This document shows, one piece after another, positions 1 through 59,605 of a DNA stretch of 59,605 nt. Source of the DNA: Actinomycetes bacterium (lineage in GTDB: Bacteria; Actinomycetota; Actinomycetes; S36-B12; GCA-2699445); assembly GCA_022599915.1 (NCBI GenBank), contig JAHZLH010000033.1:1-59605 (forward strand), given 5' to 3'. Position 1 is the stretch's first letter. Every line of letters begins with the position of its first letter. The notes beneath the pieces are model-generated. The model was not told the DNA's origin. It did no database searches and worked only from the letters and a program-made list of their open reading frames with translations. The translations under genes were made by a program, and so were the position numbers.

Positions 1-1306
<1,306 letters not shown>

Positions 1307-1398
1307 TGGGGTCCTCCTTGACCTCGTTACGTGTGCTGGCGGCGATCGTTACTGATCCGATCGCTGCCGTGCTCGTTGGGGGTGAGCATTCCCTGTTG

Positions 1399-1426
1399 TT
1401 TCTATTCCCACTGATAGCGGGATCAA
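1399..1426 (-). promoter_or_regulatory. Possible tuf promoter
   Basis: The 205 bp gap between fusA and tuf is AT-richer than its surroundings. On the minus strand it holds TTGATC (1421-1426) and TAGAAA (1399-1404) separated by 16 bp, a plausible sigma-70-type pair about 95 bp upstream of the tuf start. A separate tuf promoter inside the str operon would be reasonable, but this is pattern reading only. Confidence 0.3.
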
Positions 1427-1511
1427 TCCGCTTCCAGCTATTTTGTTGTCGATTCAGTTGTGATGTTTGGTTGTAGTTACTCCGGTAGCCGCAGCCACTG
1501 GAGAGTTTGGG

Positions 1512-3602
1512 TTATTCCCCCCGAGCTTTCGCAATAATTTCTTCCGCCACGCTGTTCGGGACCTGGGCGTAGGAGTCGAACTGCATCGAGTACGACGCTC
1601 GGCCCTGAGTCCGGCTGCGCAGATCTCCCACATAGCCGAACATTTCCGAGAGCGGCACCGTGGCCGTGACCACGCGGGCTCCCGAACGCTCATCCATGGC
1701 CTGGACCTGACCGCGACGGGAGTTGATGTCGCCAATCACATCACCCATGAAGTCTTCCGGGGTGATGACCTCAACCGCCATCATTGGCTCCAGTAATGCT
1801 GGCCCCGCTCGACGGGCGGCTTCCTTGAAGGCCATCGATCCGGCGATCTTGAAGGCCAACTCGCTGGAGTCAACGTCATGGTAGGCACCGTCTTGCAGTA
1901 CTACCTTGACGTCCACCATCGGGTAACCGGCTAGCACGCCGAACTCCATTGCGTCCTGGCAACCGGCATCCACGCTGGGGATGTACTCCCGCGGGATACG
2001 ACCACCGGTGACCTTGTTCTCGAACTCGTAGCCACCGTCGCCTTCACCGCCAGTGGGCTCAACGTCGATGATGACGCGACCGAACTGTCCGGAACCACCG
2101 GTTTGCTTCTTGTGGGTGTACTCCACCTTCTTCACCGGCTTGGTGATGGTTTCGCGGTAGGCCACCTGTGGCTTACCTACGTTGGCCTCGACCTTGAACT
2201 CCCGGCGCATACGGTCTACCAACACCTCAAGGTGCAGCTCGCCCATACCGGAGATGATCGTCTGACCGGTTTCCTCATCCGAACGGACCTGGAAGGTGGG
2301 GTCCTCCTCTGCCAGCCGCTGGATGGCGGTGGCCAACTTGTCCTGGTCACTCTTGGTCTTCGGCTCAATCGCCACCGAAATCACTGGCGCTGGGAAGGTC
2401 ATGGACTCCAGCACTACCGGGTCACCTTGATCACACAGCGTCTCGCCCGTGGTGGACTGCTTCAGCCCCATTACTGCAACGATCTCACCGGCACCGACCG
2501 AGTCGATTTCCTCACGCTTGTTGGCGTGCATCCGGTAAATCTTGCCGATGCGCTCCTTCTTCTCACGCACAGAGTTGAGCACGTTGCCACCAGCGGTCAA
2601 AGTTCCGGAGTAGACCCGCAAGTAGGTCAACTTGCCCAGGTGCGGATCACTCATGATCTTGAAGGCCAGCGCTGACATCGGGGCGTCACTGTTGGGCTCC
2701 CGGAGAATGACAGTCTCCTCATCGCCGACCTTGTGTCCCTCAACCGCCTCAACATCGAGCGGGGAGGGCAGGTAGTCGACAACAGCGTCCAGTAGCGGCT
2801 GCACACCCTTGTTCTTGAAGGCGGTACCACACAAGACCGGGGTCAACGAGTCCGCCAAGGTAGCGCGACGGATGGCGGCTTTTAGTTCCTCGACATTGGG
2901 CTCTTCGCCCTCGAGGTACTTCTCCATCATCTCGTCGTCGTTCTCGGCGATAGTCTCCAGCAACCGATCACGCCATTCCCGGGCAGCTTCGGTGTGGGTA
3001 TCAGGAATCTCCTGCTCCTCGTAGCTCTCGCCCAGCTTGGTGTCTTCCGGCCATACCAATGCTTTCATCGACACCAAATCGACGACGCCCTGGAACGAAG
3101 CCTCAGCGCCGATCGGCAACTGCAGCACCAGCGGCGTGGCGTTGAGCCGAGAGATGATCATGTCCACACAGCGGTGGAACTCCGCACCAGTACGGTCAAG
3201 TTTGTTGATGAAGCAAATCCGCGGGACCCGGTAGCGATCAGCCTGTCGCCACACAGTTTCCGACTGTGGCTCGACACCGGCAACGCCGTCGAAAACTGCT
3301 ACCGCACCGTCGAGCACCCGCAGGGAACGCTCAACCTCAACAGTGAAGTCGACGTGGCCCGGCGTATCGATGATGTTGATCTGGTGATCGCGCCAGTGAC
3401 AGGTGGTCGCAGCAGAGGTGATCGTGATGCCACGCTCCTGCTCCTGCTCCATCCAGTCCATGGTGGCGGCACCCTCATGAACTTCACCGATCTTGTAGTT
3501 GATGCCGGTGTAGAACAGGATGCGCTCGGTCGTCGTGGTTTTGCCCGCGTCGATATGCGCCATGATGCCGATATTGCGGACATCGCCCAGTTCTGTCGCC
3601 AC
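1512..3602 (-). CDS. fusA: Elongation factor G
   Basis: EF-G is the GTPase that drives ribosomal translocation and, with ribosome recycling factor, subunit splitting. The protein is 696 residues, the usual family length. It shows the P-loop AHIDAGKT (15-22), the switch region with [11 protein letters not shown] (about 55-65), DTPGHVDF (79-86) and NKLD (133-136), then the beta-barrel, the domain IV segment containing GSGQFGRV, and a C-terminal domain ending in AKARGE. Start is GTG at 3602 with a GGAG site about 7 nt upstream. It follows rpsG by 24 bp and precedes tuf, the classical str order. Nothing is missing. Confidence 0.98.
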
Positions 3603-3626
3603 TTCAGTCTCCGTCGTTCTCGTGGG

Positions 3627-4097
3627 TTACCAGCGGTAGTGGGCAAAGGCCTTGTTAGCCTCCGCCATCTTGTGAATGTCTTCGCGCTTCTTCACAGCGG
3701 CACCGAGGCCGTTGGACGCGTCCAAGATTTCATTCATCAGTCGCTCGGTCATGGTGCGCTCGCGGCGCTCCCGGGCGTAGGTCACCAGCCAGCGCAGGGC
3801 CAGCGTGGTGGAACGCCCTCGGCGAACTTCAATCGGCACCTGGTAGGTGGCGCCGCCGACCCGGCGGGAACGTACCTCAAGGGTGGGGCTGACGTTGTCG
3901 ATGGCACGACGAAGCGTCACCACCGGATCAGCTTCGGTCTTGACGGCGGCACCTTCTAAGGCGCCGTAGACGATGCTCTGCGCAGTCGAGCGCTTGCCAT
4001 CCTGCAGGATCTTGTTGACCAACTGGGTCACCAACTCAGATTCGTAGACCGGATCAGCGATAACGGGTCGCTTATCGGCGGGACCTTTGCGCGGCAT
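3627..4097 (-). CDS. rpsG: 30S ribosomal protein S7
   Basis: S7 nucleates assembly of the 3' major (head) domain of 16S rRNA and lies near the E site. The 156-residue protein starts [10 protein letters not shown], contains the conserved [27 protein letters not shown] and RWLVTYAR segments and ends in AHYRW, matching full-length bacterial S7. Its ATG overlaps the rpsL stop by one base (TGATG), implying translational coupling. In other bacteria S7 is the autoregulator of the str operon. Confidence 0.98.
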
Positions 4098-4471
4098 CAG
4101 CCCTTCTCCTTCTTCGCTCCGTAGCGGCTACGTGCCTGCTTGCGATCCTTCACACCCTGGGTGTCGAGCGAACCGCGCACGATCTTGTAACGCACACCCG
4201 GCAGATCCTTCACACGGCCACCGCGCACCAGCACGATTGAGTGCTCCTGCAGGTTGTGGCCGACGCCGGGAATGTAGGCAGTCACCTCGATGCCGCTGGA
4301 CAGCCGCACGCGGGCGACCTTCCGCAGCGCCGAGTTCGGCTTCTTGGGGGCAGTGGTGTAGACGCGAGTGCAGACGCCACGGCGCTGGGGACTTCCCTTA
4401 AGCGCAGGGGTCTTGTTCTTCGCGATCTTGTCCTGCCGGCCCTTGCGGACCAGTTGCTGGATGGTGGGCAC
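4097..4471 (-). CDS. rpsL: 30S ribosomal protein S12
   Basis: S12 sits at the decoding centre and controls accuracy. The 124-residue protein starts [11 protein letters not shown] after the initiator, has the KPNSALRK loop and the [12 protein letters not shown] loop, the two sites where streptomycin-resistance changes occur in other species; both read as wild type. Start is GTG at 4471 with a TGGAGAG site just upstream. An in-frame ATG at 4507 would add 12 unrelated residues and lies inside a hairpin, so it is rejected. First gene of the str operon. Confidence 0.97.
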
Positions 4472-4504
4472 GTGCTCTCCAGTCCGTTGCTCGCTGGTGT
4501 CATC

Positions 4505-4528
4505 CAAATCGGACGGGTGTCCGATTTG
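4505..4528 (-). promoter_or_regulatory. Perfect 10-bp leader hairpin upstream of rpsL
   Basis: CAAATCGGAC (4505-4514) and GTCCGATTTG (4519-4528) are exact inverted repeats around a 4-nt loop. The element ends about 33 nt upstream of the rpsL GTG and so would lie in the str operon 5' leader. It could be a ribosomal-protein leader structure, an attenuator or an operator. No T-tract follows, so simple termination is unlikely. Confidence 0.5.
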
Positions 4529-4806
4529 TCCCTTCCACGCGGTCGGGTGTGTCGCGCAGCCAGTTAGCAGCGAAACTCAGTCCGAGTCACGGGTTGGTCT
4601 GGGCCCGGATGGTTGATTCCCCTCCCAAGCGAGGGAGGCGATCCATGACCGGGGCCCATGCAGTACCCAGCGGTTACCGGGCACGGTTCACCAGAATACT
4701 CATACGGCAGGCCAGCGGTCAAAGGCAGTACCGCCGAAAATCCCCCAAGTGACCTACTCCACTTTTACCGGGGCCATGCAAGCGGGCGCAGCCAGCCTGT
4801 GATGTA
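4529..4806. other. Non-coding stretch between rpsL leader and quinone oxidoreductase
   Basis: Together with the rpsL leader this is about 335 bp without a gene. It should contain the str operon promoter and the 3' flank of the oxidoreductase gene, but I find no convincing -35/-10 pair. The one clear structure is an inverted repeat CCTCCC/GGGAGG at 4621-4638 with a 6-nt loop. Short frames here show no conserved protein features. Confidence 0.5.
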
Positions 4807-5841
4807 TCAACTGGCTGGGCCGCTGGGCACTAGATCCGGCACCCCGGCGGCGACATTTCGCTCAGGTAGCAGCAGGAACTTGCCAAAGTGAGTACTTGCC
4901 GCCAGCTCCTCATGAGCAACAGCCGCATCCGCAAGCGGTAGCGCACGCTCCACCACCGGCTCGATCTTTCCGGCGGCCATCAGCGGCCAGACCTCCGCAA
5001 CCACCTGCTGGCAAATATCGGCTTTCTCCGCAGTGGGCCGAGCGCGTAAAGATGTGCCCATGACAGTGGCCCGTCTGCTCAGCAGTCGACCCAAATCTAG
5101 TTCGGCATTAGTACCGCCCTGCAACCCAATAACCACCAATCGACCGCTGATCGCGAGCGAATGCAGATTCCGATCGAGGTACTTCGCGCCCACGACATCT
5201 AGGATCACGTCGGCGCCATGTCCATCCGTGATCTCCTTGACTCGGGAGACAAAGTCCTCCTCCCGATAGTCAATAGCTGCATCCGCTCCCAGCGTGAGAC
5301 AACCAGCGACCTTGCCCGGTGACCCAGCCGTGGCGATGACCTTGGCGCCAATGGCCTTGGCCCATTGGATGGCGAAAGTGCCGATGCCGCTGCCGCCACC
5401 GTGAATCAGGAGCCACTCACCTGCCTGGAGTCCGGCTTTCATGGCGAGATTGGAGTAGACGGTGCAGGCGACTTCCGGCAACGCACCGGCGTCGACAAGC
5501 CCTACCCCCTCTGGCAGCGGCATTACCTGACCCGCCGGCACGGCGACTTGCTGGGCATACCCGCCGCCAGCCAGCAGTGCACAAACCTGCACCCCGGCGG
5601 GCAGACCGAGATCGGCCGCAGCGCCCGTTGATGCGATAGTCCCGCTGCACTCCAATCCCAAGATCTCACTCGCACCCGGCGGCGGTGGATAGAACCCTTG
5701 TCGCTGCAGTAAATCAGCGCGATTAACCCCAGCGGCAGTCACATTGATCACTACCTCACCCGGCCCCGGCACTGGTTCGGGAACCTCCGCCAGTTTCATG
5801 GTTTCCGGTCCGCCAGGTTCCGCTACTACTACCGCATGCAT
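4807..5841 (-). CDS. NADPH:quinone oxidoreductase-like protein (PIG3/QOR subfamily, MDR superfamily)
   Basis: Predicted cytosolic NAD(P)H-dependent quinone or enone reductase, 344 residues. The N-terminal GroES-like domain carries GVNRADLLQRQGFYPPPPGAS, typical of the PIG3-type quinone oxidoreductases, and lacks the catalytic-zinc cysteines of alcohol dehydrogenases. The Rossmann domain follows, with HGGGSGIGTFAIQWAKAIG (about 150-168) for nucleotide binding, then GADAAIDYREEDF and DVILDVVG. Start ATG at 5841. Monocistronic; its start faces the divergent channel gene. The physiological substrate cannot be read from sequence. Confidence 0.85.
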   Translation of the reverse strand: MHAVVVAEPGGPETMKLAEVPEPVPGPGEVVINVTAAGVNRADLLQRQGFYPPPPGASEILGLECSGTIASTGAAADLGLPAGVQVCALLAGGGYAQQVAVPAGQVMPLPEGVGLVDAGALPEVACTVYSNLAMKAGLQAGEWLLIHGGGSGIGTFAIQWAKAIGAKVIATAGSPGKVAGCLTLGADAAIDYREEDFVSRVKEITDGHGADVILDVVGAKYLDRNLHSLAISGRLVVIGLQGGTNAELDLGRLLSRRATVMGTSLRARPTAEKADICQQVVAEVWPLMAAGKIEPVVERALPLADAAVAHEELAASTHFGKFLLLPERNVAAGVPDLVPSGPAS

Positions 5842-5943
5842 ACCTCAACTCTAGCCGCCCCAGCTCTGCGCACTACTTCGCCACGACGCCCGATGCTCCC
5901 GATTTACCCAGGATCAACGGCCAGACCGGGCAGACTGAACCAC

Positions 5944-6531
5944 ATGCCAGAGAGCCCCGAAAACCTTGTCGAGACGACACCAGCAACGGCCTCCAGCTCA
6001 ACCAACAGCTGGCTCAGCACCTTGACAAAGCGCTGGCTCGCTGGCGCTACGGGAATCGCGATCTTGTTCGGCCTGTTTGCGCTGGCACAACCCATCAATG
6101 TGTCGGGTAGCCCACTCCTGCTGTCGATAATGTGCTTCTTCCTGTTCACCTCGTACTGGGCGATATTCACAGTGGCACTCGTTCGACTGTCACGGTCATC
6201 ACATCCGGTGGTCGACGGCGTGATCTTGCTCATGCTGCTCTTCGCCCTCCTCCTGCTGGGCTACGCCTACCTCTACTACTCGTTGTCCTTCTACGACGCT
6301 GAGGCATTCACCACCTCCATCGCTAGCAAGATTTCCGCGGTGTACTTTTCGGTCACGACGTTGAGCACTGTCGGCTTTGGTGAGATTTCACCCGGAAATG
6401 ACACCGCCCGCCTCGTGGTGATGTCACAAATGATCCTTGATCTGACCTTGCTGGGCCTTGGCGTGAAGTTACTGTCCCAAGCCAGCAGGAATCGAGCCCA
6501 AGAGTTGGCCCATGCAAGCGATTCCAACTAG
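5944..6531 (+). CDS. Small one-pore potassium-channel-like membrane protein
   Basis: A 195-residue integral membrane protein. Four hydrophobic segments are visible: near residues 26-44, 51-75, 83-107 and one after the pore. Before the last is a pore loop with TTLSTVGFGEISPGND, closely matching the K+ filter signature T-V-G-F/Y-G. The tail after the last segment is only about 20 residues, so there is no RCK/TrkA-N or cyclic-nucleotide domain. ATG 5944 (MPESPENL) is preferred. A longer frame from 5836 would overlap the start of the divergent oxidoreductase gene. The protein belongs to the Ion_trans_2-type proteins; gating and selectivity are inferred. Confidence 0.8.
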   Translation: MPESPENLVETTPATASSSTNSWLSTLTKRWLAGATGIAILFGLFALAQPINVSGSPLLLSIMCFFLFTSYWAIFTVALVRLSRSSHPVVDGVILLMLLFALLLLGYAYLYYSLSFYDAEAFTTSIASKISAVYFSVTTLSTVGFGEISPGNDTARLVVMSQMILDLTLLGLGVKLLSQASRNRAQELAHASDSN

Positions 6532-6633
6532 CTAGCTCCGCAGTCCTAGCCGGTCAGCACTGGCTCCCTCACTACTGCTTCGTATGGGTCGCGCTTCGCC
6601 ACAACCCGGCATTGGCGCATTGGGCCGAAAAGC

Positions 6634-6671
6634 GTTGACCCCGATACCCAGCAAGGGTGATCGGGGTCAAC
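6634..6671 (-). terminator. Rho-independent terminator after rpoC
   Basis: A 12-bp perfect stem, GTTGACCCCGAT with ATCGGGGTCAAC, is extended inward by ACCC/GGGT around a short loop. It lies 20 nt beyond the rpoC stop. On the minus strand the stem is followed within 3 nt by TTTT, giving terminator geometry. It could also stop convergent transcription from the channel gene, although that side lacks a T-run. Confidence 0.8.
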
Positions 6672-6690
6672 ATGAAGCTGCTGGTGCAGA

Positions 6691-10581
<3,891 letters not shown>

Positions 10582-10624
10582 TTTGTACTCCCTCTCGTCC
10601 GGCGGTCGTTATATAGCTGTGGGT

Positions 10625-10649
10625 GCGGCGGGGCTCATAGCCCCGCCGC
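10625..10649 (-). promoter_or_regulatory. Perfect 11-bp GC hairpin between rpoB and rpoC
   Basis: GCGGCGGGGCT and AGCCCCGCCGC are perfect inverted repeats around a 3-nt loop, beginning 4 nt after the rpoB stop codon. No T-tract follows on the minus strand, so it is more likely a pause, mRNA-stability or processing structure than a terminator, since rpoC has no evident promoter of its own. Confidence 0.6.
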
Positions 10650-10653
10650 CTAG

Positions 10654-14115
<3,462 letters not shown>

Positions 14116-14447
14116 GAAGGGTCCTTCCCAAGTTCGCGCGACACCGACCCGTCCCTACCCGCACCATTCATCTCGGACGACGCTACCGAGATGCTCCGGA
14201 ACCGGGAGTGCCTGCGCGGCTGTGGGCACACCGGTGGCCGGGGGTTCATCTGATATGGGACGCAACCACTAACACTACGGGCATTTTTGGCGCATGTCTA
14301 GAGAGGACCGAAAATTTTCGATCCCTGGTCCACCGCCGCACGGTGGAGGTGACTCGATGATGGTCGGACAGGAAATCGGAGTCAAGCGATACACCCCAAT
14401 CGGCCGCAGTTTCTTGCGGTACCGCCCGAAACACCGCCCAGAAAAGC
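14116..14447. promoter_or_regulatory. rpoBC upstream region with palindromes
   Basis: Non-coding stretch between the rplL terminator and rpoB, expected to hold the rpoBC promoter. Visible structures are a perfect 12-bp palindrome CGAAAATTTTCG at 14309-14320 and, 9 bp further, an inverted repeat CCACCG/CGGTGG at 14330-14346. I could not choose a convincing promoter pair. The frames here look like shadows, without conserved protein features. Confidence 0.4.
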
Positions 14448-14483
14448 CGATGGGGCAGCCCGGATAACCGGACTACCCCATCG
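14448..14483 (-). terminator. Rho-independent terminator after rplL
   Basis: CGATGGGG (14448-14455) pairs with CCCCATCG (14476-14483), extended inward by an imperfect AGCCCGG/CCGGACT stem around ATAA. On the minus strand the hairpin is followed by GGCTTTTC. It lies 28 bp after the rplL stop and separates rplJ-rplL from rpoB. Confidence 0.75.
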
Positions 14484-14510
14484 CGAACCGGCCAGTAGCG
14501 GCCGGCTAGG

Positions 14511-14903
14511 TCACTTCACCGAAACGGTGGCACCAGCGCCTTCCAGCGCTTCCTTGGCCTTGTCGGCTGCTTCCTTGTCGACACCCTCGAGGACCGCCTT
14601 GGGCGCACCCTCAACCAGATCCTTGGCTTCCTTCAGACCCAGGTCAGTCAGTCCGCGGACCTCCTTGATGACCTGAATTTTCTTGTCGCCGGCCGATTCC
14701 AGGACAACGTCAAACTCGTCCTGCTCGGCAGCGGCGCCATCGGCGTCGCCTCCGGCTGCCGGAACACCGGCAGCTGCAACCGCGACCGGTGCGGCGGCGG
14801 TCACCTCAAACGTTTCCTCGAACTGCTTGACGAACTCGCTGAGTTCGACCAGCGTCATCTCTTTGAATGCATCCAGCAATTCATCAGTGCTGAGCTTCGC
14901 CAT
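14511..14903 (-). CDS. rplL: 50S ribosomal protein L7/L12
   Basis: Stalk protein, multimeric on L10, that recruits translational GTPases. The 130-residue protein starts [30 protein letters not shown] (N-terminal dimerisation and L10-binding domain), has an Ala-rich hinge (about 38-58), then the C-terminal domain with [37 protein letters not shown]. Start ATG 14903 has AAAGGAA upstream. It follows rplJ by 83 bp, as usual. Confidence 0.98.
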
Positions 14904-14986
14904 GTTGGCGTTCCTTTCTAGTTGCTCCGGCGGGGGGCCGGACTCCGTGACGGACCGTCGTCGCCGACGGCGGATGGGTCAGGGCG

Positions 14987-15649
14987 TCAGCCCTCCTGTG
15001 CCTCCGCGGCCGGAGCCTCGTCGGCAGCGGCTGGCTCGTCACCAGCCGTGGTCTTGGTTTCTTCTTCGGCCGCCACTTCCGGCTCGGCCGCCGCGGCAGC
15101 TGCTGGCTCGCCAGCACCACCGAGGACTGTGGGATCTGCCTCCGCCTTGGCGCGAAGCGCCTCTAGCGAGCGGGCAGTTTGGGCCAGTGGCGCAGCAAAC
15201 AGCGACACGGCCTGGGACATAGAGCCCTTCATGGCGCCAGCCAACTTGGCCAGCAGTACCTCGCGCGACTCCAGGTCGGCCAACTTGTTGATTTCGTCGG
15301 GGGTTAGCGGGCTGCCATCAAGATAGCCACCCTTGACCAATAGCGCCGGATGTTCTTTGCCGAACTCCTTCAGCCCCTTGGACGCCTCGACCGGGTCGCC
15401 AGTGATGAAAGCGATCGCCGACGGGCCAACCAGCATGTCGGCCATACCTTCGACTTCGGCCTCCTTGACCGCAATCTGGGTAAGAGTGTTCTTGACGACG
15501 ATGTACTCGGCGTGGCCGCGCAGCGCACTGCGCAGTTCGCGCAGTTCGGCGACGGATAGACCACGGTATTCGGTGAGCACGGCACCAGAAGCGGAGCGGA
15601 AACGCTCAGTGAGATCGGCAACTGCCTTAGTCTTGTCGGCCCGCGACAT
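14987..15649 (-). CDS. rplJ: 50S ribosomal protein L10
   Basis: L10 anchors the L7/L12 stalk to 23S rRNA. Start ATG 15649 ([19 protein letters not shown]) has a GAAAGGA site upstream; the open frame extends 50 codons further without L10-like sequence. The product is 220 residues, with [21 protein letters not shown] in the N-terminal domain and [17 protein letters not shown] in the middle. The last 45 or so residues form an Ala/Glu-rich acidic tail (from about 175), making it longer than the roughly 170-residue E. coli protein. Such tails occur in actinobacterial L10. Confidence 0.96.
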
Positions 15650-15861
15650 AGGGGTCCTTTCGTTCGGACCACTGGTCGGCACAGCTCGACTGTCCGGCAC
15701 TGCCGGAAGCGACCCGGTCTCCCGGGAACACTGTTCCACCTGCGCGGGTCGCCCTAAGGGGCTTTCGGTCGTATGACGGCCAGCGGTCTTCGGCTGCATT
15801 CAGGTTACGCGGTGGTGGCGGCTAGGTCAAAACCGGCCGCCAGCCAACGCTGGGGGTTGAT
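15650..15861 (-). promoter_or_regulatory. rplJ-rplL leader region (possible L10 leader RNA)
   Basis: 212 bp between rplA and rplJ, unusually long inside an r-protein cluster. L10 commonly regulates its operon by binding a structured 5' leader. The stretch is GC-rich with several local inverted segments, such as the CCCGG-containing part near 15710-15730, but I could not fold it by hand into the known L10 leader. The assignment rests mainly on position. Confidence 0.35.
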
Positions 15862-16572
15862 TCAGTTGGCAGGTTCCGCGCTGCTGCGGATGCTGGCGGG
15901 ATCAACCGGTACACCGGGTCCCATCGTGCTCGAGACCACAACCTTCTTCAGGTAGCGGCCCTTGGCACTCGACGGCTTCAACCGCAGCACTTCCTCCAGC
16001 GCAGCGTTAAAGTTGTCAGCAAGTTGCTCGGCAGAGAAGGATTTACGGCCGATTATGAACTGCAAGTTCGAGTGCTTGTCGATCCGGAACTCGATCTTGC
16101 CACCCTTAATCTCCTCAACCGCCTTGGCGACGTCCATGGTGACCGTGCCGGTTTTGGGGTTCGGCATCAAGCCGCGCGGGCCGAGCACCCGACCCAGCCG
16201 GCCGACCTTGCCCATCATGTCCGGGGTGGCGACTGCGGCATCGAATCCGGTCCAGCCCTCCGATACCTTCTCGATCATGTCGTCGCTACCGACAAAGTCG
16301 GCTCCGGCAGCGCGAGCCTCTTCGGCCTTTTCACCAGCTGCGAAGACCAGAACCCGCGCAGTCTTACCGGTGCCGTGCGGCAGGTTGACGGTGCCGCGAA
16401 CCATTTGATCCGCTTTGCGGGGATCCACGCCGAGTCGAGCCGACACCTCGATGGTGGCGTCGAACTTCTCGGGGGCAATGTCCTTGACGAGCCCTACGGC
16501 ATCGGCCGGCTCATACAGCCGACCCGCATCGATTCGCTCGACACCGGCGTTGTGTTTCTTTCCGTGCTTCAT
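15862..16572 (-). CDS. rplA: 50S ribosomal protein L1
   Basis: L1 forms the mobile stalk next to the E site and in many bacteria represses its own operon. ATG 16572 ([29 protein letters not shown]) lies behind GAGGAG. The product is 236 residues, the expected size. Conserved blocks include [41 protein letters not shown] and a C-terminal [18 protein letters not shown]. It is 64 bp downstream of rplK, the usual L11-L1 pair. Confidence 0.98.
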
Positions 16573-16636
16573 CTGTGTCTCCTCACAGTCGTGGTCAGCG
16601 GGCCACGGCGGCCCTGCCACTGGGTTGGTGGGCGGT

Positions 16637-17071
16637 TCAGCCCTCGACGGTCACGCCCATCTGGCGGGCGGTCCCTTCGATGATCTTCATGGCGGCGTCA
16701 ATGTCATTGGCGTTTAGGTCCGGCATCTTGGTCTCCGCGATCTGTCGAACCTGATCGCGGGTGATGGAGCCGACCTTGTCGCGGTGCGGTTCACCCGAGC
16801 CCTTCTTGAGCCCGGCAGCCTTCAGTACCAACTTCGCCGCCGGTGGCGTCTTGGTGATGAAGTCGAACGAGCGGTCCTCGTAGACCGTGATCTCCACGGG
16901 AATCACTTCACCGCGCTGATTTTCGGTCGCTGCGTTGTAAGCCTTGCAGAACTCCATAATGTTCACGCCGTGCTGACCCAGCGCGGGGCCAACCGGCGGG
17001 GCCGGGTTTGCCTGCCCGGCTTGAATGTGCAGTTTGATAAGGCCGGCAACCTTTTTATTCTTCGGAGCCAT
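16637..17071 (-). CDS. rplK: 50S ribosomal protein L11
   Basis: L11 binds the GTPase-associated centre of 23S rRNA and is needed for stringent-factor activation and thiostrepton action in other bacteria. ATG 17071 begins [42 protein letters not shown]; the product is 144 residues, full length. The proline-rich [14 protein letters not shown] motif and the C-terminal GTARQMGV are present. It follows nusG by 28 bp. The open frame extends 54 codons upstream into nusG without conserved residues. Confidence 0.98.
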
Positions 17072-17099
17072 CTTTCCTACCTTGTTGTCGGACGGGGGG

Positions 17100-18107
17100 T
17101 CAGGTGCGTTCCACCTGGTCAAACCGCAACTCGACCGGGGTGTCCCGACCGAACAGTTCGACCATTGCGGTGAGTTTGGCTGATTCGGTGCTGATGTCCG
17201 AAATCGTGGCCTGGAGCGTTGCGAACGGACCATCCACGACCGTCACTACGTCCCCTACAGAGTAATCGGAGGTCACAACCGGCTGTGGCGCGGCCGTCCC
17301 GCCTTGCTCAATCTCGACGCCAGCCTCAGCCACTTGCTCCTCTGCAGGCTTGCTCGGCTCCGGCTCCGCGAGCATGTTGACGACCTCGCTCAAGCTCAAC
17401 GGGATCGGGTCGTTGGCGCTGCCGACGAAGCCAGTCACGCCGGGGGTGTGGCGGACCGCGCCCCAGGTGTCATCGTCGAGGTCCATCCGTACTAGCACGT
17501 AGCCGGGCAGTTTGATCCGACGGACCTTCTTGCGCTCACCTTTGCGGAACTCGGTGACCTCTTCTTCCGGAACTTCCACCTGGAAGATGCGGTCTTCCAG
17601 GTTCAGGGTTTCGCTGCGCTTCTCTAGATTCGCTTTGACGCGCTTCTCGTAGCCAGCGTAAGAGTGAATGACGTACCAGTCGCCCGGCAGCATGCTCAAC
17701 GACTCAGCCAGGTCGATTTCTTCCAACGCCTCTTCGGCGGCCTCTTCGATCGCGGCTTCCGCGACGACGACCTCAGCTACGGCTTCCGTAACGGTTTCCG
17801 CAACGGCAGCTTCAGCGATCACCGCCTCCGCGACGACCTCAGCGGCGGCCGCGGGGGTGTCGGCAGACGCTAATGCTTCCGCCGCGGCTTCCTCGATAGC
17901 TGCTCCCGTGGCGGCGGCCTCTGCTACCACCTCAGCGGCGGCCTCTTCTACGACAGCCGACTCAACGGCGGCCTCCATCACTATGGCTGCTTCCGCCGCT
18001 GCCACCGCACTCTCTTCAGCTGCTGGCACGCTGGCCTCCTCGGAGGATCCAGGTTCGACGCTCTCCTCCCGAACACCGTCGGTCGGCTGCGTGGACTGTT
18101 CTGACAC
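17100..18107 (-). CDS. nusG: Transcription termination/antitermination factor NusG with long Ala/Glu-rich N-terminal extension
   Basis: NusG binds RNA polymerase and links it to Rho or the ribosome. From GTG 18107 ([10 protein letters not shown]...) it is 335 residues. The NGN domain begins near W144 ([21 protein letters not shown]) and includes [13 protein letters not shown]. The KOW domain is near the C-terminus ([19 protein letters not shown]). About 140 residues before NGN are Ala, Glu and Val rich, and a further acidic linker of some 35 residues separates NGN from KOW. E. coli NusG is about 180 residues. Actinobacterial NusG often has an acidic N-terminal arm, but this one looks long. 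The exact start is uncertain; GTG 18140 would overlap secE. Confidence 0.93.
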
Positions 18108-18132
18108 TTGTTGCTCTATTCCTTGTCGCTCG

Positions 18133-18369
18133 CTATTCACTGCCGAACAGGGCGAGAACGCCCTGGCCGAACACAAAGTCCAGCAGGGCAATGATCCCCG
18201 CCATGATCAGCACGAAGACGATCACCACACCGGTGTAGGTGATCAACTCCTTGCGGGTCGGCCAGATGACCTTCCGCAGTTCAGCGATTACCTCGCGCAC
18301 GAAAAGAGAGATTCGGCCAAAAAAGCCGAGTTTCTCCCGGTCGGCGCTCGGCGCTCCGGTATCGCTCAC
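18133..18369 (-). CDS. secE: Preprotein translocase subunit SecE
   Basis: Small essential subunit of the SecYEG channel in the inner membrane. 78 residues; a cytosolic amphipathic part ([29 protein letters not shown]) is followed by one transmembrane helix ([23 protein letters not shown]). The VIWPTRKEL motif is diagnostic. Start is GTG 18369 with GAGGGT upstream. It precedes nusG by 26 bp and follows tRNA-Trp, a conserved actinobacterial order. Confidence 0.96.
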
Positions 18370-18413
18370 TTCATACCCTCACTTCGCTGACGGTCTAGTG
18401 CCATCGGACTGAG

Positions 18414-18486
18414 CAGGGCCGGAGGGACTTGAACCCCCAACCGCCGGTTTTGGAGACCGGTGCTCTACCAGTTGAGCTACGACCCT
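18414..18486 (-). tRNA. tRNA-Trp (CCA anticodon)
   Basis: 73-nt cloverleaf on the minus strand. Acceptor AGGGTCG pairs with CGGCCCT, with discriminator G. The D stem is GCTC/GAGC, the anticodon loop is CTCCAAA with anticodon CCA, and the T arm is GGGGG-TTCAAGT-CCCTC. No CCA is encoded. It lies directly upstream of secE. Confidence 0.97.
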
Positions 18487-18493
18487 GTGCTGA

Positions 18494-18523
18494 GTCACAG
18501 CCCACCCGTCGGACGCTAGTCAA
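18494..18523 (-). promoter_or_regulatory. Possible promoter for tRNA-Trp/secE-nusG
   Basis: On the minus strand TTGACT (18518-18523) lies 18 bp from TGTGAC (18494-18499). A start about 7 nt further would be at or just before the tRNA 5' end. The -35 is good and the -10 weak. Confidence 0.35.
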
Positions 18524-18717
18524 CAGGATGCTGACTGTCTAACCGTCGTCCGCCTGACCGTTGTCCGACTGCAAGTCGGCCGCTAGCAAGCGAGCAGGAT
18601 GATGACACACCGGCATTGAGTGTAGATGCCAACGGGTGCCGGGTCCAATCCCGTTCGACTATTCGCGTCATCCGGGCGCGGCCCCGACCAATGATTGTCG
18701 TCTGTCAGGATAGACGC

Positions 18718-19911
18718 ATGCACTCTCGGGTCTCACGCAGGATCGGCGATATCGCCGAATCAGCCACCCTCGCGGTGGACGCTAAAGCCAAGGCTATGCG
18801 GGCGGCGGGCGCCCCCGTGATCGGATTCGGGGCCGGTGAACCAGACTTTCCCACCCCCGACTACATCGTGGCAGCCGCAGTTGCTGCCGCGAGTGATCCG
18901 AAAAGCCACCGATACTCGCCAGCGGGCGGTCAACCTGCCCTGAAAGAGGCGATTGCGGCCAAAACGCTACGGGATTCCGGCCTCGAGGTTGCCCCCAATC
19001 AGGTCTTGGTGAGCAATGGCGGCAAGCAGGCGCTCTACAACACCTTCGCGACGCTGCTAGATCCCGGCGATGAGGTGCTCCTGCCGGCCCCCTACTGGAC
19101 CACCTACCCCGAGTCGATTGCGCTGGCCGGCGGCGTCACCGTCGAGGTCCCCACCGATGAGACCACCGGTTACCGCACCAGCGTCGCGCAACTGGAGCAG
19201 TTCGTCACCGACAAAACCAAGCTGCTGGTTTTTGTTTCACCGTCCAACCCCACCGGAGCGGTCTACTCTCCCGCTGAGGTGGAAGCGATCGGCCGTTGGG
19301 CAGCCGATCGGGGACTCTGGGTGGTCACCGACGAGATCTACGAGCATTTGGTCTACGGCGATGCCGAATTTAGTTCCATGCCGGTGCTCACCCCGGATCT
19401 GCAAGATCGTTGTGTCGTGGTGAACGGCGTGGCCAAGACCTACGCGATGACTGGTTGGCGAGTGGGCTGGCTGATCGGACCAGCTGACGTAGTCAAGGCA
19501 GCCACCAACTTGCAATCACACGCCACCTCCAACGTCTGCAATGTCGCCCAGGCAGCTGCGCTCGCCGCAGTGAGTGGTGATCTGACCGTGGTGACGCAGA
19601 TGCGCGAAGCCTTCGATCGGCGTCGCCAGTTGATCGTGGGTCTGCTGAACGACATCCCAGGAGTGGAATGTCCGATGCCGGAAGGCGCCTTCTACGCTTA
19701 CCCGTCGGTCAAGGGTCTACTCGGACAACAGATCGCGGGCCGGACCCCGACAACGACGACCGAACTGGCCGAAATCATTTTGGATGAGGCGCAAGTAGCG
19801 GTAGTCCCGGGCGAGGCCTTCGGCACTCCCGGATATCTGCGGCTGTCCTACGCTCTCGGTGATGAGGACATCGCCACCGGAGTGGGTCGGATGGCCGAAC
19901 TACTCACCTAG
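18718..19911 (+). CDS. aspC: Pyridoxal-phosphate aminotransferase, aspartate aminotransferase type (class I)
   Basis: Transfers an amino group between amino acids such as aspartate and 2-oxoglutarate, using PLP. 397 residues from ATG 18718 ([31 protein letters not shown]). Family blocks are [11 protein letters not shown], the phosphate-loop [21 protein letters not shown], a [11 protein letters not shown] Asp/Tyr segment, [15 protein letters not shown] with the PLP lysine, and RLSYAL near the C-terminus with the carboxylate-binding Arg. These match AspB-type (I-gamma) enzymes. Position next to tRNA-Trp-secE is conserved in actinobacteria. Substrate range is inferred; prephenate aminotransferase activity is possible in this subgroup. 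Confidence 0.88.
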
Positions 19912-19939
19912 TCCGGCGCGCCGCTGCGAGGCGGCTCGG

Positions 19940-20989
19940 CTAGAGCGAGCAGCCCACCAGCACCGGTTCGGGGACAAGTTCGATGTCGAACTGCCCCACC
20001 ACACCATCACGTACCTGGCGGGCAAGCGCGATCACATCAGCCGCCGACGACTCACCACGGTTGGTAATGGCCAGCGTGTGTTTGCCGGACAGCCCCGCCG
20101 CTCCCAACCGATATCCCGGCTCGTAGCCGGACTCTTGGATCAGCCACGCGGCAGACGTCTTGTAGCGACCATCTCCCAGCGGGAACTTGGGCGCCGCTTC
20201 CGGCAACCTATCCACTACATCCCGATCCACAATCGGGTTGGTGAAAAACGAACCGACGCTCCAGGTATCTGGGTCAGCATCATCCAGCACCATGCCTTTG
20301 CGCCGTCGCAATGCCAACACTGCTTCTCTGACTTGCGGTAGCGGGGCACGATCGCCGATTCCCACCCCCAGTTGCAGCGCCAATTCGCTGTACTGAATCG
20401 GCTTCGACGTCGGCGAAGCCTCCCAGCGAAACTCCACTTCGAGCACCACATAGCGATCGGGATGCCGCTTGAACCAACTGTCGCGGTAGCCGAACTCACA
20501 TTCTCGGCTGCTGAGCACCCGCTGTTCCCGCGCTACCCGGTCATAGACCCGCACCCGCTGCAGCGAATCGGCAACTTCTTGACCGTAGGCCCCCACATTT
20601 TGGATCGGCGTGGCTCCGGCGCTTCCGGGGATGCCAGCTAGGCATTCAACACCGGCCAGTTCGTGACCGACTGCCCAAAACACCACCGAGTCCCAGTCTT
20701 CTCCGGCAGCCACTCCCACAGTTCCGGCGCCGCAGGAGTCGGTCTTCGCAATGCCCTGAGTACGAATGAGTAGGACGGTTCCCGGCCAACCGTCGTCACT
20801 AATCACAACGTTGCTACCGCCACCCAAGACCAGCAGGGGTTCACCCGCCGCGTCGGCAGCCGCAACTGCCGCGACTACTTGCTCGTCAGTATCGGCAACG
20901 ACGAGGTTGCCGGCTCGGCCCCCCACTCGCAACGTCGTGTGCGCTGCCAGCGAGTCACTGGCGAAGGTCGCGTTGGCCGACTGCGTCAT
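19940..20989 (-). CDS. murB: UDP-N-acetylenolpyruvoylglucosamine reductase
   Basis: FAD- and NADPH-dependent step that makes UDP-N-acetylmuramate for peptidoglycan, in the cytosol. From ATG 20989 (MTQSANATFASDSLAAHTTLRVGG) it is 349 residues. FAD-binding LVLGGGSNVVISD and the AGIPGSAGATPIQNVGAYGQEV block are clear. FGYRDSWFK is the Tyr-loop sequence of type I MurB. GSFFTNP carries the catalytic Ser, and the C-terminal part has SGKHTLAITNRG. A longer frame to 21115 overlaps the preceding dehydratase gene and is disfavoured. No good Shine-Dalgarno is visible, so start choice is moderate. Confidence 0.94.
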   Translation of the reverse strand: MTQSANATFASDSLAAHTTLRVGGRAGNLVVADTDEQVVAAVAAADAAGEPLLVLGGGSNVVISDDGWPGTVLLIRTQGIAKTDSCGAGTVGVAAGEDWDSVVFWAVGHELAGVECLAGIPGSAGATPIQNVGAYGQEVADSLQRVRVYDRVAREQRVLSSRECEFGYRDSWFKRHPDRYVVLEVEFRWEASPTSKPIQYSELALQLGVGIGDRAPLPQVREAVLALRRRKGMVLDDADPDTWSVGSFFTNPIVDRDVVDRLPEAAPKFPLGDGRYKTSAAWLIQESGYEPGYRLGAAGLSGKHTLAITNRGESSAADVIALARQVRDGVVGQFDIELVPEPVLVGCSL

Positions 20990-21056
20990 CCGTACATCGT
21001 AGAGCCGCCGGCCCACGACGGCATCCAACTGTCGGGGAGCGACCGGTAACCGCCCG

Positions 21057-21491
21057 TCACAACTGCGCGATGGCCTCGGCGCGATCAAGAACAATCGCCT
21101 CATCGGCGTCGTCAATGACAGCTACCAACTCGATTCGAACTTGCCGGTCCGGCAACTTCGCCGCAACCGCTGCCGTAACTCGGATTTCGGTCCCCACATC
21201 GTCATCCGGGATAGGCACCGGTCGAACAAACCGGCCGGACAGCGAAGTGATCGCTCCGGGGTCCCCCACCCACTCGGTAACTACCCGGGCCGCAACCGCC
21301 ATCGTGAGCATTCCGTGAGCAATCACGTTCGGCAGCTCCACCGACGTGGCGATGCGCTCACTCCAATGGATGGGGTTGAAGTCACCGCTTGCGCCCGCGT
21401 ACATGATCAAGTCCAGCCGACGCAGCGGCAGCCGTAGTCCTGGCAGCGGATCGCCTTCCGCGACGTCGTCGTAGTCAATCAGCGCACTCAT
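21057..21491 (-). CDS. hadB: MaoC-like dehydratase, HadB-type (3R)-hydroxyacyl-ACP dehydratase subunit
   Basis: Hot-dog fold protein of 144 residues. It carries the hydratase-2 signature ASGDFNPIHWSERIA with catalytic Asp and His (about residues 36-42), then GMLTMAVAARVVTEW. In mycobacteria HadB of the same locus is the catalytic partner of HadA in the FAS-II dehydratase. The ATG overlaps the hadA-like stop by four bases (ATGA), so the two are likely translated together as a heterodimer. Whether it acts on ACP or CoA substrates here is not readable. Confidence 0.8.
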   Translation of the reverse strand: MSALIDYDDVAEGDPLPGLRLPLRRLDLIMYAGASGDFNPIHWSERIATSVELPNVIAHGMLTMAVAARVVTEWVGDPGAITSLSGRFVRPVPIPDDDVGTEIRVTAAVAAKLPDRQVRIELVAVIDDADEAIVLDRAEAIAQL

Positions 21492-21937
21492 ACCGCAGTC
21501 CCCCGCGACACGATCACCTCTCGGGTGGTCACCACCAGCTCCCCAGTCACCGTCTCCACTCGGCACTCGGTAGTGAGCAACTCGTTAATCCCTTTTACTT
21601 CAATAGCTGCGATTCGCGCCTGCACCACCAGTTCATCGCCAGCGGTGACCGGCCGAACGTAGTCAAAGGACTGCTCGCCGTGAACCACTTGACCGTAGTG
21701 CAATCCCAAATCGGGATCGAGCACTGCAGTAGTCATCGCGCGCATTGTCAACGTGAAGGGATAGGTGGGTGGTGCGATCAGATCACGATGTCCTAGTTCC
21801 CGTGCGGCATCAACGTTGTGGTAGGCCGGATTGAGGTCGCCAATGGCGGCGGCGTAGTCACGAATATGCTCCCTACCCACCTGATACGCCGGTGTGGTCG
21901 GGTATTCCTTGCCCAGATAACTGTGGTCCAGCGGCAT
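21488..21937 (-). CDS. hadA: MaoC-like N-terminal domain protein, HadA-type dehydratase subunit
   Basis: 149 residues from ATG 21937 (MPLDHSYLGKEYPTTPAYQVGREHIRDYAAAIGDLNPAYHN). This is the FAS1-DH/MaoC-N fold seen in mycobacterial HadA. A central APPTYPFTLTMRA segment is followed by HGEQSFDYVRPVTAGDELVVQARI. It lacks the catalytic D-x4-H of HadB, as expected for the substrate-binding subunit. Start overlaps the reductase stop (TGATG); GTG 21940 is an alternative. The order rpmG - reductase - HadA - HadB resembles the mycobacterial rpmG2-hadA-hadB locus with a reductase inserted. Confidence 0.78.
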   Translation of the reverse strand: MPLDHSYLGKEYPTTPAYQVGREHIRDYAAAIGDLNPAYHNVDAARELGHRDLIAPPTYPFTLTMRAMTTAVLDPDLGLHYGQVVHGEQSFDYVRPVTAGDELVVQARIAAIEVKGINELLTTECRVETVTGELVVTTREVIVSRGTAV

Positions 21938-22746
21938 CACATACCGCCCAACTGCCCCCCGGAAACCGGAATCGTGACTCCCGAAACAAAGTCGGAATCA
22001 GGTGAGGCGAGAAATGCGGTCACATTGGCGATGTCTTCTGGTTCACCCAGCCGCCCTAGCGAAATAATTGCTCGCGCCATATCTCGCATTTGGTCGGGGA
22101 TACCGTAGGTTTCGCCTTCTTTCTTGGCAGCAGTGAGCCTAGTTTCTACGAAACCGGGCGCCACTGCATTTACGTTGATACCGAACGGCCCCAGTTCTCG
22201 CGCCAAGGTCTTGGTCACTGCAATCAGCGCACCCTTAGCCGCGGTGTAGTTGAACTGACCGGGGTTACCCATCAAGGCCGCAACGCTGGAAGTAAAGACC
22301 ACCTTTCGGTGGTAGGCAGGCCGACCTTGCTCGGCAATCTCGCGCTTGGCCACCTCGCGTAACTGAGGCATGGCCGCCAGCGTGGTGTGGTACGCGGTGC
22401 GCAAGTTGGTATCCAGCACGAAGTCGAACAAATCATCGTCCATGCCGTGAAACATTTTGTCGCGGGTGGTGCCCGCGTTATTCACCACAATGTCGAGTTG
22501 GCCAAACTCGGCGACGGCATCCGCAACGAGTTGCTCGGCAGCCGCTAGCTCGACGGTGTTTGCGGTGTGTGACATCGCTCGGCCGCCCTCGGCAGTCACC
22601 AAGTCAGCGGTTTCGTTGGCAGGCTCAGCGTCGATGTCATTGACCACGACAGCCGCACCATCGCGGGCGAGTCGTAATGCTGTCGCGCGGCCAATACCCC
22701 GGCCAGCACCGGTAACTATTGCTACCCGATTGTCGAGTCGCCCCAC
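21937..22746 (-). CDS. Short-chain dehydrogenase/reductase, FabG-like 3-oxoacyl reductase
   Basis: 269-residue classical SDR. NAD(P) motif VTGAGRGIGRATALRLA (12-28), VNDID, NNAG (about 90-93), and a catalytic triad in FTSSVAALMGNPGQFNYTAAKGAL (Ser, Tyr, Lys). It ends FVSGVTIPVSGGQLGGM. Start GTG 22746 lies behind GAGGAGG. It is coupled by overlapping stop and start to the HadA/HadB-like dehydratases, so a joint ketoreduction-dehydration of acyl chains is plausible. The insertion around residues 131-147 (REIAEQGRPAYHRK) is longer than in E. coli FabG and recalls multifunctional-enzyme-type SDRs of beta-oxidation, so direction of flux is open. Confidence 0.85.
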   Translation of the reverse strand: MGRLDNRVAIVTGAGRGIGRATALRLARDGAAVVVNDIDAEPANETADLVTAEGGRAMSHTANTVELAAAEQLVADAVAEFGQLDIVVNNAGTTRDKMFHGMDDDLFDFVLDTNLRTAYHTTLAAMPQLREVAKREIAEQGRPAYHRKVVFTSSVAALMGNPGQFNYTAAKGALIAVTKTLARELGPFGINVNAVAPGFVETRLTAAKKEGETYGIPDQMRDMARAIISLGRLGEPEDIANVTAFLASPDSDFVSGVTIPVSGGQLGGM

Positions 22747-22819
22747 AGTTGCCTCCTCGGTCCCCTTCCGAACCTAGCGGGAGGACGGCGTCGAGGCAGG
22801 GGTGGATGACAACTTAGCG

Positions 22820-22987
22820 TCAGCGAGTCTCGCGGTGCAGGGTGCTGGAGTTACAGCGCCGGCAGAACTTCTTGACCTCTAGTCGATCAGGATCGTTGCG
22901 GCGGTTCTTCTTGGTGATGTAGTTGCGTTCCTTGCAATCCACACACGCCATGGTGATCTTGGGACGCACATCGCTCGATTTGGCCAT
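22820..22987 (-). CDS. rpmG: 50S ribosomal protein L33
   Basis: 55-residue protein starting [34 protein letters not shown] and ending STLHRETR. Two CxxC pairs, CVDC and CRRC, make it the zinc-binding (C+) form. It sits just downstream of tRNA-Met, as rpmG2 does in mycobacteria. ATG 22987 is followed by a clean frame to TGA at 22820. Confidence 0.95.
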
Positions 22988-23018
22988 CTGACTGCCTTTC
23001 TGCTTCGGTCAGTTGCGG

Positions 23019-23092
23019 TAGCGGAGGCGGGACTTGAACCCACGACACAGCGATTATGAGCCGCTTGCTCTACCTGACTGAGCTACTCCGCC
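23019..23092 (-). tRNA. tRNA-Met (CAT anticodon), probably elongator
   Basis: 74-nt cloverleaf: acceptor GGCGGAG/CTCCGCT with a terminal G-U pair, D stem GCTC/GAGC, anticodon loop CTCATAA, T arm GTGGG-TTCAAGT-CCCGC, discriminator A. The anticodon stem AGCGG/TCGCT lacks the three consecutive G-C pairs of initiator tRNA. tRNA-Ile2 with lysidine cannot be excluded from sequence alone, but tRNA-Thr/tRNA-Met/rpmG is a conserved order. Confidence 0.93.
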
Positions 23093-23185
23093 TGATAGCA
23101 ACGACTCCCCAGCGGGGTCGCAGCCACCCGTTCTGCTGTTATGTGCCGCGGTTGCGACACGCACCTGTTGCACTGGGCAACATGG

Positions 23186-23258
23186 AGCCCCGATAGGGAA
23201 TCGAACCCTAGACCTTCTCCTTACCATGGAGACGCTCTGCCGACTGAGCTATCGGGGC
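23186..23258 (-). tRNA. tRNA-Thr (GGT anticodon)
   Basis: 73-nt cloverleaf: acceptor GCCCCGA/TCGGGGC, D stem GCTC/GAGC, anticodon stem TCTCC/GGAGA around ATGGTAA, T arm TAGGG-TTCGATT-CCCTA. No encoded CCA. Middle tRNA of the Tyr-Thr-Met cluster. Confidence 0.97.
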
Positions 23259-23332
23259 GGGCGACAGCCAGAGTACTACGACTGGGGTAGCAATCCACAA
23301 CTGCAGCAGTCCAGCATCGACTGGACGGTTGG

Positions 23333-23414
23333 TGGCGGGTAGTGGATTCGAACCACTGAAGGCAGAGCCGGCAGATTTACAGTCTGCTCCCTTTGGCCGC
23401 TCGGGCAACCCGCC
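23333..23414 (-). tRNA. tRNA-Tyr (GTA anticodon)
   Basis: 82-nt class II tRNA with a long variable arm. Acceptor GGCGGGT/ACCCGCC, anticodon loop CTGTAAA with GTA, T arm GTGG-TTCGAAT-CCAC, discriminator A. First of the Tyr-Thr-Met cluster. A TACAGT hexamer at 23429-23434 (minus strand) is a candidate -10 just upstream. Confidence 0.96.
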
Positions 23415-23603
23415 GTGGGCGACTCCTCACTGTAGCGTCCCACCGGTTTCGGAGGAACAGTGGCCGCAACTGGGCGCCTCGCTTTCCACGGGGGTGGTGG
23501 CTGCACTGAAGGCCTCGCGACTGCCAGAATAGGCGGCAGGGCGCGCTCGGACTCGCTGGCGAACCCCGCTGGGAACCGACCCGGGGAAGGACGAGGAGGG
23601 ACT

Positions 23604-24095
23604 ATGGCCGACAGTAGCTTCGACATTGTGTCCAAAGTAGACACCCAAGAACTGGACAACGCCGTCAATCAAACAGCGAAGGAACTGCGGCAGCGTTGGG
23701 ATTTCAAGAACACCGGCGCCCAGATCGAGGCGGGTGAAGGCACCGCCGTCGCGCTGCAGGCGAGTACCGAAGATCGAGTTCTCGCTGCTCTTGAGGTGTT
23801 CAAAGACAAACTGATCAAGCGCGGAATCAGTTTGAAGGCCTTGGAAGCTGGCGAGCCGCGATTGTCGGGCAAGGAGTATCACCTCGCTGCGACCCTGCAG
23901 TCCGGTCTCACTTCTGAACAAGCAAAGAAGCTCGCCAAACTGATCCGCGATGAGGGGCCTAAAGGCGTCAAGACGCAGATTCAAGGCGATGAGTTGCGGG
24001 TTTCGGGCAAGAAAAGGGACCATTTGCAGGAGGTGATCTCGCTGGTGAAGGGCGAAGATCTCGACTTCGCAGTGCAGTTCACCAACTACCGCTAA
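23604..24095 (+). CDS. yajQ: YajQ family nucleotide-binding protein (UPF0234)
   Basis: 163-residue protein from ATG 23604 behind GAGGAGGG. It starts [34 protein letters not shown], the hallmark of the family, and ends [12 protein letters not shown]. Two ferredoxin-like domains are expected. Family members bind nucleic acids or nucleotides, and some proteobacterial homologues bind cyclic di-GMP. No GGDEF or EAL protein is in this window to support that here. Transcribed divergently from the tRNA cluster. Confidence 0.93.
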
Positions 24096-24109
24096 CCACT
24101 GCGACTGCC

Positions 24110-24131
24110 GTCCGGTGATCCGGCCCCGGAC
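24110..24131 (+). terminator. Possible terminator after yajQ
   Basis: GTCCGG (24110-24115) and CCGGAC (24126-24131) form a 6-bp GC stem, 15 bp after the yajQ stop, followed by CTAGTTTCC. The T-run is short, so this is tentative. Confidence 0.4.
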
Positions 24132-24169
24132 CTAGTTTCCTGTCCGACTGTTACCTCGCTAGGACTAAT

Positions 24170-24188
24170 ATCACCGAATTCGGGTGAT
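24170..24188 (+). promoter_or_regulatory. Operator-like inverted repeat upstream of korAB
   Basis: ATCACC (24170-24175) and GGTGAT (24183-24188) are exact inverted repeats around GAATTCG, about 77 bp upstream of the korA start. A TAATAT hexamer at 24167-24172 overlaps the left arm, which would suit a repressor covering a -10 element. Regulator unknown. Confidence 0.4.
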
Positions 24189-24264
24189 TCCCGGCTCGGA
24201 GCATGGCTATTCATAGGGCACAATTACGTCATCCCGTCCCGGGCCCTGACCAAACGAGGAACGC

Positions 24265-26166
24265 GTGGTGAAAAAGACCGAGCGCAGGAGCGACGTAGTC
24301 ATCAGATTCGCTGGGGATTCCGGCGATGGCATGCAGCTGACTGGTGACCGGTTCACCTCAGCGACCGCGTCATTCGGCAACGACCTATCCACCCTGCCGG
24401 ACTTTCCGGCTGAGATTCGCGCACCAGCCGGCACCCTGCCCGGCGTCTCGGCCTTCCAGATCCACTTTGCCGATCACGACATCATGACCCCAGGCGACGC
24501 ACCGGACGTCCTGGTGGCTATGAACCCCGCTGCGCTCAAAGCCAACCTCCATGACCTCGTTCGTGGCGGGACCGTCATCGTCAACACCGATGAGTTCAGC
24601 AAGCGCGCCATCCAGAAAGTCGGGTACGAGTCCGACCCGCTGACCGACGGCTCCTTGGACGCCTTCACAGTGCACCCGATTCCGCTCACATCGCTGACGG
24701 TCGGAGCGCTGGCTGACTTCGACGTCACCAAGAAGGAGGCGGAGCGAGCCAAAAACATGTTCGCGCTTGGGCTGTTGTCCTGGCTCTACAGCCGCCCGGT
24801 CGATCAGACCCGGGCCTTCCTGACTGAGAAGTTCGGCCGCAAGCCGGAAATTTTGGCAGCCAACCTAGCCGCGCTGGAAGCTGGCTGGTCGTTCGGGGAA
24901 ACTACCGAGGCATTTGCCGTCCAGTACGAAGTCGGCAAGGCCGCACTGCCCGCAGGTGTCTACCGCAACATCACTGGCAACTTGGCTCTCTCCTACGGCC
25001 TAGTAGCCGCCGCGCAGCGCAGCGGTCTGGGGATGTTCCTCGGCAGCTACCCCATCACGCCTGCGTCGGACATTCTGCACGAGCTCAGTCGTCACAAGCG
25101 GTTCGGTATCACCACCTTCCAGGCGGAAGACGAGATTGCCGGTATCGGTGCCGCGCTGGGCGCATCCTATGGCGGCGCTATCGGCGTCACCACCACCAGC
25201 GGCCCCGGCCTCGCCTTGAAGTCCGAAACGCTGGGCTTGGCAGTCGCGCTGGAGTTACCGCTGCTGGTGATCGACGTGCAACGGGGCGGACCCTCCACCG
25301 GTCTGCCGACCAAGACCGAACAGTCAGACCTGCTGCAGGCAATGTTCGGCCGCAACGGCGAGGCCCCGGTGCCGATCGTTGCCCCCCGCTCCCCTGGCGA
25401 TTGCTTCTACGCCGCCATCGAGGCGGTTCGCATCGCCACTACTTACCGCACCCCGGTGCTGTTGCTGTCTGACGGTTACTTGGCCAACGGAGCCGAGCCG
25501 TGGCGACTGCCCGACCTGACGGCACTACCCGATCTGAGCGTCACTTTCGCCAGCGAGCCGAACGACACCGACGACAACGGCGAGCCGGTCTTCCAGCCGT
25601 TCTTGCGTGACCCGGATACGTTGGCCCGGCCATGGGCGGTGCCAGGTACACCGGGCTTGGAGCACCGTATCGGCGGCATCGAAAAGGCTGACGTCACCGG
25701 CGCGATCTCCTACGACCCTGACAACCACGACCACATGGTGCGTACCCGGCAGGCCAAGGTGGACGGGATCGCCGCCAGTATTGACCCGCTAGCGGTCGAC
25801 GACCCGACGGGCGAAGCCGACGTCTTGGTGTTGGGCTGGGGCTCTACCTACGGACCGATTTCGGCGGCTTGCCGAAAGATTCGCGAGGAAGGCCACCACG
25901 TGGCTCAGGCGCATCTCCGCCACCTGAATCCGTTCCCGGCTAATACCGGTGAAGTGCTGCGCCGGTACCGGCGAGTCATCATCCCCGAGATGAACCTCGG
26001 CCAGTTGGCGATGCTGATCAGAGCCAAGTACCTGGTAGATGCACAGCCATACAACCAAGTGCGCGGACTGCCGTTCCGTTCCGAGGAACTCGCGGACGTG
26101 ATTCGCGCTGAAATGTCCGATCCCGGGACCGGGATCTCCACCCTGACCGAGGAGAGCTTGGCATGA
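24265..26166 (+). CDS. korA: 2-oxoglutarate:ferredoxin oxidoreductase, fused gamma-alpha subunit
   Basis: With KorB, decarboxylates 2-oxoglutarate to succinyl-CoA, passing electrons to ferredoxin. 633 residues: the N-terminal gamma domain (about 9-210) opens VVIRFAGDSGDGMQLTGDRF. The alpha domain starts near 235 with GNLALSYGLVAAAQRSGLGMFLGSYPITPASDIL. It includes FQAEDEIAGIGAALGASYGG and TTTSGPGLALKSETLGLAV, then the C-terminal segment from about 520. The gamma-alpha fusion is usual for actinobacterial KorA. Start is GTG 24265 with GAGGAA upstream. It overlaps korB by four bases. Specificity for 2-oxoglutarate over other 2-oxoacids is inferred from overall family resemblance. Confidence 0.93.
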   Translation: MVKKTERRSDVVIRFAGDSGDGMQLTGDRFTSATASFGNDLSTLPDFPAEIRAPAGTLPGVSAFQIHFADHDIMTPGDAPDVLVAMNPAALKANLHDLVRGGTVIVNTDEFSKRAIQKVGYESDPLTDGSLDAFTVHPIPLTSLTVGALADFDVTKKEAERAKNMFALGLLSWLYSRPVDQTRAFLTEKFGRKPEILAANLAALEAGWSFGETTEAFAVQYEVGKAALPAGVYRNITGNLALSYGLVAAAQRSGLGMFLGSYPITPASDILHELSRHKRFGITTFQAEDEIAGIGAALGASYGGAIGVTTTSGPGLALKSETLGLAVALELPLLVIDVQRGGPSTGLPTKTEQSDLLQAMFGRNGEAPVPIVAPRSPGDCFYAAIEAVRIATTYRTPVLLLSDGYLANGAEPWRLPDLTALPDLSVTFASEPNDTDDNGEPVFQPFLRDPDTLARPWAVPGTPGLEHRIGGIEKADVTGAISYDPDNHDHMVRTRQAKVDGIAASIDPLAVDDPTGEADVLVLGWGSTYGPISAACRKIREEGHHVAQAHLRHLNPFPANTGEVLRRYRRVIIPEMNLGQLAMLIRAKYLVDAQPYNQVRGLPFRSEELADVIRAEMSDPGTGISTLTEESLA

Positions 26167-27212
26167 CCACTTCGGAACTGCCCGCCCTGTCGCTGATCCC
26201 CAAGACTGATGAGCCGCAGAAGGCTAAAGACTTCAAGAGCGACCAAGAGGTCCGCTGGTGCCCCGGCTGTGGCGACTACGCCATCCTGGCAGCCGTCCAG
26301 GGCTTCCTACCCAGCCTGGGGCTGCGTCGGGAGAATATCGTGTTCGTGTCCGGAATCGGTTGCTCCAGCCGGTTCCCGTACTACATGAACACCTACGGGA
26401 TGCACTCGATCCATGGCCGCGCACCAGCCATCGCCACCGGACTTTCTGTCTCGCGACCGGATCTGTCGGTCTGGGTGATCACCGGTGACGGTGATGCATT
26501 ATCGATTGGTGGCAACCACCTGATGCACGCCCTGCGGCGTAACGTGAATCTGAAGATTCTGCTGTTCAATAACCGCATTTATGGTCTGACCAAGGGCCAG
26601 TACTCCCCCACGTCGGAGTCCGGAAAGATCACTAAGTCGACGCCGCATGGTTCGCTGGATCACCCGTTCAATCCGGTGTCGCTGGCGCTGGGGGCAGAGG
26701 CCACCTTCGTCGCTCGCACTATCGATTCCGACCGCAAGCACTTAACTGAGGTACTCGCCGCCGCAGCCGCTCACGAGGGCTCTGCGCTGGTGGAGATCTA
26801 CCAGAACTGCAACATCTTCAACGATGGCGCTTTCGAAGCGGTCAAGAGTCCACAAACTCGCGACAGCCATCTCATCCGACTTCAACACGGTGAGCCGATC
26901 CGGTTCGGCGAGAACGACGAACGAGCCGTGGTACGCGACACCGATGGTCAGATTCGGGCGATGTCCGGAGCCCCCGACGCCGACGTACTGATCCACGATG
27001 CCCATGCTGAGGATCCCGGGGTGGCATTCGCGCTGTCCCGGCTGGCCGACTACGAGACGCTGGACCGGACCGCCATCGGGGTGTTCCGGGACGTCCAACG
27101 GCCGTCCTACGATCGGCTGGCTCGCCAGCAGATGGCCGCAGCCGGCGACCCGGCAGACTCCGCTGACTTGGAAAAACTGCTGGCCGGCCCGGACACCTGG
27201 ACCGTCGCCTAG
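26163..27212 (+). CDS. korB: 2-oxoglutarate:ferredoxin oxidoreductase, beta subunit
   Basis: Thiamine-diphosphate and iron-sulfur subunit, 349 residues. CPGCGDYAIL gives Cys33 and Cys36; with Cys67 (GIGCSS) and Cys216 (NCNIFND) these are the four ligands expected for the single [4Fe-4S] cluster. The TPP site is GDGDALSIGGNH (108-119) followed by NNRIYGLTKGQYSPTS (136-151). The ATG overlaps the korA stop (ATGA), so the subunits are translationally coupled. The next gene on the opposite strand begins its stop codon at the very next base. Confidence 0.95.
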   Translation: MTTSELPALSLIPKTDEPQKAKDFKSDQEVRWCPGCGDYAILAAVQGFLPSLGLRRENIVFVSGIGCSSRFPYYMNTYGMHSIHGRAPAIATGLSVSRPDLSVWVITGDGDALSIGGNHLMHALRRNVNLKILLFNNRIYGLTKGQYSPTSESGKITKSTPHGSLDHPFNPVSLALGAEATFVARTIDSDRKHLTEVLAAAAAHEGSALVEIYQNCNIFNDGAFEAVKSPQTRDSHLIRLQHGEPIRFGENDERAVVRDTDGQIRAMSGAPDADVLIHDAHAEDPGVAFALSRLADYETLDRTAIGVFRDVQRPSYDRLARQQMAAAGDPADSADLEKLLAGPDTWTVA

Positions 27213-28337
27213 TCAGCGTTCCAGTCGCAAGAAGCGACGGGCACGCTTGCTCGTGGCGGGCTGCCTTTCTTTCAACTTTTGCACCTTGCCACGCAGCCGG
27301 TCGATCTTGCGTTGCTGCTCTTCCTCACGGTCGAGTGATCGCCCCAGTAGTGCCGCTAGCATGCCAGCAGCCAGATCTACCGGGATCAGCTCCGATTCCG
27401 GTGCCGCGGGGGAATCTGGTCCCGTTCCCCGCCACAGTAATTCTGGATCCCCGATCACCTGACTGCGGGAACTGCGCAGCAACTCCACGACATCACGTTG
27501 TCGCCTCTCCACTTCGCCGCGCACGGATTCAGGTAGTGCCAATTTGGCTTCGTCCGGAAGCGGCTGGCGTTCTTCGATAATCCGGGCATACACCCCGCGG
27601 CGAACCCACTGGATTTGCTGTTTCGCCGTGATCCCGAGATCTGCCGCTCGTCGATTCAGCGCGAGGGCCAGGTCCGATTCGGGACCAGTCATGGATCGGT
27701 TTGCCCGATCAGGTGTGACCAATGTGCCACTGCTGATGCCGGCCGCACGTTCGAAGCCGCGTAGCAGGATGTCTGGATCCCTAGGATCTGGAACTAGGAT
27801 TACGACGCGATCTTCGCCGACAACCTCTTGCCAGAGTTGAATAAGTGCCAAATGATCAACGGATTGCCAAGACACATGGTCTCGGCCGCTCCGAAATAGA
27901 TCGTCAGTCCATGGCGCGAGTTCCGCCGCGGTCCCACACTTCACATGCTGTTGCCAGAGGCTGGGAATGATAGTGGCGAGCGGTCGCAGCGTAATCAGTA
28001 TCCGTACCGGACCACCCAACTCGGCGACAAGTTCTGGAGCCAGCTGTCGATCCGCCCGATCAAGATACTCACTGCTGATAATCGCTGGTTGGTCGCTCTC
28101 AACTATTTCGGCGATTAGCTGCTGCCAGAGTTCGGGGGAACCATCCACTCGTTGCCGAGTAGCTTGGTAGTGGTTGGCGGCAGTACCCGGGTACAGAATC
28201 GACTGCGCAGCCAACTTTGGTCGCGCGGCGGCCAAGCTATGTTGCAGCGCCGTGGTGCCGGTCTTGTGCGGGCCGATGTGCATCAGCACACCGCCGTCAT
28301 CCCACCAGGGTTCGGAGCTCGCGGTCTCATCGGGCAC
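27213..28337 (-). CDS. Sulfotransferase-like P-loop protein
   Basis: 374-residue protein, with the clearest recognisable motif near the N-terminus: HIGPHKTGTTALQ (20-32), the 5'-phosphosulfate-binding loop of PAPS-dependent sulfotransferases. A second family-like block is ILITLRPLATIIPSLWQQ (about 130-148), resembling the 3'-phosphate-binding R-x7-S region. The last 60 residues are a charged, Lys/Arg-rich, probably helical tail. Start GTG 28337. It lies tail to tail with korB, with no intervening base. No sulfate-activation or glycan genes are near, so acceptor and cellular role are unknown; the function is inferred from the loop only. Confidence 0.7.
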   Translation of the reverse strand: MPDETASSEPWWDDGGVLMHIGPHKTGTTALQHSLAAARPKLAAQSILYPGTAANHYQATRQRVDGSPELWQQLIAEIVESDQPAIISSEYLDRADRQLAPELVAELGGPVRILITLRPLATIIPSLWQQHVKCGTAAELAPWTDDLFRSGRDHVSWQSVDHLALIQLWQEVVGEDRVVILVPDPRDPDILLRGFERAAGISSGTLVTPDRANRSMTGPESDLALALNRRAADLGITAKQQIQWVRRGVYARIIEERQPLPDEAKLALPESVRGEVERRQRDVVELLRSSRSQVIGDPELLWRGTGPDSPAAPESELIPVDLAAGMLAALLGRSLDREEEQQRKIDRLRGKVQKLKERQPATSKRARRFLRLER

Positions 28338-28433
28338 AACCCCATCCTAGCCAGCCAGCTAGTTCGGCTGGCATTGCCGACCACTTCAGCAATGCTGCTG
28401 TTTTCCGGCGGCAACGGGACCTAGAGTCGAAGC

Positions 28434-29606
28434 ATGAACCCGGAGTTCAGCACTGCGGAGCGCGTTGCGCTCGCGGAAACAGTACGTAAGTTCACCGCTG
28501 AGCAGATCGCACCGCAGCTAGCCGACTGGGAATCTACGGGTGACATACCCACCGAACTGCACAAGCGCGCCGCTGACCTCGGCATCCTCGGTATTGGCTT
28601 CCCTGAATCACTTGGCGGCTCCGGCGGCGACACTGTGGACAGTCTGATCGTGGTGGAGTCGATCCTGGCCGCTGGCGGTTCGGGCGGAATCGTGGCAGGA
28701 CTACTCACCCATGGCATTGCCACCCCTCACATTGTGGATGAGGCGCAACGACGACGCGATGTTGGAGACACAGCAGAAGCGGAACTGCTGGAGCGGGAAT
28801 TTATTGCTCCGGTCCTGGCTGGGGAACGGATCGCAGCGCTGGGAGTGACTGAGCCAGACGGCGGCTCTGATGTTGCGCAACTACGCACTCGGGCCGTCCG
28901 AGACGGTGATGACTACCTGATCACTGGAGCCAAGACCTACATCACCTCGGCCGCACGCGCTGATCATGTTGTGGTGGCCGCCCGCACTGGCGATCAGGGG
29001 GCCGGCGGTATTTCACTGCTCGTGGTTCCCACTGACTCTCCCGGGTTCACCGTGGTCCGTCGGCTGGACAAGATGGGGTGGCGCTGCAGCGACACCGCTG
29101 AGCTATCCCTTGACAACGTCCGAGTGCCAGCGACCCACCTGCTCGGTGCCGAACGAGGCTTCGCCTCCCTCGCGCACCATTTCGTCGCGGAACGACTCAC
29201 ACTGGCAGCCACTGGGTACGCCACCGGTCAGCGTTGCTTGGATCTGGCTCGAGAGTGGACTGGCCAACGAGAAACTTTTGGCCGGCCGCTGGTATCCCGA
29301 CAGGTGGTTCGCCACACCCTCGCCGAAATGCATCGACAAGTAGATACCGCTCGGGTCTACACCCGAGCGGTGGCAGCGGACCATGCAGCTGGCCGCGATG
29401 GCACCTTGGCCGCCGTCATGGCAAAACAAACTGGGGTGGCGGCGGGCGAATACGCTGCCGACCGAGCCGTGCAACTCTTCGGCGGTGCGGGATACATGAC
29501 CGGCACCGAAGTGGAGATGCACTATCGCGATGTTCGAATTTTGGGGATCGGCGGCGGGTCCACCGAGGTAATGATTGACCTCGCGACCCGGCTACTCGAT
29601 CTGTAG
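28434..29606 (+). CDS. Acyl-CoA dehydrogenase family protein
   Basis: FAD-dependent alpha,beta-dehydrogenation of an acyl-CoA. 390 residues, full length. LGVTEPDGGSDVAQLRTRA (136-154) and ITGAKTYITSAARADHVVVAART (163-185) are the ACAD signature blocks, and QLFGGAGYM plus YRDVRILGIGGGSTEVM form the C-terminal block. The position of the medium-chain catalytic Glu is Gly here; instead Glu253 in VAERLTLAATGYATGQ aligns by eye with the catalytic Glu of isovaleryl-CoA dehydrogenase-type enzymes. Substrate, possibly branched, is inferred. Divergent from the sulfotransferase-like gene, 96 bp apart, and convergent with the prenyl synthase gene. Confidence 0.88.
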   Translation: MNPEFSTAERVALAETVRKFTAEQIAPQLADWESTGDIPTELHKRAADLGILGIGFPESLGGSGGDTVDSLIVVESILAAGGSGGIVAGLLTHGIATPHIVDEAQRRRDVGDTAEAELLEREFIAPVLAGERIAALGVTEPDGGSDVAQLRTRAVRDGDDYLITGAKTYITSAARADHVVVAARTGDQGAGGISLLVVPTDSPGFTVVRRLDKMGWRCSDTAELSLDNVRVPATHLLGAERGFASLAHHFVAERLTLAATGYATGQRCLDLAREWTGQRETFGRPLVSRQVVRHTLAEMHRQVDTARVYTRAVAADHAAGRDGTLAAVMAKQTGVAAGEYAADRAVQLFGGAGYMTGTEVEMHYRDVRILGIGGGSTEVMIDLATRLLDL

Positions 29607-29613
29607 CACCGCG

Positions 29614-30615
29614 CTAGCCGGTGCGTTCGACCACGTAGTCACACATTTGCCGCAACGCTGCTGTTGCCGGGATTTGCGGCAAGGAATCCAAACAGCCGGC
29701 TGCCTCTCGCGCCCAACGCGTGGCCTCACTGCGTGCTTGGTCAATGGCCGGGTGACTACGCAGCAGGGCGAGTGCCTCCGTGTGTTCATCATCATCAGGC
29801 AACGGGCGTGTCAGCAAATCCTGCAACCGATCCGAAGGTTCACCAGCAAGCGCCAACAACGCAGTCAGCGTGGGCACTCCCTCACGCAGATCCGTACCCG
29901 GTGTTTTGCCGGACGAACTAGTTTCGCTGGTGAGATCCACCAAGTCGTCCGCCAGTTGGAAAGCCACACCGATTCGTTCCCCAAACCGGGTCAGCGCGTC
30001 CACTTCGGCCTCGGCGGCTCCAGACAGCATCGATCCGAATCGAGCGGAAGTGGCGATCAGACTTCCGGTCTTATCGGCCAGTACCCCGATGTGATGGTCG
30101 ACTGCCGACGCGTCATCGGCTGGCCCCACCGTCTCACGAATCTGCCCCACACACAGCCGCTCGAAAGTCCGTGCTTGCAGTCGGACTGCCTCGGGCCCTA
30201 AATCGGCCAAAATGTCGGAGGCGCGGGCGAAGAGGAAGTCTCCGGTGAGAATGGCAATCGCGTTTCCCCACCGCTGATTTGCCGACTCCGCGCCTCGGCG
30301 TCGGGTGGCCTCGTCCATGACATCGTCGTGGTACAGCGTGGCTAAGTGCGTCAGTTCTACTACCGCAGCAGCCGGGATAACTCCCGGCGCTGCCGGATCA
30401 CCATATTCGGCGGCCAGCAGGACCAGCAACGGGCGAAAACGCTTGCCGCCAGCACGCACCAAGTGCTGGGAGGCACCAGTTACGAAGTCATCGCTGCTTT
30501 TGACCGCATCGTCCAAGCGGGCTTCTACCGACGCCAACCCTTCGAGCAGCCGCGATTCCAGCTGATCGTCAGCCACGTTGAAGCCCAACGTCACTGTCGT
30601 CGCAAAACCCGCCAT
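29614..30615 (-). CDS. Trans-polyprenyl diphosphate synthase, probably for the menaquinone side chain
   Basis: Condenses isopentenyl diphosphate with an allylic primer. 333 residues. First aspartate-rich motif LYHDDVMDEATRRRG (about 95-109), second FQLADDLVDLTSE (about 215-227), both DDxxD type; HLVRAGGKRFRPLLVLLAAE lies upstream. Residues before the first motif (LTHLATLYHDD) are small or medium, consistent with a long-chain product. It follows nuoN by 71 bp on the same strand, with a weak GTCCG/CGGAC hairpin between, and all men genes are nearby, so the menaquinone tail is the likely product. Chain length cannot be read reliably. Confidence 0.9.
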   Translation of the reverse strand: MAGFATTVTLGFNVADDQLESRLLEGLASVEARLDDAVKSSDDFVTGASQHLVRAGGKRFRPLLVLLAAEYGDPAAPGVIPAAAVVELTHLATLYHDDVMDEATRRRGAESANQRWGNAIAILTGDFLFARASDILADLGPEAVRLQARTFERLCVGQIRETVGPADDASAVDHHIGVLADKTGSLIATSARFGSMLSGAAEAEVDALTRFGERIGVAFQLADDLVDLTSETSSSGKTPGTDLREGVPTLTALLALAGEPSDRLQDLLTRPLPDDDEHTEALALLRSHPAIDQARSEATRWAREAAGCLDSLPQIPATAALRQMCDYVVERTG

Positions 30616-30686
30616 GACTAAAGCCTAATACCAACTGCCGAAGTCCGCTTTCGGACCTCCACTACTGTCCTCAGTCACCACGCACG

Positions 30687-32246
30687 TCACCGCAAGAAAA
30701 TGTCCGCCTGCGCCGCCCAATCCAACACCGGTTGCGGGAAAACTCCGAGAACCAGGGTGACTGCAACACCCAAGGCGATCGCAGTCCGGCTGAAACCGGA
30801 CGGCACCGCGACGGACGGCCCATCACCCACCGGATCGGACAGGAACATCACCACAACGACGCGGATGTAGAAGAACGCAGCGATCGCAGAAGCAAGCACA
30901 GCCAGGAGTACTAGCCAGCCTTCGCCGGCAGCAGCGGCAGCAGCGAACACTGAGAACTTGCCGATGAACCCAGCGGTCAGCGGTATACCTGCAAACGACA
31001 GCAAGAACAGCGCAAACGCGCCTGCCAGCCAGGGATTAGTCCGGCCCAGACCACGCCAATTCTCCAGCGCAGTATTCTCCCCGGTGTCGTCGCGGACCAA
31101 CATCACCACACCGAAAGCACCAACCGTCGCCAACCCGTAGGTAACGAGGTAGAACATGGTGGCAGCGAGACCTTCTGGTGTCACCGCGATGACTCCCAAC
31201 AGCAGGAAGCCGGCGTGCGCAATCGAGGAATAGGCCAGCATGCGCTTGATGTCGTTTTGCACCAAAGCGACGATCGAGCCCGCAAAGAAGGTGAGGGCCG
31301 CGATGACCCAAAACGCTGGTCGCCAATCCCAACTTGATCCAGCAAATGCCACATACATCAATCGCAGCAGCGCACCAAACGCCGCCACCTTGACGCCAGC
31401 GGCCATGAAGCCGGTGATTGGCGTCGGCGCACCCTGATAGACGTCCGGCGCCCACGAGTGGAACGGCACTGCCGCCACCTTGAAGAGCATGCCAACCGCG
31501 ATCATCGCGATCCCGCCCAGCAGTAGTCCGCTGGTCTGCGGCTGAGCGGTGATCTGTTCGGCGATGCCGCCGAGGTTCACCGTCCCGGCAAACCCGTAGA
31601 CCAGTGCCGCACCGTAGAGGAAGAAGGCCGAGGAGAACGCTCCCAGCAGGAAGTACTTCAGCGCGGACTCTTGGCTCAGCAGTCGACGCCGCCGCGCCAT
31701 CCCAGCCAGCAGATACAGTGGCAAACTCATGATTTCTAATGCCACGAACATCGTCAGCAAGTCATTGCTCGCCGGGAAGAGCATCATGCCGCCCACGGCG
31801 AAGAGGAACAGGGGCCACACTTCCGTCTGCAAATAGCCGCGCGCAGTGAACTGACGTTCGTCCTCAGAGCCCGGCATAGCCGAGGCACGGGCAGCAAACG
31901 CGTCACCGCTCGGGTCGATCTTACGTTCCGCCATAGTTAGCGCCGCTAGCAACGACACCAGCAAAATGCCGCCCTGCAAGAACAGCGCCGGGCCGTCCAC
32001 GACTGCGGCTCCCGCGACAACTGGGCCACCTGAGCCGGCGGCGAGTACGACCAGCACAAACGCCACGATCAGCGACGCAAATGTCAGCGTCAGCTGCACT
32101 GGACGACGAGCGTCCCGTGGCATGAACGCCTCAATCAGCACCCCAATCGCGGCTGCGCCCATTACAACCGCCATGGGACCGAGCAGCACCCAGTCCAGTT
32201 CCGGCATCTCGATGGGAGGGAACTCCTCCAACGGCAAGCCGATCAT
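30687..32246 (-). CDS. nuoN: NADH-quinone oxidoreductase subunit N
   Basis: Antiporter-like membrane subunit of complex I, 519 residues with about 14 hydrophobic segments. ALEIMSLPLYLLAG carries the TM5 glutamate; HSWAPDVYQGAPTPITGFMAAGVKVAAFGALLRL is the conserved TM7-8 block with its lysine. The C-terminus has LPLTAGFIGKF-like sequence (IPLTAGFIGKFSVF). ATG 32246 overlaps the nuoM stop by four bases. Last gene of the nuo operon. Confidence 0.96.
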   Translation of the reverse strand: MIGLPLEEFPPIEMPELDWVLLGPMAVVMGAAAIGVLIEAFMPRDARRPVQLTLTFASLIVAFVLVVLAAGSGGPVVAGAAVVDGPALFLQGGILLVSLLAALTMAERKIDPSGDAFAARASAMPGSEDERQFTARGYLQTEVWPLFLFAVGGMMLFPASNDLLTMFVALEIMSLPLYLLAGMARRRRLLSQESALKYFLLGAFSSAFFLYGAALVYGFAGTVNLGGIAEQITAQPQTSGLLLGGIAMIAVGMLFKVAAVPFHSWAPDVYQGAPTPITGFMAAGVKVAAFGALLRLMYVAFAGSSWDWRPAFWVIAALTFFAGSIVALVQNDIKRMLAYSSIAHAGFLLLGVIAVTPEGLAATMFYLVTYGLATVGAFGVVMLVRDDTGENTALENWRGLGRTNPWLAGAFALFLLSFAGIPLTAGFIGKFSVFAAAAAAGEGWLVLLAVLASAIAAFFYIRVVVVMFLSDPVGDGPSVAVPSGFSRTAIALGVAVTLVLGVFPQPVLDWAAQADIFLR

Positions 32247-33805
32247 GGCTGGCTCCCCTCGGCGACGGGACTCATTACAGTTTCCGGATCAGTCGACCCG
32301 GTCCATTCCAGGGTGTTAGCGACGGCTGGTTCCAAGACATCCAACACCGGAGCCGGGTAGAAGCCAAGGAATACCACCAAAGCGATAATCGGGGCGAGTA
32401 CCCAGCGTTCCCGCAGGTTCAGATCTGGCATTCCCCGCACTTGCTCCGTTTCCGGGCCAGTCATGGTGCGCTGGTACAGCAGCAAGACGTATAGCGCAGC
32501 GAAAACGATGCCCAGCGTGGCGCCCGCCCCCAACCAGGGGCTGACGGTAAAGGCACCCAGCAGCACCAGGAACTCGGAGACGAAGGTGCTCAAACCAGGC
32601 AGCGCCAGCGCCGTTAGTCCGGCGATCAGGAACATGCCGGCCAACACCGGTGCCGGTTTCACCACACCACCGTAGTCAGCCACGTTGGCAGACTTCCGCC
32701 GCACAATCATGAACCCAGCCACCATGAATAACAACGCGGTGCTGAGGCCGTGACCCAGCATGTAGAGCCCAGCCCCGACCTGACCCTGCGACGTGAAGAC
32801 AAAGATGCCCAGGGTGATGAAGCCGAAGTGCGAGATCGACACATAACCGAAGAGTCGCTTCATGTCGGTCTGGCCGATCGCGGCCAACGCGCCGTAGAAG
32901 ATACCGATGACCGACACCGCAATGATGATCGGGGCATAGGTTTGCGAAGCTTCCGGGAACAGCGGCAGACAAAGCCGCAGCATGCCATAGGTGCCGATCT
33001 TGTCGAGCACCCCGATCAACAGCACGGCCGTGCCCGGGGTTGACGAACCGGCAGCATCCGGCAACCAGGTATGTACCGGCCACAGTGGGGCTTTAATCGC
33101 GAACGCGAGGAAGAAGCCCCAGAACATCAGGTTCTCCAGCACCGGGTCCATGTCCATACCGATCAGTTCCGGCAGGTACAACGTCGGGGAGCCCAGCGTT
33201 TCGGAGGCGACGAACCACAGCATCACCAATGCGGCCAGCATGACCAGGCCACCAGCGAGGCTGTAGATCAGGAACTTCACCGACGCATACGTGCGCCGAC
33301 CAGTGCCATAGCGACCGATCATGAAGTAGACCGGAATCAGGATGGCCTCAAATAAGAAGTAGAACAGGAAGACATCCAGCGCCACGAAGACGCCGATCAT
33401 CATCGTTTCCAGCAGCAGCACCAACGCGAAGTAGCCGCGAACCGATCCGGGCTTTTGCTTGTCGGTAGTGGGAAGCCCAGCGGTATCTTCCACGTCATTC
33501 CAACCGGCGATGATCACCAGTGGTACCAGCAGCGTGGCAAGGAAGACCAAGACTAGGGCCAAGCCGTCAACACCGACCGAGTAGGTCAATCCCAGCGACG
33601 GGATCCACTCGTGGCTCTCGACTAACTGGTAGGTGGCCGAAGAGGAGACGTCATATTGGGTGATGGCGTACACCCCAACACCGAAGGTGGCAACGGCGAA
33701 GAACAGCGCAATCTGCTTAGCCCGAGCAGCACTTTGTCCAGAACCAAATGCAACGACCAGTGAGCCGATAAGTGGGACAAGAGCCAGAATCGTCAAGGTA
33801 CCCAT
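32243..33805 (-). CDS. nuoM: NADH-quinone oxidoreductase subunit M
   Basis: Antiporter-like proton-pumping subunit, 520 residues from ATG 33805, which overlaps the nuoL stop by one base (TGATG). FYFLFEAILIPVYFMIG contains the TM5 glutamate; HTWLPDAAGSSTPGTAVLLIGVLDKIGTYGMLRL is the TM7-8 block, with the actinobacterial LDKIG variant. LPGLSTFVSEFLVLLGAF marks the later helices. A GTG 9 bp upstream is an alternative start. Confidence 0.96.
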   Translation of the reverse strand: MGTLTILALVPLIGSLVVAFGSGQSAARAKQIALFFAVATFGVGVYAITQYDVSSSATYQLVESHEWIPSLGLTYSVGVDGLALVLVFLATLLVPLVIIAGWNDVEDTAGLPTTDKQKPGSVRGYFALVLLLETMMIGVFVALDVFLFYFLFEAILIPVYFMIGRYGTGRRTYASVKFLIYSLAGGLVMLAALVMLWFVASETLGSPTLYLPELIGMDMDPVLENLMFWGFFLAFAIKAPLWPVHTWLPDAAGSSTPGTAVLLIGVLDKIGTYGMLRLCLPLFPEASQTYAPIIIAVSVIGIFYGALAAIGQTDMKRLFGYVSISHFGFITLGIFVFTSQGQVGAGLYMLGHGLSTALLFMVAGFMIVRRKSANVADYGGVVKPAPVLAGMFLIAGLTALALPGLSTFVSEFLVLLGAFTVSPWLGAGATLGIVFAALYVLLLYQRTMTGPETEQVRGMPDLNLRERWVLAPIIALVVFLGFYPAPVLDVLEPAVANTLEWTGSTDPETVMSPVAEGSQP

Positions 33806-35772
33806 CAGAACCACCGCGCAATCACGAAAACAACGCCAATGATGACCGCACCAGCCACCATAGATAGCGCGTAGGATCTGGCGAACCCGGTTTGGACTCG
33901 CCGTAGGAATTCGCCAGCGCTGCTGAACCAGCCCGCAAAGCCGCGTACCGCACCGTCAATGACTGAGTTGTCGAACCACACCAGCCACCGCGTCAGGTAC
34001 TGGCCAGGCCGCATGAATACTGCCTCGTTGAAGGCGTCGTCGTACAGCGAGTTCCGAGCTGCCACGGTGAGCGCAGAAACCTGCTGTGGCGGCTGCTGTG
34101 GCACCGGTCGGGTCGCGTATTGCCGCCAAGCGAGGAAGATACCGGTCGCGACAATGGCCAATGTGGAAAGCTCAAGTGCCCAATCGGGGATCGGTATTTC
34201 GAAGGGTTGGAAACCGGTGACTGGTTCGAGCCACCCGACGATGTCGCCGACGTAGACGAAGAACAACCCACCGAACAGCGCACCCACCGAGAGCAACAGC
34301 ATCGGGATAGTCATCACGCTGGGCGACTCGTGTGGATCCGCGTCTTCTTTCCACCGCTTGTCGCCGAAGAAGGTCATCGCCAGCATCCGCGTCATGTAGA
34401 AGGCCGTGAGACCTGCGGCCGCCATCGCAGCCACACCCGCGAACCAGTTCGTTCCCAGGGCGGCCTTGATGATGTCGTCCTTGGAGAAGAAGGAGTCAAA
34501 TGGCGGCAACCCGCTGATGCCCAAGAAACCGCAGAAGAAGGCGATAGTGGTGACCAACATGACTTTTCGCAGTGCGCCATAGAAGCGCATGTCCTTCTCA
34601 TCCTTCATACCGTGCATGACCGAGCCAGCACTGAGGAAGAGGTCCGCCTTGAACATGCCGTGCATCAGCAGGTGGAAGATGGCAAACACATATCCGGCGG
34701 GGCCGAGACCTGCAGCGACGAACATGTAGCCAATCTGGCTCATCGTCGAACCGGCCAGCGCCTTTTTGATTTCGTCCTTAGCGCAGGCGATGACCGCACC
34801 GGCGACCATCGTGATAATGCCGACGGCAAGGACGACCGTGACTGCGACCGTCGCCAGATCAAAGATCGCGTTGCTGCGCACAATCAGGTAAACACCGGCT
34901 GTCACCATGGTGGCCGCGTGAATCAACGCCGAGACCGGAGTGGGCCCCTCCATCGCGTCCAGCAACCATGCCTGCAGCGGGAACTGCGCACTCTTACCAA
35001 CTGCTGCTAGCAGCAGCGTCAGCCCAATCAGGTTCAGCGCGGTATCACTGGCTTCCGGCGCTGACTCGAAGACGGTTTCGAAGGTGACGCTGCCGAAGGT
35101 GACGAACATCAGCATCACCGCGATGCTCAAACCGACATCACCGACGCGGTTCATGACGAAAGCCTTCTTAGCCGCAACCGCCGCACTGGACTTGTACTGC
35201 CAGAAGCCGATCAGCAGGTACGACGCGAGACCGACACCTTCCCAGCCGACGTACAGCAGCAAGTAGTTGTTGGCCAGTACCAGCAGCAGCATCGCTGAGA
35301 CGAACAGATTCAGGTAGGCGAAGAACTTTCGCCGATCTGGATCTTCCGCCATATAGCCGATCGAGTAGATATGAATCAGCGAACCGACCCCGGTGATCAG
35401 CATGACGAACACCATCGACAATGGGTCGAGCCGCAGCGCGAACGGCACATCGAAGGCGCCCGCGAAGGTCCAGTCCCACAGGTCGATCGTGACTAGCCGC
35501 TCATCGACGGGGGCACCCATCATTTGGCTCAGCAGCAGACAGGCCAAAATGAAGGAGCCGATCGGCAGCAGACACGCCAGGATATGTCCCCAGGAGTTCG
35601 TGCGGCGCCCACCAATCAGCAGCACTGCCGCGCCGAAGACCGGCAGAGCAATCAGCAGCCACATGTAGGGGAAGTAACCACCAGCAGCCGCCGCAGTGAT
35701 GGTCTCTTGGATAGGTTCTACCGGTTCGGTAGGAAGTTCGGACAGGGGCAATGCCACAGAGGAGGTTGTCAT
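33805..35772 (-). CDS. nuoL: NADH-quinone oxidoreductase subunit L
   Basis: Largest antiporter-like subunit, 655 residues. NNYLLLYVGWEGVGLASYLLIGFW contains the TM5 glutamate; AMEGPTPVSALIHAATMVTAGVYLIVR is diagnostic of NuoL; FFSKDDII follows. The C-terminal third holds the stretch corresponding to the lateral helix and final transmembrane helix (SMVAGAVIIGVVFVIARWF). It starts 3 bp after nuoK ends. Confidence 0.97.
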   Translation of the reverse strand: MTTSSVALPLSELPTEPVEPIQETITAAAAGGYFPYMWLLIALPVFGAAVLLIGGRRTNSWGHILACLLPIGSFILACLLLSQMMGAPVDERLVTIDLWDWTFAGAFDVPFALRLDPLSMVFVMLITGVGSLIHIYSIGYMAEDPDRRKFFAYLNLFVSAMLLLVLANNYLLLYVGWEGVGLASYLLIGFWQYKSSAAVAAKKAFVMNRVGDVGLSIAVMLMFVTFGSVTFETVFESAPEASDTALNLIGLTLLLAAVGKSAQFPLQAWLLDAMEGPTPVSALIHAATMVTAGVYLIVRSNAIFDLATVAVTVVLAVGIITMVAGAVIACAKDEIKKALAGSTMSQIGYMFVAAGLGPAGYVFAIFHLLMHGMFKADLFLSAGSVMHGMKDEKDMRFYGALRKVMLVTTIAFFCGFLGISGLPPFDSFFSKDDIIKAALGTNWFAGVAAMAAAGLTAFYMTRMLAMTFFGDKRWKEDADPHESPSVMTIPMLLLSVGALFGGLFFVYVGDIVGWLEPVTGFQPFEIPIPDWALELSTLAIVATGIFLAWRQYATRPVPQQPPQQVSALTVAARNSLYDDAFNEAVFMRPGQYLTRWLVWFDNSVIDGAVRGFAGWFSSAGEFLRRVQTGFARSYALSMVAGAVIIGVVFVIARWF

Positions 35773-35775
35773 GGG

Positions 35776-36075
35776 TCAGTTCCTCAGCAAGTGGGGCTCG
35801 TCGACTGACACCGACCTGCGGGTCCGGAAAATGGTCATGATGATCGCCAGCCCGACGACCACTTCAGCCGCAGCAACGATCATCACGAAGAATGCGATGG
35901 CTTGACCCTCCAGGTTCCCGTGCATCCGAGCGAAACTCACAAAAGCCAGATTGGCAGCATTCAGCATCATTTCCACGGACATGAACACCACGATGGCGTT
36001 GCGTCGCAACAGCACCCCTAGTCCGCCCAGGCAGAAAAGGATCGCCGACAAGATGATGTAGTTTGTCGGATCCAT
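35776..36075 (-). CDS. nuoK: NADH-quinone oxidoreductase subunit K
   Basis: 99-residue membrane subunit with three helices. [44 protein letters not shown] contains the conserved membrane glutamate of VEMMLNA, and [18 protein letters not shown] carries the second. ATG 36075 overlaps the nuoJ stop by one base. Confidence 0.97.
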
Positions 36076-37034
36076 CAGCGATCACCCCCGTCGCGGCCAT
36101 CTTGCCCGTTGTCATCGTTCTCGCTGCGACCCGCTTCATCCGCTCGCTCCGTCTGCGGATCCTCATGTCCACTGATCGGATCGAGAACTTCAGGACGCTC
36201 CGTCTCTTCACCCGCAGCGATCGAGCGTACCTCGTCCACATCGGCTTCGATTTCTTCCGGTTGATCGGCGATCCGAGAGTGGACAGTGCCGCGCAGTGGG
36301 GTGGGAATAGACAGGTCGCTGGGACTGCCATCTGGCAGCAGAGCTGGCGTACCGATGGCGTTGCTGGAGGCCAAGACTCCCGGATTGGGTAGGACACCCG
36401 GATGTTCCCCAGTGTCCTTGTATCGCTTCATACGCAACACGGATTGTTCCGGCTGGCCCAACTTGGGTGACCAGCGCTCTCGATGGGCAAGCACCACCGC
36501 ACCGACCCCAGCGGTGATGATCAGGGTGGCGACTACCTCCAGGGCAAGCAGGTAGGTGGTGAACATCTGTCGGGCCAGTCCCTCGACGTTGCCGCCGTAT
36601 TCCGCGTTAGCTTCTGCCAACCCGACGGAGGTGAAGCCGACCATGGCCGCACCGATAGCGCCAATCAGCAAGATGCCAAAGCCCACGATCAGCAGTACCG
36701 CTGCCCAACGTTGTCCCTTGAGGGTTTCGACCAGGGAGTCCGAGGAGTCGACACCCACCAGCATCAAGACGAACAGGAACAGCATCATCACCGCTCCCGT
36801 GTAAACGATGATCTGCACAAGTCCCAGGAAGGGGGCATCATTGAGTATGAAGAGGACTGCCAAGCTGATCATCGTGACGGCAACAGAAAGTGCACTGTGA
36901 ACCGTTTTGCGAGAAAACACCAGCCCGAACGCCCCAAGGACGCATAGCGTGGCGCAAATCCAAAACGTGACTTCTTCCCCCATCGAGGATTCCGCTTCGC
37001 CAGTTTCGGCCACTACCAGCAGCAACTGCCTCAC
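36075..37034 (-). CDS. nuoJ: NADH-quinone oxidoreductase subunit J with long hydrophilic C-terminal tail
   Basis: Membrane subunit of complex I. About 190 residues form five helices, including [25 protein letters not shown]. The remaining 125 or so are hydrophilic and acidic (rich in Glu, Asp, Pro), predicted disordered. E. coli NuoJ is about 184 residues; actinobacterial ones often have a tail. Start 37034 overlaps nuoI by four bases; an internal ATG at residue 18 (MGEEVTFW) is possible. Confidence 0.93.
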
Positions 37035-37627
37035 CGCGAGGCCTCCGCTTCCGCTGCTGCTTCTTCTTGATCAGCTGCCTCATTGGCGGCCGCTTCCGCG
37101 AACTGCTGCTCAGTAGCACCCGTGACTGTGCCTTCGTAGTAGTCCTTTTCGTCGGTGCCCGGGACCATCTCGTGCGGTGGCTGCGCCATTCCGTCTTGCA
37201 GTGGCGCCAACAAATCCTGCTTCTCGAAGATCAGTTTCTCTCGCGAGTTGTCAGCCAGCTCGTAGTCGTGGGTCATGGTCAACGCACGAGTGGGGCAGGC
37301 CTCAATACATAGTCCACAGAAGATGCAGCGCAGGTAATTGATTTGGTACACCCGGCCGTAGCGCTCGCCGGGCGAGAACCGCTGGTCGGTGCTGTTGTCC
37401 GCACCTTGCACGTAGATGGCGTCTGCCGGGCAGGCCCAAGCGCACAGTTCACAGCCGATGCACTTCTCCAGCCCGTCAGCGTGCCGATTCAGTTGATGCC
37501 GACCGTGGAAGCGCGGCTTCGGCGGGTACTTGTCCTTCTCCTCGGGGTACTGCTCAGTGTTGACCTTCTTGAACATCGTCGAGAAGGTCACCCAGAACCC
37601 ACTCAGGGCGGGGGGTAGATCAGGCAT
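37031..37627 (-). CDS. nuoI: NADH-quinone oxidoreductase subunit I
   Basis: Peripheral-arm subunit carrying the last two [4Fe-4S] clusters before N2. [12 protein letters not shown] and [12 protein letters not shown] are both intact, with the usual [14 protein letters not shown] lead-in. 198 residues from ATG 37627 ([19 protein letters not shown]), which overlaps nuoH by 8 bases. A C-terminal tail of about 35 residues is Ala/Glu-rich. Confidence 0.96.
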
Positions 37628-38948
37628 CGGAGACCTCCGGTTTGTCGTCGTCGTCCTCAGCCGACCCATCTGTCACAGCTCCTGCGGTTGCCGGAACTGG
37701 CTTACGCACTCGGGGAGTGTAGTCAAAGGTCTGCCCTGGAAGTGGCGGTACCGGGAAGGCGCCGTCATCCGCGTCGGCCAACGACTCGGGCATGGGCTCC
37801 TTTTCGTCGATGACTTTGGAGCCCTTCACCCAAATCGAGGCGATCAGCACCAGCATCACCACTACTGCGATGGCGCCACCGACAACCACCCCGTCCAGAT
37901 CCAGGTTGTACTCTTCGCGCACCACCCGAACGACAGACACCAATACGATCCAAATCAGTGAGACCGGGATCAGTACCTTCCAGCCGAACGCCATGAATTG
38001 GTCGTAGCGGAACCGTGGCAACGTTCCCCGCAGCCAGATGTACATGAAGATGAATAGCATCACCTTGCCGAGCCACCACAGCATTGGCCACCAACCTTCG
38101 TTGGCGCCCGGGATCAGCGAGATCGGCCACGGTGCCAGCCAGCCACCAAGGAACAGCGTCGTGGCCACGGCAGAAACCGTCACCATGTTGATGTACTCCG
38201 CGAGGAAGAACATGGCGAACTTCAACGAGGAGTACTCCGTGTGGAAGCCACCCACCAACTCCGACTCCGCTTCCGGCAAATCGAAGGGGGCCCGGTTGGT
38301 CTCGCCGACCATGGAAGTCACATAGATCACGAAGGACGGCGCCAGCAGTACCGCAAACCACAAGTTGGCCTGCGAGGCAGTGATCTGCGAGGTGGACATG
38401 GTCCCGGCGTAGAGGAATACCGCGACGAAGGACAAACTCATCGAAATCTCATACGAGATCATCTGGGCGCTAGAACGAAGGCCACCTAGTAGCGGGTAGG
38501 TGGAACCGCTGGACCAACCTGCCAGCACAATGCCGTAAATCCCGATGGAAGCTACTGCCAAGACATACAGCACCGACTGGGGGAAGTCCGTCAACTGCAG
38601 TGGGGTTATGACGCCGAACATGGAGACTTCTGGGCCAAACGGAATCACTGCAAACGCGGCAAATGCTGTGGTCGCCGACAGCGCTGGCGCGATCCAATAG
38701 ACCGCCTTATGCACGGTTGTGGGAATGATCTCTTCTTTGAGCGCTAGTTTCACGCCGTCCATCAGCGACTGCAGCAGCCCGAACGGTCCAGTCCGGTTCG
38801 GGCCGATCCGCATCTGCATCCGAGCCACGACCCGACGTTCTGCCCAAATGGTGAACAGCACCAGCAGCACCAAAATGGCGAAGACACCGACAGTCTTGAT
38901 GCAGACCAACCAGAAAGGGTCGTTGCCGAAAGCAGACAACTCGGGCAT
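37620..38948 (-). CDS. nuoH: NADH-quinone oxidoreductase subunit H
   Basis: Membrane subunit forming the quinone entry channel, 442 residues with about eight helices. Diagnostic blocks are [32 protein letters not shown] and [28 protein letters not shown] hydrophilic tail of about 60 residues follows the last helix. ATG 38948 overlaps the nuoG TAA by one base. Confidence 0.96.
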
Positions 38949-41422
38949 TACTTTTCACCCCTTTCAAGCCGCACCGTAGCGCCCGGCAGGGCCGCAAGAC
39001 TCACCATCACCTGCGAGTTCAACGAATTTGTCGGAACCCAGACCACTCCATCGGGCATTTCGGTCAATTCGACGGGCAGCGAGATCGCTCCGTTGTCGGT
39101 CGCAATACGTAGCGCGTCGCCTTCACCCACTCCTGCGGTGGCTGCGGTACCAGCGCTGATTCGGGCGACCACCGGTTTGCGGGTACCCGCCAAATGCGGC
39201 TCGCCTTCCTGCATGACGCCCAAGTCCAACAACTGCCGCCAGGACGCCAGAACCGCTTCACCGGCACCGGGAGTCGCTGCGGCGCCCGCGGGCACATCTG
39301 CGGCTGGGACCCGATCGCCCTGCCAGGCACCCAAGTTGCCCAACTCGGTGCGTAGCGCATCCACCTCTCGGGGGGACGGCTCGAGATCGAGGTAATCGCT
39401 CAGCATGGACAACACCACTGCGTCGCTGAAACTCGTCGGTTGCGGCATAACCGCGCCGAACGGTCGACGGCGGCCTTCCCAGTTGACGAAAGCGCCAGCC
39501 TTCTCGGTAACCACCGCAACCGGCAAAACGACGTCGGCACGTGAGGTGACTTCGCTGTGCCTGGTCTCCAGCGAGACAAGGAACGGTGTAGCCTCCAGCG
39601 CGGTCAAGAGTTCGTCAGCGTCCGCGATATCAGCAGGTTCAACCCCCGCCACGAGTAGCGCCCCAATGCCAGGTGTGAACGAGGTGTCGTTATCGGCAGC
39701 ATCGTCGCTATCGGTACCGGCAGCGTGGGCTGCGGCCGCGGCCACGTCGTCATGGATTTGCGCCACCACACCAGCCAGACTGCGACCAGGCTGCTGCGGC
39801 AGGTCGTCGGCATCGATACCCCACAACTCAGCGACTTCCGCTCGGGCAGTGGCATCGGTCAGTGGGCGGCCACCGGGCAATAACCCTGGCAGGCAGCCGG
39901 CATCGAGTGCACCGCGCTCCCCCGCCCGGCGAGGCACCCAAGCCAGTTCGGCACCGGTGCGCTCCGCCAACCGCTGCAGCGCAGCGAAGGCGCCAACTTC
40001 GGTGGCTGCACGCTCACCGACCAAGATGACGGCTCCCGGCTGCGACAGTTGGGAAACGGTGTCGTCGATCAGACCGTCCAGGGTGGCTGCGAGCCCACCC
40101 GGAACGCTCTCGATGAGTGAGCCGGACATCTTGTCCAGTCCCTCGGTGCGGAACGGGGCGGCGGCGAATACTTTGGTGCCAGTCCGAACTGCCTTGCGGA
40201 GCCGCAAGTAGATGATCGGCGACTCCTCCTCCGGCTCTAGCGCAGCCAGCAGCACTGCGGGGGCGTCTTCCAGCTCGCGGTAGACCGGTCCGCAACTACC
40301 CGCCACCTGATGGGCTAGGAAGGCTGCTTCCTCGTCGCTGGCGGGGCGGGCCCGCATGTCGATGTCGTCGGTGCCCAGCGCAACCCGCGCGAACCGCGCA
40401 TAGGCGTAGGCGTCCTCCATAGTTAGCCGACCACCGGTCAGTACCGCAGTTCGGCCTGCCGCAGCCGCAAGTCCGTCGGCGGCAACCCGGAGAGCTTCCG
40501 GCCACGAGGCATTGCGCCACTGGCCGTTCTCCCGGATCAGCGGTTGCGTGATCCGGTCTTGGGACAGGTACGGGAAGGCGAACCGCCCCTTATCGCAGTT
40601 CCACTCCTCATTAACTTCGGGATCGTCACCGGACTGCCGCCGCATGACATTGTCGTGCCGGTAGTCGGTACGCATCGCACAGCCGGACGCGCAATGTTCG
40701 CAGGTGGTAGGAACACTCACCAGATCGAATGGCCGTGAACGGAAGCGGTATTCCTCCGAGGTCAGCGCACCCACGGGACAGATTTGGATTGTGTTGCCGG
40801 AGAAGTAGGAATCAAACGGCTCTTCGCCGACACCCACCTGTTGCTGCGCACCACGCTCAAGCAGAGCGATGAATGGGTCACCAGCGATCTGTTCGGCAAA
40901 CCGGGTGCAGCGGGCGCAGGACACGCAGCGTTCCCGGTCCAACAAAATCTCGGAACTGACATTGATTGGTTTGGGGAACTCCCGCTTAGCACCGGTGAAG
41001 CGCGACTCCGACCGACCCACGCTCATCGCCTGATTTTGTAGCGGACATTCGCCGCCCTTGTCACAGACCGGGCAGTCCAGTGGATGGTTGATGAGTAAGA
41101 ACTCCATCACACCTTTTTGCGCGGTAGCAGCAATCTCACTGGTGACTTGGGTCTTGACCACCATGCCGTCGTTAAGCGGTACCGCGCAGGAAGGCTGCGG
41201 CTTGGGCATGCCTTCAACGTCCACCAAGCAGGCCCGGCAAGCGGCAACGGGATCCAGCAGGGGATGGTCACAAAATCGCGGTACCTCTACACCCATGAGT
41301 TCAGCCGCCCGGATGATCATGGTGCCTTTGGGCACCGTGACCTGAGTGCCGTCAATGGTTGCGGTGATCATCTCCACCGGCGGTGCATCTTGTCCGGTCG
41401 CTTCGTGTGACGTGGTGCTCAT
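38948..41422 (-). CDS. nuoG: NADH-quinone oxidoreductase subunit G
   Basis: Large iron-sulfur subunit, 824 residues. N-terminal [2Fe-2S] ferredoxin domain with [21 protein letters not shown] and PSCAVP; then [17 protein letters not shown] (the His/Cys-ligated cluster); [18 protein letters not shown] with CPVGAL; then CEHCASGC in the molybdopterin-oxidoreductase-like domain, which is catalytically inert in this family. The C-terminus has an aspartate-decarboxylase-like domain ([19 protein letters not shown]). It overlaps nuoF by four bases. Confidence 0.95.
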
Positions 41423-42741
41423 ACCTTCGCTCCCGTCAGACTGGGAATCACCATGGTCGCGCTTGGGTCGAAGACTTCATCCGGATTTTGACTGGTGGCT
41501 GCGGTGAACTCGTCACGGAAGAATTTCAGCGCTGCCGGGTACGGTGTCGCGGCGGCATCACCGAGGGCGCAAAACGATCGACCCATGATTTGGTCACAAA
41601 GTTCCACGAGCTCTTTCACTTCCGGTTCGCTGCCGCGACCGTCCGCGAACTTCTTCAGCGTGCCGGTGATCCAGTAGGTGCCTTCGCGACAGGGAGTGCA
41701 TTTACCGCAGGATTCGTGCTTGTAGAACTCCAGCCAGCGGGTGATTGCCTTCACCACGCTGGTGGTCTCATCAAAGACCATGGGAGTACCGGTGCCCAAC
41801 ATCGAGCCGGCTTCCACCATGTCCTCGTAGGTCATCGGAATGTCCAGCTGGTCTTCGGTCAGCAGCGGAACGCTCGACCCGCCCGGTACCCAGAACTTCA
41901 GGCTGTGGCCGTCTCGCACACCACCGGCGTAGTCGAGCAACTCTCGCATGGTGATACCCAGTGGCGCTTCGTAGATTCCCGGCCGATTGACGTGGCCAGA
42001 GACAGCCCAAACTTTGAAACCCGGTGACTTCTCGGTACCGAAGCCGCGATACCAGTCCACCCCGTTTTTCAGGATGTAGGGAATCGAGGAAATCGTCTCC
42101 ACGTTGTTGACCACTGTGGGTGAGGCGTACAGCCCTGCTACCGCGGGAAACGGCGGCTTCAACCGCGGTTGGCCACGACGGCCCTCCAGCGAATCCAACA
42201 GTGCCGTTTCCTCGCCGCAAATGTAGGCTCCCGCACCGCTGTGAACCACGATGTCGAGATCTAGATCCGACCCGAGAATCTTCTTGCCCACGAAGCCAGC
42301 AGCACGTGCCTGTTCCACAGCGTTGCGGACATGCCGGATCGGATGCGGTACCTCGCCACGGATGTAGATAAAGGCGTGATTGGCCCGAATCGCATGGCAG
42401 GTCATGATGATGCCCTCAATGAGTGCATGCGGGTTCGCCAGCATGATCGGGATGTCTTTGCAGGCACCCGGTTCCGATTCGTCGGCGTTAATCACCAGGT
42501 AGTGCGGTTTACCGTCGTTTTGTGGAACAAAACTCCACTTCAACCCGGTGGGGAAACCAGCACCACCGCGGCCTCGCAGGCCGGATTCTTTGACGGTCTC
42601 GATGACCTCGTCTGGATCGGTCTTCAAGACTTGATCGAGGGCCGAGTAGCCGCCGTGGCTGCGGTAACTGTCGATGTCCCACGGCTTGTCATCGTCCCAG
42701 TGAGCAGTGATCACCGGGGTGAGTTTCGTCTTAGCCATCAC
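41419..42741 (-). CDS. nuoF: NADH-quinone oxidoreductase subunit F (NADH and FMN binding)
   Basis: Entry point for NADH electrons, 440 residues. [13 protein letters not shown] (about 56-68) is the FMN/NADH glycine-rich site; [19 protein letters not shown] follows; the [4Fe-4S] ligands are in [16 protein letters not shown] and [10 protein letters not shown]. Start overlaps nuoE by four bases. Confidence 0.97.
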
Positions 42742-43385
42742 TTCACCATCCCGTCCGCGCCGTCTTGGGCGCGGGCCGCTTTCAGCCCGGCCAACATCAA
42801 CTCGTCGACTCCGCCGCCTTCATCTGCTAGGCCGTCATCTAGGCCCGACACCGTGCGTTCCGCCGCCCGCCAACCGCGCACTGCTGGTCCGCGACTGGGA
42901 AGCACCTCTTCGCCGGCAGTGAGCCGGTCAATGACATCGATCGCCTCAGCGATCGTCGTGCGATCGAAGAACTCCCAATCCACCGTCATCACCGGCGAGT
43001 GGGTACAGGCTGCCTGACACTCGATCCGCTCCAACGTGAACTTGCCGTCCTCGGTGGTCTCGTTGTGCCGGACGCCCAACTTCTCTGAGAGCGCGTCGTA
43101 GATGGCGTCCCCACCCAGCAGTCCGCAAGCAGTGTTCACACAGACACCGATGTGGTGTTCCCCACCCGGGCTACGAAGTCGGTACATCGTGTAAAAGCTG
43201 GCTACCGCGGTGACCTCGGCAGTGGAAAGTTCCAGAATTTCCGCAGAGGCTTCGATTACTTCAGAGTTCACCATGCCGGTCTCCGACTGCATCAGGTGCA
43301 GCATCGGTACCAGCGCCGATCTCGCCTGCGGATAGCGACCGGCCAACTCTCGACTTTCCGCCATGATTTGGTCACTGAGGCTCAT
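42738..43385 (-). CDS. nuoE: NADH-quinone oxidoreductase subunit E
   Basis: [2Fe-2S] subunit, 215 residues, thioredoxin-like. The ligands are in [11 protein letters not shown] and [10 protein letters not shown], the expected C-x5-C and C-x3-C pattern. A C-terminal extension of about 55 residues, Ala/Gly/Asp rich, goes beyond the E. coli protein. It overlaps nuoD and nuoF by four bases each. Confidence 0.95.
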
Positions 43386-44698
43386 CGATCCACCCCTCCC
43401 ATCACCGGGTCAATCCCGGCAACGGACGCGATGACATCCGAAACCATGCCACCTTCGCTCATCGCGGGAACTGCCTGCAGATTGGCGAACGACGGATCGC
43501 GGAAGTGGACCCGATGCGGCCGAGTACCGCCGGTACTCACGACATGAACGCCCAGTTCACCCCGGGGGGACTCCAGTCGCGCGTAGACCTGACCAGCGGG
43601 AACCCGGAAGCCTTCGGTCACCAACTTGAAGTGGTGAATCAACGCTTCCATCGATTCGCCCATGATCTTGCGAATGTGCTCCAAAGAATTACCCATGCCG
43701 TCGGAACCAATCGCGAGCTGGCTAGGCCAGGCGATCTTCTTGTCGGCCACCATCACCGGTCCAGGCCGGAGCCGATCGAGGCACTGCTCGACAATATTGA
43801 GCGATTGCTCCATTTCGGCGAGCCGGATCAGGAATCGACCGTAACTGTCGCATGTGGTCTGAGTCGGCACCTCGAAATCATAGGTCTCATAACCGCAGTA
43901 CGGATCAGTCTTGCGAACGTCATGCGGCAAGCCGGTGGCTCGCAGCGTCGGACCGGAAATCCCGAGAGCCATGCAACCCTCGAGGTCCAGATAACCGATG
44001 CCCTGAGTGCGTGCCATCCAGATCGCGTTGTCGACGAGCAGGTCAGAAGTGTCTTTGAACCGCTTACGCAATTCCACCAGAGTTTCCGCGATCTTCTTCT
44101 CGGTGCCGTCGGGGAGATCTTGTGCCAGGCCTCCTGGGCGAATGTAGGCGTGATTCATGCGCAGACCGGTGATGATTTCAAAGAGGTCCAACACAATTTC
44201 GCGCTCACGGAAGCCGAAGATCATGGCGGTGAGTGCACCTAGTTCCAGCCCACCAGTGCCCAGCGCAACCAAGTGCGACGACACCCGGTTCAACTCCATC
44301 ATCATTACCCGAAGCACCGTGGCTCGTTCCGGGATTTCGTCGGTGATTCCCAGTAACTTCTCCACGCCGAGGCAGTAGGCAGTTTCGTTGAAGAAGGGAC
44401 TCAAGTAGTCCATTCGCGTCACGAAGGTACAGCCCTGCACCCAGCTGCGGTACTCCAAGTTTTTTTCGATCCCGGTATGCAAGTAGCCGATACCTGCACG
44501 GGCCTCGATAACCGATTCCCCTTCGATCTCCAGAATGAGCCGCAACACCCCGTGGGTGGAGGGATGCTGCGGACCCATATTGACCACGATTCGCTGCTTC
44601 TCACCCTCGGGTGCAGGCAATACCGTCTGCCAATCATTGCCGGTGACGGTGTAGGCAGCATCGACTGGATCGTCGAAGTTCAAGGTGCTGTCGGACAT
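43382..44698 (-). CDS. nuoD: NADH-quinone oxidoreductase subunit D
   Basis: Quinone-site subunit, 438 residues from ATG 44698 ([10 protein letters not shown]), whose ATG overlaps the nuoC TGA by one base. Contains [21 protein letters not shown] (quinone-binding His), [18 protein letters not shown] and the C-terminal [25 protein letters not shown]. Homologous to [NiFe]-hydrogenase large subunits, but without their metal cysteines. A longer frame to 44803 lies inside nuoC and is rejected. Confidence 0.97.
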
Positions 44699-45438
44699 CA
44701 GTTGTACCCCCTTCTTTCGTCTGGGGGAGGCACGGTGGCTCCTTTGTACTCCACCCCGACTCCGTTCAGCGGATAATCCTTGCGTTGCGGGTGACCCGCC
44801 CAATCATCAGGCATCAAGATTCGGGTCAGCGCTGGATGGCCGTCGAAAATGATGCCGAACATGTCGAAAGTTTCTCGCTCATGCCAGTCATTCGTGGGGT
44901 AGAGCGGAACGATCGACGGGATGTGCGGATCATCGTCTGGGCACGACACCTCCACTCGCAGCGAGCGATTGTGAGTGATCGAGGTCAAGTGATAGACGGC
45001 GTGTAGCTCCTTGCCGGTGAAGTCCGGGTAGTTCACTCCGGAGACCCCCGAACACCACTCAAAGCGCAGTGCCGGCTCGTTGCGTAGCGATGCGGCCACA
45101 GCCAGCAGATGTTCGCGACGCACGTGATAAGTGATCTCACCGTGTTCGATCACTATCCGTTCAATCGCCTCAGTGGCGGGCACGCCAGCGTCTGTCAGCG
45201 CGAGTTCCAGTTCGTCGGTGACCTCATCGAACCAGCCGCCAAACGGACGTGTTGCTGCGGGCGCAGTCTCGAGAACTTCCACCAGACCGCCGAAACCAGA
45301 TGTGTCACCCGTGCCAGCGACGCCGAAGGAGCCGTGGCGGACTTCCACGACCTCTGGGGCGCCCTGCTGCGACCCGGTGACCTGCTGGCCGGCCGGGGAT
45401 TCCGTTGCGTCGGGTGTCGGGGTGTCGTCTGCGCTCAT
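44698..45438 (-). CDS. nuoC: NADH-quinone oxidoreductase subunit C
   Basis: 30-kDa-type peripheral subunit, 246 residues. The family block [38 protein letters not shown] is in the C-terminal half. The first 55 or so residues are a Pro/Thr/Gly-rich extension, common in actinobacterial NuoC and absent from E. coli. It overlaps nuoB by four bases and nuoD by one. Confidence 0.96.
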
Positions 45439-45989
45439 CGCAGCAGACCCTTCTGATCGATGGTGGGCACCGCTACCAACGCTTCCTTCTCGAGTTCCCG
45501 AACTTCCTGAGTTCGATCGGTGCCGAGTTTGCTGGCCTGCACCTCAGCGTGCAGTTTCAAGATGGCGTCGAGCAGCTGTTCGGGGCGCGGCGGGCAGCCC
45601 GGCAAGTAGATATCCACCGGAATCACGTGATCAACGCCCTGCACGATGGCGTAGTTGTTGAACATGCCACCGCTCGACGAGCAGGCGCCCATTGAGATAA
45701 CCCACTTGGGGTTGGGCATTTGGTCGTATACCTGTCGCACTACCGGCGCCATTTTTTGACTTACGCGCCCGGCAACGATCATCAGGTCCGCCTGGCGCGG
45801 CGAGGGCCGGAACACTTCCATGCCGAACCGAGCCAAGTCGTAGCGACCAGCGCCAGTTGCCATCATCTCGATCGCGCAGCAGGCCAACCCGAAGGTGACC
45901 GTCCACATCGAGTTCTTGCGGGCGTATCCCGCAACACCTTCAACGGTGCTGAGCAGGAATCCGGAGGGGAGTTTCTCTTCTAGTCCCAT
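45435..45989 (-). CDS. nuoB: NADH-quinone oxidoreductase subunit B
   Basis: Carries the terminal [4Fe-4S] cluster N2. 184 residues with [14 protein letters not shown] (tandem Cys), [18 protein letters not shown] and [13 protein letters not shown], all four ligands present. Starts 1 bp after the nuoA stop. Confidence 0.97.
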
Positions 45990-45990
45990 A

Positions 45991-46350
45991 TCAATCCCAA
46001 TCTAGTCCGCCCCGTCGCCATTCGTAGACGTACGGGATCGTCAGGTTGAACAGGAAGAGCAGGATCGCCGCCAACCCGAACATTCCGAGTTGGTCCGAAG
46101 CGACCGCCCACGGGTAGAGGAACACGATCTCCAAGTCGAAGATGATGAACATCATGGCCGTCAGGTAGTACTTCACCGGGAACTTGCCGCCGCCCATGGG
46201 CTGTGGTGTCGGCTCGATGCCGCACTCATAGGCGTCAACTTTTGCCCGGTTGTAGCGCTTCGGCCCGGTGAAGGAGGTCACTGTCACTGAGAACAGTGCG
46301 AACAGCAGTCCGAGCGCTGCGAGCGTCAGAACCGGAATCCAGACGTTCAT
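45991..46350 (-). CDS. nuoA: NADH-quinone oxidoreductase subunit A
   Basis: First gene of the nuo operon. 119-residue membrane protein with three helices; [20 protein letters not shown] and [18 protein letters not shown] are the family signatures. ATG 46350 is chosen because GAGGAG lies 9 nt upstream; a TTG 9 bp further upstream abuts that site and is too close. Confidence 0.96.
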
Positions 46351-46383
46351 GCGGCGCAACTCCTCTTCCGGACGATCGCGCTC

Positions 46384-46389
46384 ATCCTA
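46384..46389 (-). promoter_or_regulatory. Possible -10 element for the nuo operon
   Basis: TAGGAT on the minus strand, 34 bp upstream of the nuoA ATG and followed by a purine-rich start region and the GAGGAG site. No good -35 is seen at 17-18 bp spacing. This is the best promoter candidate in the 237-bp gap between menG and nuoA. Confidence 0.35.
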
Positions 46390-46455
46390 GAGCGATCATG
46401 TCTCGGTTGGCGTGTTAGCGCACGCTGGGCCGCCGTCTTTGGCACACCTACCCTT

Positions 46456-46469
46456 GTGAATCGATTCAC
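46456..46469. promoter_or_regulatory. Crp/GlxR-like palindrome upstream of nuoA
   Basis: GTGAATCGATTCAC is a perfect 14-bp palindrome about 106 bp upstream of nuoA. Read with one more base each side it is TGTGA-ATCGAT-TCACG, one mismatch from the Crp-type consensus TGTGA-N6-TCACA that Crp/GlxR regulators use in actinobacteria. Its centre is about 85 bp upstream of the start implied by the -10 candidate. Confidence 0.55.
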
Positions 46470-46587
46470 GAGGCCCGAGTCTAGTAGTGGCAGCGTGGCT
46501 TCGGGCGACGACCCGCAAACTGCCTGCGGAATAGCTTGCGGTATGGCCACTACGCGGTGATTTCGGCAGCTGCGGTAGCCGTTTTCG

Positions 46588-47286
46588 CTAGTTCCCCGGT
46601 TGCCAGGCACGATGTAGCGCCACGATGCCACCTGTGAGATTGCGGAACTGGACGTCGCGCCAACCGTTGCTCGCGATCAACTCCGCTAGGGCTGCTTGGT
46701 CTGGCCATGCCTGGATGCTTTCCGCGAGATAGACATACGCCTCCGGATTGGAAGCCACCTGTCGAGCGATCTGCGGCAGTGCTGCCATCAGATACTCCAA
46801 GTACACCCGCCGAAACCGCGGATCCGTGGGGGCAGAAAACTCGCACACCACCAATCGGCCACCGGGTCGCGTTACCCGGGCGAGTTCCCGCAACCCAGCC
46901 GCTGAGTCCACGATGTTGCGCAGCCCGAACGAGATAGTGGCGGCATCAAAGGTGTTGCTGGCGAAGGGCAACTCAAGTGCGTCGCCGGCGACGAAGGCGC
47001 GATTAGGTTGCCGTCGCTGGCCTTCGCGCAACATGCCGACGGAGAAGTCACAGCAAATAACGTCAGCACCAGCAGCGGCTAGTGGCGAACTGCTTGTTCC
47101 GGTTCCCGCCGCCAAGTCGAGTATTCGCTCGCCGGGTTCCGGAGCTATCGCGGCTGCCACCGCTCGTCGCCACGCCCACGTTTGTCCCAGCGATAAAACA
47201 TCGTTAGTTACGTCATAGCGGCGGGCTACCCCGTCAAACATTGCCGCTACTTCGCGGGGATCCTTGTTCAAACTGGCTCGGCTCAC
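46588..47286 (-). CDS. menG: Demethylmenaquinone methyltransferase
   Basis: SAM-dependent C-methylation, the last step of menaquinone synthesis (MenG/UbiE family). 232 residues from GTG 47286 ([34 protein letters not shown]), the standard actinobacterial opening. SAM motif [16 protein letters not shown] and the UbiE signatures FGLRNI and [15 protein letters not shown] are present. TTG 47298 is a possible alternative. It is divergent from menF across a 56-bp gap. Confidence 0.94.
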
Positions 47287-47342
47287 AGCCTGATCCAATC
47301 ATCGACGATGCCGACTGTCGAACTCGGCCTTACCCTTGAGAT

Positions 47343-48602
47343 GTGGCTGTCGTTAATCCTGTGCTGCGGACTCGCGCTCTTCCCGCCCTGCACACCCTTG
47401 AGCACTCCTGGCGGAACAATCCTTCCGTCGCGTGGTTGCGCGGCGGTGAAGGATTCCTCGGTTGGGGAATCGCGGCTCGGGAGCACTTCAGCGGCGAAGA
47501 GCGGTTCAGCCGCGCCCAACGCTGGGCGCAAGAGCAACTCGGCGACGCTCGCATTCACGACAGCATGGGCCCGCACCGCACCGCACCGATGGCGTTTGCC
47601 TCCTTCACCTTTGACGACGACTCCGAAGGATCGGTCGTCGTCATTCCCCGCACGGTTCTGGGTCTGCGCAACGGCATGTCCTGGCGTACTGATCTGATCT
47701 TGCCGGGGGACCAGGAGGACGAGTGGCATGGGGGCGAGAGCGGATATGAGGATCTGCTCACTGAGTCTGTTCCCGAGATGCCCGTGGCGCGTTGGCACGA
47801 TCAAGAGGCGGATGCTGCTCAGTGGCGCTCCGCAGTCTTCGAAAGCGTCAAGCGCATCACCGCTGGCGAGCTCGACAAAGTTGTCCTGGCTCGACATGTT
47901 GAGGTGTCTTTTGACACTGAGCTGCCGCTGGTGCCGGTCCTGGCCCGGCTATCCGAACAGTTTCCCGAATGTTGGACCTTTCACATTGATGGCTTGATCG
48001 GTGCCACTCCCGAACTCCTGGTGCAGCGCTGCCGGGATCGCGTGGCCTCTCGCGTGCTTGCCGGTAGCGCTGCGGCAAATGCCAACCGGACCGACAACGA
48101 TCAGGCTGCCAATGATTTGCTGGCGAGCGCTAAAGACTTGGCCGAACACACCTACGCCGTTCGGTCCGTCGCGCATGCGCTCGCCATTCACTGCACCGAC
48201 ATGCACGTGCCCGCTTCACCGCGGGTGCTGCAGCTTCCCAACGTGCAACACCTTGCCACCGATATCCGCGGATACTTGGCCGACGGTGCGAGTGCCCTGG
48301 CGCTGGCAGCGAGCCTGCACCCCACTGCCGCGGTGTGCGGCACCCCCACCGAGCGCGCTCGCGGTGTGATTGAAGAGATGGAACAAACTGATCGAGGCCG
48401 CTACAGCGGCCCGGTCGGCTGGTTCGACACCAACGGTGACGGCGAGTTCGCTATCGCATTGCGCTGCGCGCAGATCAGCGACAGCGGGACTGAGGCGCGG
48501 TTACTGGCGGGCTGTGGCTTGGTTGCCGATTCTGATGCCAACGCTGAATACGCCGAATCAGAAATCAAACTCGACGCGATGCGACGCGTCCTGGATCCCT
48601 AG
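47343..48602 (+). CDS. menF: Isochorismate synthase
   Basis: Converts chorismate to isochorismate for menaquinone. 419 residues, with the chorismate-binding domain in the C-terminal 260: GELDKVVLARHVEV, GSAAANANRTDNDQAANDLLASAKDLAEH, LHPTAAVCGTPTERARGVIEEME and RYSGPVGWFDTNGDGEFAIALRCA. In context (menD, C, B, E and A follow) this is MenF rather than a siderophore-type or salicylate synthase. Start is GTG 47343. Its TAG and the opposite-strand peroxidase TAG share a palindromic CTAG. Confidence 0.92.
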   Translation: MAVVNPVLRTRALPALHTLEHSWRNNPSVAWLRGGEGFLGWGIAAREHFSGEERFSRAQRWAQEQLGDARIHDSMGPHRTAPMAFASFTFDDDSEGSVVVIPRTVLGLRNGMSWRTDLILPGDQEDEWHGGESGYEDLLTESVPEMPVARWHDQEADAAQWRSAVFESVKRITAGELDKVVLARHVEVSFDTELPLVPVLARLSEQFPECWTFHIDGLIGATPELLVQRCRDRVASRVLAGSAAANANRTDNDQAANDLLASAKDLAEHTYAVRSVAHALAIHCTDMHVPASPRVLQLPNVQHLATDIRGYLADGASALALAASLHPTAAVCGTPTERARGVIEEMEQTDRGRYSGPVGWFDTNGDGEFAIALRCAQISDSGTEARLLAGCGLVADSDANAEYAESEIKLDAMRRVLDP

Positions 48603-49093
48603 ACCGGGATTGGCTGGGCTAGCGCGGCTTGAATGTCACCAGCCAGCGCGGCTGGCTCATCCTTAGGGCCGTAACGACCTGTGACTCGGCCGTCCCGGTT
48701 CACCAAGAATTTCGTGAAGTTCCATTTAATCCGCTTCGAACCCAGGAATCCTGGCTGTTGTTCCGCCAGCCACGTGAATAGCGGGTCAGCGTGGGCACCG
48801 TTGACGTCGGTCTTGGCCATCATGGGGAAGGAGACCCCGTAGTTGAGTTGGCAAAACTCGACGATCTCGGTGTTGTTCCCCGGATCTTGCGCGGCGAACT
48901 GGTTGCAAGGGAACCCGAGCACGACCAGGCCGTCCTTACCAAAACGCTGCCAGAGTTCTTCCAGTCCGGCGAACTGTGGGGTGAAGCCGCATTTACTTGC
49001 AGTGTTGACAATCAGGAGAGCTTTGCCGCGGTACTGCGCCAAGTCAACGGCACTGCCATCGGCTGCGGTTACGGTGAAATCGAATACGTTCAT
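48599..49093 (-). CDS. Glutathione peroxidase-family thiol peroxidase
   Basis: 164-residue protein from ATG 49093 (MNVFDFTVTAADGSAVDLAQYRGKALLIVNTASKCGFTPQ). The peroxidatic Cys is in SKCGFTPQ, followed by FPCNQFAAQDPGNN with the catalytic Gln and WNFTKFLV with Trp and Asn. A further Cys in EFCQLNYGVSFPM could be the resolving one. Cys-type, so probably thioredoxin-dependent, reducing peroxides. Actinomycetes generally lack glutathione, so the family name may mislead. It sits between menF and menD, on the menD strand, and ends tail to tail with menF. Confidence 0.92.
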   Translation of the reverse strand: MNVFDFTVTAADGSAVDLAQYRGKALLIVNTASKCGFTPQFAGLEELWQRFGKDGLVVLGFPCNQFAAQDPGNNTEIVEFCQLNYGVSFPMMAKTDVNGAHADPLFTWLAEQQPGFLGSKRIKWNFTKFLVNRDGRVTGRYGPKDEPAALAGDIQAALAQPIPV

Positions 49094-49196
49094 AATCTCT
49101 GCTTTCCCAAAAAAGCGCCGGAGTAACATGATGGCCGGTATAGCTTGGGTCCGCATCTGGAGAAGATGTCGTAAGGTTCCCGGCTCGGCCGATTCG

Positions 49197-50789
49197 TCAG
49201 CGATCGACTGAGACTACGAAGGCTCGGATTCCAATGTCCCGCTGGCTGGCGCTGAGGGCTGCACCGAGATCTGTGGGAGCGCCCACCCGCTGAGTTGACA
49301 CACCAGCAGCAGCCAGGACATCGACTAGGTCGCGGTCGTGTGGAGTTCCGAAGACCCGTTCGAAGACGTCCTGATTGGCCGGCGAATTTGCCTCGACCTG
49401 ACTAAAAATGCCACCACCGTTGTTGTCTGCCACAACTAGCGTCAGGTTCGGTTCCGGCTCAGTGCCCGGCACCAACAACCCGTTCTGGTCGTGCAGCAGG
49501 GCGAGATCACCGAGCAGCGCCACGGTGCGGCCGGACTGCCAGGCGTGCGCGGCGCCCCAGGCAGTACTCACTACCCCATCAATCCCGTTAGCACCCCGGT
49601 TCGACATCACTGCCGGTCCCGGACCGCTGCATTGGTCGAGTGCGCGGATCGGCAGTGATGGGGCCACGACCAGCAGATCCGCTGGCAACAGAACCGCCCA
49701 GATTTCCTCGGCTACCGCCATCATGTTCGCCAATGGCTCGCCCCGCTGCCGGCGCTGCTGGGCAGCCGTTCGCCACTGCGCTAGCCAGGAGCGGTCCGGC
49801 GACCCGGTTCCGGTGGGCAGCTTCGCGAGTACCTGATCGGCGGTGCGCAATGGGTCCGGTGGATCGGTGCGGGGACGCAGTCGTACCGCTACATGCCGGT
49901 CGGCCTCCCGCACGAGTTCCAGCACCGCCCGACTCAACCCGAATGGACCCACGGTGACGACCAGGTCCGCGCGCAGTTCGGCACGCACCGCCGGATCAGT
50001 CAAGAAGTCAGCAGTACCGGGGATCGCGGTGCTGGCATCCGTCAAACCCGCAGTCGGTTCCGCCAGGATCGGCCAACCCCACTCAGCCGCAGTCGCCGCA
50101 ATGCGTTCCCGGGTCTGGGAGTCGGGCAGATCAAGGTCGCCAACGACCATCACCCCGCGTGCGGGTAGTTCGCCCAGATCCGCCACCGCAGCCTCGATAG
50201 CCGGTGTCGGGTCGGGCGCCGCAACCAACTCCGGCGCCGGTGCTGCAACCGGTGCGTCAGTCACCAACGGTGGCGTGAACGGCACATTCAGATGCACCGG
50301 CCCACGGGCACGATCAGCCAACGCCACACTCGCATGAACTGCCGCAGCCGCCGCTCCTGCAGGTGAGGTGGCGACTAGATCTGTTGAGCCGAGGACGAAC
50401 TGGTCGAACATTCCCACCTGGTCGATGGTTTGGCTAGCCCCACTGCCCCGGACCTGGGGTGGCCGGTCGGCAGTGACCACCACCAGCGGCGCGCCGGAGT
50501 AGCGAGCCTCGACGATAGCGGGCAAGAAGTTCGCGGTCGCCGTTCCCGAAGTACACATCACCGCAGTCGGAAGACCGGTCGCTTTGGCCCATCCGAGGGC
50601 GGTAAAGGCGGCACTGCGCTCATCCACCCGCACCAGCAGCTCTAGGTCGCCCGCAGCCGCATGTCGCGCGGCGCTCACTGACAACGGGGCCGACCGAAAT
50701 CCAGGCGACAGAACTAATCCGGCGATGCCGGCAGCTACTAGCGCACTGATGATCTCTTCGCCGACCGCTGGCGCCGATTGCTCGCTCAT
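49197..50789 (-). CDS. menD: SEPHCHC synthase (MenD)
   Basis: Thiamine-diphosphate enzyme that adds 2-oxoglutarate-derived succinic semialdehyde to isochorismate. 530 residues: the N-terminal TPP domain has LVLSPGFRSAPLSVSAARH and RVDERSAAFTALGWAKATGLPTAVMCTSGTATANFLPAIVEA with the catalytic Glu in VDERSA. The C-terminal TPP domain has NRGANGIDGVVSTAWGAA, LLGDLALLHDQNGL and VADNNGGGIF. It overlaps menC by four bases. Confidence 0.94.
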   Translation of the reverse strand: MSEQSAPAVGEEIISALVAAGIAGLVLSPGFRSAPLSVSAARHAAAGDLELLVRVDERSAAFTALGWAKATGLPTAVMCTSGTATANFLPAIVEARYSGAPLVVVTADRPPQVRGSGASQTIDQVGMFDQFVLGSTDLVATSPAGAAAAAVHASVALADRARGPVHLNVPFTPPLVTDAPVAAPAPELVAAPDPTPAIEAAVADLGELPARGVMVVGDLDLPDSQTRERIAATAAEWGWPILAEPTAGLTDASTAIPGTADFLTDPAVRAELRADLVVTVGPFGLSRAVLELVREADRHVAVRLRPRTDPPDPLRTADQVLAKLPTGTGSPDRSWLAQWRTAAQQRRQRGEPLANMMAVAEEIWAVLLPADLLVVAPSLPIRALDQCSGPGPAVMSNRGANGIDGVVSTAWGAAHAWQSGRTVALLGDLALLHDQNGLLVPGTEPEPNLTLVVADNNGGGIFSQVEANSPANQDVFERVFGTPHDRDLVDVLAAAGVSTQRVGAPTDLGAALSASQRDIGIRAFVVSVDR

Positions 50790-51811
50790 GTGGCTACCTC
50801 TAGCGCATCCAACTGGTCAGCGGGGATCAATTGCAGTTCTTGCGTCATAGACCAGGCAGCATCCAGCCGATCCAGCCACTCTTGCGGCGGGGAATCGGTT
50901 ACGCGCGCCAGCGCGTCGCCATCCGGCTGCCGTAGTTGCGCCGGGATCAACCCATCGACAGGAACGACGCTGGGGTTCGTCACGTCGGCTTCATGTAGTG
51001 TTCCGGTGGCCAGCCCGGCGGGCAATACCGGTGACGGCAAGGCAGCTGCCACGCAGGCGTCCCGGGCCAGCGCTAGCGACGATTCCGCCGCCGACGAGAT
51101 CACTACTGGCAACTGCAACTGCTCCACCAATCGCAGCACTTCGGCCCCGCCGCCCAACGGCGCCACCTTCAGGATGGCGACATCGGCCAACTGCTGAGCT
51201 GCCTGGAAATCTCGATCACGCCGCAGCAGTTCATCGACAGCGATCGGAACGCCAACGTCGTGGTTACGCAAAATCGCCAGTTCCGCAGCGGTATCGCAGG
51301 GCTGCTCCACATACTCGATGCCGAAGTCCCGCACCTGCGACAACACCGCGGCCGCCCGAGCCGGGCTCCAGCCACCATTAACGTCCAGCCGAATACGCGC
51401 CGAACCGTCCGGCAGGATTTCATCGAGCGCGGTGCGAATGGCAGCCACCCGGGCCACTTCCTGATCGACGGGTAACTCTCCTACCTTCACCTTCACGGTG
51501 TGACATCCCGTCGCTGGGAGTTGGCGCCTTATCCACGCCACGGCTTGGGCTTCCGGTAGATCTGGGACGATCTGCGACACCGGGACTAGCAGGTCGGGGG
51601 AATCGGGCTGCGGCACCGCACCAGCCATCATTTCCACTGCTGCCGCCAGCCAGCGTGCAGCAGGTTCTCGCCCATAGTCGGGGAACGGCGCAAACTCACC
51701 CCAACCCGCCGGGCCACGCAACAGCAGCCCCTCTCGCACTGTGGTGCCGCGGAACGACACGGTGAAGGGAATCCGATAGCGGAGTGCCTCCGCCGCCGGG
51801 AACCGCGTCAT
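50786..51811 (-). CDS. menC: o-Succinylbenzoate synthase
   Basis: Enolase-superfamily dehydration of SHCHC to o-succinylbenzoate. 341 residues. Catalytic TVKVKVG (Lys), metal ligands in RLDVNGGW, YVEQP and AVDELLR, and the second Lys in ILKVAPLGG are all present. The order menC-menD on one strand with a 4-base overlap supports the assignment over other enolase-family functions. Confidence 0.92.
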   Translation of the reverse strand: MTRFPAAEALRYRIPFTVSFRGTTVREGLLLRGPAGWGEFAPFPDYGREPAARWLAAAVEMMAGAVPQPDSPDLLVPVSQIVPDLPEAQAVAWIRRQLPATGCHTVKVKVGELPVDQEVARVAAIRTALDEILPDGSARIRLDVNGGWSPARAAAVLSQVRDFGIEYVEQPCDTAAELAILRNHDVGVPIAVDELLRRDRDFQAAQQLADVAILKVAPLGGGAEVLRLVEQLQLPVVISSAAESSLALARDACVAAALPSPVLPAGLATGTLHEADVTNPSVVPVDGLIPAQLRQPDGDALARVTDSPPQEWLDRLDAAWSMTQELQLIPADQLDALEVAT

Positions 51812-51826
51812 CAGTCGGGGATTTCG

Positions 51827-52747
51827 CTACGGACGCTTAGGGAACTGGCTGAAGTCGGGGTGACGACGTTCCTGGTAGGCGTTGCGGCCTTCTTGGGCTT
51901 CCTCGGTCATGTAGAACAGCAGCGTTGAGTCGCCCGCCAACTGCTGTATGCCGGCCAAACCATCGTCGGCAGCGTTGTGAGATGCCTTCAGCATGCGCAA
52001 CGCCAGTGGTGAGTGCTCCAGCATTTCCCGGCACCAGGTGACGGTTTCCTCTTCTAGGTCAGCCAGCGGTACCACCGCGTTGACCAATCCCCAGTCGTAG
52101 GCTTGCTCGGCGCTGTACTGCTGGCAGCGGAACCACACTTCGCGAGCCCGCTTTTGGCCGATCTGTCGCGCCAACAGCCCGGAGCCGTAGCCGCCGTCGA
52201 AGGAGCCCACCTTGGGACCGGTCTGACCGAACCGGGCGTTGTCGGCAGCGATAGTCAGATCGCAGACAATGTGAAGAACGTGGCCGCCACCGATGGCGTA
52301 GCCAGCCACCATCGCCACGACCGGCTTGGGTGTGCGCCGAATCTGAATCTGCAAATCAAGGACGTTCAACCGGCCGATACCCTTACGGGCCACTTCGTCG
52401 TTGCCGATATAGCCGTCGTCGCCGCGAATCTGCTGGTCACCACCGGAGCAGAATGCCCAATCCCCTTGTCCGGTCAAGATGATGACGCCGACGGAGTCGT
52501 CATCGCGCGCACAACGGAAGGCATCTTCGAGCTCGAACAGCGTCTGCGGCCGAAAGGCATTGCGCTTGTGCGGGCGATTAATGGTGATCTTGGCGATGCC
52601 GTCACTGAGTTCGTAGCGGATATCGCTGTAGTCGCCGACCTTCTTCCAGTCAGCACCGGGCGTGATGCTCGAAAAGCCCGGATCCTTCATGGCAGGACTA
52701 TCCGGCGCGACCACCTCGGTCAGCGGGTACCTAGTACGAGAGTCCAC
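51827..52747 (-). CDS. menB: 1,4-Dihydroxy-2-naphthoyl-CoA synthase
   Basis: Crotonase-family ring closure of o-succinylbenzoyl-CoA. 306 residues from GTG 52747 ([12 protein letters not shown]), which has GGAGG 5 nt upstream; TTG 52759 would remove that site. [45 protein letters not shown] and [21 protein letters not shown] are the MenB signature blocks. It precedes menC by 15 bp and is divergent from menE across 57 bp. Confidence 0.96.
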
Positions 52748-52804
52748 AGTGTCCTCCAACGGCGACGGCGGGCGGGAGACCCGGTCCCTCTAGGCTAGAC
52801 CGCG

Positions 52805-54052
52805 ATGGAATCTCAGCAACTCACCCGCCTCGTTGTCCCGCCCGGTGCGGCAGCGGCGCGTGACGCGATCGCGCGGTTAGCTGCCGCCATGAGCGGCGAT
52901 TCCGCTGTACTGCTGCTCGACGAGCGCAACGCTGCCGCTGCAACACATGAGCCGAAACCCACAGAATCGACGGTCACCGACTCACCCGATACCGCGCTGG
53001 TGATCGCCACTTCCGGATCGACAGGCACCCCGCGCCAGGTGGAACTATCCCGCCAAGCACTCACTGCCGCGGCCGAGGCAAGTCAGGCCGCGCTGATGGG
53101 ACCGGGACTGTGGTTGACTGCCGTTCCAGTCACCAGCATTGCCGGGGCTGTGACGGCGCTGCGCTCTCACCTGGCCGGTACCGACCCGGAGATTTGGCCC
53201 GGCATCGCTGGCGCGCGGCGATTTCCGGATGACTCATTCCGAACCGCAGTACATGCTGCTCGCCACCGCGCCGATCAACTGGGTCTGCCGTGCTACACCT
53301 CACTGGTGCCAACCCAGGTGATGCGACTGGTGCAGGCGGGAGCAGCGGACCTGCTGGCGACCTTCGACACCGTGCTCGTTGGTGGGGCGGTGTTGGCAAC
53401 AGGTCTGCGGGAGCAACTGTTGGCTGCTCAGGTTCGCGTGGTTAACACCTACGGCTGTACCGAGACGGGCGCCGGTGTGGTGTACGACGGTCTACCCATT
53501 CCTGGCGTCACGGTGGACATCGTCACCGAACTGCACAACGTCGACGGTGGCCACCCCGCCGATGGGCAGCCGTCAGTTGCAACTGGCCGGGTCAGGATTA
53601 GTGGGCCCACGCTGGCCAGTGGCTACCGAGGAAATCCCAGCGCTACCGCCGCTTCCTTTCACGACGGTAAGTACCTGACCGATGATCTGGGGTATTGGCA
53701 GGATGGCCGACTGCACTTGTCCGGACGCAGCGACGACATCATCAAAACTGGTGGCCGCAAACTTTCGTTACTGCAAATTTCTGCCGAGTTAGGTGAGCAT
53801 CCGCAGGTACTCGAGGTCATTGCGCTCCCCCGCGAGGATCCGGAGTGGGGCACCCTGCCGGTGGTGATCGCAGTTCCCGTACCGGGTGGTGACTTGTCGG
53901 ATGATCAGTTGGCAGCAGAGCTGACCGAGTTGTTGGCGAGCCAGTTCAGATTGCCGACTGCGCACCGACGCGTCACGGTAATGACGGATCCACCATTGTT
54001 GGCTGGTGGAAAAGTGGATCGGGCCGCTGTGCTCCGGGATTGGCAGGATTGA
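52805..54052 (+). CDS. menE: o-Succinylbenzoate-CoA ligase
   Basis: ATP-dependent activation of o-succinylbenzoate. 415 residues, adenylate-forming family: P-loop IATSGSTGTPRQVELS (about 67-82), NTYGCTETGAG, YLTDDLGYWQDGRLHLSGRSDDIIKTGG and the C-terminal GGKVDRAAV lysine. The short length is normal for actinobacterial MenE. Start ATG 52805. The stop overlaps the menA ATG (TGATG). Confidence 0.92.
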   Translation: MESQQLTRLVVPPGAAAARDAIARLAAAMSGDSAVLLLDERNAAAATHEPKPTESTVTDSPDTALVIATSGSTGTPRQVELSRQALTAAAEASQAALMGPGLWLTAVPVTSIAGAVTALRSHLAGTDPEIWPGIAGARRFPDDSFRTAVHAARHRADQLGLPCYTSLVPTQVMRLVQAGAADLLATFDTVLVGGAVLATGLREQLLAAQVRVVNTYGCTETGAGVVYDGLPIPGVTVDIVTELHNVDGGHPADGQPSVATGRVRISGPTLASGYRGNPSATAASFHDGKYLTDDLGYWQDGRLHLSGRSDDIIKTGGRKLSLLQISAELGEHPQVLEVIALPREDPEWGTLPVVIAVPVPGGDLSDDQLAAELTELLASQFRLPTAHRRVTVMTDPPLLAGGKVDRAAVLRDWQD

Positions 54053-54927
54053 TGGCTTCGACTGCGCAGTGGGTCGCTGGCGCTCGGCCGCGGACCCTGT
54101 CTGCGGCGATCGCGCCGGTTGCGATCGGTTGCGGTGCGGCTGCCTACGAGGGGGCATTCCACGTCGGCCTGGCATTGCTTGCCCTACTGGTGGCATTGGC
54201 GCTGCAAGTCGCGGTGAACTACGCCAACGACTACAGCGACGGTATCCGCGGCACCGATGATGATCGGGTAGGACCGCAGCGGTTAGTAGGAGGTGGCCTG
54301 GCGGAGCCAGCTGCAGTTAAACGGGCCGCCTTGTTGGCTTTCGCTGTTGCCGGAGTCGCTGGACTGGCTTTGGTGGTGTGGTCGCAAGTGTGGTGGCTGC
54401 TGCCGATCGGGCTCGCCAGCGTCGCTGCCGCCTGGTTCTACACCGGTGGTAGCAGCCCCTACGGTTATCGAGGTTTGGGAGAGGTCTCGGTCTTTGTGTT
54501 CTTTGGGATGGTGGCCACCACTGGTACCGCCTGGGCTCAAATCGGCGAACTGACCTGGGCAGCGATCATCGCCGGGATTCCACCCGGATTGTGGTCTAGC
54601 GCCATTCTGTTGGCCAACAACATTCGGGATATCCCCGGCGATACTGCATCTGGCAAGCGAACGTTGGCGGTGCGGCTGGGAGATCGTCGAGCCCGCCTGC
54701 TGTACAGCGTCATGCTGTTGGGCGGATTCGCTATTGCTGGGCTGATGATGATGTTCACGCCGTGGGCGGCGTTGGCGCTATTGGCGCTCCCACTTGCCAT
54801 CCCACCGATTCGTGCGGTGCACGCTGGCGCAGTCGGCCCGGAACTTGTCGGTGTCCTGGGCGCGACCAGCATGATCTTGCTCGTTGGCGGGTTGTTGCTC
54901 GCGGTGGGGCTCGCATCACCGTGGTGA
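54052..54927 (+). CDS. menA: 1,4-Dihydroxy-2-naphthoate polyprenyltransferase
   Basis: Integral membrane enzyme that attaches the polyprenyl chain to form demethylmenaquinone. 291 residues, about eight or nine helices. AARPRTL-like opening (GARPRTLSAAIAPVAIG), then the Asp-rich prenyl-diphosphate and Mg site NYANDYSDGIRGTDDD, and the second acidic site NNIRDIPGDTASGKRTLAVRLG. Start ATG 54052 is coupled to menE. Confidence 0.95.
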   Translation: MASTAQWVAGARPRTLSAAIAPVAIGCGAAAYEGAFHVGLALLALLVALALQVAVNYANDYSDGIRGTDDDRVGPQRLVGGGLAEPAAVKRAALLAFAVAGVAGLALVVWSQVWWLLPIGLASVAAAWFYTGGSSPYGYRGLGEVSVFVFFGMVATTGTAWAQIGELTWAAIIAGIPPGLWSSAILLANNIRDIPGDTASGKRTLAVRLGDRRARLLYSVMLLGGFAIAGLMMMFTPWAALALLALPLAIPPIRAVHAGAVGPELVGVLGATSMILLVGGLLLAVGLASPW

Positions 54928-55000
54928 GCTGCCCTCGCCCACAGCGTCTGCTGGCGCCTTAGCGGTCGAGACCTTGGTCCCCGGGTAGGGAGGGTTGCGG

Positions 55001-55468
55001 CTAGGCCGGAGAAACCCCAGGATCGCCTGGCGCGGGGCCTTCGCGCGGCGGCTTCTTTTGCTCACCTTCAGCGCGTGGTTCCTCGGTTCGTTCTACCGCC
55101 TGGTCAGTAGCCTCAGTCTGTTCCGCTGACGGCGATGACTCCGCTTCTTCAGCCTTGCGGACCTCCTCGCGCTTGCGACGCCAGGCTTCCTCGTCCAATT
55201 TCCGCAGGAACGCCGGGTCGTCGTCAGGAGAGACCGGTCGCTGTTTTCCCTTGATGTTGACGATCCGCGGGGGACCGTAGCCATTGCGGCTGCGCCGCGG
55301 TCGACCACTGATGAACCACATCGCTGCCCCGAGGATTGGGATCAGCACCAACATCAGCCAGGTCGTGCGAGAGAACCGCCGAAAGTCCTGCGGCTTGGTT
55401 TGCAGCACATCAAAGAACGAGTAGACCGCCAAACCGACGATCACCAGGATAGGAATGGCCCTGGGCAT
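55001..55468 (-). CDS. PLDc_N-domain membrane protein of unknown function
   Basis: 155 residues from ATG 55468, with AGGAG 5 nt upstream. Two transmembrane helices (IPILVIVGLAVYSFFDVLQ and TWLMLVLIPILGAAMWFISG) match the phospholipase D N-terminal-type domain, and a hydrophilic charged tail of about 100 residues follows, with a Pro/Glu-rich end. No phospholipase HKD motifs exist, so it is a small membrane protein rather than an enzyme. It is convergent with menA. Confidence 0.8.
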   Translation of the reverse strand: MPRAIPILVIVGLAVYSFFDVLQTKPQDFRRFSRTTWLMLVLIPILGAAMWFISGRPRRSRNGYGPPRIVNIKGKQRPVSPDDDPAFLRKLDEEAWRRKREEVRKAEEAESSPSAEQTEATDQAVERTEEPRAEGEQKKPPREGPAPGDPGVSPA

Positions 55469-55621
55469 CTCGACTCCTGCTCTTGCACCGACTAGTTGCC
55501 AGCCCTGCCAGCATGCCACTTAAGTTTGCACGCCGCTGAACTAACTCTGTCAGCGTAACCCGAACCGCAGCCCAGAGCAGCCCCGATTTCGCTCATAAGG
55601 GACAAGTCGTATGGTGAAAGT

Positions 55622-55969
55622 GTGTCGCTGTTGTTTTACACCCTGTTGCGGATTCTGATGTTGGTCAGTGTTGGTGGGTTAGCTTACGCCCTCGGTATGC
55701 GCGGAATCCTGCTGCTGATCGTTGCCTTCTTAGGCAGCGGCATCATTAGTTACTTCGTGTTGGATCGAATCCGGAACAACGCTGGCCGACAGTTGGGTGG
55801 CTTCTTCCATCGGATTAACGACCGCATCGACACCGCGACCCGGGCCGAGGACGACGACGAGGATGCCGCCACACCAACGGCGTCGGCGCCACCTGCAGAC
55901 TCAACCGCTCCCACGGCTGACCCCCCGGACGACACACCTGCTGCCAACCGGGACCCAAGCAGTAAATAG
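55622..55969 (+). CDS. DUF4229-like small membrane protein
   Basis: 115 residues from GTG 55622: LFYTLLRILMLVSVGGLAYALGMRGILLLIVAFLGSGIISYFVLDRIRN gives two helices and a short R-rich loop, then a roughly 55-residue acidic, Pro/Ala/Thr-rich tail. This pattern matches the actinobacterial DUF4229 family. Function unknown. It lies between the men genes and the cytochrome c maturation genes, opposite in strand to ccsB. Confidence 0.75.
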   Translation: MSLLFYTLLRILMLVSVGGLAYALGMRGILLLIVAFLGSGIISYFVLDRIRNNAGRQLGGFFHRINDRIDTATRAEDDDEDAATPTASAPPADSTAPTADPPDDTPAANRDPSSK

Positions 55970-56009
55970 TGCACCAGCCGCTATCGCGCGCTTTGTGCTC
56001 AGCTTGGGC

Positions 56010-56990
56010 TTACACGCCCGCGTAGGAATGTAGACCGGAAAACAGCAGGTTGACACCGAAGTAGTTGAACCAAAACACCGCCATGCCGATGATGGCCAAC
56101 CAGGCGGCACGACTACCCTTCCAACCAGCGGTGGATCGAGCGTGTAGATAGGCGGCGTACACCACCCAGGTAATGAACGCCCAGGTTTCCTTGGGATCCC
56201 AACCCCAGTACCGACCCCAGGCGCTTTCCGCCCAAATGGCACCCGCCACGACCGCGAAAGTCCACAGCGGGAAGGTGAAGGCCAGCGTCCGGTAGACCAT
56301 CCGGTCAAGTCGCTGCGCGTCCGGCAACCGGGCGGCCCAGCTTGCCCGCCAACCAGACTCCCCTGCTCCGTTCACCACGAGGTACAACCCCGCGACGACT
56401 CCGGCATACGTGAAGGCACCACCACACACGATGGCGGTGGAGACATGAATGATGAGCCAGGTGGACTGCAGCGCCGGGACGAGTTGCGCTGCCTCGGTGT
56501 AAAGCACCGTGACCGCTAGACCCAAAGTGAGCAGCACCAATGGAATCAGGAATACGCCCAGCCATCGCACATCCCGCTTCAGCGAAACCAGCAGGAACAC
56601 TCCGAGTACCGCCAGTGCAGAGGTGATCGAGAACTCGTACATGTTGCCCCAGGGCACCCGTTCTGCCCACAAGCCACGAACCAGTACGCCACCGAACAAG
56701 AGCACGAAAGAAAGCCAAGAAAGCGCCATGCCGATGTTGCCGCTCTTGCGGCCTGGCTCTTCTACCGGTTCGGGCGGGGGCGCTGCCTCCGGCTGCGTCA
56801 CGTCCGCGCTGCCACCGACAGCAGCAGGTACCTGCTGCGGCACTTGCTCGGCAACCTCTTGGGTTACGGCGGTGGCAGGGGAACGACGAGCGGCAAATGA
56901 TGCCGCGAAAGCGAACATTGCCAGCACCATGACGAACATCGACGAGTAGACCAGTGCATTGGACAACTCAGCTAAGCTCTCCGATTCCAC
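56010..56990 (-). CDS. ccsB: Cytochrome c biogenesis protein CcsB (System II haem handling)
   Basis: Membrane protein of 326 residues, about eight helices. The WWD-type haem-binding motif appears as WGRYWGWDPKETWAFITWVVYAAYLH, and flanking histidines include one in WLIIHVSTAIVCGGAF. With ResB it delivers haem to apocytochromes outside the membrane. Residues 30-70 are a Pro/Gln-rich cytosolic linker. Start GTG 56990 overlaps the resB TAG by one base. Confidence 0.94.
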   Translation of the reverse strand: MESESLAELSNALVYSSMFVMVLAMFAFAASFAARRSPATAVTQEVAEQVPQQVPAAVGGSADVTQPEAAPPPEPVEEPGRKSGNIGMALSWLSFVLLFGGVLVRGLWAERVPWGNMYEFSITSALAVLGVFLLVSLKRDVRWLGVFLIPLVLLTLGLAVTVLYTEAAQLVPALQSTWLIIHVSTAIVCGGAFTYAGVVAGLYLVVNGAGESGWRASWAARLPDAQRLDRMVYRTLAFTFPLWTFAVVAGAIWAESAWGRYWGWDPKETWAFITWVVYAAYLHARSTAGWKGSRAAWLAIIGMAVFWFNYFGVNLLFSGLHSYAGV

Positions 56991-58567
56991 TACCGGTTCA
57001 CCCCTTCCTGTCCGGCCGGATCATCAGCCGGGGTGTCTGTGCCTATCTCGGCAGCAATGGCCGCGAGATCGCCTGCAACCTCTGAACCCTCTCCGCGGGC
57101 TACACCTCCAACGGTAACGGCATCCTCGCTGCGCACCAGCCAGACCCGACGTCGGCGGACGAACAGCGACAACGACATCCCCACGATCGCCGTCACGACG
57201 AACAGCAGCGCCCACACTCCGCCGGGGTCTCGCGCTACCTTCACCGAAATCCAACGTTCGTAGCCCGCGAACTCCACCGAACCGGCACCATCCGGTAGCT
57301 GCCAGGTTTCGCCGGGCAGCATTCCTTGCAGCCCGATCTGCTCCAAATCAGTGTCGTCTAGTTCGTACACGTTTTGCGGTTCGCCAGAGTCCAAACCGAG
57401 GTCACCGGTGAAGGCGGAGAGGAACAACCCGGGGGAATCGGGCGCAGGGAACACCGAGATCGGCCCCGCCTCTTGATCGATGACTGCAGTGGGGAGGAAC
57501 AGCCCGCGGAAGCCCAGTTGCGGCTCACTGTCGGGGACCTTGATCACTCCGGCGGAGGTGAAGTTGCCATCTTGCGGAATGAAGACCACCGAATCGTCGA
57601 ACACGACTTCGCCATCGCCGTCGCGCACCACAATGCTGGGCGCGTAGCCGTGACCGATGAGGAAGATCTTCACGCCGTCAATCTCAATCGGATCGTTGAC
57701 GCCGAAGACTTGTTGTTGTGCAGGTTCCCCGGGGGCTGGGCTAATCAAGACCTCCGCCCGGAAGTCGCGTGGTTCGCCACGCTGGGCTTCGTCCCGCTCG
57801 AAGTCCACCGCGAAGTCCTGCAGTTGCAGGCTGAACGGGGGCAGGTCATCGACATTGGCGAACCGACCACCGGTAAAGGTGTCGTACTGGGTGAGGGTGT
57901 TGGAGAAGCCGCCACCTTCGGTGAGCACCACGTTGCCCTGCCAGCCGCCTAGTGCCCCGAGGCCGACTGCGGCCAGCACGCCGAGTAGTGAGAAGTGGAA
58001 GATTTGGTTGCCGTTCTCCCGCCAGATCCCCTTTTCTCCGGCCACCCAATCCGGTGACCGACGGACCCGCCATCGTTGCTTGCGCAGTACTTGCTCGCCC
58101 TCGTCGAGGGTTGCGGCGACATCGCTGGCTGCGACCAGGTGGCTGTCTGGCAGCCGGGACAAGTTGCTGGGGGGAGGTCCGGGGCTGCGCTGCCACATCC
58201 GATAGTGCTGCCGGGCCCGCGGGATCAGACACCCCAACAAGGACAGGAACAGCAACAGATAGATCGCCGAGAACCACGGCGAACCGAACACGTCGAACAG
58301 GCCAAACCGCTCGTACCACTGCGACAGCTCTGGGTTGTCCGCCACGAACTGGTTGACCGCGAGCGGGTCGGAGGTGCGCTGTGGCACCAGTGAGCCAGGG
58401 ATTGCAGCGATGCCCAGCAACAGCAACAGGATCAACGCGGTGCGCATCGAGGTAAGCCGGGACCACAGCCAGCGCAACCAACTGCGCACGCCGATGCCGG
58501 GTGGCGGTGCCTGCCGATCCATCGGGTCGGCGTGGGTACTGAATGCGAGCTCTGGTTCGGTTGCCAT
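56990..58567 (-). CDS. resB: Cytochrome c biogenesis protein ResB
   Basis: System II partner of CcsB, 525 residues. Helices near 42-60 (MRTALILLLLLGIAAIPGSLVPQ), 98-115 (FSAIYLLLFLSLLGCLIPRAR) and about 195-210 precede a large extracytoplasmic domain, and a last helix WALLFVVTAIVGMSLSLFVRRRR follows. SLLGCLIPR and the LFDVFGSPWF segment are typical of the family. Starts 1 bp after the ccdA gene ends. Confidence 0.93.
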   Translation of the reverse strand: MATEPELAFSTHADPMDRQAPPPGIGVRSWLRWLWSRLTSMRTALILLLLLGIAAIPGSLVPQRTSDPLAVNQFVADNPELSQWYERFGLFDVFGSPWFSAIYLLLFLSLLGCLIPRARQHYRMWQRSPGPPPSNLSRLPDSHLVAASDVAATLDEGEQVLRKQRWRVRRSPDWVAGEKGIWRENGNQIFHFSLLGVLAAVGLGALGGWQGNVVLTEGGGFSNTLTQYDTFTGGRFANVDDLPPFSLQLQDFAVDFERDEAQRGEPRDFRAEVLISPAPGEPAQQQVFGVNDPIEIDGVKIFLIGHGYAPSIVVRDGDGEVVFDDSVVFIPQDGNFTSAGVIKVPDSEPQLGFRGLFLPTAVIDQEAGPISVFPAPDSPGLFLSAFTGDLGLDSGEPQNVYELDDTDLEQIGLQGMLPGETWQLPDGAGSVEFAGYERWISVKVARDPGGVWALLFVVTAIVGMSLSLFVRRRRVWLVRSEDAVTVGGVARGEGSEVAGDLAAIAAEIGTDTPADDPAGQEGVNR

Positions 58568-58568
58568 A

Positions 58569-59474
58569 TCAGATCACCGTCGTGAATCCACCGATCCAAG
58601 ACTGCATCTGGATCACTAGGTCGTTCCACAGCCCGGTCACAAGCAACAGGCCAACTACACACAGCATGACGCCACCCACTCGCTGGATCGCGACCGCGTG
58701 GTCACGAGTCCAGGCCAGTGCACCCGCAAACCAGCGGAATCCCAACGCCAGCAGCACGAACGGTGCCCCTAACCCGATGCAGTAGGCGGCGGAGAGCAGC
58801 GCCCCGCGGGCAGCGGACGCTTCGGTGAACGCCAGCGACTGCACCGCTGCCAACGTCGGACCAATGCAGGGAGTCCAGCCGAGACCGAAGACCACGCCAA
58901 GCAACGGCGCTCCCCACAGCCCGGTTGGCGGTCGATACCGCAGCCGCCGGTCGGAGTTCCACATCGCTGTCTTGCTCAGCAGCGGGAAGCCGAGATAACC
59001 CAAGCCGAGCAGGATCACGCCGAGGCCCAGCACGATGCTGATGGTGCGCTGATTCTCCAGCAGCCAGAAACCCAGACTGCCGAACAACACGCCGTAGGAG
59101 ACAAATACCACCGTGAAGCCCGCGACGAACAGCAGCGAGCCGAGCACCACGCGACTGTGCAGCAGCCTGTTCTTGTCCGCTTCCGGTGTCCCCGAGGATT
59201 CCGGCGAGCCGAGCACCGTCGCATCGGTCGGCAAAGCACCGTCGGCGGGCTCGGTTGTCGAGTCAGCCGGCGGGCCACTTCCGGCCGCCACCGGCTGCGG
59301 GCTGGGTTGCCGGGAGCCGCGCACGTCGGCACCCGTCAGACCGGCAACGTAGGCCAGGTAGCCGGGGGCGAGCGGCAAGACGCACGGGCTGAGGAAGGAC
59401 ACCAACCCAGCAGCCATCGCGATAGGAACCGCTAGCAGCAGCGATCCATCGGCGACGGTTTCCGCGATGCTCAT
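58569..59474 (-). CDS. ccdA: Thiol-disulfide transporter CcdA
   Basis: Moves reducing equivalents across the membrane to reduce apocytochrome c thiols. 301 residues, six helices. The reactive cysteines are in [19 protein letters not shown] (about 29-47) and [15 protein letters not shown]. Between the first and second helix lies a Pro/Ser/Glu-rich insert of about 60 residues, absent from the shorter classical CcdA. ATG 59474 overlaps the resA-like stop by three bases. Confidence 0.93.
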
Positions 59475-59605
59475 GCCGCACCCTCATCCAGCAGTGGTTC
59501 GATCATCGCCCGCAAGGTGGGAGCGCTCACTTCACCCAGAGCCCGACCGGCGACGCGACCTTCGCGGTCGATCACCAGGGTGGAGGGGATGGCTTGCGGC
59601 GGCAA
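59471..59605 (-). CDS. ResA/TlpA-like thiol-disulfide oxidoreductase, 3' end only
   Basis: The last 44 codons of a gene running off the right edge. Visible residues [19 protein letters not shown] match the cis-Pro and beta-hairpin region of TlpA/ResA thioredoxin-fold proteins, where IPSTLVID is typical. The CxxC motif would lie outside the window. Its TGA overlaps the ccdA ATG. ResA-CcdA-ResB-CcsB is the usual System II cluster. Confidence 0.8.

Follow-up and report, generated by a model that had tools for sequence, protein, structure and literature searches.

The nuo locus and the palindrome upstream of nuoA

The window, that is, the whole stretch of 59,605 nucleotides that was analyzed (contig JAHZLH010000033.1 of an Actinomycetes bacterium, assembly GCA_022599915.1), belongs to a genome assembly of 2.44 Mb in 75 contigs with a completeness of 98.65%. 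All fourteen nuo genes, A to N, were found in consecutive order, and the site described here is located between menG and nuoA, both of which are on the minus strand (Table 1). At this position, the initial annotation had described a perfect 14-bp palindrome lying approximately 106 bp before nuoA and one base away from the Crp consensus. The palindrome was borne out by our inspection as GTGAATCGATTCAC at 46456-46469, and the distance to nuoA was also correct (about 105-106 bp, with the nuoA start at 46350). The slightly longer segment TGTGAATCGATTCACG (window 46455-46470) showed one mismatch to TGTGA-N6-TCACA, the E. coli Crp consensus, and thus agreed with it at 9 of 10 bases, as had been stated.

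Rex is a repressor that senses the cellular NADH level. On the nuoA strand, TCGTGAATCGATTCACAA (46471-46454) agrees with the actinobacterial Rex operator at 13 of its 14 specified bases; the consensus, TTGTGAA-N4-TTCACAA, is given in a study of Streptomyces avermitilis (PMC5355995). The rarity of the palindrome alone revealed nothing beyond chance, as seven perfect 14-bp palindromes were present in the window compared with 5.2 expected, and the Crp-like matches across the window (up to two mismatches) numbered 12, below the shuffle mean of 22.85. The exact pattern GTGAA-N4-TTCAC was found at three places in the genome, compared with 1.1 expected from base composition: upstream of nuoA, upstream of serA (contig C45), and within a transporter gene (contig C15), where it probably occurs by chance. 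Since the sequence by itself does not exceed chance, the case for the nuoA site rests on the comparison across genomes described below.

Table 1. Features of the nuo locus and the additional predicted Rex-type site upstream of serA.
Feature	Position	Strand	Basis and remarks
nuoA, first gene of the controlled operon	45991..46350	minus	NF005922, 192.9 bits, cut-off 155
nuoB to nuoN, in order downstream	30687..45989	minus	NCBIfam for B, C, D, E, F, G, H, I, L, M, N; Pfam for J, K
menG (demethylmenaquinone methyltransferase), upstream of the site	46588..47298	minus	NF001241, 378.9 bits, cut-off 327
Rex operator (predicted), 18 bp	46454..46471	minus	TCGTGAATCGATTCACAA in nuoA sense; perfect 14-bp core 46456-46469; sequence, conservation, co-occurrence with Rex
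P1 -10-like element TAGACT	46478..46483	minus	Predicted start about 46472-46470; TANNCT conservation
P2 -10-like element TAGGAT, putative Rex-independent promoter	46384..46389	minus	Kept in 6/7 aligned family members
Second full Rex-type site (predicted)	L124:4811-4828 (G000:C45)		TCGTGAAACGGTTCACAA; 56 bp before the matched serA start

Rex and the distribution of the nuoA site across the order

A rex gene was identified in this genome (G000:C52, 5054-5197), where it adjoins hemA and hemC. The encoded protein scored 313.2 bits against the curated model NF003992 (cut-off 226) and could be aligned to solved Rex proteins along the DNA-binding and NAD-binding stretches, and a scan of viral contigs using this Rex protein found no relative. 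No operator was found upstream of either rex or cydA in this genome, the best match having 5 of 14 mismatches in each case. Upstream of rex in the relatives, matches with up to 3 mismatches out of 14 were present in 13 of the 30 examined, several of which resembled TTGTGC-N4-GTTCACAA.

We compared 60 genomes of the order, of which 56, this one included, contained an identifiable nuoA; these comprised 45 genomes with Rex and 11 without, and the four genomes in which nuoA was not found (G001, G041, G047 and G048) were excluded from this tally. Read in the nuoA sense, the upstream regions recurrently contained (C/A)GTGAA-N4-TTCACA. Of the 56 genomes, 27 had exact GTGAA-N4-TTCAC no more than 300 bp upstream of nuoA, compared with 0.03 of 56 on average when 30 base-shuffled sets were searched, and all 27 were among the genomes with Rex (27/45 with Rex, 0/11 without). 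The flanks of these 27 exact cores were also conserved: the second base ahead of the core was T in 26 of 26, and the second base behind it was A in 26 of 27. When the exact pattern GTGAA-N4-TTCACA was sought within 1.8 kb upstream of nuoA, it was found in 38 of the 45 Rex-containing genomes and in none of the 11 Rex-less genomes (p = 2e-7). Ten of these 38 sites were 1.4-1.5 kb away from nuoA; in G010, the one distant-site genome that was checked, a gene of the geranylgeranyl reductase family lies between the site and nuoA. As related genomes are not independent, the labels were also shuffled within families, and none of 200,000 shuffles gave an association of site and Rex as extreme as the one observed. 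The Rex-less genomes are spread over four families (f1, f3, f5 and f7). Throughout the genomes, exact GTGAA-N4-TTCACA was counted 93 times compared with 26 reversed-pattern controls in 49 genomes with Rex, and once compared with five controls in the 11 genomes without Rex.

In seven of the 45 Rex-containing genomes, the 1.8 kb before nuoA lacked an exact site; one of these is G008, in which nuoA is located on a contig end piece. Among the Rex-less genomes, G029 showed a one-mismatch match 118 bp upstream of nuoA. Some rex genes may have been missed, since only 4 of the 11 genomes scored as Rex-less are at least 90% complete. A survey of named actinobacterial nuoA loci, which overlaps the order survey in that several loci come from the same genomes, revealed matches with three or fewer mismatches among the 14 bases in 51 of 79 loci, while the reversed pattern matched in 1 of 79; this count covers sites up to 1490 bp upstream and 79 of 80 loci, as L159 has only 12 bases before nuoA and was excluded.

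Two minor features were observed in these alignments. In relatives of families f5 and f6 (e.g. G011, G034 and G019), a half-site-like GCGCAA or GCACAA is present approximately 5 bp past the operator, with C in 23 of 27 and A in 19 of 27 sequences in two columns; it may represent a second Rex half-site and is not evident in the genome studied here. Three Rhodococcus loci (L158, L164 and L204) had no good Rex operator before nuoA and carried degenerate TGTG...CTCACA palindromes 88-96 bp upstream.

Assignment of the nuoA site and a proposed mechanism

The 26 nt upstream of the operator contained a TANNCT element in 25 of 26 genomes, compared with a shuffle mean of 1.8 and with 1 of 76 windows further upstream; G028 was left out of this count, as its 300-bp window had no room upstream. 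A simple sigma-70 scan of positions 46300-46700 found no promoter, and no recognisable -35 element accompanies the P1 -10 element. Since the -10-like TANNCT stands directly upstream, the operator is predicted to lie at about +1 to +18. In view of its sequence and distribution, the site very probably is an operator for Rex, the repressor that responds to NADH, and coincides with the predicted start point of P1, the promoter of nuoA-N. Repression by Rex was favoured over activation by Crp/GlxR because the inner AA/TT and the flanks are fixed, the site co-occurs with Rex, Crp-type proteins are present in site-less Rex-less genomes, and a conserved -10 element is adjacent.

The initial annotation had read the site as a Crp/GlxR-like site, at a distance compatible with upstream activation. 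That the site is an operator regulating a respiratory operon was correct, and the genome does have a Crp-family gene; what most likely has to be revised is the regulator and the direction of control. The absence of any Crp-family regulator had been named as evidence against that reading; one such regulator was found (ORF L009:1402-2088), and the single PF00027 protein of the genome has a Crp helix-turn-helix. According to the Crp/GlxR explanation, this protein would bind TGTGA-N6-TCACG and place nuo under the control of cAMP. Together with the agreement at 9 of 10 consensus bases and the presence of the gene, this explanation can draw on the eight occurrences of TGTGA-N6-TCACG in this genome compared with none of the reversed-pattern control, although two of the eight are of the Rex type. 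Effects of Crp on nuo also exist elsewhere, since deletion of crp1 in Mycobacterium smegmatis is reported to raise nuo expression 7- to 14-fold (PMC12713383). Nevertheless, we consider it very unlikely. Crp fails to explain the site, since a cNMP-binding (PF00027) domain is encoded in each of the 11 Rex-less genomes, yet the exact site is missing near nuoA in all of them, an argument that is strong but not absolute because PF00027 includes non-Crp proteins and draft assemblies miss genes. Conversely, two genomes (G007 and G025) have the nuoA site, and no cNMP-binding domain was found in them. The inner AA/TT, which is free in the Crp consensus, was invariant in the collected exact Rex cores, as it is by construction. 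In addition, a search of 30 loci for GTGA-N6-TCAC with up to two mismatches revealed no second class of conserved site, and TGTGA-N6-TCACA with up to one mismatch showed no clear enrichment in this genome (25 compared with 21 reversed-pattern controls). Crp/GlxR sites (TGTGA-N6-TCACA) resemble the nuoA site in their GTGA/TCAC half-sites and 6-bp spacer but differ from it in that the presence of the nuoA site tracks Rex and not Crp. Taking all these points together, Crp/GlxR was rejected as the main regulator.

As another possibility, Rex may be the main regulator of a shared site whose outer half-sites, common to the two motifs, also allow Crp to bind, with carbon and redox signals in competition; the palindrome matches the Rex as well as the Crp consensus, and the genome has a gene for each protein. 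We regard it as rather improbable, since conservation tracks Rex rather than Crp and none of the results requires Crp. That the palindrome arose by chance and has no function would agree with the expected frequency of such palindromes in the window, but its half-sites, orientation and promoter spacing are conserved across the order, leaving this explanation with a negligible probability. The Rex assignment corrects a plausible but misleading Crp reading; the Rex and Crp consensus sequences are nearly alike, and comparing genomes with and without Rex separates the two kinds of sites.

A repressor bound at this position, about +1 to +18, would block initiation or early elongation. By analogy with Rex in other species, from which binding, the NADH response and repression are carried over to this genome, Rex would occupy the operator and block one of these steps at a low ratio of NADH to NAD+. 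An increase in NADH, such as may occur at low oxygen, would release Rex, so that complex I would be made and would re-oxidise NADH. The TAGGAT element nearer nuoA may provide Rex-independent basal transcription; it is also kept in the Rex-less genomes G005 and G006. A third Rex-less genome (G003) has no TAGGAT and carries TAGGCT at the place of P1, beside a poor operator remnant. The operon is likely to be served by a Rex-controlled P1 and a basal P2, each with a predicted start site. The transcript start proposed in the initial annotation, about 85 bp from the site, probably belongs to this second promoter-like element (46389-46384).

Rex binding upstream of nuoA1-N1 was demonstrated in S. 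avermitilis by gel shift, ChIP and DNase I footprinting (PMC5355995), and the predicted operator described here adds to this known control of nuoA by Rex. The two systems are alike in the operon, the motif and the location of rex beside hem genes (PMC5355995). In S. avermitilis, however, the -35 region is covered by the nuoA1 operator (-42 to -16; PMC5355995), whereas the operator here is predicted at about +1 to +18. The position of our site is closer to that of the S. avermitilis cydA1 operator, which covers the start point or the bases immediately following it (protection from -3 to +25) but controls cytochrome bd instead of complex I (PMC5355995). Another difference is that rex and cydA1 carry operators in S. 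avermitilis (PMC5355995), while none was found at rex and cydA of this genome. We found no literature on Rex in Nanopelagicales. With the nuoA site, redox control of complex I becomes open to testing in a lineage known here only from assembled environmental genomes and its relatives.

Predicted Rex-type sites upstream of serA and WhiB-family genes

Away from nuoA, 55 sites were listed; 20 stretches containing 23 of them were inspected, and neighbouring genes were named for part of these. In this genome, the predicted second full Rex-type site precedes serA (Table 1) and is located directly upstream of a -10-like TACACT. Among the genomes in which serA was found, the site was present within 500 bp in 19 of 45 with Rex and in none of 7 without Rex (p = 0.04); in particular, it was absent from the Rex-less genomes G005 and G006. 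This tally includes serA matches with E values up to 1e-100 (52 of 60 genomes) and retains G022, G041 and G042, in which the match begins inside the gene; G041 (398 bp) was scored as a hit. G007 is outside the tally, as it has no serA match; its site follows the same neighbour gene, where the contig ends. The link of serA to Rex is weaker than that of nuo because family f5 has no serA site (0/11 Rex-containing genomes).

The serA product, 3-phosphoglycerate dehydrogenase, normally makes NADH. Release of serA by high NADH would therefore be paradoxical. As a Rex target, serA is not new in itself, since it was predicted as such in Caldicellulosiruptor (PMC8579813) and in Clostridium acetobutylicum (PMC3828012). 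The Rex-type site before serA on contig C45 resembles the sites given in these two reports; those are predictions in Firmicutes, whereas the present site comes from an order of actinobacteria, in which it is paired with nuo. In this order, serA is predicted to be a conserved second Rex target, and its pairing with nuo is the more interesting by-product of our analysis.

Tentatively, and at somewhat less than even probability, the Rex regulon of this aquatic actinobacterial lineage may have shrunk to a core of nuo and serA, with a WhiB gene added in a sister genus and with rex and cydA released from control. In that case, respiration would be coupled to the supply of serine and one-carbon units through one NADH sensor, and nuo would be run from the Rex-free second promoter in lineages that lose Rex.

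A further full Rex-type site was found in two relatives, 43-55 bp upstream of a WhiB gene (G004:C154, L253:1519; G007:C303, L255:1551). In both genomes, the WhiB gene encodes 83 aa and adjoins a HisKA_2 histidine kinase gene. Among the Rex targets described for S. avermitilis is wblE, also a gene of the WhiB family (PMC5355995), and the WhiB-gene site of the two relatives resembles this target.
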